64,000 nt of DNA. Source: Halolamina sediminis. GTDB taxonomy: Archaea > Halobacteriota > Halobacteria > Halobacteriales > Haloferacaceae. The position numbers and the translations under genes were made by a program. Location of the stretch: the NCBI RefSeq assembly GCF_001282785.1, contig NZ_CVUA01000001.1, positions 1,488,001 to 1,552,000 on the forward strand. The letters run 5' to 3'. How positions within the stretch are numbered: position 1 is the stretch's first letter; the number at the start of each line of letters is the position of its first letter. This document shows positions 1-64,000 of the stretch, piece after piece. The notes under the pieces are model-generated. The model did not search any database, had not been told where the DNA came from, and saw only the letters and a list, made by a program, of their open reading frames with translations.

Positions 1-423
1 GACGCCGTCGCGCGGACCGCCCCGGCCGCCGGCATCCCGCTGGCGCTGGGCGAGGGGTCCGACGACACGACCGACGCCGCGCTCGCGGCGTGGCGGAAGT
101 ACGGCGCGGCGGTCCACGGCGGGCTGCGGTCGGCGACGACTCGCCGGCACCACGGCGTCTGGCTCCTCGATATCGAGGATGCCGACCCCGCGGTCCTGCC
201 GGCGGTCGCCCGCCTCGCGCTGGCGTTCCGCTCGCCGGAGCCGGTCGCGCTCGCCGTCACCGACGGCGCCGCGGCCGCCGCCGGCGAGTCGGGGATCGAG
301 AGCGCCGTCACGACCGCCACGAGCGCAGTCGACGGCACTGGTCACGGCACGGAGACGACTGGCTGGGCGCGTTTCGACAGCGACACCGAACAGTTCACGG
401 ACGCGTTCCGGGAGGCGCTATGA
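1..423 (+). CDS. C-terminal part of a DHH/RecJ-like phosphoesterase (5' end cut off)
   Basis: The reading frame is open from the first base and ends in TGA, giving the last 140 residues of a longer acidic protein. No catalytic motif lies in the visible part. The assignment is inferred from gene order: in haloarchaea a DHH-family nuclease gene usually sits directly before pcc1 and rps3ae. The stop codon overlaps the next start (ATGA), so the two are probably translationally coupled. Moderate certainty on the family, high certainty that this is coding. Confidence 0.6.
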   Translation, partial: DAVARTAPAAGIPLALGEGSDDTTDAALAAWRKYGAAVHGGLRSATTRRHHGVWLLDIEDADPAVLPAVARLALAFRSPEPVALAVTDGAAAAAGESGIESAVTTATSAVDGTGHGTETTGWARFDSDTEQFTDAFREAL

Positions 424-662
424 GCGGGGATCGCCACGAGGCGACGATCGCCACCACCCACGACGACGCGGGAACGGTGGCGGCCGCGCTCGCTCCCGAC
501 AACACCGATGCGATGACGACGACCGTCGACGGCGACACGGTCCGGACCGCCATCGTCCGCGAGGACGCCGGCGGGCTGGCCGCCTCCGTCGACGACTACG
601 TCGTCAACCTCACCGTCGCCGACGCCGTCTGCGAGACGGCTCGGGACACTACTCAACCATGA
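420..662 (+). CDS. pcc1: KEOPS complex subunit Pcc1
   Basis: This encodes an 80-residue protein of the Pcc1/LAGE family, the dimerising subunit of KEOPS, which makes the N6-threonylcarbamoyladenosine modification at position 37 of ANN-decoding tRNAs. Visible family traits are the short length, an N-terminal strand followed by the APDN turn, and the C-terminal helix with DYVVNLTVAD. The start ATG overlaps the upstream stop, and the stop TGA overlaps the rps3ae start, so the three genes are coupled. This position next to rps3ae is typical for archaea. Confidence 0.85.
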   Translation: MSGDRHEATIATTHDDAGTVAAALAPDNTDAMTTTVDGDTVRTAIVREDAGGLAASVDDYVVNLTVADAVCETARDTTQP

Positions 663-1288
663 GCGAGACATCCACCAAGATCGAAGGTAAACGATGGTAC
701 ACCGTGCTCGCGCCCGAGCAGTTCGACCGGGCCGAGATCGGTGAGACCGTCGCGGAGGAACCGAACCAGGTCGTCGGCCGAACCATCGAGACCACGCTGG
801 GCGAGATGGAGGGCGACCAGGGACAGAACAACAGCAAGCTCACGTTCAAGATCAACGACGTGGGCAGCGACGCCGCCTACACCGAGTTCATCAAGTACGA
901 GCTCACGCGGGACTACCTGCGCTCGCTGGTGCGCCGCGGCGCCTCGAAGGTCGCTGCCACCGTCACGCTGCTGACGACTGACGACTACCGCGTCAAGATC
1001 CAGCCCGTGGCGCTGACGACCCAGAAGGCCGACCGCTCGCAGGAGCAGGCCATCCGCTCGGTGATGACCGACATCGTCGAGGAGGCCGCCGAGGAGCGCA
1101 CGTTCGAGCAGCTCGTCGACAGCGTCGTCGAGGGCCGAGTGTCCTCGGCCATCTACGGCGAGGCCAAGGAGATCTACCCGCTGCGCCGCGTCGAGGTCCA
1201 GAAGCTGACTCTCGAAGCCCGACCCGAGGAGGTCGCGGCCGAGGAGGAAGCCTCTGTGGACGTGGACGAGGAAGACGTCGAGGAGTAG
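659..1288 (+). CDS. rps3ae: 30S ribosomal protein S3Ae (eS1)
   Basis: A 209-residue protein of the archaeal/eukaryotic eS1 family, part of the small ribosomal subunit near the mRNA exit. It opens with a conserved KRWYTVLAPEQF stretch, followed by the RGASKVAATV and YPLRRVEVQK segments typical of S3Ae; the acidic last 25 residues are a haloarchaeal trait. The start ATG shares bases with the pcc1 stop. Two T5 runs directly follow the gene. Length matches the family. Confidence 0.97.
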   Translation: MSETSTKIEGKRWYTVLAPEQFDRAEIGETVAEEPNQVVGRTIETTLGEMEGDQGQNNSKLTFKINDVGSDAAYTEFIKYELTRDYLRSLVRRGASKVAATVTLLTTDDYRVKIQPVALTTQKADRSQEQAIRSVMTDIVEEAAEERTFEQLVDSVVEGRVSSAIYGEAKEIYPLRRVEVQKLTLEARPEEVAAEEEASVDVDEEDVEE

Positions 1289-1313
1289 CCCTCGTTTCGG
1301 CGGATTCACGCGC

Positions 1314-1326
1314 TTTTTCGCTTTTT
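1314..1326 (+). terminator. T-run terminator after rps3ae
   Basis: Two T5 runs separated by three bases lie 25-40 nt after the rps3ae stop. Archaeal RNA polymerase terminates at such U-rich stretches without needing a hairpin. Confidence 0.6.
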
Positions 1327-1389
1327 CACCGGTCGCGAGCGGCGTCGCCGGCCACGCGCCCGACCGTCGCCGATCGGGGGCGTCGAGAG

Positions 1390-1830
1390 CTACTCGCTCG
1401 CCGTCGGCGTTCGGTCCTCGACGATCACTCTCCCCACCATCCCGCCGCTCTCGTGGGGGATACAGAAGTAGTCGTACTCGCCGGGGATCTCGAACGTGTG
1501 GGTGAACTGGTCGCCGTTGCTCAGCGCGCCCTGGGTCCCGTTGCTCCAGGCCTGCCGGGCGGCGTCCTCGCTCTCGTAGCCGCCGGTCGCGAAGAACTCG
1601 GCGCCGTCGGGGAGCGACGCCTCGTAGGCGGTGACCGTGTGATCGCGGGTGCCTGTGTTCTCCCAGACGACCTCCTCGCCGACGGCGACGGTGACTGTCG
1701 GCGGGTCGAACGAACTCGGTCGCATCCCCACGTCGAACTCGGTGTTCTCGCCCCGCGTCAGCCCGAGACAGCCCCCGAGACTCGCCGCGGCGGCAGCCCC
1801 GGCGGCGGCAAGGTAGCGTCGGCGGTCCAT
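1390..1830 (-). CDS. Halocyanin-type blue copper lipoprotein
   Basis: A 146-residue type-1 copper protein, probably an electron carrier anchored on the outer face of the membrane. The N-terminus has RRR followed by a hydrophobic stretch and an LGGC lipobox, so Tat export with lipid attachment is likely. The copper site is visible: a His in the TRDHTV stretch, then C-x2-H-x4-M in CIPHESGGM near the C-terminus. The start was placed at MDRRR because this gives a complete signal peptide; the open frame extends further upstream but over the divergent gene. Partner oxidase or reductase is not nearby. Confidence 0.88.
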   Translation of the reverse strand: MDRRRYLAAAGAAAAASLGGCLGLTRGENTEFDVGMRPSSFDPPTVTVAVGEEVVWENTGTRDHTVTAYEASLPDGAEFFATGGYESEDAARQAWSNGTQGALSNGDQFTHTFEIPGEYDYFCIPHESGGMVGRVIVEDRTPTASE

Positions 1831-1921
1831 ATCTCGGCCTTGGAGGTCGAGCGATTTAGGCGCCGTGATTCCGTCACCCCGAAGGTAAACACGTAAACCG
1901 CCGCCGTGTTTCCGGTCGCCC

Positions 1922-2656
1922 ATGCGCTTGCGGTCGCTCGGCCGTCTCGGTCCAGCCGACGCCGTCACCGTCGGGAACGCCGCGCTGGGGTTTCTCGCGG
2001 CCGTCGCCGCGACCGTCGACATCGGCCTCGCGGCCCGGCTCGTGCTGTTGGGCGCGATCGCTGACGGGCTCGACGGCGTCGTCGCCCGAAAGTACGGCGG
2101 CACCGAGGCCGGCCCGTACCTCGACTCGCTGGCCGACGTTGCCACCTTCGGCGTCGCCCCCGCGACCCTCGTCGCCGTCGTCGCGCGCCGGGAGTGGGGG
2201 ACGCCGGCAGCGCTGCTCTCCGGCGTCTCGACGGAAGCACTGCTCGCGCTGGCCGGCGTCGTCGTGCCCGCACTGTACGTCGCCGCCGCGGTCACCAGAC
2301 TAGGGCTGTACACCGCTTACGACACCGACAGCGACGAGACTGTCGGCGTGCCGACGACGCTCGCGGCGACGATCTTCGGCGCGATCGTGCTCACGGGCTA
2401 CCGCGGTGCCGGGACCGTCCTGATGGGCTTTCACGACGCCGGCTTCCTGCTCGCGCTCGCGGCGGTCCTGACGCCGCTGATGCTCTGTGACGTCGTCTAC
2501 CCCGACCTCCACGCACAGGACGCACTGGTGATGGGGGTCGTTCAGGCCGGCGCCGTCCTGCTGCCGGGGCTGTACGGCCGCGGCTTCGCGTTCGGCCTGC
2601 TGTACGTCGCACTCGCGTACCTCGTCTTGGGCCCGATGCTCTACTGGCGGCGCTGA
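1922..2656 (+). CDS. pssA: CDP-alcohol phosphatidyltransferase, probably archaetidylserine synthase
   Basis: A 244-residue integral membrane enzyme that joins a CDP-activated archaeol to an alcohol. The CDP-alcohol phosphotransferase signature D-x2-DG-x2-AR...G-x3-D-x3-D is present (DGLDGVVAR, then GPYLDSLAD), followed by ATFGVAP, which favours the serine-using PssA branch. In haloarchaea such an enzyme supplies archaetidylserine for C-terminal lipid anchoring by archaeosortase ArtA, which is an inference here. It is divergent from the halocyanin gene. Its last 16 nt overlap the 3' end of the regulator on the other strand. Confidence 0.85.
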   Translation: MRLRSLGRLGPADAVTVGNAALGFLAAVAATVDIGLAARLVLLGAIADGLDGVVARKYGGTEAGPYLDSLADVATFGVAPATLVAVVARREWGTPAALLSGVSTEALLALAGVVVPALYVAAAVTRLGLYTAYDTDSDETVGVPTTLAATIFGAIVLTGYRGAGTVLMGFHDAGFLLALAAVLTPLMLCDVVYPDLHAQDALVMGVVQAGAVLLPGLYGRGFAFGLLYVALAYLVLGPMLYWRR

Positions 2657-3537
2657 GCGGTTTCGACATCCTCCACCGTCGAGTCGACCACCTGCCCATC
2701 CTCGTCGAGCACGAGCGTCAGCGCCGCCCGGTCGCGGTCGATCCGGAGCCGAGTCCGCTCCCCGTGCTTCTCGACCGCGTGGCCCCCGTACACGTCGAGG
2801 TTCCACAGGCGTCGTTTCCGCACGTCGACGCCGCGTGCCCAGTAGAACGAAACCACCGCCGGGTGGCGCGCGACCGCCGCGCCGACCGGCACCTCGAACA
2901 GCGGGCCACACTCCGGGCAGTCGGCGACGAAGCGGTGCCGCGGCTCCTCGCCCGGGGACCGTTCGACCGACCGCTCGGGCAGCGCGTGACAGTACGGGCA
3001 GACGCCGCGCTGGGCCCGCTCGACCGCCGTCACCAGCTGTGCGGACATCACGTCGGCGAGGTCGTGGAGGTCGCGGTAGGCCGCCCCGCTCGGCCTGACG
3101 GCGATCTGGAACACCGGCTCCTCGTCGGCCGCGTGGACCCGGACTAGACTCTCCTCGTAGCTCGCGTACAGCGGTCGGCCGTCGACCAGCGGCGACGACG
3201 CCTCGATCTCGACTGGCTCGCGGGGCTCGTGGCCCTGCCACGCGCCGGCACGCAGCGACTTGGCGATCTCGAACCCCGCGAAGCTGAGGCGGTACCCCTC
3301 GTCGGCTTTCTCCACGAAGCGGTCCCGCAGTACGTCGAGGTGGTAGTTGAAGTTCCCGTTGTCCCGAACCCCCGCCGCCCCCTTGAGCCGGGAGTACGAA
3401 CAGCCGTCCCGCGAGTCGGCGGCAACCGTCTGCTCGTACAGCGCGTCGACGATCCGGAGGCGCGTCTCGTTGCCCAGCACCGAGAACGGGTCGGCGTCCG
3501 GCCCCGCGGTCGCCCCGTCGCCGTCACTGCCAGTCAT
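2641..3537 (-). CDS. Winged-helix ArsR-type transcriptional regulator with zinc-ribbon-like C-terminus
   Basis: A 298-residue haloarchaeal regulator. Residues about 15-95 form a winged helix (SVLGNETRLRIVDAL, then NFNYHLDVLRD). The C-terminal half carries two CxxC pairs (CPYC and CPEC), probably a metal-stabilised sensor domain. It is divergent from the hydrolase gene at 3631, with an inverted repeat between the two TATA boxes, so autoregulation and control of the hydrolase are plausible. A shorter relative with the same FNYHL helix lies at 39610-40023. The 3' end overlaps pssA by 16 nt. Confidence 0.85.
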   Translation of the reverse strand: MTGSDGDGATAGPDADPFSVLGNETRLRIVDALYEQTVAADSRDGCSYSRLKGAAGVRDNGNFNYHLDVLRDRFVEKADEGYRLSFAGFEIAKSLRAGAWQGHEPREPVEIEASSPLVDGRPLYASYEESLVRVHAADEEPVFQIAVRPSGAAYRDLHDLADVMSAQLVTAVERAQRGVCPYCHALPERSVERSPGEEPRHRFVADCPECGPLFEVPVGAAVARHPAVVSFYWARGVDVRKRRLWNLDVYGGHAVEKHGERTRLRIDRDRAALTLVLDEDGQVVDSTVEDVETAQRRQ

Positions 3538-3558
3538 CGTCCGTTCGTGTCCTCCGCC

Positions 3559-3606
3559 CGACGTATAGGTTGTGGAGGAGTAACTCGGTACTCCCGACGT
3601 ATTTCA
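3559..3606. promoter_or_regulatory. Divergent promoter with central inverted repeat
   Basis: CGACGTAT occurs twice (3559-3566 and 3595-3602). Each copy overlaps a TATA-like element placed about 27-28 nt from a start codon: leftwards for the regulator (start 3537) and rightwards for the hydrolase (start 3631). Between them lies GGAGTA-N6-TACTCC (3577-3594), a likely operator. Confidence 0.55.
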
Positions 3607-3630
3607 CGGCGGCCGCCCAGGCACCGACAC

Positions 3631-5553
3631 ATGCGACAGGCCCTCTCCCGGCGCCGGTTCCTCGCCGGCGTCGGCGCCAGCTGTGCCGCGGCCGCAGTCG
3701 GACCCCGGACGGCGACCGCGTCGCCGTCACCCGCCCAGTCCGAGATCGAAGCCACGCTCGACGACCTGGTCGCGGCGAGCCTTGACGAGCACGACGTCCC
3801 CGGCGCCACCGTCGCAGTGGTGGACGGCGACAGCACCCTCACGAAAGGGTACGGCGTCGCCGACCGGGAACAGGGTGGGGAGATCGATCCCGCCGAGACC
3901 GCGTTCCGGCTCGGCTCCGTCTCGAAGTCGGTCACTGCGACCGCGCTGATGGATGCGATCCAGCGTGGCGAGATCGATCCCGACGAGCCCGTCTCCGAGT
4001 ACGTCGACGGGCCACTCGCCCCCGAACGGCCAGTCACGCTGGCGGAGCTGATCACCCACCGCGGCGGGTTCGAGGCGTCCAACCGCGGGATGTGGTACCC
4101 CGACGTCGGAAGCCTCCGGCCGCTTGCGACGTTGCTCGAAACGGAGCCACAGAAGCAGGTTCGCGAGCCCGGCACCGTCGGCGCGTACTCGAACTTCGGC
4201 TACGCACTGGCCGGGCAGGTGCTGGCGTCGACGGCCGGCGAGCCGTTCCACCGCGCGATCGACGACGCGCTCCTCGGCCCGACCGGGATGAGCGGGAGCA
4301 GCTTCGAACAGCCGCTCCCGGACTCGCTCGCCGGGAGCCACGCGACCGGTCACGGTGGAACGGGTCCGTACCGCGACGGCGAGTTCCCCCTAGTCGGCCT
4401 CCGGCCCGCAGGCTCGCTGTCGGCGACGGCCGACGACGTGGCCCGATTTCTCGAACTCCACCTGAACGGCGGCGCTGTCGGCGGCGAACAGGTGCTCGAA
4501 CCCGGCACGATCGACGCGATGCACGACCAGTGGGCGACCCACCACGAGCAGCTCGCTGGGATGGGGTTCGGGCTGTTCGAGGAGTTCCACGGCGACGTTC
4601 GGACGCTCTGGCACAACGGCGCGACGCTGTCGTTCTACAGCCATCTCGTGCTCGTTCCTGAGTACGACTTCGGCCTGTTCGTCGGGCTCAACGCCGCAAA
4701 CGGAAGCGCCGCGGCCGACGTGGTCGACGGCGTGCTCGAAGAGCTCCTGCCCGACACCGAACCGCGCTCGCTCTCACCCGACGGGCAGCCGACGCGCGCC
4801 GACGAACTGACTGGGACCTACCGTGCGCTCCAGCAGTCACACACGTGGCACGACCGAACGACGTCGGTGCTGAACGCCCCCACGCTCCGTGTCCGTGTCG
4901 CCGACGACGGCGCGCTCGTCACGGAACGCGGCGACAGCACGAACCGCTGGGTCGAGATCGAGCCGCTGGTGTTTCAGCACGAGTCAGACGGCCGCCGGAT
5001 CGCGTTCGGGGAAGACGGCGGGACGATCCAGTACCTGTTCACCGGCGGCAGTCCGACCGCATTCGGCCGTGTCGAGGGCGTCGATCGGCTCCAACTGCAC
5101 GGGATCCTCGCACTCCTCACGATGTTCGGGGCGCTCTCTTCGGTCGGGGGTTGGCCCGCCGGCGCGCTCTACCGGCGGCTCCGGGCGGAGCGGGCCGGCG
5201 AGGTCGGCGACGTGAGTTGGGAGACGCTCCTCGGCTCACGAATGAATCGGGCAAAGCTCGTAGCGGCAGGTGGATTCCTCGCGACACTCGGCGGGCTGGC
5301 GCTGGTGATCGTCCACCTCGGGGTGACGCCGTACCGCGTCCTCTCGGACCCGCCTGTCACGTTCCGGGCGCTGTTTGCGGGGCCGATGCTGGGGCTCGCC
5401 GGCGCGGTGGGGAGCCTCGGCTACGCCGGCCGCCTGTGGCTCGCGGGCGACGGTAGCCGACTCGCGAGAATCCACTACACGCTGGTCGCGGCGTCGCTCG
5501 CGGGGCTCTGTTGGCTGCTCCGGTACTGGAACCTGCTCGCCCCGCCGCCCTGA
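3631..5553 (+). CDS. Tat-exported serine hydrolase of the beta-lactamase/PBP family with C-terminal membrane helices
   Basis: A 640-residue class C beta-lactamase-fold hydrolase. A Tat signal (SRRRFLAG) is followed by the catalytic SxxK motif (SVSK), the tyrosine motif Y-x-N (YSN) and H-x-G (WHNG), so the active site looks intact. After the hydrolase domain comes a linker, then about three or four membrane helices in the last 140 residues. It would sit outside the cell, anchored at the C-terminus. Substrate is unknown; haloarchaea lack peptidoglycan, so a peptidase or esterase role is more likely than penicillin binding. The start was chosen to begin the Tat signal and fits a TATA box 27 nt upstream. 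Confidence 0.87.
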   Translation: MRQALSRRRFLAGVGASCAAAAVGPRTATASPSPAQSEIEATLDDLVAASLDEHDVPGATVAVVDGDSTLTKGYGVADREQGGEIDPAETAFRLGSVSKSVTATALMDAIQRGEIDPDEPVSEYVDGPLAPERPVTLAELITHRGGFEASNRGMWYPDVGSLRPLATLLETEPQKQVREPGTVGAYSNFGYALAGQVLASTAGEPFHRAIDDALLGPTGMSGSSFEQPLPDSLAGSHATGHGGTGPYRDGEFPLVGLRPAGSLSATADDVARFLELHLNGGAVGGEQVLEPGTIDAMHDQWATHHEQLAGMGFGLFEEFHGDVRTLWHNGATLSFYSHLVLVPEYDFGLFVGLNAANGSAAADVVDGVLEELLPDTEPRSLSPDGQPTRADELTGTYRALQQSHTWHDRTTSVLNAPTLRVRVADDGALVTERGDSTNRWVEIEPLVFQHESDGRRIAFGEDGGTIQYLFTGGSPTAFGRVEGVDRLQLHGILALLTMFGALSSVGGWPAGALYRRLRAERAGEVGDVSWETLLGSRMNRAKLVAAGGFLATLGGLALVIVHLGVTPYRVLSDPPVTFRALFAGPMLGLAGAVGSLGYAGRLWLAGDGSRLARIHYTLVAASLAGLCWLLRYWNLLAPPP

Positions 5554-5556
5554 GCG

Positions 5557-5934
5557 TCAGTCGGCCGACGCTTCGAGGATACCCTCACAGCGCGCGACGA
5601 AGTCGGCTAGGTTCCGGGCTACGTCCTTATCGAGGGTGACGACGACACCGGCGTCCTCGCCCTCGCGGTAGTGGATCAGCACCGCCTTCGCGTGGAGCGA
5701 GATCGACGCGCGCTGGGCGCCCAGCCCGTCGTAATCCTGCTCGCGGATCAACGGTTCGGCATCGCGTGCGCGTTGTGTGAGCCCCGGCACCACCCGCTGG
5801 AGGTCGGCCGTCGCGAGATCTTTCCGGATGTACAGCGCGGTCCAGCCGTCCTCGTCGTAGCGAATCGCCGAACGGAAGTTCTCACCGGCCTGCTTCTCGA
5901 CGAGTCGGACGAGCCCCTGGTACCGATCGTTCAC
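5557..5934 (-). CDS. Small haloarchaeal protein, DUF7522-like
   Basis: A 125-residue soluble acidic protein of unknown function, starting at GTG. It begins with a helix (LVRLVEKQAG) followed by a strand pair (SAIRYDEDGWTALYIRKDL). A second protein with the same layout, including IRYD and a C-terminal strand pair, lies at 53539-53919, which supports both as one haloarchaeal family. Three bases separate its stop from that of the hydrolase on the other strand. Confidence 0.75.
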   Translation of the reverse strand: MNDRYQGLVRLVEKQAGENFRSAIRYDEDGWTALYIRKDLATADLQRVVPGLTQRARDAEPLIREQDYDGLGAQRASISLHAKAVLIHYREGEDAGVVVTLDKDVARNLADFVARCEGILEASAD

Positions 5935-6001
5935 ACCTTCTCCTCGCGGGTCGGGGTCTTAATAGATCGCTTCCGCAGCAGCAATCACCGTAAGGCGGCG
6001 A

Positions 6002-7276
6002 TCAGGCCTCGACGGCCGCCGCGTCGTCGTCGGCCTCGAGCGTCTCGCGGGCTTTCTCCGCCTCGGTCTGGAGCGTGTACTCCCGTGCGTCCTCGTACTC
6101 GGCGACGGCTTCGAGCGCCGCCTCGGTGCCGATCTGTCGGAGCGCCCACGCCGCGGCGGTCCGGACGGTGCGTTCCTCGTCCTCCTCGATCGTCGCAGCG
6201 AGCGGCTCGATCGCGCGCGTGTCGCCGATCAGCCCGAGCGCACGGGCCGCGAGCGGGCGGACCTTGTCGTTCTCCATCTCCAGCTTGTTCGCGAGCGCCT
6301 GGGTGGCCTCCTCGCTGCCGATTTCGCCCAGCGCGCGGAACGTGACTTTCTGGAGCTGCGGGTCCGAGTCTTCGTCGACGTACTCGACCAGCGTGTCGAC
6401 GGCGTCCTCGGCGCCGGCGCCCATCTTCCCGAGCGCCTCGATTCCGGGCTTGTCGCGCTTCTGGGCGCGGGCGTGCATCTCGTCGAACGCCGCGGGGTCG
6501 CCCATCCGGGTCAGCGCCTCCATGCAGTGGCGCTCCATGAACTCCGACTCCAGCGCGTCGAGCGCGCGGAGCACCTGCTCGACGTTGCCCTGCTGTTCGT
6601 GCTCCTTCAGCGCGGCCCACTCGACGGGGTAGTCCTTGTAGTGGCCGAGCACGTCGTAGAACCCCTCCGCCCGGAGCTGTTCGTTGGTTTCGAGGTCGTC
6701 CCACTCCTCGGCGTCTTCCAGCCCGTCGCCGAGGTCGTCGGTGGCCTCGACCAGCGCGGCGAGCGTGTCGGCGTCCGCGTCGGCGTCGAGGTCGGCCTCT
6801 TCGATCGCGTCGGCGACGGCGTCGAGCTCGTTGGCGAGCGCCTCCGGTTCCTCGTCCTCGGCGCTGCCGAACTCGGTGCCGAGCGCGTCGCCCGCGGCAT
6901 CGAGGTAGTCGTCGACGGCCGCCTGGGTCGCCGGCGTCCCGTTGGCGGTCCAGCGCGTCTCGGTGAGCTGGTTCTGGAGCGACTCGATCTCCTCGAGCAC
7001 GTCCTCGGCGTAGGGGCCGCGCTGGGATTCGATCCCCTCGCGGAGCTCGTCGATCTGGCCTTCGATCTCCTCGGCCGCCTCGTCGTCCTCGTCGAACTCG
7101 GCGGTCTCGAACGCCTCGGCGACGCGGTCGAGGGTGGCTTCGACCTCGTCGAGGTCGGCCTCGGTCTCGGCCGCCTCGAGTGCCTCGCTCGCCTCGTCGA
7201 GGCGTGACTCCATCTCCTCTGCGGAGAGCTGGAGCGCCTCCTCCTCGGCCTCGGTCGGCTCCTCCTCGTCAGTCAT
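6002..7276 (-). CDS. HEAT-repeat protein with acidic coiled N-terminal region
   Basis: A 424-residue protein of unknown partner. Residues 1-200 are extremely acidic and helical, with heptad-like Glu/Ala/Leu patterns suggesting coiled coil. Residues about 230-405 hold HEAT-type repeats of the PBS-lyase kind, with recurring ALGEIGSEEA, ALGLIGDTRA and ALRQIGTEAA units. Such repeats form a curved protein-binding surface; here there is no phycobilin lyase context, so a scaffold role is inferred. Monocistronic by position. Confidence 0.88.
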   Translation of the reverse strand: MTDEEEPTEAEEEALQLSAEEMESRLDEASEALEAAETEADLDEVEATLDRVAEAFETAEFDEDDEAAEEIEGQIDELREGIESQRGPYAEDVLEEIESLQNQLTETRWTANGTPATQAAVDDYLDAAGDALGTEFGSAEDEEPEALANELDAVADAIEEADLDADADADTLAALVEATDDLGDGLEDAEEWDDLETNEQLRAEGFYDVLGHYKDYPVEWAALKEHEQQGNVEQVLRALDALESEFMERHCMEALTRMGDPAAFDEMHARAQKRDKPGIEALGKMGAGAEDAVDTLVEYVDEDSDPQLQKVTFRALGEIGSEEATQALANKLEMENDKVRPLAARALGLIGDTRAIEPLAATIEEDEERTVRTAAAWALRQIGTEAALEAVAEYEDAREYTLQTEAEKARETLEADDDAAAVEA

Positions 7277-7345
7277 ACGTGTGACTGGGTCCGAAACTGA
7301 TTAAGGCGTTTCCCTTCCGAGCGCGCCGCGACGGCCGAAGCGAGA

Positions 7346-9091
7346 CTACCGCTCCAGCCCGGGGTTGGTGACTGCGCCGTCGGCGGCCGAGCCGAACTGT
7401 GCACCGTACTTTCCGAGTACGCCGCCCGCGTACGAGGGTTCCGGGCGCTCCCGGTCGTCGAGCCGTCGGTCGATCTCTTCCTCCGAGAGATCCACGTCGA
7501 GGCTCCGGTCCGGGATGTCGATCGTGACGTGGTCGCCGTCCTGCAGCGCGCCGAGCGGGCCGCCGACGAACGACTCCGGGGCGACGTGCCCGATCATCGG
7601 ACCCCTTGTGGCACCCGAGAACCGCCCGTCGGTCACCATCGCCACGTCGTCCTCGTGGCCCTGCCCGACGACGGCCGCGGTGACGCCCAGCATCTCGCGC
7701 ATCCCCGGGCCGCCGCGGGGCCCTTCGTTGCGGATCACGATCACGTCGCCCGACTCGATCCCGCCCTCCTGCACGTACTGCATCGCGTCCTCCTCGCTCT
7801 CGAAGACGCGGGCCGGCCCCTCGTGGTGGAACTGGTCCTCGCCGGTGACCTTGAGGACGGCGCCGTCGGGCGCGAGGTTCCCCTGCAAGATCTTGATCGC
7901 CCCCTCCTCGTGGAACGGGTTGTCGACGGGCCGGAGAAAGTCCGTCTCGTCCAGCGTGCTGTCGGCCGGGAGGTCGAGGGTCTCTAGTTCCTCCGAGATT
8001 GTTCGACCCGTGACGGTCATCGCGTCGCCGTCGAACAGGCCGGCCTCGGTCAGCCGGCGGATAACGACCGGCACGCCGCCGGCGTCGTGGAGGTCCTTCA
8101 TCACCCGCGAGCCGCCGGGCTGGAGGTTCGCGATCTTCGGCGTTCGGCGGCTGATCTCGTCGAAGTCCTCGATCGTGAGGTCGATCCCAGCCTCCTGTGC
8201 GAGCGCGAGCAGGTGGAGGACGGCGTTCGTCGAGCCGCCCATCGCCACCTGCACCGCGATCGCGTTCTCGAACGACGCGCGGCTGAGAATGTCGGAGGGG
8301 CGGCGGTCGTTCTCGACGGCGTCGAGTGCGAGTTCGCCCGCGCGCTCGGCGACGCGACTCCGGCCCTCGCTCTCGGCGGGCGGGGAGGCGCTGCTCAGCG
8401 GTGCGAGCCCGAGTGCCTCGCTGATCGAGGCCATCGTGTTCGCGGTGAACATCCCGCCACAGGAGCCCGCGCCGGGACAGGCGTTGCGCTCCAACTCGTC
8501 CAGTTCCTCGCGGCTCATCTCCCCTTGTGCGTACGTGCCGACGCCCTCGAACACGTGCTGGACGGTCACGTCCCGCCCCTCGTGCTGGCCGGGAAGGATC
8601 GAGCCGCCGTAGAGGAACACGCTCGGCAGGTCGGTCCGGATCGCGGCCATCAGCATCCCGGGGAGGTTCTTGTCACAGCCCGCAACCGTCACCAGCGCGT
8701 CGAGGCGCTCGCCGAACGCCACCAGTTCGACGGAGTCGGCGATTACCTCCCGGGAAATCAGCGACGCGCGCATTCCCTCCGTCCCCATCGAGATGGCGTC
8801 GGAGATCGTGATCGTCCCGAACTCGATGGGCATCCCGCCGGCGTCGTCGACGCCGTCGATCGCGCCGTCGGCCACGTCGTCGAGGTGGACGTTACACGGC
8901 GTCACGTCCGCCGCGGGGTTGGCGACGCCGACCATCGGAGAGGAGAGGTCCTCGTCGTCGAACCCCATCGCGCGGAACATCGCACGGTGTGGCGCACGAT
9001 CGGCGCCCTCGGTCACTTCCCGGCTCCGGAGGTCGGCGGGCTTCTCCTCGCCGCCTCGCTGCTCTCGGTCCGGCGTGTCCTGTTTACTCAT
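7346..9091 (-). CDS. ilvD: Dihydroxy-acid dehydratase
   Basis: A 581-residue IlvD, which dehydrates 2,3-dihydroxy-isovalerate and 2,3-dihydroxy-3-methylvalerate to 2-oxo acids, the shared step for valine, isoleucine and leucine. Iron-sulfur cysteines are visible in the [16 protein letters not shown] and [14 protein letters not shown] segments, in family order. Length is standard. The start MSKQD was preferred to one eight codons upstream because it matches the family and leaves the promoter region free. It is divergent from leuA and outside the ilvB operon, so it may be regulated separately. Confidence 0.97.
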
Positions 9092-9162
9092 ACCGTCACC
9101 CACGGTCGGGGGCACTTAACTCCGTTCCGGGTGTGGTGCGGAGCCCCGCAACTACGACACGT

Positions 9163-9172
9163 GGCTTATTAA
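9163..9172 (+). promoter_or_regulatory. TATA-like element for leuA
   Basis: An AT-rich element (GGCTTATTAA) stands out in the GC-rich ilvD-leuA gap. The predicted transcript start falls near 9195, leaving a short 5' leader before the ATG at 9229. Confidence 0.4.
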
Positions 9173-9289
9173 TCGTGATGGTTCCGGGCGACAGGTTCAA
9201 GTACTGGTACGAGGTAGCGTGGGACGCAATGTCTCACGACACTGAGGGAGCGTCGGAAACCCCGGCGGATCGAGTTCTCCCAGGGCACG

Positions 9290-10462
9290 TTGAGAACTGA
9301 TCCCGAGTTCGCCACAGCTCGGATCTTCGACACGACCCTGCGAGACGGTGAACAGTCGCCCCGAACTTCGTTCTCCTACGACGACAAACGCGAGATAGCC
9401 GCCGCGCTGGACAGCGCCGGCGTCGACGTGATCGAGGCGGGCTTCCCCGTGAACTCCGACGCGGAGTTCACGGCGGTCCGCGACATCGCGTCGGCCGCCG
9501 ACACAACGGTCTGCGGGCTGGCTCGCGTCGTCGAGAAGGACGTCGAGGCAGCCATCGACGCCGGCGTCGATCTGGTCCACGTGTTCGCGTCGACCAGCGA
9601 CGTCCAGATCGAGGACTCGATGCACGCCAGCCGCGAGGCAGTGATCGAGCGCTCGGTCGACAGCGTCGAACGCGCCGCCGAATCCGGGGCCGAAGTGATG
9701 TTCTCCCCGATGGACGCCACCCGGACCGACCCGGAGTACCTCGCCGAGGTGATCGAGGCGGTCTCGGACGTGGGCGTCGACTGGATCAACGTTCCGGACA
9801 CCTGCGGGGTCGCGACCCCCGGGCGGTTCGCGTCGCTGATCCGGACGGTCCGGGCGCACACGGACGCCCGGATCGACGTGCACACCCACGACGACTTCGG
9901 GCTCGCGAGCGCGAACGCCCTCGCCGGCTTCGAGGCCGGCGCCGATCAGGCGCAGGTCTCCGTCGGCGGCATCGGCGAGCGCGCCGGCAACGCCGCGCTC
10001 GAACAGGTCGTCATGGCTGCCGAGAGCGTCTACGGCGCCGACACCGGGATCGACACCACCGCGATCACCGGCCTCGCCCGCACGGTCGAGGCGCGCAGCA
10101 GCGTCGACCAGCCGGCCAACGCGCCGATCGTCGGCGAGAACGCGTTCGCCCACGAGTCCGGCATCCACGCCGCGGGCGTCATCGAGAACTCGGCGACGTT
10201 CGAGCCCGGCGTGATGACGCCGGAGATGGTCGGCGCCGAGCGCGAGCTGGTGCTGGGCAAGCACACGGGCACCCACTCCGTCCGCGAGCGCCTGCGCGAG
10301 GCGGGCTACGACCCGACCGACGAGCAGGTCCGGGCGGTCACTCGCGAGGTGAAGGATCGCGGTGCCGACGGCGACGAGATCACCGAGGAGACGCTGAAGA
10401 CCGTCGCCGAGGCCAACGGCGTCGACCGCGATCCCGAACGCGTTCCGGAGGGGCCAGCCTGA
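9290..10462 (+). CDS. leuA: 2-isopropylmalate synthase, apparent N-terminal frameshift
   Basis: LeuA condenses acetyl-CoA with 2-oxoisovalerate, the first leucine-specific step. The catalytic domain is intact: FDTTLRDGEQSPR at the start, HTHDDFGLA metal-binding His residues, then NAFAHESGIHAAG and GKHTGTHSVRERL. The C-terminal regulatory LeuA domain of long bacterial forms is absent, as in other archaeal 390-residue enzymes. The only usual start in this frame is TTG at 9290. However, the frame upstream reads RRIEFSQGTL, which looks like a conserved LeuA N-terminus, and an ATG at 9229 lies one base out of frame. One extra base, perhaps in the C-run 9260-9263, would explain this. Citramalate synthase is a less likely alternative given the leuBCD neighbours. 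Confidence 0.88.
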   Translation: MRTDPEFATARIFDTTLRDGEQSPRTSFSYDDKREIAAALDSAGVDVIEAGFPVNSDAEFTAVRDIASAADTTVCGLARVVEKDVEAAIDAGVDLVHVFASTSDVQIEDSMHASREAVIERSVDSVERAAESGAEVMFSPMDATRTDPEYLAEVIEAVSDVGVDWINVPDTCGVATPGRFASLIRTVRAHTDARIDVHTHDDFGLASANALAGFEAGADQAQVSVGGIGERAGNAALEQVVMAAESVYGADTGIDTTAITGLARTVEARSSVDQPANAPIVGENAFAHESGIHAAGVIENSATFEPGVMTPEMVGAERELVLGKHTGTHSVRERLREAGYDPTDEQVRAVTREVKDRGADGDEITEETLKTVAEANGVDRDPERVPEGPA

Positions 10463-10533
10463 TGGCTCCCCGTAACGGCGCGCCGCGCCAGCCGCGGCGC
10501 TCGCGATCGTGTCACGGTGTGCCGTGGCGCGGA

Positions 10534-10572
10534 AAGAGTTATCACGGTCGGTGTCATGGCTCCGTCCATGAC
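10534..10572 (+). promoter_or_regulatory. ilv-leu operon promoter with inverted repeat at the transcript start
   Basis: A TATA-like element (AAGAGTTATC, 10534-10543) is centred about 30 nt before the ATG at 10568. GTCATGG-N6-CCATGAC (10553-10572) is a perfect inverted repeat over the expected transcript start and the leader start codon, a good place for a repressor. Confidence 0.5.
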
Positions 10573-10633
10573 GCGACGACGCCACACCGGTTCGCTCGGC
10601 GTCAGCGTCTCGCTCATCATTGTAGGGGTCTGA
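10568..10633 (+). CDS. Putative branched-chain amino acid leader peptide upstream of ilvB
   Basis: A 21-codon ORF that starts at an ATG where a leaderless transcript would begin. The second half reads SLGVSVSLIIVGV: 8 of these 13 residues are Val, Leu or Ile, the end products of the operon behind it. The stop codon TGA lies within a perfect 8-bp hairpin. Bacterial ilv operons use such peptides for ribosome-mediated attenuation; an archaeal case would be notable. This function is inferred. Translation of the ORF is not proven, and no U-run follows the hairpin. Confidence 0.55.
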   Translation: MTRRRHTGSLGVSVSLIIVGV

Positions 10634-10640
10634 CCCCTAC
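10622..10640 (+). promoter_or_regulatory. Perfect hairpin spanning the leader peptide stop codon
   Basis: GTAGGGGT-CTG-ACCCCTAC forms an 8-bp stem with a 3-nt loop. Its 5' arm encodes the last Val-Gly-Val codons of the leader ORF, and the TGA stop spans the loop and 3' arm. A ribosome finishing or stalling on the leader would decide whether it folds. Confidence 0.6.
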
Positions 10641-10703
10641 AGCCACCACTTCTCCCCCGACCGTCGCATCACCCGACCACCGAGCCTGCAGTCACGTCAC
10701 ACG

Positions 10704-12512
10704 ATGAGCGAGCCAGCACGCGCCGCGACACGGCCACGGGAGGCCGAGCGGCGGCGCGACAACGACCGAGCGGTACAGCGCGACGAACAGTCGACCGAGT
10801 CCGAGGCGCCGGCGACCGGCGCGGACGCGGCGATCGCCGCACTCGATGCGGCGGGCGTCGAGCACGTCTTCGGCGTGCAGGGCGGCGCAATCATGCCCGT
10901 CTACGACGCGCTCGCCGAGGCCGACGCCGCGCCCACCCACGTGACGATGGCCCACGAGCAAGCGGCCGCCCACGCCGCCGACGCCTACGGGCAGGTGACG
11001 GGCGAGCCGGGCGTCTGCATGGCCACCTCGGGCCCGGGCGCGACCAACCTCGTCACCGGGATCGCCGACGCCGACATGGACTCCGACCCCGTCGTCGCAC
11101 TGACGGGGCAGGTGCCGACGGCGTTCCTGGGCAACGACGCGTTCCAGGAGACCGACACCGTCGGCGTCACCCGACCGATCACGAAGGAGAACTACGTCGC
11201 GGACGACCCCGACGCCGTCGGGCCATCCGTGGGCGAGGCGGTCGAACTCGCCGGCGCCGGCCGACCGGGGCCGACGCTGGTCGACCTGCCGAAGGACGCG
11301 ACCACCGGCGACACAACGGGCCAATCTGCCGACGCCGGCCTGCCGGAGTACTACGAGGTGCCCGAGCGGGCCGACGAGCCGGCCGTCGCGGCCGCGGCCG
11401 AGGCGCTCGCCCGTGCCGAGCGCCCGCTAGTGCTCGCGGGCGGCGGCGTGGTGAAAGCCGGGGCGAGCGAGGAGCTGCGGGCGTTCGTCGAGCGCTTCGA
11501 CGTGCCCGTGGTGACGACGATGCCGGGGGTGGGCGCGGTGCCGGAAGACGACGAGCGCTGTCTCTCCTTCGCCGGCATGCACGGTACCGGCGCCGCGAAC
11601 ATGGCGATCTCACATACGGACTGCCTGTTCGCGATCGGGACGCGCTTCGACGACCGGCTGACCGGCGGCGTCGAGACGTTCGCGCCCGAGGCAGAGGTGA
11701 TCCACGCCGACGTCGACGCCGCCGAGATCTCGAAGAACGTCGAGGCGGACTACCCGCTGATCGGCGACGCCGCCGCGGTGATCGAACAGGTCCACGGAGC
11801 GTTCGCGGAGAGATCCGACGACGCGTCTGACCGCTACGCGGCGTGGCGCGAGCGGTGTCGGGAATGGGAGGCCGAGTACCCGATGACGTACGCGGCGCCC
11901 GACGACGAGCCGCTGAAGCCGCAGTTAGTCGTCGAGGCCGCCGACGCCGCGACGCCAGACGACGCGATCGTCACCACCGGCGTCGGCCAGCACCAGATGT
12001 GGGCCGCCCAGTACTGGACGTACCGTGACCCGCGCTGCTGGGTCTCCAGCCACGGGCTGGGGACGATGGGCTATGGCCTGCCCGCCGCCATCGGCGCGAA
12101 AGTCGCCGAACCGGACCGTGAGGTGGTCTGCTTCGAGGGCGACGGCTCGTTCCTGATGACGCTGCAGGAACTGTCCGTCGCCGCCCGCGAGAACCTCGAC
12201 GTGACCGTGATCGTGCTCAACAACGAGGCGATCGGGATGGTCCGACAGTGGCAGGACGCCTTCTTCGAGGGGCGACACACCGCCTCGGAGTACGGCTGGA
12301 TGCCCGAGTTCGAACCCATCGCCGAAGCGTTCGGCGCCGCGGGGTTCACCCTCGACGGGTACGACGAGGTGGCCGACACGCTGGAGGCCGCGTTCGGCCA
12401 CGACGGGCCGTCGGTCGTCGACGCCCGGATCGACCCGCGGGAGAACGTCTACCCGATGGTGCCCAGTGGCGGCGACAACAGCGGCTTCGCGCTCTCGGAG
12501 GGGCAGCTATGA
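10704..12512 (+). CDS. ilvB: Acetolactate synthase, large (catalytic) subunit
   Basis: A 602-residue thiamine-diphosphate enzyme making acetolactate from two pyruvates, or acetohydroxybutyrate from pyruvate and 2-oxobutyrate. The catalytic Glu is in AHEQAAAHAADAYG. The TPP/Mg motif begins at GDGSFLMTLQEL and ends at VLNN, and the TKENYV segment fits acetolactate synthases. The first 40 residues are a charged extension. It heads a seven-gene operon; its stop shares ATGA with ilvN. A 21-codon leader ORF and hairpin lie upstream. Confidence 0.96.
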   Translation: MSEPARAATRPREAERRRDNDRAVQRDEQSTESEAPATGADAAIAALDAAGVEHVFGVQGGAIMPVYDALAEADAAPTHVTMAHEQAAAHAADAYGQVTGEPGVCMATSGPGATNLVTGIADADMDSDPVVALTGQVPTAFLGNDAFQETDTVGVTRPITKENYVADDPDAVGPSVGEAVELAGAGRPGPTLVDLPKDATTGDTTGQSADAGLPEYYEVPERADEPAVAAAAEALARAERPLVLAGGGVVKAGASEELRAFVERFDVPVVTTMPGVGAVPEDDERCLSFAGMHGTGAANMAISHTDCLFAIGTRFDDRLTGGVETFAPEAEVIHADVDAAEISKNVEADYPLIGDAAAVIEQVHGAFAERSDDASDRYAAWRERCREWEAEYPMTYAAPDDEPLKPQLVVEAADAATPDDAIVTTGVGQHQMWAAQYWTYRDPRCWVSSHGLGTMGYGLPAAIGAKVAEPDREVVCFEGDGSFLMTLQELSVAARENLDVTVIVLNNEAIGMVRQWQDAFFEGRHTASEYGWMPEFEPIAEAFGAAGFTLDGYDEVADTLEAAFGHDGPSVVDARIDPRENVYPMVPSGGDNSGFALSEGQL

Positions 12513-13231
12513 GCGGGGAGTCACCGGCGGACGCCGGCTTTGCGGACCCGGACGCCGACCGTGACGGCCTACAGGGCCCCGGCCCGGACGAGCGGGAGCG
12601 ACCCACCGGCCGACGGTCGGACCAGGGCGTCCGGGTCGACCCCGAGGCCGAGGCCAGTCACCCCGAACGCCGGACCACCATCTCGGCGCTGGTGAAACAC
12701 GAGCCCGGGGTGCTGGCGGAGGTCGCGGGGCTGGTGAGCCGCCGACGGTTCGACATCGACTCGCTGACCGTCGGGCCGACGACGAACCCCGAGACCGCCC
12801 GGATGACGCTGACCATCGAAGAGCCCGAGCCGGGGGTCAGACAGGTCGAGAAGCAACTGGAGAAGCTGGTGCCGGTGATCTCGGTCCGGGAGCTGGATCG
12901 GGACGCGGTCCGGCGCGAACTGGCGGTGCTGAAGATCCACGACGACGACCCCGCCGCCGTCGAGGCGGTCGCCGAGATGTTCGACGCCCGGACGCTCAAC
13001 GCCGAGCCCGGGACCGTGACCGTCGAGGTGACGGGGAGCTCCGCCCAGATCGACCGGGCGATCGACGCGTTCCAGCGGTTCGGCGTCCGGGAGCTGACCC
13101 GGACCGGCACGGCGGCGCTGGCTCGCGGTACCGAGTGGACCACCGACGCGGAGGAATCGCGCTACGAACGACACCGAACCGACGGCGCCGACGGAACGGC
13201 GTCACAGACGAGCGATACCCACCGACGATGA
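12509..13231 (+). CDS. ilvN: Acetolactate synthase, small (regulatory) subunit
   Basis: A 240-residue IlvN/IlvH. After a charged N-terminal extension of about 50 residues comes an ACT domain ([20 protein letters not shown]) that binds valine for feedback control, then the second regulatory domain ([22 protein letters not shown]). It activates IlvB and makes it sensitive to branched-chain amino acids. Both ends overlap neighbouring genes by ATGA. The Arg- and Thr-rich last 25 residues look unstructured. Confidence 0.95.
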
Positions 13232-14262
13232 CGGAGAACACCATCTACCACGACGACGACGCGACGCACAGCTACATCGAAGAGAAGACGGTCGCGGTGC
13301 TGGGCTACGGCAGTCAGGGCCACGCACACGCCCAGAACCTCGCGGAGAGCGGGGTCGACGTGATCGTCGGCCTGCGCGAGGGCTCGGCCTCCCGGACCGC
13401 GGCCCGCGAGGACGGGCTCACCGTCGCGACGCCGACGGAGGCCGCGGCGGCCGCCGACGTGGTGTCGATGCTCGTCCCGGACAACGTCCAGCCGGACGTG
13501 TACGACGACATCGCGCCCGAACTGGACGCCGGCGACACGCTGCAGTTCGCCCACGGCTTCAACATCCACTACGACCAGATCGAGCCGCCCGAGGACGTCG
13601 ACGTGACGATGGTCGCTCCGAAGGGGCCGGGCCACATCGTCCGCCGGCAGTACACGGACGGCGAAGGGACGCCCGGGCTGATCGCGGTGTACCGCGACGC
13701 GACCGGCGAGGCCAGACAGGAGGCCCTCGCCTACGCCGGGGCGATCGGCTGCACTCGCGCGGGCGTGATCGAGACCACGTTCCGCGAGGAGACCGAGACC
13801 GACCTGTTCGGCGAGCAGGCGGTGCTCTGTGGCGGCGTCACCGAACTCGTGAAGGCGGGCTACGAGACGCTGACAGACGCGGGCTACAGCGAGGAGATGG
13901 CGTACTTCGAGTGCCTGAACGAACTGAAGCTCATCGTCGACCTGCTGTACGAGGGTGGCATGGGCGGGATGTGGGACTCCGTCTCCGACACCGCAGAGTA
14001 CGGCGGGATCACCCGCGGCGAGGTGGTCGTCGACGACCACACCCGCGAGCAGATGGAGACCGTGCTGGAACAGGTCCAGAACGGCGAGTTCGCGACGGAG
14101 TGGATCACCGAGAACCGGGCGGGCCGGCCGTCCTACGGCCAGCGCCGCGCCGCCGAGAAGAACCACGAGATCGAGGAGGTGGGCGAGGAGCTCCGCTCGC
14201 TGTTCGCCTGGAGCGACGCCGAGAAGAACCGGGAGCCAGCCGACACACCGGCAGACGACTGA
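13228..14262 (+). CDS. ilvC: Ketol-acid reductoisomerase
   Basis: A 344-residue class I IlvC. It isomerises and reduces acetolactate with NAD(P)H and Mg2+. The Rossmann motif [13 protein letters not shown] is near residue 25, followed by the knotted domain with [14 protein letters not shown] and [13 protein letters not shown], which carry the metal-binding acids. The ATG overlapping the ilvN stop was chosen; a GTG further upstream would only add residues inside ilvN. The C-terminal 15 residues are an acidic extension. Confidence 0.97.
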
Positions 14263-14267
14263 GACCA

Positions 14268-14624
14268 ATGAGCCGACACACCGACACCACGAGCCGGCGA
14301 CGTGACGAGACGAACCGACGGGAGACCAGCCAGCGGACGATGGGCGAGGTGAGCCACACCAACCCCATGACAGGGGAGAGCTTCGGCGACTCGCAGGTGT
14401 TCCAGCGCGGGACAGTCGTGATGGTCGACGGCGGCGAGGCCGAAGACGAGCGCGACGGCGACCGCGACGGGGAGCCGATGGGCGACGTGGACCACACGCC
14501 CCGGGAGGACGCGCCCGATGCCAACGACGCGTACGTCCGCGGCGTCGATCGCGAGGGAGAGGGCGACGACGGGTCCGAAACGGCGGCTGACACCGAGGAG
14601 GGAGCCGACGAGGAGCCCGTATGA
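14268..14624 (+). CDS. Small acidic protein of unknown function inside the ilv-leu operon
   Basis: A 118-residue protein between ilvC and leuC, 5 nt after ilvC and overlapping the leuC start by ATGA. Its N-terminus is Arg/Thr-rich and its C-terminal half is Asp/Glu/Gly-rich, both probably unstructured. The middle holds a compact, likely conserved core (NPMTGESFGDSQVFQRG). From memory, a small ORF sits at this position in other haloarchaeal ilv-leu operons. No catalytic motif is recognised. The context suggests a partner or regulator of leucine enzymes, but nothing in the sequence proves that. Confidence 0.8.
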   Translation: MSRHTDTTSRRRDETNRRETSQRTMGEVSHTNPMTGESFGDSQVFQRGTVVMVDGGEAEDERDGDRDGEPMGDVDHTPREDAPDANDAYVRGVDREGEGDDGSETAADTEEGADEEPV

Positions 14625-16093
14625 GCGAGGGGACGCTGTACGACGCGGTGTGGGACCGCCACCGTGTCCGGCGGCTCCCTAGCGGGCAGGACCAGCTGTT
14701 CGTCGGGCTCCACCTGATCCACGAGGTGACGAGCCCGCAGGCGTTCGGGATGCTCGAGGAGCGCGACCTCGAAGTCGCGTACCCCGAGCGCACCCACGCC
14801 ACCGCCGACCACATCGTCCCCACGGACGACCGCGAGCGCCCGTACGACGACGACGCGGCGGAGTCGATGATGGCCGAACTGGAGGAAAACGTCGAACAGG
14901 CCGACCTCTCGTTCGACCATCCCGACACGGGGCGACAGGGGATCGTCCACGTCGTCGGCCCCGAACAGGGGCTGACCCAGCCCGGGATGACCGTGGTCTG
15001 CGGTGACTCCCACACCGCGACCCACGGCGCGGTCGGCGCGCTGGCGTTCGGGATCGGCACCTCCCAGATCCGGGACGTGCTCGCGACCGGCACCGTCGCG
15101 ATGGAGAAGCAGGCAGTCAGGCGGATCGAGGTGACGGGCGAACTCGGCGACGGCGTCTCAGCGAAGGATCTGATCCTGACGATCATCGGCGAGCTCGGCA
15201 CCGACGGCGGCGTCGGCTACGTGTACGAGTACGGCGGCCCCGCGGTCGAGTCGCTGTCGATGGCGGGCCGGATGACCGTCTGCAACATGTCGATCGAGGG
15301 CGGCGCCCGCGCGGGCTACGTCAACCCCGACGAGACCACCTACGAGTGGATGGCCGAGACGGACGCCTTCGTCGACAACGAGGAGCGAAGCTCCTCGAGC
15401 AGCCGGACGCAGTCCGGCGACGCCCCCGAGAAATTCGCCGAGCGAAAGGAGTACTGGGAGTCGATCCGCTCGGGCGACGACGCCACCTACGACGACGTGG
15501 TGACGATCGACGCCGACGCGATCGAGCCGACGGTGACGTGGGGGACGACGCCCGGGCAGACGGCCGGGATCTCCGATCCCGTCCCCGACCCCGCCGACCT
15601 CCCGCCCGAGGACCGCGCGGTCGCCGAGCGGGCACAGGACCACATGGGCGTCACGCCCGGCGAGCCGATGGCGGGGTTCCCGGTCGACGTGGCCTTTCTC
15701 GGCTCCTGTACGAACGCGCGGCTGCCCGACCTCCGTGCGGCCGCCGAAGTCGTCGAGGGCCGAACGCTGGCCGACGGCGTGCGGGGGCTCGTCGTCCCCG
15801 GCAGCCAGCGCGTGAAAGCCGCCGCCGAGGCCGAGGGACTGGACGAGACGTTCCGCGACGCCGGCTTCGAGTGGCGCGGCGCGGGCTGTTCGATGTGTCT
15901 CGGGATGAACGACGACCAGCTCGTCGGCGACGAGGTGTGTGCCTCCTCGTCGAACCGGAACTTCGTCGGCCGGCAGGGCAGCGCCGACGGGCGGACGATC
16001 CTGATGAGCCCCGAGATGGTCGCCGCCGCCGCGGTGACCGGCGAGGTGACCGACGTGCGCGAACTCGACGCCGCGCCGGAGGTGGCGCGATGA
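14621..16093 (+). CDS. leuC: 3-isopropylmalate dehydratase, large subunit
   Basis: A 490-residue aconitase-family LeuC that, with LeuD, converts 2- to 3-isopropylmalate using a 4Fe-4S cluster. The three cluster cysteines are in FLGSCTN and GCSMCLGM. CGDSHTATHGAVG and NMSIEGGARAG are family landmarks. Near residues 253-270 lies an odd insert (NEERSSSSSRTQSGD) encoded by two adjacent perfect palindromes. It falls in a surface segment before the conserved YWESI stretch, so the enzyme is probably still active. ATGA overlaps with both neighbours. Confidence 0.95.
   Translation: MSEGTLYDAVWDRHRVRRLPSGQDQLFVGLHLIHEVTSPQAFGMLEERDLEVAYPERTHATADHIVPTDDRERPYDDDAAESMMAELEENVEQADLSFDHPDTGRQGIVHVVGPEQGLTQPGMTVVCGDSHTATHGAVGALAFGIGTSQIRDVLATGTVAMEKQAVRRIEVTGELGDGVSAKDLILTIIGELGTDGGVGYVYEYGGPAVESLSMAGRMTVCNMSIEGGARAGYVNPDETTYEWMAETDAFVDNEERSSSSSRTQSGDAPEKFAERKEYWESIRSGDDATYDDVVTIDADAIEPTVTWGTTPGQTAGISDPVPDPADLPPEDRAVAERAQDHMGVTPGEPMAGFPVDVAFLGSCTNARLPDLRAAAEVVEGRTLADGVRGLVVPGSQRVKAAAEAEGLDETFRDAGFEWRGAGCSMCLGMNDDQLVGDEVCASSSNRNFVGRQGSADGRTILMSPEMVAAAAVTGEVTDVRELDAAPEVAR
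15379..15418. repeat. Two tandem perfect palindromes inserted in frame within leuC
   Basis: CGAGGAGC-GAA-GCTCCTCG (15379-15397) is followed after four bases by GCCGGAC-GCA-GTCCGGC (15402-15418). Both have 3-nt loops and perfect stems. The same two stem types, in reverse order and strand, occur in the gap after pdxS. Confidence 0.75.
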
Positions 16094-16752
16094 GCGACCC
16101 CGTCGACGTGCCCGCGATCGAGCGCGTCGAAGGAACGGGCGTCCCGGTGCGGGGGAACGACATCGACACCGACCAGATCATCCCCGCGCGGTTCCTCAAG
16201 GTGCTCACCTTCGAGGGGCTCGGAGAGTTCGCCTTCTTCGACCAGCGGTACGAGAACACCGGCCCCGACGCGGGCGGCGACGGGCTCGCCGCCGAGAGCG
16301 AGGCCGCCGAGCAGCCCACTGATCACCCGTTCAACGACGAGCGCTTCCGGGAGGGGAACGTGCTGGTGGTCAACGCCAACTTCGGCTGTGGCTCCTCCAG
16401 AGAGCACGCGCCGCAGGCGCTGATGCGCTGGGGCATCGACGCCATCGTCGGCGAGTCGTTCGCGGAGATCTTCGCGGGCAACTGTCTCGCGCTGGGGATC
16501 CCGACCGTGACCGCCGACAGCGAGGAAGTCGAAGCGCTGCAGGACCACGTCGACGCCAACCCGGACACCGAAATCGAGGTCGACGTTGGCGCGGAGACGG
16601 TGCGCTACGACGATCGCGAGATCGACGCCGCGGTCGACTCGGCACAGCGACAGTCGCTCGTCGCGGGCGAGTGGGACACCACCGCGCTGCTCGGCGCCAA
16701 CCCCGAGGCAGTCGCCGAAACGGCCGCTTCGCTTCCCTACACCGACCGATGA
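16090..16752 (+). CDS. leuD: 3-isopropylmalate dehydratase, small subunit
   Basis: A 220-residue swivel-domain protein that completes the isopropylmalate isomerase with LeuC. Conserved landmarks are [16 protein letters not shown] near the start and [15 protein letters not shown] in the middle. A Glu/Ala-rich insertion near residues 60-75 is a haloarchaeal surface extension. The start overlaps the leuC stop and the stop overlaps the leuB start, both by ATGA, which should help equal production of the subunits. Confidence 0.96.
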
Positions 16753-17726
16753 CCGAGGAGATCGCCGTGATCCCCGGCGACGGGATCGGACGGGAGGTCG
16801 TCCCCGCCGCGGTTCGGGTGCTGGAGGCCGTCGACCTCGAGTTCTCCTTCCGGGAAGCTGAGGCCGGCGACGCCGTTGCCGAGGAGCGAGGAACGCCGCT
16901 CCCCGAGTCCACGGTCGAGACCGTCGAGGCCGCCGACGCGACGCTGTTCGGCGCCGCGGGCGAGACGGCGGCCGACGTGATCCTCCCCCTACGGGAGGCG
17001 GTCGGCAGCTTCGCGAACGTTCGGCCTGCTCGCGCCTACCCGGGCGTCGACGCGCTCCGACCGGAGACTGATCTCGTGTTCGTCCGGGAGAACACCGAGG
17101 GCGTCTACGCGGGCATCGAGAGCGATTTCGGCGAGGGCGTGACGACGCTCACACGCGTGGTCACTGAGTCCGCGTCCCGGCGGATCGCCGAGTTCGGCTT
17201 CGAGTACGCCGCCGAGCGCGACGCCGACGTGACGGTCGCGCACAAGGCGAACGTGATGCGCGTCACCGACGGACGGTTCCTCGATTCGGTGGACGCCGTG
17301 GCCGAGGAACGCGGCGCCGAGTACGATACGGAGCTGATGGACGCGCTGGCGACGAAGCTGCTGCTCGACCCGACTGAGTACGACGTGATCGTCTGCCCGA
17401 ACCTCGCGGGCGACGTGCTCTCCGATCTCGCGGCGGGGCTCGTGGGTGGGCTGGGGCTGCTACCGTCCGCCAACGTCGGCGCCGAGAACGGGCTGTTCGA
17501 GCCGGTCCACGGCACCGCGCCGGATATCGCCGGCGAGGGCGTCGCCAACCCCGCGGCGGCGATCCTGAGCGCGGCGATGCTGCTGGAGAGCCTTGGTCAC
17601 GAGGACGCGGCTACCGACGTTCGCTCCGCGGTCGAGCGCACGCTCGACGCCGGCCCCCGGACCCCGGACCTCGGCGGCACGGCGTCGACCGACGAGGTGG
17701 CCGACGACGTGATCGCCCGGCTCTAG
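16749..17726 (+). CDS. leuB: 3-isopropylmalate dehydrogenase
   Basis: A 325-residue enzyme of the isocitrate/isopropylmalate dehydrogenase family that oxidises and decarboxylates 3-isopropylmalate with NAD+. [10 protein letters not shown] opens the protein; [12 protein letters not shown] carries the substrate Arg/Glu contacts; AHKANVMR has the catalytic Lys; [16 protein letters not shown] has the metal-binding Asp residues; [17 protein letters not shown] contacts the cofactor. It is the last gene of the operon. Its stop shares CTAG with the stop of the gene on the other strand. Confidence 0.96.
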
Positions 17727-18478
17727 CGACCCACGTTCACGAGCAGTTCCAGCTTCTTCACTCGCGTCGCGAGCGTGAGGAGCGTCGCCGTCAGCGTGAG
17801 CACGACCGCGCCGGCGGCAGCGAGCGGGTGGATCTCCGGCGGGTGGGTGAAGAAGCCGTCCACGCCGATAGTCTGCCCGGGGATCAGCGTGTGGTGGGGC
17901 GTGCCGAGCACCGGGACGAAGTAGTCCACGAGGTCGTTCAGCCCGTACCACAGCACCGCGACCGCGACGGCACGGACCGGGAAGTCGCTGATTCGGTGGA
18001 GCACGAACGCCTGTACCACCATCGCGAGGTGGCTGAACAGGAGGAACAAGTACATCGGCAGCGGGTTGACCGCGCGGAAGCTGTCGGCGAAGACGAGCAG
18101 CACGTACGGCGTCCAGAGGCCGAGCTTCCAGCAGCCGAAGAACGCCAACGCGGAGAGGTACTCGTTTGCCCGTCCCAGCGCCCACGCACCGAACGCCAGC
18201 GCGATGAACAGCGTCGCCACGGGGCTATCCGGCACGAGCAGCCAGAACGCGGTCGGCTCCGCCGCGAGCTGGCCGGTGATCAGCGGGTCCGACAGGGGCA
18301 GCGGGTGGACGCCGTAGTACCAGAAGCCGAAGACGGTGCCGAGGAGGTTGGTGAGGACGACGAGCCACACCGCGCGGAGGCCGAGATCCTCGATCGCTCG
18401 GGGCAGTGGCGCGAGCCAGCGCGGCAGCGCGTCGCGGTCGGGCAGGCGCGAGCGGGGGAGCAGGCCCGGCAGGGTCAT
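17723..18478 (-). CDS. DUF1405 membrane protein
   Basis: A 251-residue integral membrane protein with about six or seven hydrophobic helices. It matches DUF1405 ([20 protein letters not shown], then [16 protein letters not shown] and the [12 protein letters not shown] segment), known also from Bacillus YpjA. Function is unknown. The start MTLPGLLP was chosen because the longer open frame upstream overlaps pdxS on the other strand. It ends in a 4-nt stop overlap with leuB. Confidence 0.85.
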
Positions 18479-18505
18479 ACTGGGGCGAGGGGCCGGCGGT
18501 GGCAA

Positions 18506-18564
18506 AGGGCTGCCGGTGCCGGTGCGTACAGACCGGCAGCGACAGAGGGCTGCCGGTGCCGGTG
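18506..18564. repeat. Short direct repeat upstream of pdxS
   Basis: A 19-bp unit, AGGGCTGCCGGTGCCGGTG, occurs at 18506-18524 and again at 18546-18564, a 40-bp period. The spacer contains ACCGGCAGC, partly the reverse complement of the unit. It lies between the divergent starts of the DUF1405 gene and pdxS. Confidence 0.7.
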
Positions 18565-18611
18565 TGCCCTCCCCGCCGTAGCTCCCGGCCGAACGGGCCG
18601 AAGCCACCCCC

Positions 18612-18618
18612 CTTAAGT
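18612..18618 (+). promoter_or_regulatory. TATA box of pdxS
   Basis: CTTAAG lies in a C-rich stretch with its centre about 26 nt before the ATG at 18641, the usual spacing of a haloarchaeal leaderless promoter. Confidence 0.6.
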
Positions 18619-18640
18619 CCCGCCCGCCGCAACTGTGGGT

Positions 18641-19549
18641 ATGGACGAAGTTGACGACATCGAGGAGCTCAAACGGGGCACCGACCTCGTGAAGCGCGGC
18701 TTCGCGAAGATGCAGAAAGGCGGCGTCATCATGGACGTCGTGAACCGCGAGCAGGCCCGGATCGCCGAGGACGCCGGCGCCGTCGCGGTGATGCACCTCG
18801 AGGCCGTGCCGGCGGACATCCGCAAGCGCGGCGGCGTCGCGCGGATGGCCGACCCCGGCGAGATCGCGGAGATCACCGACGAGGTGTCGATCCCGGTGAT
18901 GGGGAAAGTCCGGATCGGCCACCGGAAGGAGGCCGAGATCATGGAGGCCGCGGGCGCCGACATGGTCGACGAGAGCGAGGTGCTCACCCCGGCGGAGGAA
19001 GAGTACCACATCGACAAGCGGGGCTTCACCGCACCCTTTGTCTGTGGCGCTCGCAACCTCGGTGAGGCGCTCCGGCGCATCGACGAGGGCGCGGCGATGA
19101 TCCGCACCAAGGGCGAGGCCGGCACCGGCGACGTGAATCAGGCGGTCCACCACCAGCGCAACATCAAGAGCGCGATCCGCAAGCTCTCCGGGATGAACTA
19201 CGAGGAGCGCGAGATGTGGGCCCGCGAGCACGAGGCGCCGCGGGATCTCGTACACGAGACCGCCGACCTCGGTCGGCTCCCGGTCGTGAACTTCGCGGCC
19301 GGCGGGATCGCGACGCCCGCCGACGCCGCGCTGATGATGTACCACGGCTGCGACGGCATCTTCGTCGGCTCGGGGATCTTCGGCGCGGAGAACCCCGAGC
19401 AGATGGGCAGCGCGATCGTCGAGGCCGTGAACAACTGGGACGACCCCGAGGCGCTGCTGGAGATCGCCTCCGACGCGGGCGGCGGGATGAAGGGCGAGTC
19501 GAACGTGGATCTGCCCGAGGAGGAGAAGCTGCAGGGCCGCGGGAATTAG
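18641..19549 (+). CDS. pdxS: Pyridoxal 5'-phosphate synthase, lyase subunit
   Basis: A 302-residue PdxS that builds PLP from ribose 5-phosphate, glyceraldehyde 3-phosphate and ammonia supplied by PdxT. Family motifs are [31 protein letters not shown] (first catalytic Lys), [13 protein letters not shown] and [12 protein letters not shown]. The ATG at 18641 fits a TATA box 26 nt upstream; a GTG two codons earlier is less likely. The glutaminase partner pdxT is not in this window. A T5 run follows the gene. Confidence 0.97.
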
Positions 19550-19561
19550 CTGGGTCGGTTC

Positions 19562-19566
19562 TTTTT
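19562..19566 (+). terminator. T5 terminator after pdxS
   Basis: A T5 run lies 13 nt after the pdxS stop, suitable for archaeal intrinsic termination. Confidence 0.5.
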
Positions 19567-20280
19567 GTCGTACTTGATGTGGGCGTTCGGTTTGGCTGAA
19601 AGTGCGCGGCAATACTCGATAGTCTTGGCTACTGAAATAGCGACCGCAACAGCATCTCGGTGCTAGACCACTTGCGACCGCAGGGTGCCGGACACAGGGT
19701 CCGGCACAGCACCGAATCCCCACCCCTCCCCCGCGCGGCGGCGACCGGTGCCGTCATCAGAAATCTCCGATTTCTGATTGGCAGACGAGAGCTTCGCTCT
19801 CGTCGACGGCCGCGCGGCGTCCACCGCTACCGCACCGCTGTGGCTGTCGGCGCGCGACGTGAGCAGGGCGAGACCGGCGGTCTCGCTGGCCGTGCGGGCG
19901 ACGCGTGGGTCGCCCGCACGACGCCTCCGTGGGCGAACGAGCGCGCGGGGTCCTCGCGAGTGAACCGAGCGAGGGCACGAGAGAGCTTCGCTCTCTCGGA
20001 GGACGACCGACTGAGCGAAGCGAAGGAGGGAGTCGGCTGGGGAGGATTGAGGGCTGTGCGGGGCGGTGCTGTCGCAAGAGGTCTAGCTCACTCCGCGGTC
20101 CTGTTCGTCCTGAAGCCAGCAAACTCCGGGTCTCCGGTACAGAATCGAAAGAACGTCAAAACACTCTACAAACTCTAGAGATCCCACAATTTCTAGAATG
20201 CAAGTGAACTCTACCCTGTTTCGACCGCTCACAACGTACTCCCGAAAACACCACTACCGACCCGCAAACATCCTTCGACC
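19567..20280. other. Long intergenic region with clustered perfect hairpins and an AT-richer tail
   Basis: No convincing gene is present over about 715 nt; open frames here are Arg-rich artefacts of GC-rich DNA. The first 430 nt hold at least six perfect hairpins. The last 180 nt (about 20100-20280) are clearly less GC-rich than the surroundings and include CTCTAGAG and TTCTAGAA palindromes. This could be a decayed insertion, a structured RNA or a recombination scar. Confidence 0.6.
19685..19998. repeat. Array of six perfect hairpins
   Basis: In order: 19685-19707 (9-bp arms, GTGCCGGAC), 19756-19778 (9-bp, ATCAGAAAT), 19784-19804 (9-bp, GACGAGAGC, TTC loop), 19868-19886 (8-bp, GCGAGACC), 19891-19920 (12-bp arms, 6-nt loop) and 19978-19998 (9-bp, CGAGAGAGC, TTC loop). 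All stems are fully paired. The TTC-loop units and the GCCGGAC stem match the palindromes inserted in leuC. Confidence 0.8.
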
Positions 20281-20282
20281 GC

Positions 20283-20287
20283 AAAAA
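20283..20287 (-). terminator. T5 terminator of the DUF5793 gene
   Basis: On the minus strand a T5 run starts two bases after the stop codon at 20289. Confidence 0.45.
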
Positions 20288-20288
20288 C

Positions 20289-20759
20289 TCAGAGTTCGAC
20301 GCCCGGCGGGATGAGGCTCCGCTCGCGGAGGAACTCCCCGTCGGCGTCGTACACGAGGAACGTCTCCTTCTCGTACTCCACCATCTCTTCGCCCTCGATG
20401 GAGACGATCACGCGGTAGCCGCCCTCCTCCTCGGCCTCGACGTACGCCCGGGCGGCCTCGATGAACCGCAGCACGTCGTCGGACTCTTCGTTGAGTTCGA
20501 GCACGTACTCCCCGGTCACGCGGTTCGTGACGGCGACGACGCCGGGAACCACGTCGTCACTCCCGAGCTCGTCCTGCAGGCGGAACGCCACGTCGACGTC
20601 CTCGCCGTCGAGCAGGTCGCCGTCGGCGTCGCTGAGGCGCTCCCGGAGGGTCTCCCCGGGCCCACTGAAGTCGATCTCGACCAGCGGCTGGGCGGGCTCA
20701 CCACCGTCTTCCGCCCAGTCGACGTTCGTCACGTCCAGTTCGAAATAGTCGCGCCTCAT
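20289..20759 (-). CDS. DUF5793 family protein
   Basis: A 156-residue acidic haloarchaeal protein, probably cytoplasmic. It has MRRDYFELDVTNVDW at the start, VTNRVTGEYVLELN in the middle and TFLVYDADGEFLRERSLIP at the end, a pattern I recall for DUF5793. No catalytic residues are evident and the function is unknown. It stands alone between the hairpin-rich gap and the beta-propeller lipoprotein, divergent from the latter. Confidence 0.8.
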   Translation of the reverse strand: MRRDYFELDVTNVDWAEDGGEPAQPLVEIDFSGPGETLRERLSDADGDLLDGEDVDVAFRLQDELGSDDVVPGVVAVTNRVTGEYVLELNEESDDVLRFIEAARAYVEAEEEGGYRVIVSIEGEEMVEYEKETFLVYDADGEFLRERSLIPPGVEL

Positions 20760-20879
20760 TCGATACCGGACAGTTAGCGACGGGCACCTAAAACCGTAAC
20801 GCCCGTGTGCGGCCGGGAGTCACTCCGGTTCAGGCTGACGGCCAATGGAGAAAAGTACGCCCGGGCTCCAGTGTGGAAC

Positions 20880-22193
20880 ATGGTCTCCCGCTCCCGTCGC
20901 AGTTTTCTCCGGGCGAGCGCCGCCACAGCCGCGGTCGCCAGCGCGGGCTGTCTCGGCCGATCGAGTCCGGCTGAGGACGCTGCACAGCGCCGGATCGACC
21001 AGCGAACGACGCCGCCCGCCGGAACGTGGCCGACCGGGGACTACGGCGCACGGAACACGCGCGACAACCCCGAGGCGTCGCCGCCCCGCTCGACGCCGAC
21101 GGGCGAGTGGTCGGTCCCGCTCCCGGGCGTCGTCTCCTCGGTCGTCGTCGGCCCCGAGTTCGTCTACGCGAGCTCCGGCGAAGCGACCGTCGCGGTCGCG
21201 CCCGACGGCACCGAGCAGTGGCGCGTCGAGTTCGGCGGCGGCCTCGCGTTCGTCGCGGGACGGCTGTACGTGAGCGCGGACACGCTGGTCGCGCTCGACG
21301 CCGACTCCGGAGAGGACGTCTGGCGAGGCCCCGAAGGCATGGAGCCCCAGTTAGTTCACGAGTCGAGCGGGACGGTGTACGTCACTGAACGGGAGCAGCT
21401 CCGGGGCCTCCACGCCGACTCCGGCGCGGAGCGCTGGCGAATCAGCACCGCTCGCTACCCCCGGCTCGTCGCCGGCGAGGGACACGTCGTCGTGCTCACT
21501 GGCGACCGCGTTCGCTTCTTCGAACCCGGAGAGGTCGAGACCGGGCCGTTCCGAGAACCCGCGCCCCGGGTCGTCGAGACGCTCGAGCCGGGCTGGTACC
21601 CGGAGATCGTCTCGGTGACGCTGACCGACGGGGCGTTCTACCTCGGCCAGTTCGGCGACAGCGTCGCCGACCTGGACGCGACTGCCCGGCAGTTCCACCG
21701 CATGACCGACGACGAACGCTGGGTGACACCGTACGACTGGAGCGGCGTGAGCGCGCTCGCAGTCGACGACGAGCGTGTCTACGGGGTTTCTTATCACGCC
21801 ACGCTCGATCCCTTGGAGTCCTCAGTGGTCGCGCTCGATCGGGAGACGGGGACCGAGCAGTGGCACGACGACGGCGAACTACTCGGGACGCCAACCGTCG
21901 GCGGCGACGTGGTCGTCGCCGGCGGCGCCCACCCGGGCTCGCCGAGCGTCTGCGTCTCCAAGGGTGACGAGGAGGAGTCGGCCGGAACCCCGGCGGAGGG
22001 GACCGCGACGGAGGAGACGTGTTCGGAGGGCGAGCCGACGGCCGAGTCGGGCGTGCTCCGCGCGTTCGACGCCGCGAGCGGCGAGCGACTGTGGACAGTC
22101 GAGCCCGGCGCGTCCCACGGGAGCTACCCGCTCGCGCTAGTCGGCGATCGCGTCTACTACGGCGACGCCGCCGGCGTCCACGCCCTCGGCTGA
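20880..22193 (+). CDS. PQQ-like beta-propeller lipoprotein
   Basis: A 437-residue exported protein. RRSFLR with a hydrophobic stretch and SAGC lipobox indicates Tat transport and lipid anchoring. The body consists of repeating blades with W-R/V-x and ALDADSGEDVW, GLHADSGAERW, ALDRETGTEQW and AFDAASGERLW units, the PQQ-like repeat. No PQQ-binding cysteine pair is seen, so it is more likely a binding or scaffold protein than a dehydrogenase. A Glu/Thr-rich segment around residues 360-380 interrupts the propeller. Confidence 0.87.
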   Translation: MVSRSRRSFLRASAATAAVASAGCLGRSSPAEDAAQRRIDQRTTPPAGTWPTGDYGARNTRDNPEASPPRSTPTGEWSVPLPGVVSSVVVGPEFVYASSGEATVAVAPDGTEQWRVEFGGGLAFVAGRLYVSADTLVALDADSGEDVWRGPEGMEPQLVHESSGTVYVTEREQLRGLHADSGAERWRISTARYPRLVAGEGHVVVLTGDRVRFFEPGEVETGPFREPAPRVVETLEPGWYPEIVSVTLTDGAFYLGQFGDSVADLDATARQFHRMTDDERWVTPYDWSGVSALAVDDERVYGVSYHATLDPLESSVVALDRETGTEQWHDDGELLGTPTVGGDVVVAGGAHPGSPSVCVSKGDEEESAGTPAEGTATEETCSEGEPTAESGVLRAFDAASGERLWTVEPGASHGSYPLALVGDRVYYGDAAGVHALG

Positions 22194-22260
22194 CTGCGCG
22201 TGTGCTCCGAGGCACTGGCTGCCGCCGGTTCCGCACGTCGCCGGGGAGGGTGTCGAGGCT

Positions 22261-22300
22261 CACGGTTTCTGGTTCTGAAACCGTGCGGTCCGGATTATGG
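22261..22300 (+). promoter_or_regulatory. Operator-like inverted repeat and TATA box of the ABC exporter operon
   Basis: CACGGTTTC-N7-GAAACCGTG (22261-22285) is a perfect 9-bp inverted repeat ending about eight bases before a TATA-like GATTATGG (22293-22300). The ATG of the ATPase gene lies 28 nt further on. The placement suits a transcription factor acting at the TFB/TBP site. Confidence 0.55.
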
Positions 22301-22327
22301 GGCCGGGCCGACTAGTCGACGGTAACG

Positions 22328-23266
22328 ATGGCAGTGATCGAAACGCGCGACCTCACGAAGCGCTACGGCGACATGGTGGCCCTCGACGGCCTCGACCTCA
22401 CGGTCCGGGAGGGGGAGGTGTTCGGCTTTCTCGGGCCAAACGGCGCCGGGAAGTCGACGGCGATCAACATCCTGCTGGGCCTGCTGAGGCCGACATCGGG
22501 GAACGGCCGTGTCCTCGGCCACGACGTTCGGTCCGAGTCACGCGAGGTGCGCCGTCGGATCGGCATCCTTCCGGAAGGGTACAGCACGTACGACCGACTG
22601 ACCGCGAGGGAGCACCTTGACTACGCGATCGCGGCGAAAGGCACCGACGACGACCCGGACGCGCTGCTCGACCGGACTGGTCTGGCCGCCGAGGCACGCG
22701 ACCGCCCGGCCGGCGAGTACTCGAAAGGGATGTGTCAACGGCTCGCGTTGGCGATCGCGCTGGTCGGCGACCCCGATCTCTTGATCCTCGACGAACCCTC
22801 CTCGGGGCTGGACCCGTCGGGGATGGCGGACGTACGCGAACTGGTTCGCGAGGAGGCCGCCGACGGCACGACGGTGTTCTTCTCCAGTCACCTCCTCCCG
22901 GCGGTCGAGGCGGTCTGTGACCGGGTCGGGATCCTGCGGGGCGGTCGGCTCGCGACGGTCGACACCGTCGACGGGCTTCGGCAGACGCTCCGGACCGAGT
23001 CGACGCTGACGCTCCAGGTCGACGCCGAGCCAAAGATCGATCTCGCCGACATTCCCGGCGTCTCGACCGTCACGACGACCGACGGTGAACTCCAAGTTAC
23101 CTGTACGGATCCCGCGGCCAAGGCGATGGTGATCAGTCGTGTCGCCACGACGACGACGGTCCGGGACGTGACGATCGAAGACGCGTCGCTCGACGACCTG
23201 TTCGAGACGGTCACGGCGAGCGACGGTTCGGTCCCCGAGGGCCGCCCGCTGGAGGTGGACGCGTGA
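22328..23266 (+). CDS. ABC transporter ATP-binding protein
   Basis: A 312-residue ATPase of the ABC-2/NatA export type. Walker A is GPNGAGKST, the signature is YSKGMCQRL (variant of LSGGQ), Walker B is LLILDEPSSGLDP, and the switch His follows in FFSSHL. The last 90 residues form the accessory domain common in this group. It overlaps the permease gene by GTGA. Substrate is unknown; the following HTH gene hints at an inducible export or stress function. Confidence 0.93.
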   Translation: MAVIETRDLTKRYGDMVALDGLDLTVREGEVFGFLGPNGAGKSTAINILLGLLRPTSGNGRVLGHDVRSESREVRRRIGILPEGYSTYDRLTAREHLDYAIAAKGTDDDPDALLDRTGLAAEARDRPAGEYSKGMCQRLALAIALVGDPDLLILDEPSSGLDPSGMADVRELVREEAADGTTVFFSSHLLPAVEAVCDRVGILRGGRLATVDTVDGLRQTLRTESTLTLQVDAEPKIDLADIPGVSTVTTTDGELQVTCTDPAAKAMVISRVATTTTVRDVTIEDASLDDLFETVTASDGSVPEGRPLEVDA

Positions 23267-24075
23267 CAGCGAGCGTCCTTCGGATCGCCCGCCACGACTT
23301 CCTGAACGTGCGTCGGTCACGGCTGCTCTGGGGGGTCGTCGCCGCCTACGCGATGTTCACTGTACTGCTCGTGATCTCGGGAGCCACGAGCGACATCACG
23401 GGTGCGACCCAACTGCTCGTCGGGGTCACGGGCGTCACCGCCGTCGTGCTCCCCGTGGTCGGCATCGTCGCGGGCTACCTCGCGATCGCGGGCGAGCGCG
23501 AGGACGGGACGATTACCTACCGACTCGGCCTCCCCGACAGCCGGCTCGCCCTCGTCGTCGGGAAGCTTCTCTCCCGGGGAGCGACCGTCGTGCTGGGTCT
23601 CGGCGCCGGCTTCGCGGTCGCGCTCGGGCTGGCGTTCGCCATGTTCGGCTCGGTCGACCCTGGCGTTTTCGGACGGTTCGTCGCGATCTCGACGGTGTTT
23701 GCACTGACCAACGCCGCGGTCGCGGTGGGGCTGTCGGCGCTTTCGTCGTCCCGGGCCCGCGCGATGACCCTCGCGGGTGGGTTCTACGTCGTCGGGGACG
23801 TGCTGTGGCTGATCGGCAGCGGCTACGTTGTCGACGCCGTCGAGACCGTCGGGGGTGTCGTCGGGGTCACGGTTTCCGCACGCGAGGCCGCACTCGTCAC
23901 CGCGCTCAGCCCGGTCGGCGCGTATCTGGAGGCGATGGAGCTGGCGTTCGCGCCCGCCGAAGCCGCTCGCGCCGCCGACGCAGTCCCGTGGTTCGGCTTC
24001 GGGATGTTGCTCGTGTGGGGCGTCGCCGTCCCAGCAGTCGGCTACTGGCGGTTCCGGACGGCCGAGTTGGCCTGA
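23263..24075 (+). CDS. ABC-2 type transporter permease
   Basis: A 270-residue membrane protein with six predicted helices, starting at GTG within the stop of the ATPase gene. The cytoplasmic REDGTITYRLGLPDSR stretch after the second helix is typical of ABC-2/NosY-like permeases. With the preceding ATPase it forms one exporter. The last base of its stop codon is also the first base of an ATG for an upstream-extended form of the next gene. Confidence 0.9.
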   Translation: MTASVLRIARHDFLNVRRSRLLWGVVAAYAMFTVLLVISGATSDITGATQLLVGVTGVTAVVLPVVGIVAGYLAIAGEREDGTITYRLGLPDSRLALVVGKLLSRGATVVLGLGAGFAVALGLAFAMFGSVDPGVFGRFVAISTVFALTNAAVAVGLSALSSSRARAMTLAGGFYVVGDVLWLIGSGYVVDAVETVGGVVGVTVSAREAALVTALSPVGAYLEAMELAFAPAEAARAADAVPWFGFGMLLVWGVAVPAVGYWRFRTAELA

Positions 24076-24107
24076 TGCCCCGATCGTCGCCGCCGTGTGT
24101 GTCGGGT

Positions 24108-24115
24108 GATTTAAC
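24108..24115 (+). promoter_or_regulatory. Internal TATA box for the HTH gene
   Basis: GATTTAAC lies about 29 nt before the ATG at 24141, so the regulator could also be transcribed from its own leaderless promoter. Confidence 0.5.
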
Positions 24116-24140
24116 AGACGACGGCGACAGTTCCCGGAGG

Positions 24141-24482
24141 ATGGACGAGGAGGATCTGGGGGCGATCGCCTCGTTGATCGAGGACGAGTACGCCAGAGCC
24201 ATCCTCCGCCACACGAGCGAACAGCCGCTCTCGGCCAACGAACTGATGGACCGTTGTGACGCCTCGAAAGCCACCACGTACCGACGTATCGATCGACTGC
24301 GGGAACACGACCTGCTGGAGAGCTACCAGGAGTACGACCCTGAGGGCCACCACTACGAGGTGTACGCGGCGACGCTCGAAGAGCTCAGCGTTCGCCTCGA
24401 CGACGGCGAGTTCGTCGTCGAACTCGACCGGACCCGTGATCCCGCCGACCGCATGACCGATCTGCTCAACCAACTCAGATGA
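24141..24482 (+). CDS. Winged-helix transcriptional regulator of the ABC operon
   Basis: A 113-residue protein with a single winged helix: IEDEYARAILRHTSEQPLSA, then a recognition helix in CDASKATTYRRIDRLRE. It has no separate ligand domain. The start was set at MDEEDLG because a TATA box lies 29 nt before it; an in-frame ATG at 24075 would add 22 residues of low-complexity sequence. Its stop overlaps the next gene by ATGA. Probably controls this operon. Confidence 0.88.
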   Translation: MDEEDLGAIASLIEDEYARAILRHTSEQPLSANELMDRCDASKATTYRRIDRLREHDLLESYQEYDPEGHHYEVYAATLEELSVRLDDGEFVVELDRTRDPADRMTDLLNQLR

Positions 24483-24781
24483 TCCCCCTTCAGCTCCCCG
24501 AACTCGGCGCCGCTGTCGGCGTTCTGTTCTTCGTCGGCTCGATCGTCTCGATCGTCGTCGGCGGAATCGTCGGCTACCGGGCGCTCCGTGGGTACCGACG
24601 GACCCAACAGCGATCGCTCCTCCTGTTCGGTGTCGGGCTCCTACTGTTGGTGTCGGTCTCCAAACTCGTCAACATCGGGCTCTCGTCGATGCTGTCGTCG
24701 ACGGCGCTGATCGGGCCGGCAACCGAACTGTGCCGCCTCGCCGGCGCGGTCGTCCTCACCTACGCAATCTATGACCGCTGA
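24479..24781 (+). CDS. Small membrane protein, DUF7521-like (copy 1)
   Basis: A 100-residue protein with three hydrophobic helices. The first loop carries GYRALRGYRRTQQRSLLLFG, nearly repeated in the next gene. Haloarchaea often have such a protein beside a winged-helix gene, so it may sense or transmit a membrane signal; that role is inference. It overlaps the HTH gene by 4 nt and the next gene by 11 nt. Confidence 0.8.
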   Translation: MIPLQLPELGAAVGVLFFVGSIVSIVVGGIVGYRALRGYRRTQQRSLLLFGVGLLLLVSVSKLVNIGLSSMLSSTALIGPATELCRLAGAVVLTYAIYDR

Positions 24782-25202
24782 ACACATACCCACCGCTGAG
24801 TACACCCCCGACGACCGTACCGGTCCCCGAACCCACCGGCGGCGCCGATCCGTTGGCGCGGCGTTCGGGCTGGTGTTCGGCCCGCTTCAGGGCGTTTCCG
24901 TCGAACAGGGTGCTACCTCGCCGGTCGAGACTGCACTCCTGCTCGGGCTCGCCGCTGTCGGGGGGTTTCTCACTTATCAGGCGATCCGTGGCTACCGTCG
25001 CAACGACGACCGCTCGATGCTGCTGTTCGGCGCCGGCCTGTTCCTGTTGACGGTGGGCCACGCCGGACTCAAACTGTTCTTGGCGCTCGGTGTCCCCCTC
25101 GTCGCGGGCGACAGCCCGGCGTTCGTCTTCGCGGTGGCGTCGACGAGCCAGGCCGTTGACATCGTGGGGCTGGTCGCGATCTTCTCCGCGATACTCCGGT
25201 GA
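24771..25202 (+). CDS. Small membrane protein, DUF7521-like (copy 2)
   Basis: A 143-residue protein with a charged N-terminus of about 30 residues and three hydrophobic helices. YQAIRGYRRNDDRSMLLFG aligns with copy 1 just upstream, so the pair arose by tandem duplication. The start ATG lies inside the end of copy 1. No enzymatic motif is visible. Confidence 0.75.
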   Translation: MTAEHIPTAEYTPDDRTGPRTHRRRRSVGAAFGLVFGPLQGVSVEQGATSPVETALLLGLAAVGGFLTYQAIRGYRRNDDRSMLLFGAGLFLLTVGHAGLKLFLALGVPLVAGDSPAFVFAVASTSQAVDIVGLVAIFSAILR

Positions 25203-25236
25203 GTCGGCCGGTCCGAGTCTCATCGCCGAGGGCGCA

Positions 25237-25246
25237 CATATTTAAG
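25237..25246 (+). promoter_or_regulatory. TATA box of the pilus ATPase operon
   Basis: ACATATTTAA is the strongest TATA-like element in this part, about 36 nt before the ATG at 25278. The transcript start would fall near 25268. Confidence 0.6.
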
Positions 25247-25277
25247 TCCGCCCGGCCGGTAGCTCAGATAGCTACGG

Positions 25278-26933
25278 ATGTCGGGGGAGTTCATCGACGG
25301 GTCGAATATCGAAGACACGCTCTCGGGGCTCAAGCGTCGGATCTCTCGAACGGTGGAGATGCTCCGTGGCTCCGAGCTCCAGACCCGTCCGTTCCGCCCG
25401 GGTGAGGACGGCCCGCTGGCCAGCTTCGACGTGCCGGAGGGCCACGAGGAGGTCGACCGCTACTGGGTCAACGCCCCCTACGCCTACGTGGTGATTACCC
25501 ACGACCCGGAGGCGAGCGAACACCAGTACTACGCGGTCGAGCCGGACTTAGACGAGTTCGAGACGCTGCTGCTGCGTCGGGTCGTCGAGGACATCCGGGA
25601 CCCGCTGCTGTACCGTGCGGCTCGCACCGACGCCGACGAGGAGACGCTGCGTGAGGAGCTCTCGGGGCTGCTCGAACAGTACGGCGTCGAGGCCGACATG
25701 GGGACGTTCCACGCGCTGCTGTACTACCTCCTGCGGGACTTCCGCGGGTTCGGAAAAGTCGATCCCCTGCTCAACGACAACCACATCGAGGACATCTCGT
25801 GTGACGGCTACGACCTGCCGATCTTCGTCTACCACGACGACTACACCGACATCGAGACGAACGTCTCCTTCGAGGCGGAGGCGCTGGACAACTACGTAAT
25901 CCGGCTGGCCCAGCAGTCCGGCCGCCACATCTCCGTCGGCGACCCCATCGTCGAGACGACGCTGCCCGACGGCTCCCGCGCCGAACTCGCGCTGGGGGAG
26001 GAAGTGACCCCCCGGGGGTCGGCCTTTACCATCCGCCAGTACGCCGAGGAGCCGTTCACACCGATCGACCTGATCAAGTACGACACGTTCACGATCGGCG
26101 AGATGGCGTACTTCTGGCTCTGTATCGAGCACAACAAGTCGCTCATCTTCGCCGGCGGGACCGCGTCGGGGAAGACCACGTCGATGAACGCCGTCTCGAT
26201 GTTCATCCCGCCGCGGGCGAAGGTGCTCACCATCGAGGACACCCGCGAACTCTCGCTGTACCACGACAACTGGCTCTCCTCGGTCACCCGCGAGCGGCTG
26301 GACGAAGGGACCGACATCGACATGTACGACCTCCTGCGCTCGGCGCTACGACACCGCCCGGAGTACATCGTCGTCGGCGAGGTGCGCGGGGCGGAGGCCG
26401 TCACGCTGTTCCAGGCGATGAACACCGGCCACACCACGTTCTCGACGATGCACGCTGACTCGATCGAGACGGTCATCAACCGTCTGGAGAACGAGCCGAT
26501 CAACGTCCCCCGGGCGATGGTCCAGAGCCTCGACATGATCTCGATCCAGGTGCTCACCCGGAAGGGCGACGAGCGCGTCCGCCGGGCGAAGGCGATCGGC
26601 GAGATCGGCGGCATCGACCAGCGGACGGGCGAACTCGACTACTCCGCGGCGTTCACGTGGGAGGCCGACACCGACACGGTGCGCCGACAGGACTCCTCGC
26701 TGCTCGAGGACATCCAGGACGAGCGGGGGTGGAGTCGCTCGGAGCTGCTCGCGGAGATCCGGGACCGCGAGCGGTTCCTCGAGTTCCTCCTCAAGCGCGG
26801 GATCACCGACTACCGGGCGTTCACGGCGCTTATCAACGAGTACTACGCCCACCCGGAGCGAGTGATGGAACGGGTCGAGAGCGCCGACGTGGAGCTCTCG
26901 GCGGGCGAGGAGCTCGCCGACACGGTGGAGTGA
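25278..26933 (+). CDS. Type IV pilus/secretion ATPase (PilB/TadA type)
   Basis: A 551-residue hexameric ATPase that powers assembly of archaeal pili or a related secretion system. Walker A is GGTASGKTTS; the Asp box follows as TIEDTREL; Walker B lies in YIVVGEVRGAEA; the His box is TGHTTFSTMHAD. The N-terminal 200 residues form the family-specific domain. Only one base separates its stop from the next start, and the partner is the matching membrane platform. No prepilin genes are nearby, so the substrate must be encoded elsewhere. Confidence 0.93.
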   Translation: MSGEFIDGSNIEDTLSGLKRRISRTVEMLRGSELQTRPFRPGEDGPLASFDVPEGHEEVDRYWVNAPYAYVVITHDPEASEHQYYAVEPDLDEFETLLLRRVVEDIRDPLLYRAARTDADEETLREELSGLLEQYGVEADMGTFHALLYYLLRDFRGFGKVDPLLNDNHIEDISCDGYDLPIFVYHDDYTDIETNVSFEAEALDNYVIRLAQQSGRHISVGDPIVETTLPDGSRAELALGEEVTPRGSAFTIRQYAEEPFTPIDLIKYDTFTIGEMAYFWLCIEHNKSLIFAGGTASGKTTSMNAVSMFIPPRAKVLTIEDTRELSLYHDNWLSSVTRERLDEGTDIDMYDLLRSALRHRPEYIVVGEVRGAEAVTLFQAMNTGHTTFSTMHADSIETVINRLENEPINVPRAMVQSLDMISIQVLTRKGDERVRRAKAIGEIGGIDQRTGELDYSAAFTWEADTDTVRRQDSSLLEDIQDERGWSRSELLAEIRDRERFLEFLLKRGITDYRAFTALINEYYAHPERVMERVESADVELSAGEELADTVE

Positions 26934-26934
26934 G

Positions 26935-29052
26935 ATGCTGTGGGTGCTGCCGCTGCTGTTCGCCGCCGCGCTGCTGGCGCCCCTGCTGGCCGAGCAGCTG
27001 AGCCAGGGGACGAACCTCCTGCTCTCCCGGGTCTCGCTCTCGCTGTTCGGCGACTACGTCGCCAACGAGAGCCCGCGCAAACAGGACCAGCAGTCCCGAC
27101 TGCGGGCCGCCCACGTCGAAACCACCCACCGCGTCTACGCCGCACGGACGCTGCTGTACAGCCTGCTGTTGGGGATCAGCGGCAGCATCCTCGGCGTCTA
27201 CGGCGCCGCGGTGCTGCTCTGGGTGCTCCGGATCAGCGGCGACACTGTCCGCGCACAGCTTCCGACCGCGCTGGCGTTCCTCTCGAATCTGACCCGGGTG
27301 ACCGAGCTCGGACTCACGAACCTGTTCGTGCTGTTGTTCGTCTCCAGCGCGACCGTCGGCACCGCGCTCGCGTTCGGTACCTACTACTTCCGGTGGGCGA
27401 TGCTGGACGAGCGGGCGGACAACCGCGCGAGCGAGATCGAGGCGACGCTGCCCCGGACGATCGCGTTCATCTACGCGCTGTCACGGTCGGGGATGGCGTT
27501 CCCCGCGATCCTCGACACGCTGACCCGGAACCGCGACGTGTACGGCGAGGCGGCCGTCGAGATCGGCGTCGCCGTCCGGGACATGGACACGTTCGGGACG
27601 GACGTGCTGAGCGCGCTCGACCGGATGGCCGACCGCACGCCTAGCGAGGGGATGGAGGAGTTCGGCGAGAACCTCGCCTCGGTGCTCGGCTCGGGGCAGT
27701 CGCTCTCGAACTTCCTCAAGGATCAGTACGACCGCTACCAGGAGGAGGCCGAGGCCCAGCAGCGCCAGTACCTCGACCTGCTGTCGACGTTCGCGGAGGC
27801 GTACGTGACGGTGCTGGTCGCGGGGCCACTGTTCCTCATTACGATCCTGGTCGTGATCGGGCTGGTGTTGCAGGAGACCCTGGACCTGCTGCGTGTGGTG
27901 GTGTATCTCGGCATCCCGCTGTCGAGTCTCGCCTTCATCGCCTACATCAACAGCTCGACGAAGACGATCAGCGAGACGCTGGGACAGGACCGCACCGAGA
28001 TCCCCTCGATCGAGATCAGCGGGATCACCGACACGCCCGAGGGGGTGCTGCCCGACGGCGGCGGGGCGATGCCGCTCGCCGAGGGGGCCGGCGTCGACGA
28101 CGAGTGGGAAGCGAGCCGCGAGCGCCTCGAACTGTACACGAAGTTCGAGAGCGTGCTCGGATGGCTCCGCAGCCCCGGGGAGTTGGTGCTCCGCAACGCC
28201 GAGTACAGCTTCCTCGTCACGGTCCCGATCGGGCTCTGGTGGGTCGGCCTCCGGTCGGGTGCGGTGCCGCTCGCGCCGGTCGCGGCGCTCCGGACGATCG
28301 ACACGCCGCTCGTCGAAGCGATCCTGTTCGCGACTGGCGTGTTCGCGCTGCTGTACGAGATCAACAAGCGGCGGGTGAAGGCGATCGAGCGGGTGATCCC
28401 GGACTTCCTCGACCGCCTCGCGAGCGTCAACGACGCCGGCGTGAGCATCGTCCAGAGCATCGAGCGGCTCACGCGGTCGGATCTCGACGCGCTGGGGCCG
28501 GAGCTCCAGCGGGCGTGGGAGGACGTGCGCTGGGGTGCCGACGTGCGCGCCGCCTTCCGCCGGATGGAGCGCCGGATCGACTCGCCGATGATGACCCGCG
28601 CGACGGTGCTGATCACCAACGCGATGACCGCGAGCGGGGAGATCGCCCCCGTGCTGGAGATCGCCGCCGACGAGGCCCGCGCGAGCCGCCGACTCCAGCG
28701 CGAGCGCCGACAGGAGATGCTGACGTACCTGATGGTTATCTACATCTCCTTTTTCGTGTTCATCGGGATCGTGTTCGCGCTCTCCTCGTCGTTCATCCCG
28801 GCGATCGACAGCGCGAACCTGGGCGGTGCGAGCGGCGGCGGACTCCCCGGCGGCGTCTCCTCCAGCGTGTTCGCCGGGCTGGGGAGCGTCGACACGTCCG
28901 CCTACACCCTGCTGTTCTACCACGCCGCCGTGATGCAGGCGATCTTCTCGGGACTGGTGGCGGGCCAGCTCGGCGAGGGGTCGCTCGCCGACGGCGCCAA
29001 ACACGTCGTCGTTCTGCTGACGCTGACCGTGATCGCGTTCCTCTTCCTGTAG
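26935..29052 (+). CDS. Pilus membrane platform protein (PilC/TadC type)
   Basis: A 705-residue polytopic membrane protein with two type II secretion F domains: residues about 165-310 (TLPRTIAFIYALSRSGMAF) and about 480-640 (IPDFLDRLASVNDAGVSIVQ). About nine or more helices are visible. It follows the ATPase by one base, so the two form a minimal pilus motor. The haloarchaeal PilC family has this double-F-domain layout. C-terminal FLFL may be a membrane end. Confidence 0.9.
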   Translation: MLWVLPLLFAAALLAPLLAEQLSQGTNLLLSRVSLSLFGDYVANESPRKQDQQSRLRAAHVETTHRVYAARTLLYSLLLGISGSILGVYGAAVLLWVLRISGDTVRAQLPTALAFLSNLTRVTELGLTNLFVLLFVSSATVGTALAFGTYYFRWAMLDERADNRASEIEATLPRTIAFIYALSRSGMAFPAILDTLTRNRDVYGEAAVEIGVAVRDMDTFGTDVLSALDRMADRTPSEGMEEFGENLASVLGSGQSLSNFLKDQYDRYQEEAEAQQRQYLDLLSTFAEAYVTVLVAGPLFLITILVVIGLVLQETLDLLRVVVYLGIPLSSLAFIAYINSSTKTISETLGQDRTEIPSIEISGITDTPEGVLPDGGGAMPLAEGAGVDDEWEASRERLELYTKFESVLGWLRSPGELVLRNAEYSFLVTVPIGLWWVGLRSGAVPLAPVAALRTIDTPLVEAILFATGVFALLYEINKRRVKAIERVIPDFLDRLASVNDAGVSIVQSIERLTRSDLDALGPELQRAWEDVRWGADVRAAFRRMERRIDSPMMTRATVLITNAMTASGEIAPVLEIAADEARASRRLQRERRQEMLTYLMVIYISFFVFIGIVFALSSSFIPAIDSANLGGASGGGLPGGVSSSVFAGLGSVDTSAYTLLFYHAAVMQAIFSGLVAGQLGEGSLADGAKHVVVLLTLTVIAFLFL

Positions 29053-29069
29053 GCGTCCGTTCCGCAGAT

Positions 29070-29702
29070 ATGCCCCACGCCGGCCACACGTACGATCGCA
29101 TCGCCGCCCACTTCTCGAAGACCCGCGAGCACGCGTGGCCGGAGATCGAGTCGTTTCTCGACGGCCGTACGGGTGAGCTCGGACTCGACCTCGGCTGCGG
29201 CAACGGCCGCCACGCCGAGGTGCTCGCCGACCACGCGGCACGCGTCGTCGGCGTCGACGCCAGCACGGGGCTGCTTGCGGAAGCCACCGAGCGCACGGCG
29301 GAGCGGGGGTTCGACGCCGACCTCGTCGCCGGCGACGCCGCGGCGATCCCGCTCCGGACGGACACCGTCGATCTCGGCGTCTACGTCGCGACACTGCATC
29401 ACCTCCGGCCGCGGGACCGCCGCCTCGCCAGCCTCGACGAACTGGCTCGCGTGCTCACGGCCGGCGGCCGCACGCTCGTGAGCGCGTGGTGCACCGAACA
29501 CGACCGTTTCAGTGAGGAGGAAACGGACGGCTCGGGGCTGGACACGGAGATCGACTGGACGCTGCCCGGCGGCGAGACCGTCGGGCGGTTCTACCACGTG
29601 TACGACCCCGCGGAGTTCGAGGCGGAGTTGGAAGCGAGCGAGCTTGAGCTGATCGAGTGGGAGCTCTCCAGCGGGAACTGCTACGCGGTCGTCGGCCCGT
29701 AG
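29070..29702 (+). CDS. Trm9-like SAM-dependent methyltransferase
   Basis: A 210-residue class I methyltransferase. The N-terminal YDRIAAHFSKTREHAWP stretch closely resembles yeast Trm9 and AlkBH8, which methylate carboxymethyl groups on wobble uridine of tRNA. SAM motif I is LDLGCGNGRHAE, followed by VVGVDAS, and a conserved LHHL replaces motif IV. A tRNA substrate is inferred from this similarity; a small-molecule methyltransferase is possible. It starts 17 nt after the pilus gene and may be co-transcribed. Confidence 0.82.
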   Translation: MPHAGHTYDRIAAHFSKTREHAWPEIESFLDGRTGELGLDLGCGNGRHAEVLADHAARVVGVDASTGLLAEATERTAERGFDADLVAGDAAAIPLRTDTVDLGVYVATLHHLRPRDRRLASLDELARVLTAGGRTLVSAWCTEHDRFSEEETDGSGLDTEIDWTLPGGETVGRFYHVYDPAEFEAELEASELELIEWELSSGNCYAVVGP

Positions 29703-29747
29703 CCGCCGCCGTCGCGCTTTTCCCCCGCTCGCGCGTAGCGCCGACAA

Positions 29748-30449
29748 ATGGACGCCGCCATCGTGACCGTCGGCGACGAACTGCTGACCGGCGACACCGA
29801 GAACACGAACGCGACGTGGCTCTGTGCCCGCCTCGACGACCGCGGCGTGGACGTGGAACGGGTGACGACCGTTCCGGACCGCGTCTCGGACATCGCTCGG
29901 GTTGTCAACGAGCACTACGCCGAGTACGACGCCGTACTCGTCACCGGCGGGCTCGGCCCGACCCACGACGACGTGACGATGGAGGCCGTCGCCGCCGCGT
30001 TCGGCCGCGAGGTCGAACTGCACGAGGAGGCCGTCGCGTGGCTCCGCGAGGAGGGCGGCTACACGGCTGAGGATCTCGTGACCGGGACCGCCGAACTCCC
30101 GGCCGGCGCGCGACCGTTACACAACACCGAGGGCGTGGCGCCGGGCGCCGTCGTCGAGTCCTGTTACGTGCTTCCGGGCGTCCCTGCGGAGATGCAGGCG
30201 ATGTTCGCGGGCGTCGTCGAGGAGTTCGACGGCGAGCAGACGTACAGCGAGACCGTCGAGACGCCCGAGCCCGAGAGCGCGCTGCTCGACCGACTCTCTG
30301 AGGTGCAGGACCGCTTCGACGTGAGCATCGGCTCCTACCCCGGGGAGACGGTGACGCTGAAGGTCACCGCGACCGAGCCCGAGACCGCCCGACTGGCGGC
30401 CGGGTGGCTGGCCGATCACGTCGAGCCCGCCGACGCCAACGGGTCGTAG
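29748..30449 (+). CDS. CinA/MoaB-fold (molybdopterin-binding-like) protein
   Basis: A 233-residue stand-alone CinA N-terminal domain. AAIVTVGDELLTGDTENTNA and VTGGLGPTHDDVT are the family signatures. In bacteria the full CinA hydrolyses NMN or ADP-ribose derivatives; the archaeal short forms lack the C-terminal amidase domain and are not well characterised. Its stop codon is directly next to that of the small ORF on the other strand. Confidence 0.88.
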   Translation: MDAAIVTVGDELLTGDTENTNATWLCARLDDRGVDVERVTTVPDRVSDIARVVNEHYAEYDAVLVTGGLGPTHDDVTMEAVAAAFGREVELHEEAVAWLREEGGYTAEDLVTGTAELPAGARPLHNTEGVAPGAVVESCYVLPGVPAEMQAMFAGVVEEFDGEQTYSETVETPEPESALLDRLSEVQDRFDVSIGSYPGETVTLKVTATEPETARLAAGWLADHVEPADANGS

Positions 30450-30566
30450 CTACCGGTAGAACGCCAGCGTCCACGCCGCGGTCAGCGCGATCGCGAGCAC
30501 GAGTCCGACGGCGCCGGTCAGCGCCGGGTCGAGCGAGACGCCCTCGACTGCCGTAGCCTGAAGCAT
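30450..30566 (-). CDS. Small single-helix membrane protein
   Basis: A 38-residue ORF below the usual length cutoff. It has a short polar start, then one hydrophobic helix (LTGAVGLVLAIALTAAWTLA) ending in FYR. Codon usage looks native and the position, filling the gap between two genes exactly, supports it. Function is unknown. A longer in-frame start upstream gives an Arg-rich extension that I doubt. Confidence 0.5.
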   Translation of the reverse strand: MLQATAVEGVSLDPALTGAVGLVLAIALTAAWTLAFYR

Positions 30567-30665
30567 ACCCCCGCGTTCGACTGGCCGGCGCTTAGCTCTG
30601 GTGGTCCGTGGCGTCGCCCTCGCCGCCTCCGGACCCGTTTTCCCCCTGCCCGCCGAAGCCGGAGT

Positions 30666-31730
30666 ATGCACGTAGGTTTCGTCCTCAACCCAATCGCGGG
30701 CATGGGCGGCCGCGTCGGCCTGAAGGGGACTGACGGGAAGGTCGCCGAGGCCCGCGCTCGCGGCGCGGAGCCGCGCGCTCCCGACCGCGCCGAGCGCGCG
30801 CTGACGGAGCTCCGGGAGCGCCTCCCCGACGCCGAGATCTCGACGTGGGGCGAACCGATGGGCGAGGAAGCTGTCCGTGCGGCGGGGTTCGAGCCCGCTG
30901 TGCTCGGCCGACCGGACGGCGAGGAAACCGGCTCCGATGACACGAGCACGGCTGTCGCGGCGTTCGTCGACGCCGGCGTCGATACGGTGCTGTTCGTCGG
31001 CGGCGACGGCACAGCCGCGGACGTGGCCGAGGCACTGGAAGGGACGGACACGCCGATGCTCGGTATCCCCGCCGGCGTGAAGGTGTACTCCTCGGTGTTC
31101 GCAGTCTCGCCGGAGGACGCCGCCTACATCGTCGCGAGCTACGAGCGCACGGAACGCCGCGAGGTGATGGACATCGACGAGGACGAGTACCGCGAGGGCG
31201 AGGTGAACCCCGAACTCCGGGCGGTCGCACGAGTACCCGTCGCGGAGGCGATGCAGTCCTCGAAACAGTTGGGCGGCGGCACCGTCGACGCGCTCGCGGA
31301 GGGCGTCGCTGACGACATCCGCGCGGAGCCCGGGAAGACGTACGTTCTGGGGCCGGGATCGACGGTCGGGACGATCAAAGAGGAGCTCGGCTTCGAGGGG
31401 TCGCCGATCGGCGTCGACGTGTGGCGCGACGGCGGAGTGGTGGTGGAAGACGCGACCGAGCAGGAGATCCTCGACGCGCTGGGCGAGGAGAACGTGATCG
31501 TCGTCTCGCCGATCGGCGGGCAGGGGTTCGTGTTCGGCCGCGGGAACCCACAGCTCTCCCCGGCCGTGATCCGGCAGTGTGACGTGACGATCGTCGCCTC
31601 ACGGGCCAAGCTCGACGGCGTGAACGTGCTGCGGGCCGACACGGACGATCCGGAGCTGGACGAGGAGCTTCGGGGCTGGTGGAAAGTGCGGGTCGGGAAG
31701 TTCGAGACGCGAATGATGAAGCTCGTCTGA
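30666..31730 (+). CDS. ATP-NAD/AcoX kinase-family protein
   Basis: A 354-residue protein related to NAD kinases. The GGDGT motif (FVGGDGTAADV) and the LGIPAGVKVYSSVFA stretch place it in the ATP-NAD/AcoX kinase family, and VSPIGGQGFVFGRGN is typical for the archaeal branch. Because the family includes members acting on substrates other than NAD, the exact acceptor is uncertain. The loop after residue 15 carries a haloarchaeal insertion rich in Arg and Ala. Monocistronic by position. Confidence 0.85.
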   Translation: MHVGFVLNPIAGMGGRVGLKGTDGKVAEARARGAEPRAPDRAERALTELRERLPDAEISTWGEPMGEEAVRAAGFEPAVLGRPDGEETGSDDTSTAVAAFVDAGVDTVLFVGGDGTAADVAEALEGTDTPMLGIPAGVKVYSSVFAVSPEDAAYIVASYERTERREVMDIDEDEYREGEVNPELRAVARVPVAEAMQSSKQLGGGTVDALAEGVADDIRAEPGKTYVLGPGSTVGTIKEELGFEGSPIGVDVWRDGGVVVEDATEQEILDALGEENVIVVSPIGGQGFVFGRGNPQLSPAVIRQCDVTIVASRAKLDGVNVLRADTDDPELDEELRGWWKVRVGKFETRMMKLV

Positions 31731-31796
31731 GCCGGCGATACTGATTAGTCGCTGACTGGTCAACGGGGAGCCGATGGCCGATCGCCCGCCACGGCG

Positions 31797-33077
31797 GTGG
31801 TGGCCGTGAACCGCCACGCCGCCGCGACCCTCCTGACGGCCGTACTGCTCGTGATCGCCGGCTGTAGCGCCCCGACCGCGAACCCCACGCCGAACACCGG
31901 GCCGGGAACGGCGTCGCCCACTGACCCCTCGTCGCCGACCGCGACGCCGACTGAACCGCCCACCGCGACGGCCACGTCCACCGACGCGCCGACGCCGACC
32001 GCCACGCCAACGCCGGCGGGCGGCGTGACGGTGTACGGCGACCTCTCGGTGAACGCGACGCTGGTCTGGGAGCACGTCGTGGCCTCGCTGGACGGCGAGT
32101 ACGAGACGCCGATCGTCTCTGTCCGGGACACGTCGTTGCCGGCACAGGCCGGGTCGTTCGCCACGCAGTTGGGGCTCGACGAGGGGCTCGAACGCTTCGA
32201 CGAGGGTCGGATCCGGGCGAGCTACTCGCGCCAGACCGGCAGGGTCAGGATCTCGCCGCGAAACGGCTCGACCGCACAGGTGACTCGCATCCTCGCCCAC
32301 GAGTACGTCCACGCCGTCCAGTCCCAACGCTACAGATCGAACCGGTCGAGCCTCGTCGGGCAGGCTACCGAACGCGAGTCGTTCGGCATCCGGCGAGCGC
32401 TGGTCGAGGGGAGCGCCGTCTACGTCGAGGACGCGTACACCCGGCAGTTCTTGGGTTTCTCGGCGATCGAGCGACGCTGTGCGGAGTACCGGAACGGGAC
32501 GGCTTACGAGCGGTACGCGGGCCAAGCGTACTGTTTCGGCGGGCAGTACTTCTCGTCGCAACTGGACTCCCCGAGCGAGCTGCTGTCGTCGAACGTCACG
32601 CTCCCGAACACGACCGAACAGCTGCTCCACCCCGGAACGAGCGACCCGCCCGCGAACCTCACCGTCGTCGACGAGACACCGGCCGACTGGTCCACGCCCG
32701 CGTCGTACCCGCGACGGGGCGAACTGTTCGTCCGGACGGTGCTTGGCACCGAACTCCCGGAGGACCGAGCCATCGAGGCCGCGGCCGGCTGGGGGAACGA
32801 CCGAGTCGTCCGCGTGAGCCGCGACACCGAGGGGTACGTCTGGGTGCTGCGCTGGGATACAGCGGACGACGCTGCTGAGTTCGAGAACGCGTTCGCTGAG
32901 TACCTCGACGCTCCGGGGAACCGAACAGCCGACGGCTGGCGCGTCGACGACGACCGCTACCGACTCACGACCGTCGACGATCGAACGATCGCGGTCGTCA
33001 CGGGGAACGAGACGTTCGTCGATTCGGTCTCGGTCACCGGTGAAGGCGGAAACGTGACGGTCGCAGGCGAGTCCTAG
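31797..33077 (+). CDS. HExxH lipoprotein of the Hvo_1808 family
   Basis: A 426-residue surface lipoprotein starting at GTG (31797, 31800 or 31806). VIAGC is a lipobox, followed by a Thr/Pro-rich stalk of about 50 residues. The body contains AHEYVHAVQ, an HExxH zinc-protease signature, with a Glu further on in LVEGSAVYVED that could be the third ligand. Sequons for N-glycosylation are frequent. A membrane-tethered metallopeptidase is plausible but unproven. Ends in a CTAG stop overlap with mvaD. Confidence 0.85.
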   Translation: MVAVNRHAAATLLTAVLLVIAGCSAPTANPTPNTGPGTASPTDPSSPTATPTEPPTATATSTDAPTPTATPTPAGGVTVYGDLSVNATLVWEHVVASLDGEYETPIVSVRDTSLPAQAGSFATQLGLDEGLERFDEGRIRASYSRQTGRVRISPRNGSTAQVTRILAHEYVHAVQSQRYRSNRSSLVGQATERESFGIRRALVEGSAVYVEDAYTRQFLGFSAIERRCAEYRNGTAYERYAGQAYCFGGQYFSSQLDSPSELLSSNVTLPNTTEQLLHPGTSDPPANLTVVDETPADWSTPASYPRRGELFVRTVLGTELPEDRAIEAAAGWGNDRVVRVSRDTEGYVWVLRWDTADDAAEFENAFAEYLDAPGNRTADGWRVDDDRYRLTTVDDRTIAVVTGNETFVDSVSVTGEGGNVTVAGES

Positions 33078-34072
33078 AACAGGCTCTCGCTCTCGGCGAG
33101 CACCTCGGCGGGCCCGCCGACCTCCCAGACCTGCGTCTCGACACCGGTCTCCGCGACTTTCTCCTCGACCACGTCGGCGTACTCCGCGGTCGTGTTCACG
33201 TACACCGACGCGCCGGTGTCCGTCGAGAAGTAGACGGGAACGCCCGTCTCCCGGAGCTCGCGGACGGCGTTGAACACGGCGATCGTCTCGGGCTTCCAGT
33301 ACACCCAGCCCGCGGGGCCGGTCATCGTCGTCGCCGTCAGCGACAGCGAGTCGTGCTCGGCGGTGCCGAAGATGCGGTGGAAGTCGCCCTCACGCAGCGC
33401 GTCGCGCATCTCCACGAGCTGATCCTGCACGTGGGCGAGCCGGGCGTCGAACATGTGGCTCGCTTCGGCCTCCCGGTGGGCCTCCTCGGTCTCCTTGTAG
33501 GCGGGGACGAGCGCGGTGACGATCCGGAGATCCGCCTCGGGGTCGAACCCGTCCTCGCCTTCCCCCGTGTCGAGCCGGTGGGAACGGCAGTCCTCGTCGT
33601 TCAGCCCCGCAGAGAGGTCGGAGTAGGCGCCCGTGACCGCACGGGCCGCCGAGGAGGAGCCCCGGCGCGCGACCGTCGAGATCTCCGGGCGGGTGAGGTC
33701 GAGCCCGGCGGCCTCGGTGGCGGCCATCGCCAGCGCCGCGAAGCCGGAGGAGGAGGAGCCGAAGCCCACGTTCGAGGGGAAGGAGTTCTCACTCTCCATC
33801 CGGACCGCGTGGTCGATCCCCGCGAGTTCGCGCACGTGATCGAGCACGTGGCGGATGCGTTCGGCGCCGCGGCCGTCGACGCCCTCGCCGTCGATGATGT
33901 ACGTGTCGTCGCCCGCGTCGGGCAGGAACTCGACGGTCGTGGTGGTGTTCGACGGCGCGGTACAGACGCTGATCGAGTCGTGGTACGGGAGGCGAAGCTC
34001 CGTATCGCGCATCCCGTGGTACTTCACGAGCCCCTGGATCGGGTGGGCTCGCGCGGTGGCCTTGAGCGGCAT
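33074..34072 (-). CDS. mvaD: Phosphomevalonate decarboxylase (mevalonate pathway)
   Basis: A 332-residue GHMP-family enzyme for isoprenoid lipid synthesis. SFPSNVGFGSSSSGFAALA is the ATP loop, and HPIQGLVKYHG opens the protein as in (di)phosphomevalonate decarboxylases. In Haloferax the orthologous type was shown to act on phosphomevalonate, which feeds isopentenyl phosphate kinase; I infer the same here. Conserved YFSTDTGASVYV lies near the end. It is convergent with the lipoprotein gene through a 4-nt stop overlap. Confidence 0.92.
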   Translation of the reverse strand: MPLKATARAHPIQGLVKYHGMRDTELRLPYHDSISVCTAPSNTTTTVEFLPDAGDDTYIIDGEGVDGRGAERIRHVLDHVRELAGIDHAVRMESENSFPSNVGFGSSSSGFAALAMAATEAAGLDLTRPEISTVARRGSSSAARAVTGAYSDLSAGLNDEDCRSHRLDTGEGEDGFDPEADLRIVTALVPAYKETEEAHREAEASHMFDARLAHVQDQLVEMRDALREGDFHRIFGTAEHDSLSLTATTMTGPAGWVYWKPETIAVFNAVRELRETGVPVYFSTDTGASVYVNTTAEYADVVEEKVAETGVETQVWEVGGPAEVLAESESLF

Positions 34073-34123
34073 CTCTGTCGGCTTTGCTCGGCGAGCCGGG
34101 TTAGACGTGTCGGTGCGGGGGCG

Positions 34124-34366
34124 TCAGCTCCGGTAGACGTGGTAGCCCGCGCCCCAGACGGCCAGCAGCACGCCGATGACGAGCATCACGCCCGCGAGCT
34201 CCGCCTCGACGGGTACTTCGAGGTACGCCTGCAGGAGGTTCCCCGCGATCCGCGAGAGCCGTTCGAACGGCGGGAGGTAGGTCAGGATGGTCTTGTTCAG
34301 GAACCCGCTGACGACGATACACACGAGGTACCCCAACGAGTGGGCGGCGCCCGATTTAGCCGGCAT
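34124..34366 (-). CDS. Small two-helix membrane protein
   Basis: An 80-residue protein with two hydrophobic segments, LGYLVCIVVSGFLNKTILTY and LAGVMLVIGVLLAVWGAGYH, separated by a short amphipathic stretch. Not recognised. A TATA-like run (CTTTTG on the minus strand near 34393) about 27 nt upstream of the chosen ATG supports the start. It is divergent from the CNNM-domain gene. Confidence 0.62.
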   Translation of the reverse strand: MPAKSGAAHSLGYLVCIVVSGFLNKTILTYLPPFERLSRIAGNLLQAYLEVPVEAELAGVMLVIGVLLAVWGAGYHVYRS

Positions 34367-34463
34367 GGGCCGTCCATCGTACTGCCTCCTCAAAAGTGTA
34401 CGGCAGGCAGCACGATTGGCGCTACGCACAACTGTGAATACCTCCCCGGTTGAGCGTCCGCCC

Positions 34464-34970
34464 ATGGTCGACCCACTCGTCGTCGGCGGCGTCGGCGCGA
34501 CCGTCGTACTGCTCGCCTGCAGTGCTTTCTTCTCCAGTCCCGAGACCGCGATCTTCTCGTTGCCGACCGACCACGACGCGGTCCCCGGTGACGACCCGAA
34601 CGAGCGGACGCTCACCGCGCTCCGGGAGGACCCTCACCGGCTACTGGTGACGCTATTGGTCGGGAACAACGTGGTCAACGTTGCGATTTCGAGCATCGTC
34701 ACCGTGCTCGTGGCGCGGAGTCTCCCGCCGGGTCCCGCAGTCGTCGCCGCGACAGTAGTCACGAGTTCGCTCGTGCTCGTGTTCGGCGAGATCGTCCCCA
34801 AGGCGTACGGGCTCGGCAACGCCGCCGAGTGGTCGCTGACGGTCGCCCCGATCGTCGCGCTCGTCGAGCGACTCCTCTCGCCGCTCATCTCGCTGTTCGA
34901 CTGGGTGACACGCGGGATCAACCGCGCCATCGAGGGTGAGAGCGACATCGAACGGCCGTACGTGGAGTAG
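34464..34970 (+). CDS. CNNM/DUF21-type transmembrane domain protein without CBS domains
   Basis: A 168-residue protein consisting only of the CNNM (DUF21) membrane domain of CorC/HlyC-type ion transporters. SAFFSSPETAIFSLP, LLVTLLVGNNVVNVAISSI and LVFGEIVPKAYGLGNA are the family segments. The CBS pair and CorC domain usually following are absent, and the gene stops after an amphipathic helix, so regulation by nucleotides is unlikely. It may be a stand-alone transporter or a partner. One base separates its stop from the convergent permease stop. Confidence 0.82.
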   Translation: MVDPLVVGGVGATVVLLACSAFFSSPETAIFSLPTDHDAVPGDDPNERTLTALREDPHRLLVTLLVGNNVVNVAISSIVTVLVARSLPPGPAVVAATVVTSSLVLVFGEIVPKAYGLGNAAEWSLTVAPIVALVERLLSPLISLFDWVTRGINRAIEGESDIERPYVE

Positions 34971-34971
34971 G

Positions 34972-36117
34972 CTACCCGAGCGCGGCGTCCCCGCGCCGGG
35001 TGACAAGCAGCCGCACGCCGAGGTACGCACCGGCCCCGAGCACGATGTAGCCAGCGACGACGCCGTACGTCGTGAGCGACGCCGAGTTCACTGCCAGCCG
35101 TGCGATCGTGTTCGGCGGGCTTCCCGGTAACAGCGAGGCGGCGCCGAACAGCCCCAACACCCCTGTCGAGTAGAGGAACTGCGCGGCCCGACGCTCCGGC
35201 GAGAGCAGCGCGACCGCGGCGCCCAGCGCCGACACCGCGAGCGCGAACGCCGTCGTCAGCAGCAGGAGCGCCGGGAGGTTCGCGACGGGCGTGCCGTTGA
35301 GCGCGAGCAGCGCCATCCACAGCGCCGCCTGCGTGGGCGCGAGGAGTACCGACGCCAGCAGCTTGCCGTCGACGATGCCGGCGGGTGACAGCGGTGACAC
35401 GCGTAGGAGTTCCATCGTCCCGCGGTCGATCTCCTCGGTCAGCGAGTCGACGGTGATCGAGCCGCCGATGAAGGCGGGGAGCAGCAGCAGGAGCGGCACC
35501 AGTACGGTGTAGCTGAACCCGTAGTACGGGCTACTCGCCGCCTCAGGCGGCAGCGAGAGCGGCGCAGTGCCGAGGTACTCGACGCGGCTCGCCCGCTGGT
35601 CGCGCTCGAACGCCCGCAGCGCGTCCCGGACCTGCACGACGGTCACCGTCGTGCGGACGTTCTCGTCGGGCACCGTCACCACCACCTCGACCCGGTTCTC
35701 GTCAGTGTGGCTCGCGAGGAACGTCGCGTCGACGCGGCCCTGACCGAACGCCTCCGCGGCCGCGTCGGGCGAGGCGTACTCGCGGGCGTCGACGCCCGGC
35801 TGGTCGTCGAGCGTCGCCAACAGCTCGTCAGCGGCGTCGCCGGACACCCCGGCGTCGACGCTCACGCCGCCGACGCCGCCGGGCTGGTACATCGACACGA
35901 GCCCGACTACGAGGAACGAGGAGAACGCGGCGACGAACAGTTGGATCAGCAGCGCGAGCACGATCGTCTTCTCGTCGGCCAACGAGCGCAGTTCCTTCCG
36001 GGCGAGCACGGCCCGCGGGTCACGCCAGAGCGATCGCAGTCGGCCACGGTCGCGCTGCTCGGCGCCGTCGTTCCCGTTCGCCGCGTCGCTGCCGGGTTCG
36101 GGACGGGGCTCAGACAA
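34972..36117 (-). CDS. ABC-2 type permease
   Basis: A 381-residue NatB-like permease: one N-terminal helix, a large extracellular domain (residues about 85-195), then five or six helices with TEEIDRGTMELLRVSPLSP, the usual cytoplasmic signature. The likely start is TTG at 36117, overlapping the upstream gene's stop by 8 nt; no ATG fits. It is the last gene of the three-gene ABC operon reading leftwards. Confidence 0.87.
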   Translation of the reverse strand: MSEPRPEPGSDAANGNDGAEQRDRGRLRSLWRDPRAVLARKELRSLADEKTIVLALLIQLFVAAFSSFLVVGLVSMYQPGGVGGVSVDAGVSGDAADELLATLDDQPGVDAREYASPDAAAEAFGQGRVDATFLASHTDENRVEVVVTVPDENVRTTVTVVQVRDALRAFERDQRASRVEYLGTAPLSLPPEAASSPYYGFSYTVLVPLLLLLPAFIGGSITVDSLTEEIDRGTMELLRVSPLSPAGIVDGKLLASVLLAPTQAALWMALLALNGTPVANLPALLLLTTAFALAVSALGAAVALLSPERRAAQFLYSTGVLGLFGAASLLPGSPPNTIARLAVNSASLTTYGVVAGYIVLGAGAYLGVRLLVTRRGDAALG

Positions 36118-37957
36118 CGGCGCTCACCACCGTGAGGTTGTAGCCGGCGTGGAGCAGCGTCGCCGCCCCGAGCGCGAGCAGGTACGCCCGTCGTCCACGT
36201 GCGGCGCCGGCAGCCGACACCGTCGCGGTGACGGCGTGCAGCAGTAGCGGCGCCAGAAACAGCGCGAGCAGCGCCAGCGGCCCGCTCCCCAGCGCACCGA
36301 GCCCGGTGCCGGCCGCGGAGAACGCCGCGCGGCCGAGCGTGAGTTCCGGTAGCCCGACCACCTGCACGACGGCGGTGAGCTTCTCGCCGACGAAGAAGCC
36401 CAGCCCCGAGAGTCCGCCGACGAGCAGCGTGACGCGCGTGGTCCCGGCGAACGTCCCAGTCCGGAAGCCGGCGTAGAGGTGGGCCGACTTCGCGACCTCC
36501 TCGATCCCGGCGATGGCGACCAGCAGCAGCGGGACGCTGACCGAGACCGGGAGCGCGAACAGCAGCGCGACGACCAGTAGCTCCGCGACGAACACGAACG
36601 GGATCACGAGAACAGAGAGTGTCGCCGCCGAGCGCGCGCCGGCCAGTCGGGCGTCGAGCGCGTCGAGCAGCTTCAGCGGCACCGACCGCTGGGTGAACAT
36701 GTCCTCCTCGCGGTAGACACCAAGCCCGAGCAGGAACAGCGTCGCGCCGGCCAGAAGCGGCGGCCCCGTCGAGAACGCGAACTGCGCGGGGGTGACCGCG
36801 ATTCCCTGCAGGTCCCGGACCACCACCGTCAGCGGCGAGATGAACGCGACCGGCGTGACGTTCGCGAAGATGGCGGGCACGAACGCGTAGGCGGTCAGGA
36901 ACACAGACAGCGTCACGGTGACGAACGTGAGCTCCTTGAACGACCGGGCGAACATCCCGCCGACGAACGTACCCGCGAGATACAGCACCGCCAACGGGAT
37001 CACCGCGAGCACCGAGGTTGCGCCGATCTCGCCGCCGCCGACGGCGAGCGCGACAACGATCGACAGCGCGATCGACGCGAGCAGGTACGGCAGCGTCTTC
37101 CCGGCCACCACGTCGCCGGGCTCGACGGGCGCGACCAGCAGGAGTTCCCCCCGGCGGCCGATCCGCTCGTCGAGAATCGTGCTGCCGTACGCCTGTGCGA
37201 CGAAGTTCAGCGGTACGAGGAAGGCGAAGGCGAGAATCAGGGACGCGAAGGGGAACGGCGGCCGGATGTCGGCGGGCGACCCGCTCGCGGGGTCGGGAAA
37301 CAGCGCGTCGCCGACGTTCGGGATCGCGAACCCGCCGCCGTCACCTCCGGCGTCGTCGGCAGGTGTCGCCGTCGCGGTTCCCGGCTCATCCGTCCCGTCG
37401 CCGCTCGACGTGGCGGTCTCGGTCGGCTCGTCGGGGTCGCCGCCGGAGATCCCGCCCGTCGGTGCCGTCGCTCGGTTGGCGTACTCAAGCGTCACGGCGA
37501 CGGGGAACGCCGCCGACTCGTTCGCCCCCGCGCGCATCAGCCGGTCGTTCTGACTCCGCACCGCGCTCCGGAGCGCCGCGAGCGCTGCCTCCCCTTTCCC
37601 GGAGTCACGTGCCTCGAACTTGGCCGTGCGATCAGCGTGATCGGCGTCGACGATCCGGGCGTCCCATTCGTCACCCGGCGGGACTGGCTGCAACGACAGC
37701 GCCGCGGCGACCGGCTCGTGGTACGGGCTCTCCTCGTCGACCGCCACGCGGTAGAGGTCGGCGTCGAGCGCGACCCCGCCGGTGGCGGCTGTCGCGCCGC
37801 CGGCGCCGAGCGCAACGGCGACGGCCAGCAGGCCAAGCAGCGCCGTCCGTCGGTCGACGGTACCCACGGAGTGGGCGACCTCCCAGCGCGCGATCCGGGC
37901 GATCTTGCGGAGGCGTCGGCGCGGGTCGCGGACGCGTCGGTCGTCGTCGCCGGTCAC
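36110..37957 (-). CDS. ABC-2 permease fused to a PrsW-like membrane protease domain
   Basis: A 615-residue membrane protein with two parts. Residues 1-420 are an ABC-2 permease with a big extracellular loop containing a Thr/Gly/Asp-rich linker and the cytoplasmic DERIGRRGELLLVAPVEPGD signature. Residues about 430-615 form a second bundle with GIEEVAKSAHLY, a His in LLLHAVTATV and LLHAGYNLTVV, which resemble the EE and His motifs of PrsW intramembrane proteases. GTG start overlapping the ATPase stop by 4 nt. The transporter and protease may be functionally linked. Confidence 0.83.
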   Translation of the reverse strand: MTGDDDRRVRDPRRRLRKIARIARWEVAHSVGTVDRRTALLGLLAVAVALGAGGATAATGGVALDADLYRVAVDEESPYHEPVAAALSLQPVPPGDEWDARIVDADHADRTAKFEARDSGKGEAALAALRSAVRSQNDRLMRAGANESAAFPVAVTLEYANRATAPTGGISGGDPDEPTETATSSGDGTDEPGTATATPADDAGGDGGGFAIPNVGDALFPDPASGSPADIRPPFPFASLILAFAFLVPLNFVAQAYGSTILDERIGRRGELLLVAPVEPGDVVAGKTLPYLLASIALSIVVALAVGGGEIGATSVLAVIPLAVLYLAGTFVGGMFARSFKELTFVTVTLSVFLTAYAFVPAIFANVTPVAFISPLTVVVRDLQGIAVTPAQFAFSTGPPLLAGATLFLLGLGVYREEDMFTQRSVPLKLLDALDARLAGARSAATLSVLVIPFVFVAELLVVALLFALPVSVSVPLLLVAIAGIEEVAKSAHLYAGFRTGTFAGTTRVTLLVGGLSGLGFFVGEKLTAVVQVVGLPELTLGRAAFSAAGTGLGALGSGPLALLALFLAPLLLHAVTATVSAAGAARGRRAYLLALGAATLLHAGYNLTVVSAVV

Positions 37958-38877
37958 CGTGACCCCTCACGTCCCCGTGACTCGGCGGTCCGCCCGCTCC
38001 GGCGGTGTTCGCTTCGCTTCCCGGTGAGTTCGAGGAACACGTCTTCGAGGCTCGGCTCGTCGGTGCGCACGTCGATCACTTCGCCGCCGGCTTCCTCCAC
38101 TCGCTCGCGGACCGCGTCGGCAGCGTCGAGGCTCTCGACCTCGACGAGGTGGCGGTCGCCCGCGAGCTCGCTCTCGGGCAGTTCGACCGTGGCGGAGACG
38201 CGATAGGTTGTCTGCCCGTGGGCCTCCCGGATCTCCGCGACGCCGCCGCGGGCGATAATCGCCCCCTCGTTCATCACGATCACGCGGTCACAGAGGTCGG
38301 CGACGTGGTAGAGGTTGTGCGCGCTGAACACCACGGTCTTCCCGTCGTCGGCCAACTCCCGGACGAACTGGAGCACCTCGTGGGTCGTCAGCGGATCGAG
38401 TCCGGAGGCGGGCTCGTCGTACACCAGCACGTCGGGGTCGTTCACCAGCGAGCGCGCGATCGCGACTTTCCGCTTCATCCCCTTCGACACGTCGCCGAGC
38501 CGCCGGTCGCGGTGTTCGAGGTCGAGGCGGTCGAGCGTCGACTCGATGCGCTGTTCCGCAGTGTCGCCGGGCACGTCGTAGAGGTCCGCGAAGAAGGAGA
38601 GATACGACCGGGCGGTCATGTTCTCGTACAGCGGCGACTCTTCGGGGAGAAAGCCCAGCGCCCGGCGCATCTCGGGGTCGTCCACGTCGTACCCCGCGAC
38701 GGTGGCCTCGCCGGCGGTCGGGTCGACCAGCCCGGCGAGCATCTTCAGCGTCGTCGTCTTCCCGGCGCCGTTGGGGCCGACGATACCGAAGATCTCGCCG
38801 GACTCGGCCGCGAACTCGCTGCCGGCGACGGCGACGAACTCGCCGTACCGCTTCTCGAGCCCGTCGGCACGGATCAT
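37954..38877 (-). CDS. ABC transporter ATP-binding protein
   Basis: A 307-residue NatA-type ATPase. Walker A is GPNGAGKTTT, signature VSKGMKRKV, Walker B VLVYDEPASGLDP, and the switch His is in VFSAHNLYH. The C-terminal 80 residues are an accessory domain. It leads the operon with the fusion permease and the second permease. The start MIRADGLEKRYG was chosen over one 38 codons upstream, since a TATA-like TTTTT run lies about 25-30 nt before it. Confidence 0.93.
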   Translation of the reverse strand: MIRADGLEKRYGEFVAVAGSEFAAESGEIFGIVGPNGAGKTTTLKMLAGLVDPTAGEATVAGYDVDDPEMRRALGFLPEESPLYENMTARSYLSFFADLYDVPGDTAEQRIESTLDRLDLEHRDRRLGDVSKGMKRKVAIARSLVNDPDVLVYDEPASGLDPLTTHEVLQFVRELADDGKTVVFSAHNLYHVADLCDRVIVMNEGAIIARGGVAEIREAHGQTTYRVSATVELPESELAGDRHLVEVESLDAADAVRERVEEAGGEVIDVRTDEPSLEDVFLELTGKRSEHRRSGRTAESRGREGSR

Positions 38878-39028
38878 GGACCGAACTGCTCCGTCGTCCC
38901 GGAAAAAGATCGGGGCCCGGCTATCGTTCGCGAGACTGCGGTCTCTCGAAGAAACGAAGCGAGAAACGGCATCGGCTCGCTCGGGTATCACGCGTGAGCG
39001 GGTCGGTACGGGTCGATCCGCAGTCGGA

Positions 39029-39457
39029 TCAGAACAGGCCGACGTTGAGCGCGAGCGGCCAGTCGGCGCCGCCGAGCGCGAGGAAGCCGAGCGAGCCCCC
39101 CAGCAGCGCGGCGTTCTTCAGGAAGTGGGTCATCTCGCCCTGCGTGTCCTCGGCGTTCCAGAAGTCGTGGATCGTCGGCGTCGCGACGACGAAGAACGTC
39201 GCGAGTGCGCCCGCCGCGAGTACGGGGTAGGCGCCGGCGGCGATGCCGAGCCCGCCGAGGATCAGCATCAGCCCGGAGGCGATCACGCCGAACGCCGGCG
39301 CGGGGATGTTCTTCGCGCCGGCGTACCCCGTCATCGTCTCGAGGTTCATGAAGTGGTTCAGCCCCATGAACGCGAGCACGAGGCCGAAGACGAGGCGGGC
39401 GACGAGGAAAATCGTCCCCGCGGCGCCGTCGAACGCGGCGGCCTGCAGCAGGCTCAT
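39029..39457 (-). CDS. DoxX family membrane protein
   Basis: A 142-residue protein with four helices. ARLVFGLVLAFMGLNHFMNL is the DoxX signature, followed by ASGLMLILGGLGIAAGAYP and FFVVATPTIHDFWN. DoxX proteins are quinone-linked membrane subunits in a few archaea, but most, including this stand-alone type, have no proven role. There is no partner gene. The 151-nt gap to the ABC ATPase start holds a small inverted repeat (CGAGAC-N4-GTCTCG near 38931) and nothing else recognised. Confidence 0.85.
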   Translation of the reverse strand: MSLLQAAAFDGAAGTIFLVARLVFGLVLAFMGLNHFMNLETMTGYAGAKNIPAPAFGVIASGLMLILGGLGIAAGAYPVLAAGALATFFVVATPTIHDFWNAEDTQGEMTHFLKNAALLGGSLGFLALGGADWPLALNVGLF

Positions 39458-39609
39458 CGGCCCTTCTCCGTCGGTGCGGTCGTCGGCGATTCGCTGTGTG
39501 AGTGTGGTTGCGCCACGTCACCTGCTACGAGTGCGAACCACTTGAGGGCTCGCGAACCCCGTCGTCACCCGGTTACAGCGGTGTTATCGGCCGGTACGGG
39601 CGCCGGTCG

Positions 39610-40023
39610 TTACCGCCACGGGACCGAGAGGTGGACGTGGAACAGGCGCTCACAGTCGGTCTCCCCACAGACGGGACACTCAGACGGCTCGGAATCCGCC
39701 GAGTCGCCATCGACGAGATCCGACTCCGCAGCGCTCGCTCCGGCTACCCCCGCAGCGGCGACGATCCGGCTACCCGCGTCCCGGAGCGCGTAGCCGCCGT
39801 CGACCTCGCGGACGAAGTACTCACGGAGCGTCGAGAGGTGGTAGTTGAACCGCCCGGGGTCGCGAACGTCCGCGCGCCGACGGAGTTCAGAGAACGCCAG
39901 TGGCTCCTCGGCCTCCGCGAGCGTCCGGAGGATCGCGATCCGCGTCTCGTCGCCCAGCACCGCCAGCGCGTCGGTCGGATCCACTTCCTGCACGCGCTTC
40001 CCTACCGCCCGATCGGGCTTCAA
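39610..40023 (-). CDS. Short ArsR-type winged-helix regulator
   Basis: A 137-residue regulator. Residues about 17-90 form the winged helix (AVLGDETRIAILRTLAEAEE, then RFNYHLSTLRE), closely related to the 298-residue regulator at 2641-3537. The C-terminal sensor domain is reduced to one CPVCGETDC pair with a short tail. It faces the MFS transporter gene across a 61-nt gap, so control of that transporter is likely. Whether it is truncated or a natural short form is open. Confidence 0.83.
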   Translation of the reverse strand: MKPDRAVGKRVQEVDPTDALAVLGDETRIAILRTLAEAEEPLAFSELRRRADVRDPGRFNYHLSTLREYFVREVDGGYALRDAGSRIVAAAGVAGASAAESDLVDGDSADSEPSECPVCGETDCERLFHVHLSVPWR

Positions 40024-40084
40024 ACTACGGCCGACGTGTCAGCCAGCGTACTGAACTGCGGTTCTCCGAGCGTTCACAATCCCG

Positions 40085-41362
40085 GTGGCCGACACCCCGA
40101 CCGTGTCCCGACTGGATGCGCTTCGCAGCCAGTTCGCCCTCCCGGCGAACCGTTCGTTCCGCCGGCTGTTGGCGGGCAGAGCGACGAGCTTCCTCGGTGA
40201 CGGGCTGTTCACCGTCGCTGTGATGTGGCTCGTGTTCGAACTGACCGGGTCGACGACGTACACCGGGCTCGCCGGCTTCCTGCTCCGGGCGCCGAACGCG
40301 CTGAAGGTGTTCGCCGGGCCGCTGGTCGACCGCTCGCGGCTGGGTCGTGTGCTCGTCGGCTCCGAACTGCTCGGTGCGGCGCTGGCGCTACTCGTCCCGC
40401 TGGCGGCGCTCTCCGGCGAACTCTCGGTCTGGATCGTCCTCGGTGTGCTCCCGTTCATGGCGCTGACCGAACTGTTCGCCGCGCCCGCCCAGACCGCCGC
40501 ACTCCCCCGAATCGTCGACCGAGAGTCGCTGGTCCGGGCCAACAGCGCGTTCTCCGTCGTCACGAGCGCGGTCGACGCCGGCGCGCAGGCGCTTGGCGGC
40601 GCGCTCGTCGCCGCGGTCGGCGCGGTCGCGCTGTACGCCGTCGACGCCGCCACCTACGCGGTCGCCGCCGTGGTGTTCCTCGGCGTGTCGATCCCGGCAG
40701 CCGAGGGGGCGGACGACGAGTCGGATCCGCTCGACCTCGCAACCTACCGCCGCGAACTCCGCGAGGGGATCGCCGTCCTCACGGGCTCGGTGCTGGGGCT
40801 GATGCTGCTCGCGAGCCTGCTCGCGAACTTCCTCACGAGCGCGGCCTTCGCGGTGCTCCCGGCGTACGCCGCGGCGATCTCGGGGGCGGCGGGGTACGGG
40901 CTCCTGCTCGGCGCGACGACGGCCGGCGCCATCGTCGGCTCCCTGCTCGCGCCGGGCGTCGAGGACCGGCCGCTGGGGGTGACGAACGCGGTCGGCCTCA
41001 CTCTCGCCGGCGGGCTCTGGATCGCCGGCGTCGAACTGGGGGGCGTCGCCGTGACCGCGGCGCTGTTCGCGGCGTCGCGCGTCCCGATCGGCGTCTACAA
41101 CGTCGGCGTACAGGCGACGATGCAGACCGGCGTGCCCGAGGACCGGCTCGGCCGGGTGACCGCGACGGTCAGCAGCCTGAGCAACGTCGTCGGGCCGTTC
41201 GGGCTCTTACTCGGCGGCGTCGCCGGAGACGCGGTCGGCGCGACAGCGGTGCTGCTCGGCGGCGGTGTCGGTATCGCCGCGACCGGACTGCTCTGGGGAG
41301 CGCTCCCCTCGCTCCGGCGGTTCGGCGCGCCGACGGCAGTTCGGCCGGGGGCGTTCGGCTGA
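40085..41362 (+). CDS. MFS transporter
   Basis: A 425-residue exporter with 11-12 helices, starting at GTG. FLGDGLFTVAVMWLVFELTG in helix 1 and FAGPLVDRSRLGRVLVGSE after helix 2 fit the enterobactin/macrolide-exporter type of the major facilitator superfamily. The central charged loop (residues about 200-220) separates the two halves. Substrate is unknown. The adjoining divergent ArsR-type gene suggests drug or metabolite-induced expression. Confidence 0.9.
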   Translation: MADTPTVSRLDALRSQFALPANRSFRRLLAGRATSFLGDGLFTVAVMWLVFELTGSTTYTGLAGFLLRAPNALKVFAGPLVDRSRLGRVLVGSELLGAALALLVPLAALSGELSVWIVLGVLPFMALTELFAAPAQTAALPRIVDRESLVRANSAFSVVTSAVDAGAQALGGALVAAVGAVALYAVDAATYAVAAVVFLGVSIPAAEGADDESDPLDLATYRRELREGIAVLTGSVLGLMLLASLLANFLTSAAFAVLPAYAAAISGAAGYGLLLGATTAGAIVGSLLAPGVEDRPLGVTNAVGLTLAGGLWIAGVELGGVAVTAALFAASRVPIGVYNVGVQATMQTGVPEDRLGRVTATVSSLSNVVGPFGLLLGGVAGDAVGATAVLLGGGVGIAATGLLWGALPSLRRFGAPTAVRPGAFG

Positions 41363-41389
41363 TCGATCGGAACGACGGCGAACCCCGAC

Positions 41390-41397
41390 GCTTAAAC
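41390..41397 (+). promoter_or_regulatory. TATA box of tfs
   Basis: GCTTAAAC lies about 29 nt before the ATG at 41423, fitting a nearly leaderless transcript. Confidence 0.6.
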
Positions 41398-41422
41398 AGG
41401 GGGGCCTGCTACGCTGCCGCCA

Positions 41423-41746
41423 ATGAAGTTCTGCGACGACTGTGGATCGATGATGAAAGCCGAGGGCGACGAGTGGGTGTGTGGCAGCTGTGGCGCCACC
41501 GAGGCCCGGAACGAGGCCGAGGAGTCCGGGATGACCACCCAGCAGGATCAGGAGGAGAGCGACATCGTCGACATGTCCGACGTGGACGAGGAGGCGCTGG
41601 GGCCGACGACGGAGATCCGCTGCCCCGAGTGTGGCCACGACCGCGCGAGCTACGAGATGAAGCAGATCCGGGCGGCCGACGAGTCCGAGACGCGCTTCTT
41701 CACCTGTACGGAGTGCGGCCACAAGTGGCGCGAGGACGACCACTGA
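41423..41746 (+). CDS. tfs: Transcription factor S (TFIIS-like cleavage factor)
   Basis: A 107-residue protein with two zinc ribbons: CDDC...CGSC at the N-terminus (Rpb9-like) and CPEC...CTEC at the C-terminus. The tip of the second ribbon has ADESETRFF, including the acidic pair that reaches into the RNA polymerase active site to stimulate cleavage of backtracked RNA. The linker is acidic. Length fits archaeal TFS. Confidence 0.96.
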   Translation: MKFCDDCGSMMKAEGDEWVCGSCGATEARNEAEESGMTTQQDQEESDIVDMSDVDEEALGPTTEIRCPECGHDRASYEMKQIRAADESETRFFTCTECGHKWREDDH

Positions 41747-41761
41747 AAACGCGGCAGAACG

Positions 41762-41766
41762 TTTTT
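41762..41766 (+). terminator. T5 terminator between tfs and trmI
   Basis: A T5 run lies 15 nt after the tfs stop, in the 45-nt gap between the convergent genes. Confidence 0.5.
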
Positions 41767-41791
41767 CCCCGAAAACCGACGCTGTCAGTGA

Positions 41792-42523
41792 CTACTCCGT
41801 CCGAGCAAAAGTGAGATAGCCCGTGTGCCCGACGCCGGCCGTCGACGGCCGCGTGCCGCGGTCGCCCACGTCCATCCGGCGCTGGATCGTCTCGAACGTC
41901 CGAATGTCGGTGAGGCTGTCCGAGGCAGCCTCGACGGTCTCGCGGATCGACTCCACGAACGGCGAGTACACCGCGACGAACCCGCCGGTCGTCAGGAGTT
42001 CGGGCGCGCGCTCGACCACGGCCGCCGAGTCACCGGTGTCGAGCGTGAGCACGTCGAAGGGGCCCTCCGAGACGAGTTCGTCGAGCTGTTCGGTCACGTC
42101 GCCGGCCCGAACCTCGACGCGGTCGGCGACGCCGCCGAGTTCCATGTTCTCGCGGGCGATCTCCGCGAACTCCGGGTCGGTCTCGTACGTCGTCACCTCG
42201 GCGCCGGCGCGGGCGAGATACGCCGCGAGCACGCCCGTCCCGGTGCCCGCGTCGAGCACGCGGTCGCCGCCGCCGGCGCCGGTGTGGCCCATCACGAGCC
42301 CGGCGTCGCGGGGCATCATCGGCGCGCCGGTACGCTCGAAGTGCTCGAACAGGTCCGGGCCACGGAGCTTCTGGACGGAGAACGACTCGCCCAAGTGTGT
42401 CTCCAGTTCGTCGCCGTGACTCACGTCCTCGGGGACGTCGAGCACGCCGAGGTCGGTCTGGAGCTCATCGCCGGGACGGCGTACGTACTCGCGGTCCTCG
42501 TGAACGAGCAGAAACGCACCCAC
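41792..42523 (-). CDS. trmI: tRNA (adenine-N1)-methyltransferase TrmI
   Basis: A 243-residue SAM enzyme methylating adenine 57/58 in the T-loop of tRNA. The GTG start gives FLLVHEDREY; this is followed by the small N-terminal domain, then LDAGTGTGVLAAYLARAG (motif I), TYETDPEFAEIARENMELGG and DVLTLDTGD, as in TrmI. ERTGAPMMPRDAGLVMG is a recognised family segment. The start is 4 nt after the nac stop, so the genes are probably one transcript. NAC and TrmI adjacency is common in haloarchaea. Confidence 0.92.
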   Translation of the reverse strand: MGAFLLVHEDREYVRRPGDELQTDLGVLDVPEDVSHGDELETHLGESFSVQKLRGPDLFEHFERTGAPMMPRDAGLVMGHTGAGGGDRVLDAGTGTGVLAAYLARAGAEVTTYETDPEFAEIARENMELGGVADRVEVRAGDVTEQLDELVSEGPFDVLTLDTGDSAAVVERAPELLTTGGFVAVYSPFVESIRETVEAASDSLTDIRTFETIQRRMDVGDRGTRPSTAGVGHTGYLTFARTE

Positions 42524-42527
42524 AGGA

Positions 42528-42917
42528 CTACTCCAGCTGGTCGACGGCCGCCGCGAGGTCACCGTCGTTCTCCTCGAGAACCTCCCGCGCGGTTGACTCC
42601 GTGACGCCCGCTCGCTGGGCGACGATCTCCACGTCGGCGTCGGGAATCCCGCCGTCGTCGTCGTCGGACTCCTCCTCGCCGCTCTCGATCGCCTCGGCGT
42701 CGCCGGCGCCCGTCTCGCGGACGTTGGGCTCACCGACGATCTGGTAGGTCTCCTGGCCCTGGGCGTCCATCTTGGTGACCTGCGCCCCGTCGAAGTAGAG
42801 CTCCTCGTCACCAGTCCGGATGATCACTTCCTCGGCGTCGAGCTCCTCGACATCGATCCCCATCTGCTTCATCATCTGTTGCATCTTGCGCGGGTTGAGT
42901 CCGCCGCCTCCAAACAT
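42528..42917 (-). CDS. nac: Nascent polypeptide-associated complex protein (archaeal NAC)
   Basis: A 129-residue homodimeric ribosome-associated chaperone. It starts [20 protein letters not shown], has the NAC beta-barrel core ([20 protein letters not shown]), an acidic linker, and a C-terminal UBA domain ([20 protein letters not shown]). The order NAC-UBA is diagnostic. A TATA-like CTTTTGAC on the minus strand about 25 nt upstream supports the start. Confidence 0.96.
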
Positions 42918-42997
42918 GGTCGTGAGTCGGTGGGGCGGCGTCAAAAGCGTGGCGAAGCCCCCGCTATCCCCGATAGCGTCGTGGTCCGGCGAAGCAG

Positions 42998-43005
42998 GCT
43001 TTAGG
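42998..43005 (+). promoter_or_regulatory. TATA box of the creatininase-family gene
   Basis: GCTTTAGG is centred about 27 nt before the ATG at 43029. A 6-bp hairpin GCTATC-CCC-GATAGC (42963-42977) lies just upstream, midway to the divergent nac promoter. Confidence 0.5.
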
Positions 43006-43028
43006 TCCCCGCCGATACTCGACCCGAT

Positions 43029-43820
43029 ATGTACCTCGCCGAGCAGACGTGGCCCGACCTCGCGACGGCCGACACCGGCCCCGTCGCGTTCGTGCCGCTG
43101 GGTTCGACCGAACAGCACGGCCCGCACCTCCCGCTCTCGACCGATCACGTCATCGCGGAGGGGCTGGCCCGCGCGGCCGCCGACCGAACCGGCTTCCTCT
43201 GTACGCCGACCGTCAATATCGGTGTCAGCGACCACCACCGGCAGTTCCACGGGACGATGTGGGTGTCGCCGTCGTCGTTTCGCGATTACGTCGAGGACTT
43301 CACCAGGAACCTCGCGTACCACGGGATCGACCGCGTGGTGTTCGTGAACGCCCACGGCGGGAACGAACAGCACCTCCAGGAGGTCGGCCGCCGCGTGCGC
43401 GCCGACGAGACCGCGTTCGCGACGCCGTGGATGTGGGACGAGTCGATCCCCGGGCTCGTGAACGAAGTGTTCGAGACCAACGGCCCCCACGCCGGCCCGA
43501 AGGAGACCTCGATGCTGCTGCATCTCGCCCCCGAGACGGTGAAGGAGGGGGAGTTCGAGAACGCCCGCGACGGCGGGCTACAGGATCTCGGGAGCGCCGG
43601 CCACAACCGCCACGGCGCCCGCGTCCACTACGACACGATCGAGAACTCCGGCAACGGCGCGTTCGGCGACCCGACCGACGCCAGCGCCGAGAAGGGCGAA
43701 CGGATCTTCGAGGCGGCCTGTGACGAACTGATCCAGTTGGCCGAGTGGCTAGCCGACCAGCGCTTCGTGGACCTGATGCCCCGCGAGCACGTCGACGCGG
43801 GGAGCACGACCGACGTTTAG
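43029..43820 (+). CDS. Creatininase-family amidohydrolase, possibly ArfB
   Basis: A 263-residue metal-dependent amidohydrolase. [20 protein letters not shown] carries the metal-binding Glu, His and Asp; later NAHGGNEQ and [10 protein letters not shown] match the family. In archaea, relatives include ArfB, the deformylase acting in riboflavin and coenzyme F420 synthesis, and that is the best guess here. A creatinine amidohydrolase role is less likely. Its stop overlaps the convergent gene by TTAG. Confidence 0.86.
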
Positions 43821-44479
43821 CGCTCGGCGACCCGCGTACTCAGACAGATTCCCGACCCCACCGGGAGGACGAACGACTCGAACGCCGGGTCGGCCCGGAC
43901 GTGTTCGACGTAGTTCGCGATCCCCTCGGTGCCGTCGCTGGCGTCGTCGGGCAGCGGCTCGCCGTCGGCGAAATAGGCCGTCAGCGCGTCGAGGTCGATC
44001 GGGCCGCGGGTCATGTTGTCCGCGACGATCACGCCGCCCTCGGGGACCTTCTCCCTCGCTTTGTCGAACCCCTGGTCGTAGCGGGGCTTGTCGTGGTCGA
44101 TCAGCACCACGTCGAACGGGCCGTCGTAGGCGTCGACGGTCTCCAGCGCGTCGCCGTGTTCGAACTGCGCGCGGTCGGCGTCGCCGGCGCGGTCGAGGAA
44201 CGTCCGGGCCATCGCGAGTTCGTCCTCGTCGATCTCGGTGAGCACGACCTCGTCGGCGCCGCCGTCGAGGAACCACGAGGCGCTGTAGCCGTAGCCCGAG
44301 CCGAACTCGAACACGCGCTCGGCGTCGGTCAGGCGCGCGAGCATGCGCAGGACTGCGCCCGCGTCGGGCCCGATGATCGGGAACCCGTTCTCGTCGGCGT
44401 AGTCGGCCATCTCCGACTGGATTTCGCTGTGGCTCGCACCCGTGGCACGGACGTATCGTTCGACGGTTTCGAGGTCCAT
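43817..44479 (-). CDS. O-methyltransferase family 3 protein
   Basis: A 220-residue SAM-dependent methyltransferase similar to caffeoyl-CoA/catechol O-methyltransferases. FEFGSGYGYSASWFL is motif I, VVLTEIDEDELAMAR follows, and DVVLIDHDKPRYDQGF has the metal-binding Asp. VIVADNMTRGP holds the next metal ligands (D, N). Substrate unknown. It ends in a shared stop with the creatininase gene. Confidence 0.88.
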   Translation of the reverse strand: MDLETVERYVRATGASHSEIQSEMADYADENGFPIIGPDAGAVLRMLARLTDAERVFEFGSGYGYSASWFLDGGADEVVLTEIDEDELAMARTFLDRAGDADRAQFEHGDALETVDAYDGPFDVVLIDHDKPRYDQGFDKAREKVPEGGVIVADNMTRGPIDLDALTAYFADGEPLPDDASDGTEGIANYVEHVRADPAFESFVLPVGSGICLSTRVAER

Positions 44480-44564
44480 AGAGGCCGGTTCGCCGGGCGA
44501 GAAGTAAGCGTTTGGCCCGGCGAACCCGGCTGCGGCGTCGGCGCGAACCGCTGCGACGGCCCGA

Positions 44565-45026
44565 TCAGACTAGCGGTCGGGCGAGGTAGCCGCCCAGCAG
44601 CAGCAGCACGACCGAGAACGTCGCCGCGACGCGGATCAGCGTCTGGTTCTCGCGGCCGGCGGTTTGGATCTTCCCATCACTGAGAGAGTCCTGAATCTTG
44701 CCGATCGAGGCCTCGAGCAGGCCGGTGACGATCAGCCAGAGGGCGAGCATCCCGAGGACTGCGTGGCCCATGCTCGAACTGAACAGCGCGCCGTCGGGGT
44801 AGCCCGTCGCCGCCATGTGGCCGCCAGTGACGACGAACACGACGGCCCCGATGCGGGTCAGCCAGCGCAGCCCGGTCGTGATCGACATCGCCGAGGTGAC
44901 GCCGATGTCGCCATCGGAGAGCAGCGGGTGGATCCGCCACGCGTAGAACACGGTCGTTCCGGCCCAGATCCCGGCGAACAGCACGTGCAGCATACTGAAC
45001 GCGGTGTCGATGATTGCCATGTCCAT
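44565..45026 (-). CDS. CopD-like four-helix membrane protein
   Basis: A 153-residue protein with four helices and His residues at helix ends ([38 protein letters not shown]). This resembles the CopD/YncJ-type membrane domain, which may bind haem or copper. Two starts six bases apart are possible (45026 or 45020). The open frame continues upstream without support. Function is unknown. Confidence 0.72.
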
Positions 45027-45096
45027 GGGCTCGTTCTGGGAGCCGATAAAGGCGGGTGACTCCGGATCCTCGATGGGGCGCCGGCGTCTCCCCACC

Positions 45097-45104
45097 CTTA
45101 AGTC
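45097..45104 (+). promoter_or_regulatory. TATA box of the methylmalonyl-CoA mutase gene
   Basis: CCTTAAGT lies 26 nt before the ATG at 45127; the CTTAAGTCC context is nearly identical to the pdxS promoter. Confidence 0.6.
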
Positions 45105-45126
45105 CGAACCGCCCCCAGTTCGGGGC

Positions 45127-46812
45127 ATGTTCGACGACGAGGACCTCGCGGAGATTCGCGAGGGGAAGGAGTCCTGGAAGGAGGAGACCTACGGCCCGAC
45201 CGTCGAGCGCTTCGGCGAGCGCAAGGAGGATTTCACCACTGACACCGGCGGGCAGGCGGTCAAGCCACTGTACACGCCCGACGACATCGCCGACAAGGAC
45301 TACGAAGAGGAGATCGGCTTCCCGGGCGAGGAGCCGTACACCCGCGGCGTCTACTCGACGATGCACCGCGGCCGGCTCTGGACGATGCGGCAGTACGCCG
45401 GGATGGGGACCGCCTCCGAAACTAACGAGCGGTTCCACTACCTGCTCGATCAGGGCCAGACCGGGCTCTCGATGGCCTTTGACCTGCCGACGCAGATGGG
45501 CCACGACTCCGACGCCGCCATGGCCCAGGGCGAGGTCGGGCGTTCGGGGGTCGCGATCGACTCGATCGAGGACATGAAGACGGTGTTCGACGGCATCCCG
45601 CTGGACGAGGTGTCGACCTCGATGACGATCAACGCGCCCGCGAGCGTGCTGCTGGCGCTGTACATCGCCGTCGGCGACGAGCAGGGCGTCGACCGCGAGG
45701 AGCTCCGGGGCACCATCCAGAACGACATTCTCAAAGAGTACGCCGCGCGGAACACGTACATCTACCCGCCGGAGTCGTCGATGCGGCTGATCACGGACAT
45801 CTTCGAGTTCTGTGCCGAGGAGACGCCGAAGTTCAACACGATCTCCATCTCGGGCTACCACATCCGCGAGGCCGGCTCGACGGCGGCACAGGAGGTCGCG
45901 TTCACGCTCGGCAACGGGATCGAGTACGTCGAGGCGGCCATCGACGCCGGCCTCGACGTCGACGAGTTCGCCCCCCAGCTCAGCTTCTTCTTCAACGCTC
46001 ACAACAACATCTTCGAGGAGGCCGCGAAGTTCCGCGCCGCCCGGCGGATGTGGGCCCAGATCATGGAGGAGCGCTTCGACGCGGAGAACCCCAAGTCGAA
46101 ACAGCTGAAGTTCCACACCCAGACCGGCGGCTCGACGCTGACCGCCCAACAGATCGAGAACAACGTCGTCCGCGTCTCCTATCAGGCGCTCGCCGCGGTC
46201 CTCGGCGGGACCCAGAGCCTCCACACCAACGGGAAGGACGAGGCGCTCGCGCTGCCCACGGAGGAGTCGGTCCGGACTGCGCTCCGGACCCAGCAGATCC
46301 TCGCCCACGAGTCCGGCGCCGCCGACACGATCGACCCGCTGGCGGGGAGCTACTACGTCGAGAGCCTCACCGACGACATCGAGGAGGAGGCGTTCGAGAT
46401 CATGGACGAGGTCGACGAGCGCGGCGGGATGCGCGGCGCGATCGAGGAGCAGTGGGTCCAGCGGCAGATTCAGGACGTCGCGTTCGACCGACAGGAGGAG
46501 ATCGAGGAGGGCGAACGCGTCATCGTCGGCGTCAACGAGTTCGAGGTCGAGGACGCCGAGCCCGAGATGGATCTGGAGTCCGTCGACGAGGAGGACGAGC
46601 AGCGACAGATCGAGCAGTTGGAGGAGCTCCGCGAGCGGCGCGACGACGACGCCGTCGAGGCGGCGTTGGACGATCTCGCGGCGGCCGCCGAGGGCGAGGA
46701 GAACGTGATGCCGTACATCGTCGACGCCGTGAAAGCGAAAGCGACGGTCGGCGAGGTCTGTAACGTGTTCCGCGACGTGTTTGGGGAGTACCAGCAGGGC
46801 GTCTCGGTCTGA
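45127..46812 (+). CDS. mcmA1: Methylmalonyl-CoA mutase, large (substrate-binding) subunit
   Basis: A 561-residue TIM-barrel subunit that interconverts methylmalonyl-CoA and succinyl-CoA with adenosylcobalamin. [54 protein letters not shown] and [14 protein letters not shown] are diagnostic. The B12-binding C-terminal domain is absent; in archaea it is a separate small subunit, which is not in this window. The last 90 residues carry an acidic insertion. Start fits the TATA box. Confidence 0.95.
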
Positions 46813-46898
46813 GCGTCGGTCGAAAAGGGGAGTAGGGTGGGGAGCGGGCGAGTGATCGATCCGCATCGACCACCCGCCTCGTGTCGGGGGCTGCCTTC

Positions 46899-46918
46899 GT
46901 CAGCGGGGATCCGCTGAC
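46899..46918. repeat. Perfect hairpin after the mutase gene
   Basis: GTCAGCGG-GGAT-CCGCTGAC, 8-bp arms, in the 200-nt gap between the convergent mutase and YbjQ genes. No gene is seen in the gap. Confidence 0.55.
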
Positions 46919-47012
46919 AGACAAACGAACGGGCGACGGATATTTGACAGTAACGGAGGCTACGATAGGCGTTTTACCGATCCAGTTCCAGTCGGGCGGT
47001 TTCCGAGCCGGG

Positions 47013-47327
47013 CTACTCCAGTTTCACGGCCGTCCCGTAGGCCAGCATCTCCGCGCCCGTGCCGGCGATCTCGGAGGTCTCGAAGCGCATCGAGACCACC
47101 GCGTCGGCGCCCATCGCCTCGGCCTCCTCGATCATGCGCTCCTCGGCCTGCTCGCGGGAGTCCGACAGTAGTTCGGTGTACGCCTTCATCTCGCCGCCGA
47201 TCAGGTTCCGCAGGCTCTGGGTGAAGTCCCGACCGACGTTGCGGGCCCTGACGGTGTTCCCGCGGACCGTGCCCAGCGTCTCCGCGATCTCCTCGCCCGC
47301 GATCGTCTCGGTGGTGGAGGTCTGCAT
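47013..47327 (-). CDS. YbjQ/UPF0145 family protein
   Basis: A 104-residue soluble protein of the YbjQ (DUF74) family, which forms a pentameric beta barrel and is sometimes called heavy-metal binding, without proof. The start TTTETIAGEEIAETLGTVRG, then RNVGRDFTQSLRNLIGGEMK and GADAVVSMRFETSEI are typical. An earlier in-frame ATG about nine codons upstream is possible. It is divergent from the epimerase gene. Confidence 0.88.
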   Translation of the reverse strand: MQTSTTETIAGEEIAETLGTVRGNTVRARNVGRDFTQSLRNLIGGEMKAYTELLSDSREQAEERMIEEAEAMGADAVVSMRFETSEIAGTGAEMLAYGTAVKLE

Positions 47328-47432
47328 GACTGAACGTTCGTTCTGCCGGGGCATAATCGTGTCGCCGGCCGCGCCACACGACCTCGTTGCCGACGACCCA
47401 CGCTTTTGCCCCACGCGCTCCCACCCACGCCC

Positions 47433-47825
47433 ATGGAGTTCGACCATGCGGGCGTCGCGACCGACGACGCCGCCGAGACCGCCGCGCTGTTCGGCGACCT
47501 GCTGGGCGCCGAGACCGTCCACGAGGAGACCGACGAGGAACGCGGGATGCGCTTCGTCTTCCTCGATCTGGGCAACGGCTACATCGAAGTGATCGAACCG
47601 CTCGACGACACGAGCACGATCGCCGACTACGTCGCCGAGGACGGCCCGGGGCTCCACCACGTCGCGTTTGCGACCGACGACGCGGCCGCGGCGCTCGCTC
47701 ACGCCCGCGACCTGGGCGTCGAGACCATCGACGACGAGCCCCGGCCGGGGGCGTGGGGCCACGATATCGCGTTCCTCCATCCCCGGGATACCACGGGGGT
47801 ATTGGTGGAGTTCGTGGAGCATTGA
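47433..47825 (+). CDS. mce: Methylmalonyl-CoA epimerase
   Basis: A 130-residue vicinal-oxygen-chelate enzyme that flips methylmalonyl-CoA between R and S forms for the mutase. Metal ligands are seen in FDHAGVATDD (His), GLHHVAFATDD (His) and the C-terminal LVEFVE (Glu). The LGNGYIEVIEPL segment is typical for epimerases. The mutase large subunit lies 600 nt upstream, supporting the assignment. Confidence 0.92.
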   Translation: MEFDHAGVATDDAAETAALFGDLLGAETVHEETDEERGMRFVFLDLGNGYIEVIEPLDDTSTIADYVAEDGPGLHHVAFATDDAAAALAHARDLGVETIDDEPRPGAWGHDIAFLHPRDTTGVLVEFVEH

Positions 47826-47881
47826 TCGCTATATAGCGGTTGGATTGCGTAATTATGGATATATTCTCTACATGGCCAATT

Positions 47882-47889
47882 GATTTATG
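47882..47889 (+). promoter_or_regulatory. TATA box of the exported nuclease-domain gene
   Basis: GATTTATG is centred about 30 nt before the chosen ATG at 47916. The preceding 50 bases are unusually AT-rich. Confidence 0.5.
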
Positions 47890-47915
47890 CAGGCTCGGCC
47901 GACACACCGACCCGT

Positions 47916-50075
47916 ATGCGACGACGGGCACTCCTGAAGATGGCGGCGGCCGGTGCACTGCTCGGGAGCGTCGGCGTGAGCACGAGCACGAGCGCGCTCG
48001 CGGCGACGGGGACGATCGACTCGCTGGTGTTCGACTCGACGGCGAGCCAACTGAACGCCGACGGCGAGCCGCTGACCGACGACTCGCTGGTGGCGGTCTG
48101 GGCAGCCGAGACGGCGACCAACGTCGACGAGGACGGCAACGGCGACGCCGTGGTCTACCCCGACGACGGCGACATCCCGCTGGTCAGCAGCGACGGCGGC
48201 GTGGTCGGCTTCGGCGCGCCGATCGTCGACAACGGCTCGGCGTTCGGCTTCGGCAACGAGGAGTTCGTGCTGAACGTCCTCGACGCCGAGGCCGACGGGT
48301 CGGCGGTGGCGTTCGACGACGGCCACGGACAGTTCTACGACAGCGGCAGCTTCTCCCAGTTCAGTAGCTACGCCGAGGACAACGGGTACGAGGTCGACGC
48401 GACGGCGGACCTCGCGGGGGCGCTCCCCGACGCCGACGCGGCGATCGTCACCTCGCCCTCGGTCGCGTTCACGGACGATGAACTCGACGCGCTCGCGACG
48501 TTCGTCGACGATGGCGGCGCGCTGCTGCTGTTCGATCAGTCCGACTTCAGCAACTACGATGCGACGGACAACCTCAACGAGATCGCGTCGGCGCTCGATC
48601 TGGGCTTCCGGTTCAACGACGATCAGGTGATCGACGAGGAGAACAACGACGGCATCGGGTTCGTCCCGACGACCGACCGATTCAACGCCGACGCGTTCGA
48701 CTACTTCGCCGACCGACCGGGGATCGCCCCGCCGGAGCTGGAGAAGGGCCAGCAGTACGAGGTGGACGTGATCGACGTGGCCGACGGCGACACCGCCGAC
48801 GTGCGGTTCCCCAACGGCTGGGTCGATACGGTCCGGATCCTCGGGATCGATACGCCCGAGACGGGCGAGACGGACGAGAACCTCGCCGAGTGGGAGGGGC
48901 TGAGCGACGAGGCGTACCTCAAGGCTCGGGGCGACGCCGCGAGCGCGTTCGCGTGGGAGAAACTCGGCGACGAGACCGTCTCGATCCGCTTCGACGACGA
49001 GGAGCCGCTACGGGGCGACTTCGGCCGGCTCCTCGCGTACGTCGACGTGGACCAAGACGGCGACGGGAGCTACGAGTACCCCTACAACCGCGCCGCGGTC
49101 CGCGAGGGGTACGCTCGGGTCTACGACTCCGGCTTCGGCCAGCACGACAGCTTTCTGCAGGAGGAGTTCGCCGCCCGCGACGAGGGGCTGCGCCTCTGGG
49201 CGGAGAGCCACCCCGACGCCTCGGAGACGATCCGCAACGGCGAGGTGACGCAGTTGTTCGCGCCGTACGCCGCCAGCGTTCGGACGGCCGACGGGGCGAT
49301 CGACTCGAAGCGCGTGCCCGTCGCGGCGTCGTCGACCGCGACCCAGCAGGACGCCGACCTGACGTACGACGGCGACGTGCCGCTCGTAGGGATCGACCAG
49401 CACGCCCGCGTCGCGATGGCGGGGTCGGCGCTCGTCGACGAGCAGTTCGAGGACGAGGAGTACCCCGACGTGAGCGAGTACGGCAACTACGCGTTCCTCA
49501 CCAGCCTGCTCGATCGGCTCGCCGACCGCGAGGGCGACGTGCTGATCGACGGCGGCCACGGGCAGTTCGGGGCCGACCGCTCGATCGGCGCGGAGGACGC
49601 CGCCGACTACCTGCGCTACCTCGAAGGCGTCGACCTCGGCTTCGAGCAGGTGAACGACCTCACCGGCGGCCTGCTGGAACGTGGCCGCGCGATCCTGATC
49701 TCCGCACCCGCAGAGCCGTTCGCCGACGAGGAGATTACTGCGCTGCAGGAGTTCGTCGCCGACGGCGGCGGCGTCGTCCTGCTGGGCGGCGACGTGCCCG
49801 CCGAGCACCGCGAGAACCTCGACGCCGTCGCCGAGGGGCTGGCGACGGATCTCCGGCTCGGCAGCGGCTACGTCGTCGACGAGGAGTCGAACCTCGCTGA
49901 CGACGCCACTCTCCCGACTACGGCGAACTTCGACGACTGGTACCGCCTGTTCGGCGGCTACGACGCCGACACGAACTACAAAGGCCCGCGCGCCGGCCCC
50001 GGCGTGCCGGGCAAGAGCGGTAAGGGGCCCGGGAAGGGCAAAGGCAACGGGAAGAGCAAGGGCCACGGCGACTGA
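47916..50075 (+). CDS. Tat-exported protein with a staphylococcal-nuclease domain between two DUF4350-like domains
   Basis: A 719-residue protein. Tat signal MRRRALLKMAAAGALLG; then a DUF4350-like domain (about 130-270, with VAFDDGHGQFYD); a thermonuclease domain (about 280-430) with DGDT, VRILGIDTPE and GRLLAYVDV, which carry the Asp, the two Arg and, nearby, the acidic residue of the staphylococcal nuclease active site; a second DUF4350-like domain (about 540-690, VLIDGGHGQFGAD); and a Gly/Lys-rich basic tail from about 690. It probably degrades or binds extracellular DNA. The ATG was chosen to start the Tat signal. Confidence 0.85.
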   Translation: MRRRALLKMAAAGALLGSVGVSTSTSALAATGTIDSLVFDSTASQLNADGEPLTDDSLVAVWAAETATNVDEDGNGDAVVYPDDGDIPLVSSDGGVVGFGAPIVDNGSAFGFGNEEFVLNVLDAEADGSAVAFDDGHGQFYDSGSFSQFSSYAEDNGYEVDATADLAGALPDADAAIVTSPSVAFTDDELDALATFVDDGGALLLFDQSDFSNYDATDNLNEIASALDLGFRFNDDQVIDEENNDGIGFVPTTDRFNADAFDYFADRPGIAPPELEKGQQYEVDVIDVADGDTADVRFPNGWVDTVRILGIDTPETGETDENLAEWEGLSDEAYLKARGDAASAFAWEKLGDETVSIRFDDEEPLRGDFGRLLAYVDVDQDGDGSYEYPYNRAAVREGYARVYDSGFGQHDSFLQEEFAARDEGLRLWAESHPDASETIRNGEVTQLFAPYAASVRTADGAIDSKRVPVAASSTATQQDADLTYDGDVPLVGIDQHARVAMAGSALVDEQFEDEEYPDVSEYGNYAFLTSLLDRLADREGDVLIDGGHGQFGADRSIGAEDAADYLRYLEGVDLGFEQVNDLTGGLLERGRAILISAPAEPFADEEITALQEFVADGGGVVLLGGDVPAEHRENLDAVAEGLATDLRLGSGYVVDEESNLADDATLPTTANFDDWYRLFGGYDADTNYKGPRAGPGVPGKSGKGPGKGKGNGKSKGHGD

Positions 50076-50086
50076 TCGATTCACCT

Positions 50087-50092
50087 TTTTTG
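50087..50092 (+). terminator. T6 terminator after the nuclease gene
   Basis: A T6 run lies 12 nt after the stop codon. Confidence 0.55.
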
Positions 50093-50219
50093 CTGCCGAC
50101 CGGGCGTGTCGCTCGGTTCGGTGACGGACGCGGCCACGGAACAGGCCTCGACCACGGATGAGGGGCGAACCGCCGGCCGGCGGGATGTGCCAAGAGGGAA
50201 GTATCAGCAGTCCTCTTCG

Positions 50220-52301
50220 ATGAGCATGCACGACTGGCTGGCCCACCGGGCGCGGAGCACGCCCGACCGGGAGGCCCTCGTCAACGCGAGTTCGGGCAAC
50301 GCGTGGACGTACGCGACGCTCGACGAGACCGTCGAGGAGATGGCGGGGCGGCTCGCCGCGCTGGGGGTCGCCGAGGGGGACCACCTCGCGGCGGCGATGG
50401 AGACCGGCGTCGAGGAGGTCTGCCTGATCCACGCCGCGATGCGGCTCGGCGCGGTGCTGGTGCCGCTCCCACCGGAGTTCACGCCGCCGGAGCTGGCCGA
50501 GCGTTTCGACCGCGCCGACGTGGATGCGGTCGTCTGTGACGCCGACACGGAGTCGCAGGTCCGCGGCGCCGTCGAGGGCGCGGAGCCATGGCTCCCCGTG
50601 TTCACCATCGACGAGGCCGAGTGGAACGACGCGACGCCGCTCTCGGACGCCGAGCCCGGGGCGTTCACCCCGTCGACGTGGGAGCGCGAGAACACCCAAC
50701 TGCTGCTGTTCACGTCGGGGACGACCGGCGAGGCCAAGGCGGTGCAGCTGACGACGGGGAACCTCCTGTCGAGCGCCACCGCCAGCGCGTTCCGGCTGGG
50801 GATCGACCCCACGGACCGCTGGCTCGTCCCGCTTTCGCTGCACCACATGGGCGGGATCGCCCCCGTCCTCCGATCGACGCTGTACGGGACGACGGTGATC
50901 GTCCGGGAGTCGTTCGACCCGGGCGGCACCGTCGACGACCTGCGCGAGTACGACGCCACCTGTATCTCGCTGGTGCCGACGATGCTGCGCCGGATGCTCG
51001 AGTCGCGCGGCACGCTCCCGGACAGCCTGCGGTTCGTGCTCGTCGGGGGCGCACCCTGCCCGGAGGAGCTGATCGGGCGCTGCCGGGACTACTCAGTGCC
51101 GATCTGCCCGACGTACGGGATGACCGAGACTGCCTCGCAGGTCGCGACCGCGCGCCACGAGGAGGCGTACGACCACCCCGACACCGTCGGCCGGCCGCTG
51201 CTCTGGACCGACGTGACCGTCGTCGACTCCGCGGGCAGCCCGGTCGAGCCCGGCGAGTCGGGCGAGCTGGTGGTCCGTGGGCCGACGGTGACGCCCGGCT
51301 ACTACGACGACCCCGCGGCGACCGGCGAGGCGATCGGCGCCCACGGCCTCCACACCGGCGACGTGGGGTATCGCGACGAGAACGGGCGGCTGTACGTGCT
51401 GAACCGGCTGGACGACCGCATCCTCACCGGCGGCGAGAACGTCGACCCCGGCGAGGTCGTCGAGGCGGTCCGGACCCACGCGGCCGTCGATGACGCCGCC
51501 GTCGTGGGGCTGGACGACCCCGAGTGGGGTGAAGAGGTCGCCGCGCTGCTCGTCCCGGCCGGCGAGGGCGTGGATATCGACGACCTCGAAGCCCACCTTC
51601 GCGAGCGCCTCGCCGGCTTCAAGCTCCCGCGAACGATCGGGATCGCCGAGGAACTCCCCCGAACCGTCTCCGGTACCGTCGAACGCGACGCCGTCCGGGA
51701 GCGACTGCGCGAGGAGGACGTGGCGTCGATCGGTCGCGACCAGCCGAGCGCCCGTGCTGCCAGCGACGCCGAGAGCGTCCGTGCGGTCGCTCGCGATGCG
51801 GCCGAGGACGAACCGGCCGAACTCCCGGAGGGCGAGTCGCCGTCGGATGGGGAAACTGACGACTCTGACCGAACCACCGACAAGGAGCCCGTGCTGGATC
51901 GGGAGCCGGCCGCCGCAGGGGAGAGCGCGACCGAGGACGCCGGCGCGGCTCGTGCGCCCCTCGACGACGATCGGGATGGAGACAGCGCGCTCGACGTGGG
52001 CGACGCCGCGGACGAAACACGACTGGGCGGCGCCGCACTCTCGTCGTCGCACGACGCCGCTGACGCCCCGAGCGACCGACTCACTGGCGGTGCAGTCGGT
52101 TCCGACGACGAGGAGTCGATAGCCGACGACCGCGAACACGGGACGGACGACGGCGGAGTCCCACTCGCCGCCGACACGGAGGATCGCGATTCCGAGGAGG
52201 ACGGGGCCGATGCCGCGGACGGGGAGCCCGAAGGTGAGGGAACCGACGGGGGTGACGCCAGAGTCGACGACACCGAGGAACCAGCGTCGGACGACGCGTA
52301 G
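50220..52301 (+). CDS. menE: MenE-like acyl-CoA ligase (o-succinylbenzoate-CoA ligase) with long acidic tail
   Basis: A 693-residue AMP-forming ligase. Residues 1-500 are the enzyme: LLLFTSGTTGEAKA (P-loop), CPTYGMTETASQVATA (A5), LHTGDVGYRD (A7) and DRILTGGENVDPGEVV (A8). The opening MHDWLAHRA and overall pattern fit menaquinone-pathway MenE. At the A10 motif the usual catalytic Lys appears to be Thr486 (PRTVSGTVERD). Residues about 500-693 are an Asp/Glu/Ser-rich, surely unstructured tail, unusual for this family. Other men genes are not nearby, so another acyl substrate is possible. Confidence 0.82.
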   Translation: MSMHDWLAHRARSTPDREALVNASSGNAWTYATLDETVEEMAGRLAALGVAEGDHLAAAMETGVEEVCLIHAAMRLGAVLVPLPPEFTPPELAERFDRADVDAVVCDADTESQVRGAVEGAEPWLPVFTIDEAEWNDATPLSDAEPGAFTPSTWERENTQLLLFTSGTTGEAKAVQLTTGNLLSSATASAFRLGIDPTDRWLVPLSLHHMGGIAPVLRSTLYGTTVIVRESFDPGGTVDDLREYDATCISLVPTMLRRMLESRGTLPDSLRFVLVGGAPCPEELIGRCRDYSVPICPTYGMTETASQVATARHEEAYDHPDTVGRPLLWTDVTVVDSAGSPVEPGESGELVVRGPTVTPGYYDDPAATGEAIGAHGLHTGDVGYRDENGRLYVLNRLDDRILTGGENVDPGEVVEAVRTHAAVDDAAVVGLDDPEWGEEVAALLVPAGEGVDIDDLEAHLRERLAGFKLPRTIGIAEELPRTVSGTVERDAVRERLREEDVASIGRDQPSARAASDAESVRAVARDAAEDEPAELPEGESPSDGETDDSDRTTDKEPVLDREPAAAGESATEDAGAARAPLDDDRDGDSALDVGDAADETRLGGAALSSSHDAADAPSDRLTGGAVGSDDEESIADDREHGTDDGGVPLAADTEDRDSEEDGADAADGEPEGEGTDGGDARVDDTEEPASDDA

Positions 52302-52338
52302 CCGGAAACGGTGGACCACGGGGGGCCAGTTCTGGGTG

Positions 52339-52346
52339 GCTTTTTG
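52339..52346 (+). promoter_or_regulatory. T-rich element: TATA-like box of the acyl-CoA dehydrogenase and terminator of menE
   Basis: GCTTTTTG is 38 nt after the menE stop and about 27 nt before the ATG at 52370. It could serve as a terminator for the first gene and as the TATA box for the second. Confidence 0.45.
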
Positions 52347-52369
52347 CCCGCTCGCGCCCATCGTTAGGT

Positions 52370-53521
52370 ATGGATCTGCTCGACGAGGGGATCGTCCCCG
52401 AGCACGCACGCGAGGCGAAAGCCGAGGCCAGAGCGTTCGCGGAGGACGAGATCATGCCCGTCGCCGCCGAGAAGTTCGACGCCGGCGAGTACCCGTGGGA
52501 CGTGCTGGAGGCCGGGATGGACGCCGGGCTCGTCGCCGCCGATCTGCCCGAGGAGCTGGGCGGGCGGGGGTTCGACATCCAGCAGATCCTCGCGATCGCC
52601 GAGGAGTTCTACCGCGCCGACGCGGGGATCGGGCTGACGCTGATGCTCGCCTCCTTCGGCTGTGAGCTGGTCGAACAGTACGGCAGCGAGGCCCAACACG
52701 AGGAGTACCTCCGGCCGGTCGCCCAGAACGACCAGATATCCGGGCTCGCCGTCTCCGAGCCCGACACCGGCTCCGACCTCGCGGGGATGAGCACCAGCGC
52801 CGAGAAGGAGGGCGACGAGTGGGTGCTCAACGGCGAGAAGTACTGGGTCGGCAACGCCGTCGAGGCCGACTGGCTCACCGTCTACGCCAAGACCGGCGAC
52901 CGCGACGACCGCTACGGCAACTACTCGCTGTTCATCGTCCCGACGGACGCCCCGGGGTACGAGGCCGAACACATCCCCGAGAAGATGGGGATGCGCGCCT
53001 CCAAGCAGGGCCACATCGTCTTCGACGACTGTCGGATCCCCGAGGAGAACCTCGTCGGCACCGAGGGCGGCGGCTTCTACGCGCTGGCGGACTTCTTCAA
53101 CCACGGCCGCGTCGTCGTCGGCGGCCACGGGCTGGGGATCGCCGCCGCCGCGATCGAAGAGGCCGAGGCGTTCGTCCACGAGCGCGAAGGGTTCGGTCGC
53201 AACATCAACGAGTTCCAGTCGGTTCAGCACATCCTCGCGGACATGCAGACGGAGTTCCGCGCGGCCCGCGCGCTGAACTGGCAGGCCGCCGAGAAGGTGA
53301 AGAACCACGACAACCCCGGCTACTGGGCGGCGATGGCCAAGACCAAGTCGACCGAGGTCGCCGTCGACGTGGCCGAGCGTGGGATGCAGCTCCACGGCGG
53401 CCGCTCGATCTTCACGGACCGCCGGATCGCCCGGGCGTACCGCGACGCCCGCATCCCCGTGATCTACGAGGGGGCCAACGAGATCCAGCGGAATCTGATC
53501 TACCGACAGACGCCGCGGTAG
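52370..53521 (+). CDS. acd: Acyl-CoA dehydrogenase
   Basis: A 383-residue FAD flavoenzyme introducing a trans-2,3 double bond into acyl-CoA. LAVSEPDTGSDLAGM and the following helix bind FAD and substrate; the C-terminal YEGANEIQRNLIYR holds the catalytic Glu. Length and order are standard for the short/medium-chain type. No electron-transfer flavoprotein genes are adjacent. It may feed the propionyl/methylmalonyl branch or beta-oxidation. Confidence 0.94.
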   Translation: MDLLDEGIVPEHAREAKAEARAFAEDEIMPVAAEKFDAGEYPWDVLEAGMDAGLVAADLPEELGGRGFDIQQILAIAEEFYRADAGIGLTLMLASFGCELVEQYGSEAQHEEYLRPVAQNDQISGLAVSEPDTGSDLAGMSTSAEKEGDEWVLNGEKYWVGNAVEADWLTVYAKTGDRDDRYGNYSLFIVPTDAPGYEAEHIPEKMGMRASKQGHIVFDDCRIPEENLVGTEGGGFYALADFFNHGRVVVGGHGLGIAAAAIEEAEAFVHEREGFGRNINEFQSVQHILADMQTEFRAARALNWQAAEKVKNHDNPGYWAAMAKTKSTEVAVDVAERGMQLHGGRSIFTDRRIARAYRDARIPVIYEGANEIQRNLIYRQTPR

Positions 53522-53538
53522 GCCTCACCCGCCGCTTC

Positions 53539-53919
53539 TCATACGCCGAGCTCGCCCTGCACGATCTCGATCCCGTCCTCCACGGCTGCCATCGTCACCG
53601 AACGGTCGCGCTCGACGGAGAACAGACAGCCCTGTTTCGGCCCGTCGGCGACCCTGACCACCCACGAGCGTTCGAACGTCCGGACGACCGCTTCCAGGCT
53701 CCCCAGCCGGAACGACGACTCGACGGCCGGCGCGTCGAGCTGGTGGACGATGGTGTTGTCGACGAGCGTCCTGATCTCGTCGTCGCTGTACTGTGCGGCC
53801 ACGTCGTCCCGGAGGGAGTGATCGAACTCCCCGCTGTCGTACCTGATCACCCCACGGAGTGCGGTCCCGAGCCGATCCGCGAGGGCGGCGTGGATCGTCC
53901 CGGCGTCGATATCCCCCAT
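53539..53919 (-). CDS. Small haloarchaeal protein, DUF7522-like (second copy)
   Basis: A 126-residue acidic soluble protein with RGVIRYDSGEFDHSLRDDV and a C-terminal strand pair (SWVVRVADGPKQGCLFSVERD). It shares the layout of the protein at 5557-5934, although overall similarity looks distant. Function is unknown. It faces the acyl-CoA dehydrogenase gene 17 nt away and is divergent from the next gene. Confidence 0.72.
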   Translation of the reverse strand: MGDIDAGTIHAALADRLGTALRGVIRYDSGEFDHSLRDDVAAQYSDDEIRTLVDNTIVHQLDAPAVESSFRLGSLEAVVRTFERSWVVRVADGPKQGCLFSVERDRSVTMAAVEDGIEIVQGELGV

Positions 53920-54009
53920 AGCGCCGACTGTTGCCGTAGGGGCAAAAAGCTCCGTATCCCCGGCGCGGCCCGGAGAAAGAACTACGGTGGTTCCCACGTC
54001 CCGTAGGGC

Positions 54010-55587
54010 ATGGACAGGCTCACCGGCGGCGAGGCAGTCGTCGCACAGCTCGAATGCGAGGGTGTCGACGTGGCCTTCGGGATCCCGGGCGTTCACACGC
54101 TGGAGATCTACGACGCGCTGCTCGACAGCGGGATCGACCACGTCACTACCCGGCACGAGCAGGGCGCGGGGTTCGGCGCCGACGGCTACGCGCGGGCGAC
54201 CGGCCGCGTCGGCGTCTGCTTCGTCATCACCGGCCCCGGGCTCACCAACGTCGCGACCGCGGTGGGGCAGGCGTACTCCGACTCCTCGCCGATGCTGGTG
54301 CTCTCCACGACGAACGCGACCAACGAGGCCGACCGCGGGAAGGGCCACCTTCACGAGCTCAAAGACCAGCGGGGCGTGATGGAGTCGATCGCCGCCGAGA
54401 GCTACCACGTCGACCGCGTCGCTGACGTGCCGGAGACGATCGCCGACGCGTTCGACTACCTCGACCGACACCGACCCCGTCCCGTTCACGTCCAGATCCC
54501 GACGGACGTGCTCGAACGCGCGGAGCCGGTCGAACTGATCGACCGCACCCCCACCGAGCCGCCGGGGCCGGACGCCGAGCGCATCGACGAGGCGGCCGGG
54601 ATGCTCGCCGATGCGGAGCGTCCCCTGCTCGTCGTCGGTGGTGGCACCGTCGACGCCGCCGACTCGGTGCGCGCGTTCGTCGAGGAGGCCGATATTCCCG
54701 TGATCACTACGGCCGCGGGGAAAGGCGTCGTCCCCGCGGAGCACGACTGCTGTGTCGCGACGGCGCTGGGCCACGAGCCCGCGGCCGAGTTCGTCGCAAG
54801 CCGCGATCTCGTGCTCGCGGTCGGGACGGAGCTGAGCGCACAGGACTCGGGCGACACTCCGTTCCCCGACGAACTGATCCACGTCGACATCGACCCGACG
54901 GATATCGGGAACAACCACGAGACTGCGCTGGGAATCGTCGGCGACGCGGGCGAAACGCTCGACGCGCTCACCGAACGGGCGAGCGAGCGCGGCCTCTCCT
55001 TCGACGGCCCGACCGAGGCCGCCGACGCGGGGCCGGATCCACTCTCGATCGGCGACGAGGACGACCGACTCCACCTGCTTGCGGTGCTGCGGGAGGCGCT
55101 CGACGACGACGCGGTGGTCGTCAACGACATGACGAAGGTGAGCTACGCCGCGCGGACGCGGTTCCCGACCGGCGCGCCGCGGTCGTTCCTGTTCCCCCGC
55201 GGGTTCGGCACGCTGGGGTTCAGCCCGCCCGCGGCGTTCGGTGCCGCGATCGGCAGCGATCGACAGGTGGTGTCGCTGGTCGGCGACGGCGGCTCGCTGT
55301 TCACGATCGGCGACCTCGCGACCGCGGTGCAGTACGAGCTCGGCGTGCCGATCGTTCTCTGTAACGACGACTCCTACGACATCCTCGAGGACGTCCAGCG
55401 CCGGGACTACGGGCGGACGATGGCCACCGACATCGAGAACCCCGACTTCGTCGAGATGGCGGAGAGTTTCGGCGCCGCCGCACGGCGGATCGAGTTCGGC
55501 GACGTGGCCGACGAGCTGCCCGGCGCGCTCGCGGCGGCGTTCGACCGCGATCGGCCGACGCTGATCGAGGTGCCCGTAGAGTTCTGA
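54010..55587 (+). CDS. Thiamine-diphosphate-dependent enzyme, AruI/acetolactate synthase-like
   Basis: A 525-residue enzyme of the same superfamily as IlvB. The catalytic Glu is in TRHEQGAGFGADGYARATG; the ThDP motif is GDGGSLFTIGDL ending with LCNDDSYD. FGIPGVHTLEIYDALLDSG and FVITGPGLTNVATA closely recall 2-oxo acid decarboxylases of the AruI type (5-guanidino-2-oxopentanoate decarboxylase) rather than true acetolactate synthases. No small subunit is adjacent. The substrate, probably a 2-oxo acid, is open. Confidence 0.85.
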   Translation: MDRLTGGEAVVAQLECEGVDVAFGIPGVHTLEIYDALLDSGIDHVTTRHEQGAGFGADGYARATGRVGVCFVITGPGLTNVATAVGQAYSDSSPMLVLSTTNATNEADRGKGHLHELKDQRGVMESIAAESYHVDRVADVPETIADAFDYLDRHRPRPVHVQIPTDVLERAEPVELIDRTPTEPPGPDAERIDEAAGMLADAERPLLVVGGGTVDAADSVRAFVEEADIPVITTAAGKGVVPAEHDCCVATALGHEPAAEFVASRDLVLAVGTELSAQDSGDTPFPDELIHVDIDPTDIGNNHETALGIVGDAGETLDALTERASERGLSFDGPTEAADAGPDPLSIGDEDDRLHLLAVLREALDDDAVVVNDMTKVSYAARTRFPTGAPRSFLFPRGFGTLGFSPPAAFGAAIGSDRQVVSLVGDGGSLFTIGDLATAVQYELGVPIVLCNDDSYDILEDVQRRDYGRTMATDIENPDFVEMAESFGAAARRIEFGDVADELPGALAAAFDRDRPTLIEVPVEF

Positions 55588-55621
55588 CAACGCTGAAGAG
55601 CCCCCGGCCGCATGGGCACCT

Positions 55622-57409
55622 ATGCGACTGCAGGAGTACTGGGGCGTCGGCCCGAAGACGGCCGAACTGCTCGAAACCGAGTTGGGCGTCGAGCGCGCCG
55701 TTCGCGCCATCGAGTCCGCGGACGTGAGCACGCTCGTCGACGCGGGGCTCCCGCGCGGCCGGGCGACGCGCATCCTCCGGCGGGCCACGGGCGCGGCCGG
55801 GCTGGACACGCTGGGCACCGGCGACGCCCGCGACGTGTACGGCGACCTGCTCGAACTGGCCGCGGGCGAGGCACTGACCGGCGGCGCCGCTGACCGGATC
55901 CGCGTGCTCACGCCGCTGGCGAGCCACGAGGCCGCCGACGAACGGCTGGACCGCATCGATCAGGCACGCGAGGTGTGGACCGACCTCGGCGAGGACGACC
56001 GGGAACGCGTGATCGGGGCGTTCGCGAGCTACGACGAGGCCGGCGGCGGCCGTCGCGCGGCCGTCGATGCCGCGCTGGAACTCCGTCGCGCGGGCACGAA
56101 CGAGAGCGGCCCGTTCGACCGGCTGGCCGAACTGGACGCCGACGCGCTCGAAGCCGCCGTCGACGCGCTGGCGGCTGTCGAGGGCGAATTCGGCGACGGC
56201 GACGAGCCACTGTCGGTCGGGGCGGGCGCCGACGAGCGCCTCGACGAGCTCCGGACCCAGCTCGCCGCCGCGAGGCGGCTGGACGACGCCGCGCTCGACG
56301 TGTTGGAGACCGTCCGCGGGCAGGGCGTCCGGTCGCTGGAGGCGTTCCAGAGCGCGGTGATCTCCTACGTCGCCGAGGAGACCGGCGTGACCGCGAGCGA
56401 AGTCCGGTCGGTCGCGCCCGACGAGGCCCGCGACGAGACGGATTTCGTCTCCGCGACGCTTCGTGCGCTGGTCGGCGACCTGGAGGGGCAGGTCGCGGAT
56501 CGCGAGGCGACCGTGGCGGCCGATCTCCGGGAGACGTTGGACGACGCCGGCGAGGGGATCGAGGCCGCGGTCGACGCGGTCGACGAACTCGCCTTCGACC
56601 TCTCGCTCGCGCGCTTCGCCGCGAGCCACGACCTCACGCGGCCGACGCTGGTCGAGGACGGGCTCGCAGTTCGGGGCGCACGAAACCTCTTCATCGACGG
56701 CGACGTCCAGCCGGTCACCTACGGCGTCGGGACGCACTCCGTCGACGGCGGCCGAGACGCGACGGGCGAAGCGGCGCCCGACCCGCCCTCTGGCGACCGT
56801 GTGACGGTGCTAACGGGGGCGAACTCCGGCGGGAAGACGACGCTGCTGGAGACGCTCTGTGGCGTGGCGCTGTTGGCGGCGATGGGGCTGCCCGTCCCAG
56901 CCGAGCGCGCGGAGGTCGGGCGGTTCGACACGGTCGTGTTCCACCGCCGCCACGCCTCGTTCAACGCGGGCGTACTGGAGTCGACGCTGCGCTCGGTCGT
57001 GCCGCCGCTGACTGGCGAAGGGCGAGCGCTGATGCTGGTCGACGAGTTCGAGGCGATCACCGAGCCCGGCCGGGCGGCTGACCTGCTGAACGGGCTGGTC
57101 GACCTGACCGTCGACCGCGGCGCGCTGGGCGTGTTCGTCACCCACCTCGCGGAGGATCTCTCGCCGCTGCCCGATACCGCCCGCATCGACGGCATCTTCG
57201 CCGAGGGGCTGACCGACGACCTCGGCCTGCGCGTCGACTACCAGCCCCGGTTCGGCACCGTCGGGCGCTCGACGCCGGAGTTCATCGTCTCGCGGCTGGT
57301 CGCGAACGCCGGCGACCGCGACGAGCGCGCGGCGTTCCGCTCGCTGGCGGCCGCGGTGGGAGAGGAGGCGGTCCAGCGGACGCTGTCGGACGCGGAGTGG
57401 CAGGGTTAG
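55622..57409 (+). CDS. MutS-family ATPase (archaeal MutS5-like)
   Basis: A 595-residue protein. The first 60 residues hold a helix-hairpin-helix DNA-binding motif (YWGVGPKTAELLETELG). The middle is a helical MutS core and clamp region. The C-terminal ATPase has Walker A GANSGGKTTLLE and Walker B MLVDEFEAITEPG. The mismatch-recognition domain I (Phe-x-Glu) is absent, so it is not a classic MutS1; MutS5-type proteins may act on recombination intermediates. Stop overlaps the convergent gene by TTAG. Confidence 0.9.
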   Translation: MRLQEYWGVGPKTAELLETELGVERAVRAIESADVSTLVDAGLPRGRATRILRRATGAAGLDTLGTGDARDVYGDLLELAAGEALTGGAADRIRVLTPLASHEAADERLDRIDQAREVWTDLGEDDRERVIGAFASYDEAGGGRRAAVDAALELRRAGTNESGPFDRLAELDADALEAAVDALAAVEGEFGDGDEPLSVGAGADERLDELRTQLAAARRLDDAALDVLETVRGQGVRSLEAFQSAVISYVAEETGVTASEVRSVAPDEARDETDFVSATLRALVGDLEGQVADREATVAADLRETLDDAGEGIEAAVDAVDELAFDLSLARFAASHDLTRPTLVEDGLAVRGARNLFIDGDVQPVTYGVGTHSVDGGRDATGEAAPDPPSGDRVTVLTGANSGGKTTLLETLCGVALLAAMGLPVPAERAEVGRFDTVVFHRRHASFNAGVLESTLRSVVPPLTGEGRALMLVDEFEAITEPGRAADLLNGLVDLTVDRGALGVFVTHLAEDLSPLPDTARIDGIFAEGLTDDLGLRVDYQPRFGTVGRSTPEFIVSRLVANAGDRDERAAFRSLAAAVGEEAVQRTLSDAEWQG

Positions 57410-58722
57410 CGCCGGAGCAGCACCAGCGCGAGCCCGCCGCCGCCGAGTACGATCGCGGCGCTGACGAGCAGCCCGGTCACGTCGCCGCCCCCGGTGGGCG
57501 CGTCGGTCGGCGTCGCCGAGTCGGTCGCCGTCGGCTCGGCCTCGGAGACGAACAGCGTCCCCGTGTCGGTGGTGCCGTCCGCGCCACCGGCCGCGACTTC
57601 GAGGCTGTACTCGCCCGCGTCGAGTGCGGCGGGGACAGTGCCCTCAGAGTTGACAGTGATCTCGTCGCCGCTGGAGACGCTGACGGTCTCGCCCTCGCGG
57701 CCGGCGAGCTCGGTGTCGAAGTAGACGGTTGCGGTGCCGTCGCCGTCGGCGTCACGGACCTGCAGATCGAGCTCGTAGCCCGCGCGCTCGCTGCCGACGG
57801 TGACGTCGGCGGTGTCGGTTCCGTCGAACCGGAGTTCGATCCCGGCCACGTCACCGCGGAGGGTGTCGACCACCGACTCCGTCAGTTCGACGGTCGGCCC
57901 GTCCTCGGAGTCGTTCGAGGCGGGCGTCTCCGTCGTCGTCTGTTCGGGAATCGGCGTCGGCGTGTCGCTGGGCGGCGTCTCCGCGCAGTCGCCGTCGCAC
58001 AGGATTACCTCACCGTCCGCGTTGGCCGAGTGTGTCCCGTCCTCGGTGCTGGCTTCGACGCTGAACGTCGCCCCTGCGTCGAGGAACGAGAAGTTGAACG
58101 CGGTCGCCCACGTGCCGTCCTCGGTCACGACCGCGGTCGAGGTGCGGAAGAACCGCGGCTGGGTGTCGCCGGTCGACTGGAGGGAGACGACGATCTCGGT
58201 CCCGGTCGGCTCCGCGGCGGTGCCGGAGACGACCTGCGTGCTGCCGTTGGCGACCGTCACCGCGTCGCCCTCGTAGTCGATGGTGACGTCGTCGTCGGGT
58301 TCGGGTGTTGGCTCGACGCAGTCGCCGTCACAGGCGACGATCTCGCCGGTCGCGTTGGCCGTCGAATCGCCCGCCTCGACGGTCACGTTGAACGTCCCGC
58401 CGGCGGTCTGCTCCGAGAAGTCGAACGTGGCGCTCCACGTGCCGTTCCCGTCGACGGTCGGGGACTTGGTCTTGAGAAACTTCGGCTGGGTGTCGCCAGT
58501 CGCGCGGGTCCGGACCTCGACGGACTCGCCCTCGGCCACGTCGGCCGTGCCGGAGATCGTCTGGGCGCTGCCGTTCGCGACGGTGACCGACTCGCCCTCG
58601 TAGTCGATGCTGACACCGTCTGTCGTCTGCGTGGCGGTAGCGGCCGGTGCGGCGAGCGTCGGTAGTAGCACCGAGAGCGCCACGAGGCCGGCGAGGGCAA
58701 CGGCACGGCGCTGTCCGTTCAT
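57406..58722 (-). CDS. Surface protein with duplicated beta-rich domain and C-terminal membrane helix
   Basis: A 438-residue exported protein. A Sec signal peptide of about 30 residues is followed by two related beta-sandwich-like repeats (residues 37-135 and 146-246), each starting with IDYEG and ending with CDGDC. A Thr/Pro-rich linker leads to a third domain (about 275-400, with ESVVDTLRGDVAGIELRFDG) resembling domains of haloarchaeal S-layer glycoproteins, then a C-terminal helix and RR. The end lacks a PGF motif, so it is probably not processed by archaeosortase. Confidence 0.82.
   Translation of the reverse strand: MNGQRRAVALAGLVALSVLLPTLAAPAATATQTTDGVSIDYEGESVTVANGSAQTISGTADVAEGESVEVRTRATGDTQPKFLKTKSPTVDGNGTWSATFDFSEQTAGGTFNVTVEAGDSTANATGEIVACDGDCVEPTPEPDDDVTIDYEGDAVTVANGSTQVVSGTAAEPTGTEIVVSLQSTGDTQPRFFRTSTAVVTEDGTWATAFNFSFLDAGATFSVEASTEDGTHSANADGEVILCDGDCAETPPSDTPTPIPEQTTTETPASNDSEDGPTVELTESVVDTLRGDVAGIELRFDGTDTADVTVGSERAGYELDLQVRDADGDGTATVYFDTELAGREGETVSVSSGDEITVNSEGTVPAALDAGEYSLEVAAGGADGTTDTGTLFVSEAEPTATDSATPTDAPTGGGDVTGLLVSAAIVLGGGGLALVLLRR
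57985..58287 (-). repeat. Second copy of the duplicated IDYEG...CDGDC domain
   Basis: Codes for residues 146-246. Shares TVANGS, SGTA, TGDTQP, GTW and the CDGDC end with the first copy. Confidence 0.8.
58318..58614 (-). repeat. First copy of the duplicated IDYEG...CDGDC domain
   Basis: Codes for residues 37-135. The two Cys in CDGDC may form a disulfide or metal site outside the cell. Confidence 0.8.
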
Positions 58723-58909
58723 CGGTCCCACCTCCGTTGTTGGCGGGTAGTCGGAGTGTCCGGTTCGGGTGTCGTCCGTAGCGATGCCGTGGAGGGCATA
58801 CGCGAACCGTGGGCCCGGTTTACTGAAAAACGGCCGATAGCTTCGACGCGGTTTTACGCTACTGACACCGTTCGGAGGGTTGATAGCTCCGCGGGCCGTT
58901 CGGCCGCCG

Positions 58910-60202
58910 ATGGCGCCTCGCTTTTCCACCCCGCGACTCAGCCGCCGTCGGGCGATGACGGTCGCTGGCGGCGCCGTCGCTGCGGCGCTAGCGACGGTGG
59001 GAACTCCGGACCGGTCCGAGGGGACGGAGCCGTTCACTGAGGGATCGACCCCCCTCGAACAGATCCACAGCATCGGCATTACTGGGGAGGACGTCCGTGT
59101 CGGGGTACTCGACCCGACCGGCTTCGACCCCGAGCACCCCGCGCTGGTGGACGCCGTGACCGGGCTGCGGGCGTTCGACGGCTCCCCCGTGGTCGTCGAC
59201 GACGCCAGCCACGGCACCGAGGCGGCGGCGACGGTCGCCCGCGCCGCGCCCGATGCGGCCCTGTTGCTCGCGACGTTCGAGCGCGCGTCGGGGTTCGAGC
59301 GCGGACTCGACTGGTTCCGGGAGATGGGCGTCGACGTGGTGCTCGCGCCCGTCGCGGCCCACGGCGCGGCCGCGGTCGGTGACAGTCCGGTGAACCGCGC
59401 CGCGGAAGCGGCAGTCGAGGCGGGCGTTACACTCGTCGCGCCGACGGGGAACGCGGCGCGGGGCCACTGGCAGGGGCCGCTAGGAGCGATCGCGTCGACC
59501 GGGGATTCGCTGACGCTACTGGACCTGGAGTCACGCGCCGCGGACGAGCCGCCGGTTGGGAGTCTTACGGTCTGGCTGGGCTGTCGGGCCCCCGATCCGC
59601 CGGCGCTCTCGCTCGCGCTCATCCGCCGGACACAGACCGGCGACGGCCGACAGCTGATCGCGCTCTCTCAGTCCGAGCGGCCGGGGCTGGAACGGCTGAC
59701 GGCCGAACTCGAGCCCGGGCGGTACGCACTGGAGCTCAGGCTCCCGGACCGATCGAGCGTCCCCGAGGGGTTCGCGACGGCACCCGTCTCGATGAGGGCG
59801 CCGGGCTACCGACTCTCCCCTGCGCGGCCGGCCGGGAGCGTCGCCGCGCCCGCCAGCGCGCCGGGGGTCGTCGGCGTTGGTTCACGCAAGGAGGGGGGCG
59901 CCGCAGCCTACAGCGGACGCGGGCCGACACCGGACGGCGGCTTCGGAGTCGATCTCGTCGCCGAACCCCGACCCTGGCCGACGGTCGAGGACCCCGGAAC
60001 CTCCGGTGCGGCCGCACAGGTCGCCGGAGTGGCGGCGTTAGTCGCCGACACACGCGGGGACGAGGCGGCGAGGGAGCGCGTCGGAGGAATTCTCCGGGCG
60101 ACGGCGACCTCGATGAGCGACGACGACGGCCCGACGTTCACGACCGGACACGGCGTCGTCGACCCGCTGGCGGCGGTCCGCCGGGCGCGCGGAACCGACT
60201 AA
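58910..60202 (+). CDS. Tat-exported subtilase-family serine protease with inserted domain
   Basis: A 430-residue S8 protease. Tat signal with SRRRAMTVAGG. The catalytic triad is visible: Asp68 in VGVLDPTGFD, His101 in SHGTEAAATVA, Ser365 in GTSGAAAQVAGVAAL; the oxyanion Asn181 is in APTGNAARG. The segment 195-300 between Asn and Ser holds a beta-rich inserted domain (SLTVWLGC, RYALELRLPD). The Asp motif is DPTG rather than DTG, a mild deviation. Divergent from the surface protein, which might be a substrate, though that is speculation. Confidence 0.87.
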   Translation: MAPRFSTPRLSRRRAMTVAGGAVAAALATVGTPDRSEGTEPFTEGSTPLEQIHSIGITGEDVRVGVLDPTGFDPEHPALVDAVTGLRAFDGSPVVVDDASHGTEAAATVARAAPDAALLLATFERASGFERGLDWFREMGVDVVLAPVAAHGAAAVGDSPVNRAAEAAVEAGVTLVAPTGNAARGHWQGPLGAIASTGDSLTLLDLESRAADEPPVGSLTVWLGCRAPDPPALSLALIRRTQTGDGRQLIALSQSERPGLERLTAELEPGRYALELRLPDRSSVPEGFATAPVSMRAPGYRLSPARPAGSVAAPASAPGVVGVGSRKEGGAAAYSGRGPTPDGGFGVDLVAEPRPWPTVEDPGTSGAAAQVAGVAALVADTRGDEAARERVGGILRATATSMSDDDGPTFTTGHGVVDPLAAVRRARGTD

Positions 60203-60216
60203 AACGACGTTTTAAG
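60201..60216 (+). promoter_or_regulatory. Inverted repeat overlapping the TATA box of the HTH gene
   Basis: AAAACG-A-CGTTTT (60201-60213) overlaps TTTAAG (60211-60216). The ATG lies about 43 nt downstream. It begins directly at the stop of the subtilase gene. Fits an autoregulatory operator. Confidence 0.5.
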
Positions 60217-60256
60217 CGACACCGGGATTGATGTGGCCGCTGCTCCCAGTACCGAT

Positions 60257-60865
60257 ATGTCGTCCCCGATCGCCCGGCTCGGCTCGAAGTCGTTCGGTAG
60301 CGAAGCCGAGCCGACAGTCGTCGACGTGAACGGCGACGACGCCGACACGGTGCTGGACGCGCTGAGCTCCGACACCGCGCGGGCGCTGTACTGCGAGATC
60401 AACGAGGAGCCCGCCCCGCCGTCGGTGCTCGCGCGGCGGCTCGACAGCTCGGTTCAGAACGTCCACTACCACCTCTCGAACCTCGAGTCCGCCGGTCTCG
60501 TCCAGGTCGTCGGCAGCGACTACTCCGAGAAGGGGAACGAGATGGACGTCTACGGCGTCGCCGCCGACCCGATCGTGCTGGCCGCCGACGCGTCCGAGGA
60601 GGAGCGGTCGACGCTCCGCCGACTGCTCGCGGACTGGGCGACCGGCGTCGCCACGATCGGCCTCGTGAGCGTCGCCATCCAACTGCTCACCACCCGCCTC
60701 GTCGGCGGCGGGAGCGGCGTGTTCGAGCCGGCCTCCCCGGGGCTCCCCGAGGACGCGGTTCTCCCGTGGCTGGCGGAGGCGGTCGCGGCGCCCGGCCTGC
60801 TGTTCTTCGTCGGCGGCGTGGCGGTGCTCACGGCCGCGATACTGGCCGAAACCGTCCGAGAGTAG
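60257..60865 (+). CDS. Winged-helix regulator with two C-terminal membrane helices
   Basis: A 202-residue protein. Residues about 25-110 form an ArsR-type winged helix (VLDALSSDTARALYCEINEE, then VQNVHYHLSNLESAGLV). Two hydrophobic helices follow (WATGVATIGLVSVAIQLL and the segment LLFFVGGVAVLTAAILAE), so the DNA-binding domain is tethered to the membrane. It sits between a secreted protease and a sensor kinase, which suggests a role in envelope sensing; this is inferred. Confidence 0.83.
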   Translation: MSSPIARLGSKSFGSEAEPTVVDVNGDDADTVLDALSSDTARALYCEINEEPAPPSVLARRLDSSVQNVHYHLSNLESAGLVQVVGSDYSEKGNEMDVYGVAADPIVLAADASEEERSTLRRLLADWATGVATIGLVSVAIQLLTTRLVGGGSGVFEPASPGLPEDAVLPWLAEAVAAPGLLFFVGGVAVLTAAILAETVRE

Positions 60866-60881
60866 CGCCGTTCGGCGGTAC

Positions 60882-60909
60882 TCTAATAGGGCTGTTCACC
60901 GAACAGCCC
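60882..60909 (+). promoter_or_regulatory. TATA-like element and palindrome before the LOV kinase gene
   Basis: TCTAATAG (60882-60889) is about 27 nt before the GTG start. GGGCTGTTC-ACC-GAACAGCCC (60889-60909) is a perfect 9-bp palindrome between this element and the start, where a bound protein would block initiation. Confidence 0.5.
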
Positions 60910-60912
60910 CCC

Positions 60913-62688
60913 GTGAACGAGCCCCGGGATCGGATCGATCACGTGCTGCTGGTCATGGCGGCGGGCCGTGACCGGGATCGCATCAGGGATCGGCTCGACC
61001 ACGGGTTCGGCTACGAGGTGACGACGGCGACGGGCTCGGCGGCGCTCCCGGCGTACGACATCTGTCTGATCGGCGAGAGCTGTCTCGAACACTGCGAGGA
61101 CGCGCTCCGCCGGCGGAAGGGGGAGTCCGACGCCTACCTCCCACACGTCCTGTTGGCCGGCGAGAGCGGCGGGGAGCCGCCGCGCACGCAGGTATCCGAG
61201 GCCGCAGTCGACGGTTCGCCCGTCGACGAAGTGATCGCGCTACCCGTCGAGGCGGGGGCGCTCGTCCGGCGGGTCGAGAACCTCCTCGCCACCCGTCGGG
61301 CGTCGGTCGCGCTGACCGAACGCGAGACTCAGTACCGCCAACTGGTCGAGCTCACCGCCGAGGCGGTGCTGCTGGTCGACGAGGGTGAGATCGCCTACGC
61401 CAACGCCGCAGCGGTCGACCTGTTCGACGCGGCGCGCACCGAACTGCACGGGTCGCGGGTCACGCGGTTCGTGAGTGAGAGCGAAGAGACGGCACTCACG
61501 GCGCTGCTGGACGCCGTCCCCGCCCCGGGGGAAGGCGCCTCGGAGTTCGTCGACGTGGGGCTCCAAACCGTCGACGGGCGGCGGATCGAGGGCTCGGTCG
61601 CCGGCATCCGGGTCAGCTATCGCGGCTCGGCGGTGGTCCAACTGCTCGTCCGGGACCGGACCGAGGCCAGGCGGCGCGAGGATCAGCTCCGACTGTTCGG
61701 CCGCGCGGTGGAGGCGGCCGCCCACGGGATCACCGTGGCCGACGTGCGGGCCGACGACGAGCCGCTGATCTACGCCAACGCCGGCTTCACCCGGATCACC
61801 GGCTACCCGCTGGGGGAGGTGCTCGGGCGCAACTGCCGGTTCCTGCAGGGGGAGAACACCGACCAGTCGGCCGTCGACCGGCTCCGGGCCGCGATCGACG
61901 CCGGCGAGCCCGCCTCGGAGGAGATACTCAACTATCGCCGGGACGGCACGCCGTTCTGGAACCGGTTGGAGCTCGTCCCCATCCGGGACGACGACGGCGA
62001 GCTCACCCACTACCTCGGCCTCCAGCGTGACATCACCGAGCAGATTCGGAACGAACAGCGGCTCGCAGTGCTCGACCGTATCCTGCGACACAACGTCCGG
62101 AACAAAACCAACGTCATCCGGGGGTACGCCGAGACGATCGTCGAGGGGAACGCCGACCCCGGGGCCGCGGCCGAGCGCATCGTCGACGCCGCCGACGAGC
62201 TGTACACGATCAGCGAACAGGTCCGGGAGTTCGACGCGGTCGTCCGGAACACCGAGGAGGCGATCGACGCCGTGCAGTTGGACGCGGTCGTCGGCGAGGG
62301 GGTGGCGGCGTTGCGCGAGGAGTTCCCCGCCGCCGACGTCCAGTTCCGCGCCTCGGGGGCGGTGCCGGTCAACGCCCACCCCACGCTCCGCGCGGCGATC
62401 CAGAACCTCCTCTACCAGCTCGGCGACAGCGAGCGGCCGGCGGCGGAGATCGCACTCGTCCGGGAGGGCGACGACGTCCGGCTCGACGTGTACGATCGCG
62501 GGGACGCGATCCCGCGCGAGGAGCTCGAACTGGTGTCGGACCGCTCGGAGACGCCGCTGGAGCACTTACAGGGGCTCGAGCTCTGGCTGCTGCGCTGGGC
62601 CGTCGAACAGTCCGGCGGCGAGTTCACGCTCGGCGACGCCGACGGCGACCCGCTGCTGCGGATGCGGTTCCCCGCGGCCGACAGCTGA
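60913..62688 (+). CDS. LOV/PAS sensor histidine kinase with degenerate receiver and ATPase domains
   Basis: A 591-residue protein starting at GTG. Residues 10-130 look like a receiver without its phospho-acceptor (the LD position reads CLIGES). A PAS domain follows (about 136-250), then a LOV domain (260-375) with GRNCRFLQG, whose Cys308 would form the flavin adduct under blue light. The histidine box LRHNVRNKTN has His393. The ATPase has lost key residues: DRGDAIP for DxGxGIP, GLELWLL for GLGLWLV, and NLLYQL in the N box. It may sense light but signal without normal kinase activity. Confidence 0.87.
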   Translation: MNEPRDRIDHVLLVMAAGRDRDRIRDRLDHGFGYEVTTATGSAALPAYDICLIGESCLEHCEDALRRRKGESDAYLPHVLLAGESGGEPPRTQVSEAAVDGSPVDEVIALPVEAGALVRRVENLLATRRASVALTERETQYRQLVELTAEAVLLVDEGEIAYANAAAVDLFDAARTELHGSRVTRFVSESEETALTALLDAVPAPGEGASEFVDVGLQTVDGRRIEGSVAGIRVSYRGSAVVQLLVRDRTEARRREDQLRLFGRAVEAAAHGITVADVRADDEPLIYANAGFTRITGYPLGEVLGRNCRFLQGENTDQSAVDRLRAAIDAGEPASEEILNYRRDGTPFWNRLELVPIRDDDGELTHYLGLQRDITEQIRNEQRLAVLDRILRHNVRNKTNVIRGYAETIVEGNADPGAAAERIVDAADELYTISEQVREFDAVVRNTEEAIDAVQLDAVVGEGVAALREEFPAADVQFRASGAVPVNAHPTLRAAIQNLLYQLGDSERPAAEIALVREGDDVRLDVYDRGDAIPREELELVSDRSETPLEHLQGLELWLLRWAVEQSGGEFTLGDADGDPLLRMRFPAADS

Positions 62689-62799
62689 CCCTCGCTTCGA
62701 GATTCGTAACGCCCCCGCCGGCCCGTCCCATTGACGTGTACACCGACGCCGAGGACGGAGCCGAGGGATTCAAGGTCGTGCCCATCCCGCTCACGACTG

Positions 62800-63723
62800 A
62801 TGCGTCAGGACCACCTCGTCGCCGCGGGACAGCTCTCCCGAGCGGACGTCGAGCGGCTGCTCGACCGCGCGGCCGAGTTCGACGCCGCGCTCGACGCCGG
62901 CGGCGACCTCCCCGCCAGCTACCCGGAGAAGCTGCTCGCACTGTGTTTCTACGAGCCGAGTACGCGCACGAAGATGTCGTTCGAGGCCGCGATGAAGCGC
63001 CTCGGCGGCGACGTCGTCGACATGGGCGGCGTCGACGCCTCCTCGGTGAAGAAAGGCGAGAGCCTCGCGGACACGGTCAGGGTCATCGAGGGGTACGCCG
63101 ACGGCCTCGTGCTCCGACACCCCCGCGAGGGCGCCGCGAAGATGGCCGCGGAGTTCGTCGACGCGCCGGTGATCAACGCCGGCGACGGCGCCGGCCACCA
63201 CCCCAGTCAGACCCTACTCGACCTGTACACGATCCGGGAGGCCGCGGGGCTGGACGACCTCACGATCGGCATCGTCGGCGACCTGAAGTACGGCCGGACG
63301 GTCCACTCGCTCGCGACGGCGCTGACCGAGTTCGACGCGCGGATGCATTTCGTCAGCCCGGAGTCGCTGCGCCTCCCGCGGTCGGTCCGGTTCGACCTCC
63401 ACGAGGCCGGCGCGCAGGTTCGCGAACACACGGAACTCGAGGAGGTGCTGCCCGAACTCGACGTGCTGTACGTCACCCGGATCCAGCGCGAGCGCTTCCC
63501 CGACGAGGACGAGTACCAGAAAGTCGCCGGGGAGTACCGCGTCGACGGCGAGACGCTCGACGCCGCCCGGGACGATCTGACGGTGATGCATCCGCTGCCC
63601 CGCGTCGACGAGATCGCCCCCGAGATCGACGACACCGAGCACGCCGACTACTTCGAGCAAGCCCACAACGGCGTTCCCGTGCGGATGGCGCTGCTCGACT
63701 TCCTGTTCCAGAACCATGAGTGA
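62800..63723 (+). CDS. pyrB: Aspartate carbamoyltransferase, catalytic subunit
   Basis: A 307-residue PyrB, committed step of pyrimidine synthesis. [20 protein letters not shown] carries the carbamoyl-phosphate loop (STRT), LRHPREGA and [13 protein letters not shown] follow, and [11 protein letters not shown] near the end binds aspartate. A frame extension upstream is unsupported; a TATA-like GATTCAAG about 30 nt before the ATG supports the start. pyrI overlaps its end by 8 nt. Confidence 0.96.
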
Positions 63724-64000
63724 CCACGAACTCCGCGTCTCGAAGATCCGCGACGGCACCGTGCTCGACCACCTCCCCGGCGGCAGCGCGCTGAACGTAC
63801 TCGCGATGCTGGGGATCGACGGCAGCGAGGGCACCGGCGTCAGCGTCGCGATGAACGTCCCCTCCGACCGCCTCGGCACGAAGGACGTGGTGAAAGTCGA
63901 GGAGCGCGAGCTCTCACAGGCCGAGGTGGACGTCCTCTCGCTGATCGCGCCGCGGGCGACGGTGAACATCGTCCGGGAGTACGAGGTCCGGGAGAAGAAG
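63716..64000 (+). CDS. pyrI: Aspartate carbamoyltransferase, regulatory subunit (3' end cut off)
   Basis: The first 95 residues of PyrI are present. [18 protein letters not shown] opens the nucleotide-binding domain, followed by [20 protein letters not shown] and [16 protein letters not shown]. The C-terminal zinc domain is outside the window. The subunit lets CTP and ATP control PyrB. Overlap with pyrB suggests coupled translation. Confidence 0.95.

Follow-up and report, generated by a model that had tools for sequence, protein, structure and literature searches.

What are the six perfect hairpins that follow one another downstream of pdxS in Halolamina sediminis? They lie within 314 nt of non-coding DNA (19685–19998) of the window, the 64,000-nucleotide stretch analysed here, and the initial annotation had offered a repeat family expanded at a hot spot, a structured RNA or a recombination substrate as explanations. 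All six are present, with stems of 8–12 bp and loops of 3–6 nt, and the GAGAGC-TTC-GCTCTC sequence in two of them and the GCCGGAC/GTCCGGC stem in one had been described correctly. With perfect hairpins (stem of at least 8 bp, loop of 3–8 nt) counted across the window, 2000 dinucleotide shuffles of the 314 nt yielded on average 0.116 and at most 2, which rules out an origin by chance, as had been claimed; for stems of at least 9 bp, five were observed against a shuffle mean of 0.026. The excess is local because the window as a whole holds only 34 perfect hairpins, compared with 19–27 in five shuffles.

Anatomy and copy number of the repeat

All six hairpins fall within a single copy of a non-coding repeat of about 470 bp, which extends from about 19615 to 20107. 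The limits originally drawn around them were thus too narrow, and they do not form one set: one is a core hairpin of the repeat, and the other five come from three inserted hairpin modules (Table 1). The ends of the element are mutually inverted, as nucleotides 1–43 of the query used in the own-genome search match the right ends of other copies on the opposite strand. Inward from the end follow H1, the C-rich tract, H2, a middle part, the G.A-laced hairpin and the right core. Beyond the inverted ends, copies have either an unrelated type-B unit or a tandem series of the 39-nt unit, from one to about nine units long. Copies measure about 270–600 bp and carry up to about ten hairpins. One locus (L033, 1264–1599) has 8.6 tandem copies of the 39-nt unit at the element end, and other short tandem units are found at right ends in L034 and L035.

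Table 1. Parts of the repeat copy downstream of pdxS (window coordinates)
Feature	Position	Strand	Remark
Six perfect stems	19685–19707, 19756–19778, 19784–19804, 19868–19886, 19891–19920, 19978–19998		from the perfect-hairpin count; numbered 1 to 6 below
Degenerate outer copy of the 39-nt terminal unit	19615–19645	+	resembles unit CAGCARCTCGATCGTTGGCAACTGRGACAGCRACCG, which is tandem in other copies
Left terminal unit; core inverted terminal repeat CTTGCGACCGCA at its end	19640–19682	+	aligns inverted to right ends of other copies
H1, core hairpin 1	19685–19707	+	perfect hairpin 1; 17 distinct arm pairs
C-rich tract CCCCACCCCTCCCCC	19718–19732	+	complementary to TGGGGAGG within the right core
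Core hairpin 2 (H2), 5' arm and loop	19733–19753	+	interrupted by module 1; uninterrupted relative in L026 (GCGCGGCGGCGACCGGTGCCGCCGCGC)
Twin-hairpin module 1	19754–19806	+	perfect hairpins 2 and 3; inside H2 3' arm, CG on both sides
H2, rest of 3' arm	19807–19815	+	
Twin-hairpin module 2	19866–19920	+	perfect hairpins 4 and 5; variable between orthologous copies
Hairpin module 3	19949–20003	+	holds perfect hairpin 6 (19978–19998); optional insert according to alignment of copies
G.A-laced hairpin	20002–20034	+	Watson-Crick pairs alternate with tandem G.A/A.G pairs; tip GCGAAGC
Right core TCGGCTGGGGAGGATTGAGGGCTGTGC	20033–20059	+	66 own-genome copies at ≤3 mismatches
Right terminal repeat with type-B outer unit	20063–20107	+	outer unit CTCACTCCGCGGTC...

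That the hairpins belong to a repeat family had been suggested correctly; the proposed hot spot is not supported, since the element occupies at least 70 intergenic sites in the 2.84-Mb genome. A search of the genome with 19640–20110 gave 122 matching pieces at 40 sites (the first 40 of 224 candidates scored), which range from full-length copies at 89% identity to copies that lack internal parts. The right-core pattern was found at 66 places with at most 3 mismatches (reversed-pattern control, 0), and after the loci had been fetched the number of sites was 70. Solitary 39-nt units were considered as separate loci and discarded, nearly all of them being further copies of the element. The spacing of sites along the chromosome fits random placement (CV 1.11, P 0.13) and is not regular. 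No replichore bias in orientation along the chromosome, which would have supported lagging-strand insertion, was seen; the uniform plus orientation in the lists of right-half matches looks like an artefact of forward matches being listed first. In one draft genome (G005), contigs C1 and C3 end inside element copies, and copy counts from drafts are therefore probably too low.

The inserted modules have distributions of their own. Module 1, flanked by CG on both sides, sits in H1, in the 3' arm of H2 or, inverted, in its 5' arm, depending on the copy. Its first hairpin is a widespread small repeat in its own right, because matches to it, with stems that covary (TCAGAAATC/GATTTCTGA, TCAGAACTC/GAGTTCTGA and CCAGAACGC/GCGTTCTGG), were found in 112 of 292 haloarchaeal genomes. 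Module 2 is present or absent between orthologous copies (alignments L013 and L005) and was detected in 16 of the 292 genomes, also inside an element of another family (L175). Module 3 is an optional insert immediately 5' of the G.A-laced hairpin.

Conserved pairing and the probable structured strand

In the core hairpins the sequence of the stems varies while pairing is maintained. Nineteen distinct arm pairs of H2 showed 94% Watson-Crick cells, as compared with 65% (maximum 80%) when the 3' arms were re-dealt among copies. The corresponding values for 17 distinct arm pairs of H1 were 91% and 77% (maximum 85%); H2 is the cleaner test because the H1 sample had been pre-filtered for pairing (at least 6 of 9 positions). 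The whole element folds better than its shuffles on both strands (z about −6.2 to −6.6), and therefore energy alone cannot tell which strand is the structured one.

The right half is a separate structured repeat that is far more widespread than the whole element. Its pattern, GCGAGGGAYGA-N15-45-TCGGYTGGGGAGG, occurs in 115 of 292 Halobacteria genomes (about 40%) and 39 of 77 genera, with up to 105 copies per genome and none for the reversed-pattern control. The middle of the right half is a hairpin that cycles through Watson-Crick, G.A, A.G and Watson-Crick pairs. Hairpins of two classes were taken from the listed matches to this pattern. Among 34 distinct hairpins of 10 genomes in the 29-nt class, 87% of cells at Watson-Crick positions are paired, versus 48% after re-dealing (maximum 61%); in the 21-nt class (14 distinct hairpins) the values are 96% and 60% (maximum 83%). 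The G.A positions are nearly invariant in both classes.

Wobble pairs point to one of the two strands. At filtered loci, with G.T counted as fitting, 18 G.T-type cells stood against 2 of the A.C type; fairer support for a strand comes from the unfiltered 29-nt and 21-nt classes, which together hold 19 G.T-type cells and at most a few of the A.C type. Because G.T-type cells outnumber A.C-type cells, the purine strand of the G.A-laced hairpin is probably the structured strand. GNRA tetraloops are the usual loops in RNA. Among the 54 pattern-fitting hairpins at loci that were read directly, 46 have GNA triloops, and variants with a 4-nt loop are hardly ever GNRA. The window copy matches the hairpin pattern exactly and carries the tip GCGAAGC, which a passage in PMC6582339, citing Hirao 1994, describes as an extraordinarily stable mini-hairpin in the form of DNA. 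Based on the GNA rather than GNRA loops and on this tip, we infer that single-stranded DNA is favoured over RNA as the structured molecule. Of the initial proposal of a structured RNA, the structure is thus borne out by compensatory changes, with loops that favour single-stranded DNA over RNA as the molecule.

In a second type of hairpin, both arms of which carry GAGNANCGCA, all 30 of the 30 positions in a set read by hand and selected by eye covary. A systematic set proved uninformative overall and had the two types mixed in it; the eight arm pairs in it with a 3' arm that fits GAGNNNCGCA gave 15 of 16. Covariation of this second type is suggestive.

Tentatively, and with considerable doubt, we propose that the right half identifies a family of structured mobile DNA that extends across the haloarchaea. 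Its key would be a one-strand hairpin of period 4 (two covarying Watson-Crick pairs and a tandem sheared G.A pair) with a GNA triloop, which some enzyme might read in the form of single-stranded DNA, and the Halolamina elements would be composites built on it.

Conservation between species and competing explanations

Comparison with a sister species (G006) bears on the age of the copies. At 32 of 33 comparable sites, those of the own genome with both flanks present in the G006 sequence, an element occupies the same intergenic position in both genomes, in a sample of 800 kb of G006 that was fetched nearly all around its elements and is thus biased to element-bearing regions. Chance sharing of sites should be rare because only about one gene pair in 11 has an element in these stretches (59 with, 580 without). 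Orientation is the same at 27 of the 32 shared sites and inverted in place at five. Internal cassettes differ between orthologous copies, and H2 of the G006 ortholog is often a wholly different hairpin that is still perfectly paired. The median number of paralogs in the own genome (of 69) that score closer to a copy than its G006 ortholog does is 17.5. The right core is present in 62 and 70 copies in two species and in 0–5 copies in the other sister species searched. At the pdxS site, G006 has an element between pdxS and the same downstream gene, and three further genomes (G002, G004 and G005) have none. These data suggest that the insertions are old and that copies later exchanged sequence with one another and became inverted via their ends. 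The idea of a recombination substrate was accordingly right in part, as far as the inversions at five of 32 shared sites and the swapped cassettes are concerned.

We consider it likely that the window copy is a non-autonomous, non-coding palindromic mosaic element of haloarchaea, similar to BIMEs and BOX elements, which spread in trans, probably as single-stranded DNA, and was then rewritten, flipped and invaded in place. Its mobility, the enzyme, the single-stranded step and any function are inferred. Copies would have spread before the Halolamina species separated from its sister, mobilised in trans by an enzyme that recognised one strand by its structure, probably in single-stranded DNA form. 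Thereafter most copies would have stayed fixed in position while being rewritten by gene conversion between copies; recombination between the inverted ends may have flipped some of them, and REP-like hairpin modules may have invaded them. Lying outside genes and mostly beyond gene ends, copies may have persisted by doing little harm.

The conserved positions at 32 of 33 sites count against a mobile element, as they would fit a useful one too. A structured non-coding RNA or 3'-UTR element that is retained because it serves the host, for instance in the stability or regulation of transcripts, and is repetitive only incidentally would agree with this retention between species, with the one-strand structure (G.T type 18 versus A.C type 2) and with the bias of sites to gene ends in the own genome. 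There, the gene pairs around sites are seldom divergent (4 of 51) and preferentially convergent (22 of 51), on crude gene calls, and in G006 the trend is not significant; the avoidance of divergent pairs also supports the mobile element. Further agreement comes from another haloarchaeal genus (L195–L224), in which the right half, near-identical in many species, lies 60–80 nt past the stop of radB (named from its translated gene end), and from a reported PATE-class repeat that is transcribed (PMC10544981). Nevertheless, we regard such an RNA as rather unlikely. The right half is missing at the radB site in about half of the 30 species, copies face either direction relative to the neighbouring genes, these genes are unrelated, and across haloarchaeal genomes no constant gene neighbour of the right half was found; plasmid copies in Halorussus and Halobaculum, too, lie between unrelated genes. 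The loops are GNA triloops (46 of 54) and not GNRA tetraloops, and Rfam covariance models gave no credible match to a known RNA family. Moreover, a T-rich terminator-like stretch separates the end of pdxS from the element, and therefore a terminator role is not needed there. Downstream of radB in L204, what looks like a near-empty site has a GTCGCGG repeat at its junction.

Inverted ends, non-coding sequence and a dispersed, patchy distribution would also be expected of a classical MITE mobilised by a DDE transposase through recognition of its terminal inverted repeats. This is improbable in our view, as the ends are of two unrelated types and the strong structure of one strand is unneeded for DDE transposition. 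No parent transposon with the ends of the element was seen because nearly all 72 matches to the 39-nt unit lie at element copies, and no clean target-site duplication could be defined in the species comparison because intergenic DNA is too diverged between the species. Least probable by far is a site for chromosome organisation or recombination with a fixed host role: the conserved positions and the resemblance of the tandem 39-nt units to binding-site arrays would suit it, but spacing is random, orientation shows no pattern, and most sister species have few copies.

Relation to known repeats

A transposase associated with the ends of the element was found neither in the own genome nor at Y1 loci of the genus. 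The only Y1 (IS200/IS605-type) genes of the own genome are broken remnants (2716873–2717231 and 2554893–2555084), and motifs of the element occurred at none of 19 Y1-transposase loci of the genus, a set to which TnpB-only elements do not belong. An IS200/IS605 parent was ruled out on the ground that no element motif lies near Y1 genes, and a phage or viral origin was discarded for want of a match in phages or viral contigs.

We judge the element to be a variant of palindromic mosaic repeat outside the MITE, PATE and RAYT-linked REP families because it lacks defining features of each. It has the terminal inverted repeats, non-coding sequence and many dispersed copies of MITEs, but not ends in common with an autonomous transposon. 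The PATEs, SMRs and MITEs of Haloquadratum (PMC3119063) resemble it in being haloarchaeal, palindromic and free of a transposase, and SMR-A inserts into the palindromes of larger repeats as twin-hairpin module 1 does. By contrast, PATEs are defined by the absence of terminal inverted repeats and by near-terminal palindromes that are common to IS605-type transposons, whereas the ends of the element are inverted and our searches revealed no link to such transposons.

BIMEs, REP elements and REPINs of bacteria (PMC2817692, PMC3116915) are likewise dispersed, extragenic, modular and palindromic, with compensatory stems and avoidance of promoters, and movement as single-stranded DNA structures by a transposase in trans has been proposed for them (PMC2817692, PMC3116915). 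The element shares their high-copy palindrome doublets, but it is much larger, resides in an archaeal host, and has long inverted ends, tandem 39-nt units and G.A-laced helices; neither a linked RAYT-type nor an intact Y1 transposase was found in the Halolamina genome. With the BOX elements of Streptococcus (PMC3049150) it has in common a fixed end plus optional inner modules, insertion of other repeats and apparent dormancy in position. The sequences are unrelated, and the inner modules are different hairpins inside stems in the element and tandem copies of one box in BOX. Module 1 resembles in part the CGTC-tagged REPs (PMC3733652), which have stems of 8–9 bp with an AT foot, form inverted dimers, have no known transposase and can sit within palindromes. 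It is an inverted doublet with CGTC 5' of hairpin 1 and GACG 3' of hairpin 2, its stems measure 9–10 bp and stem 1 has AT at its foot, but its loops have 3 nt instead of 4–5, hairpin 2 lacks the AT foot, and in the other haloarchaea examined the position of the tag differs by one base.

No earlier description was found by name or literal sequence in searchable text, which covers few subscription papers and no supplements. Dozens of copies of a repeat conserved in structure and not in sequence are present in many haloarchaeal genomes, and the repeat appears to be undescribed in the searchable literature. As a natural test case, it lends itself to studies of how single-stranded DNA is structured in archaea and of how dispersed non-coding copies evolve in concert in polyploid cells, and to a search for the missing mobilising enzyme; in annotation, its DNA can mimic structured RNA genes or terminators. 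Upstream of pdxS, at 18500–18570 of the window and in L050, there are tandem GGGCTGCCGGTGCCGGTG-like repeats, of which G006 has more copies.
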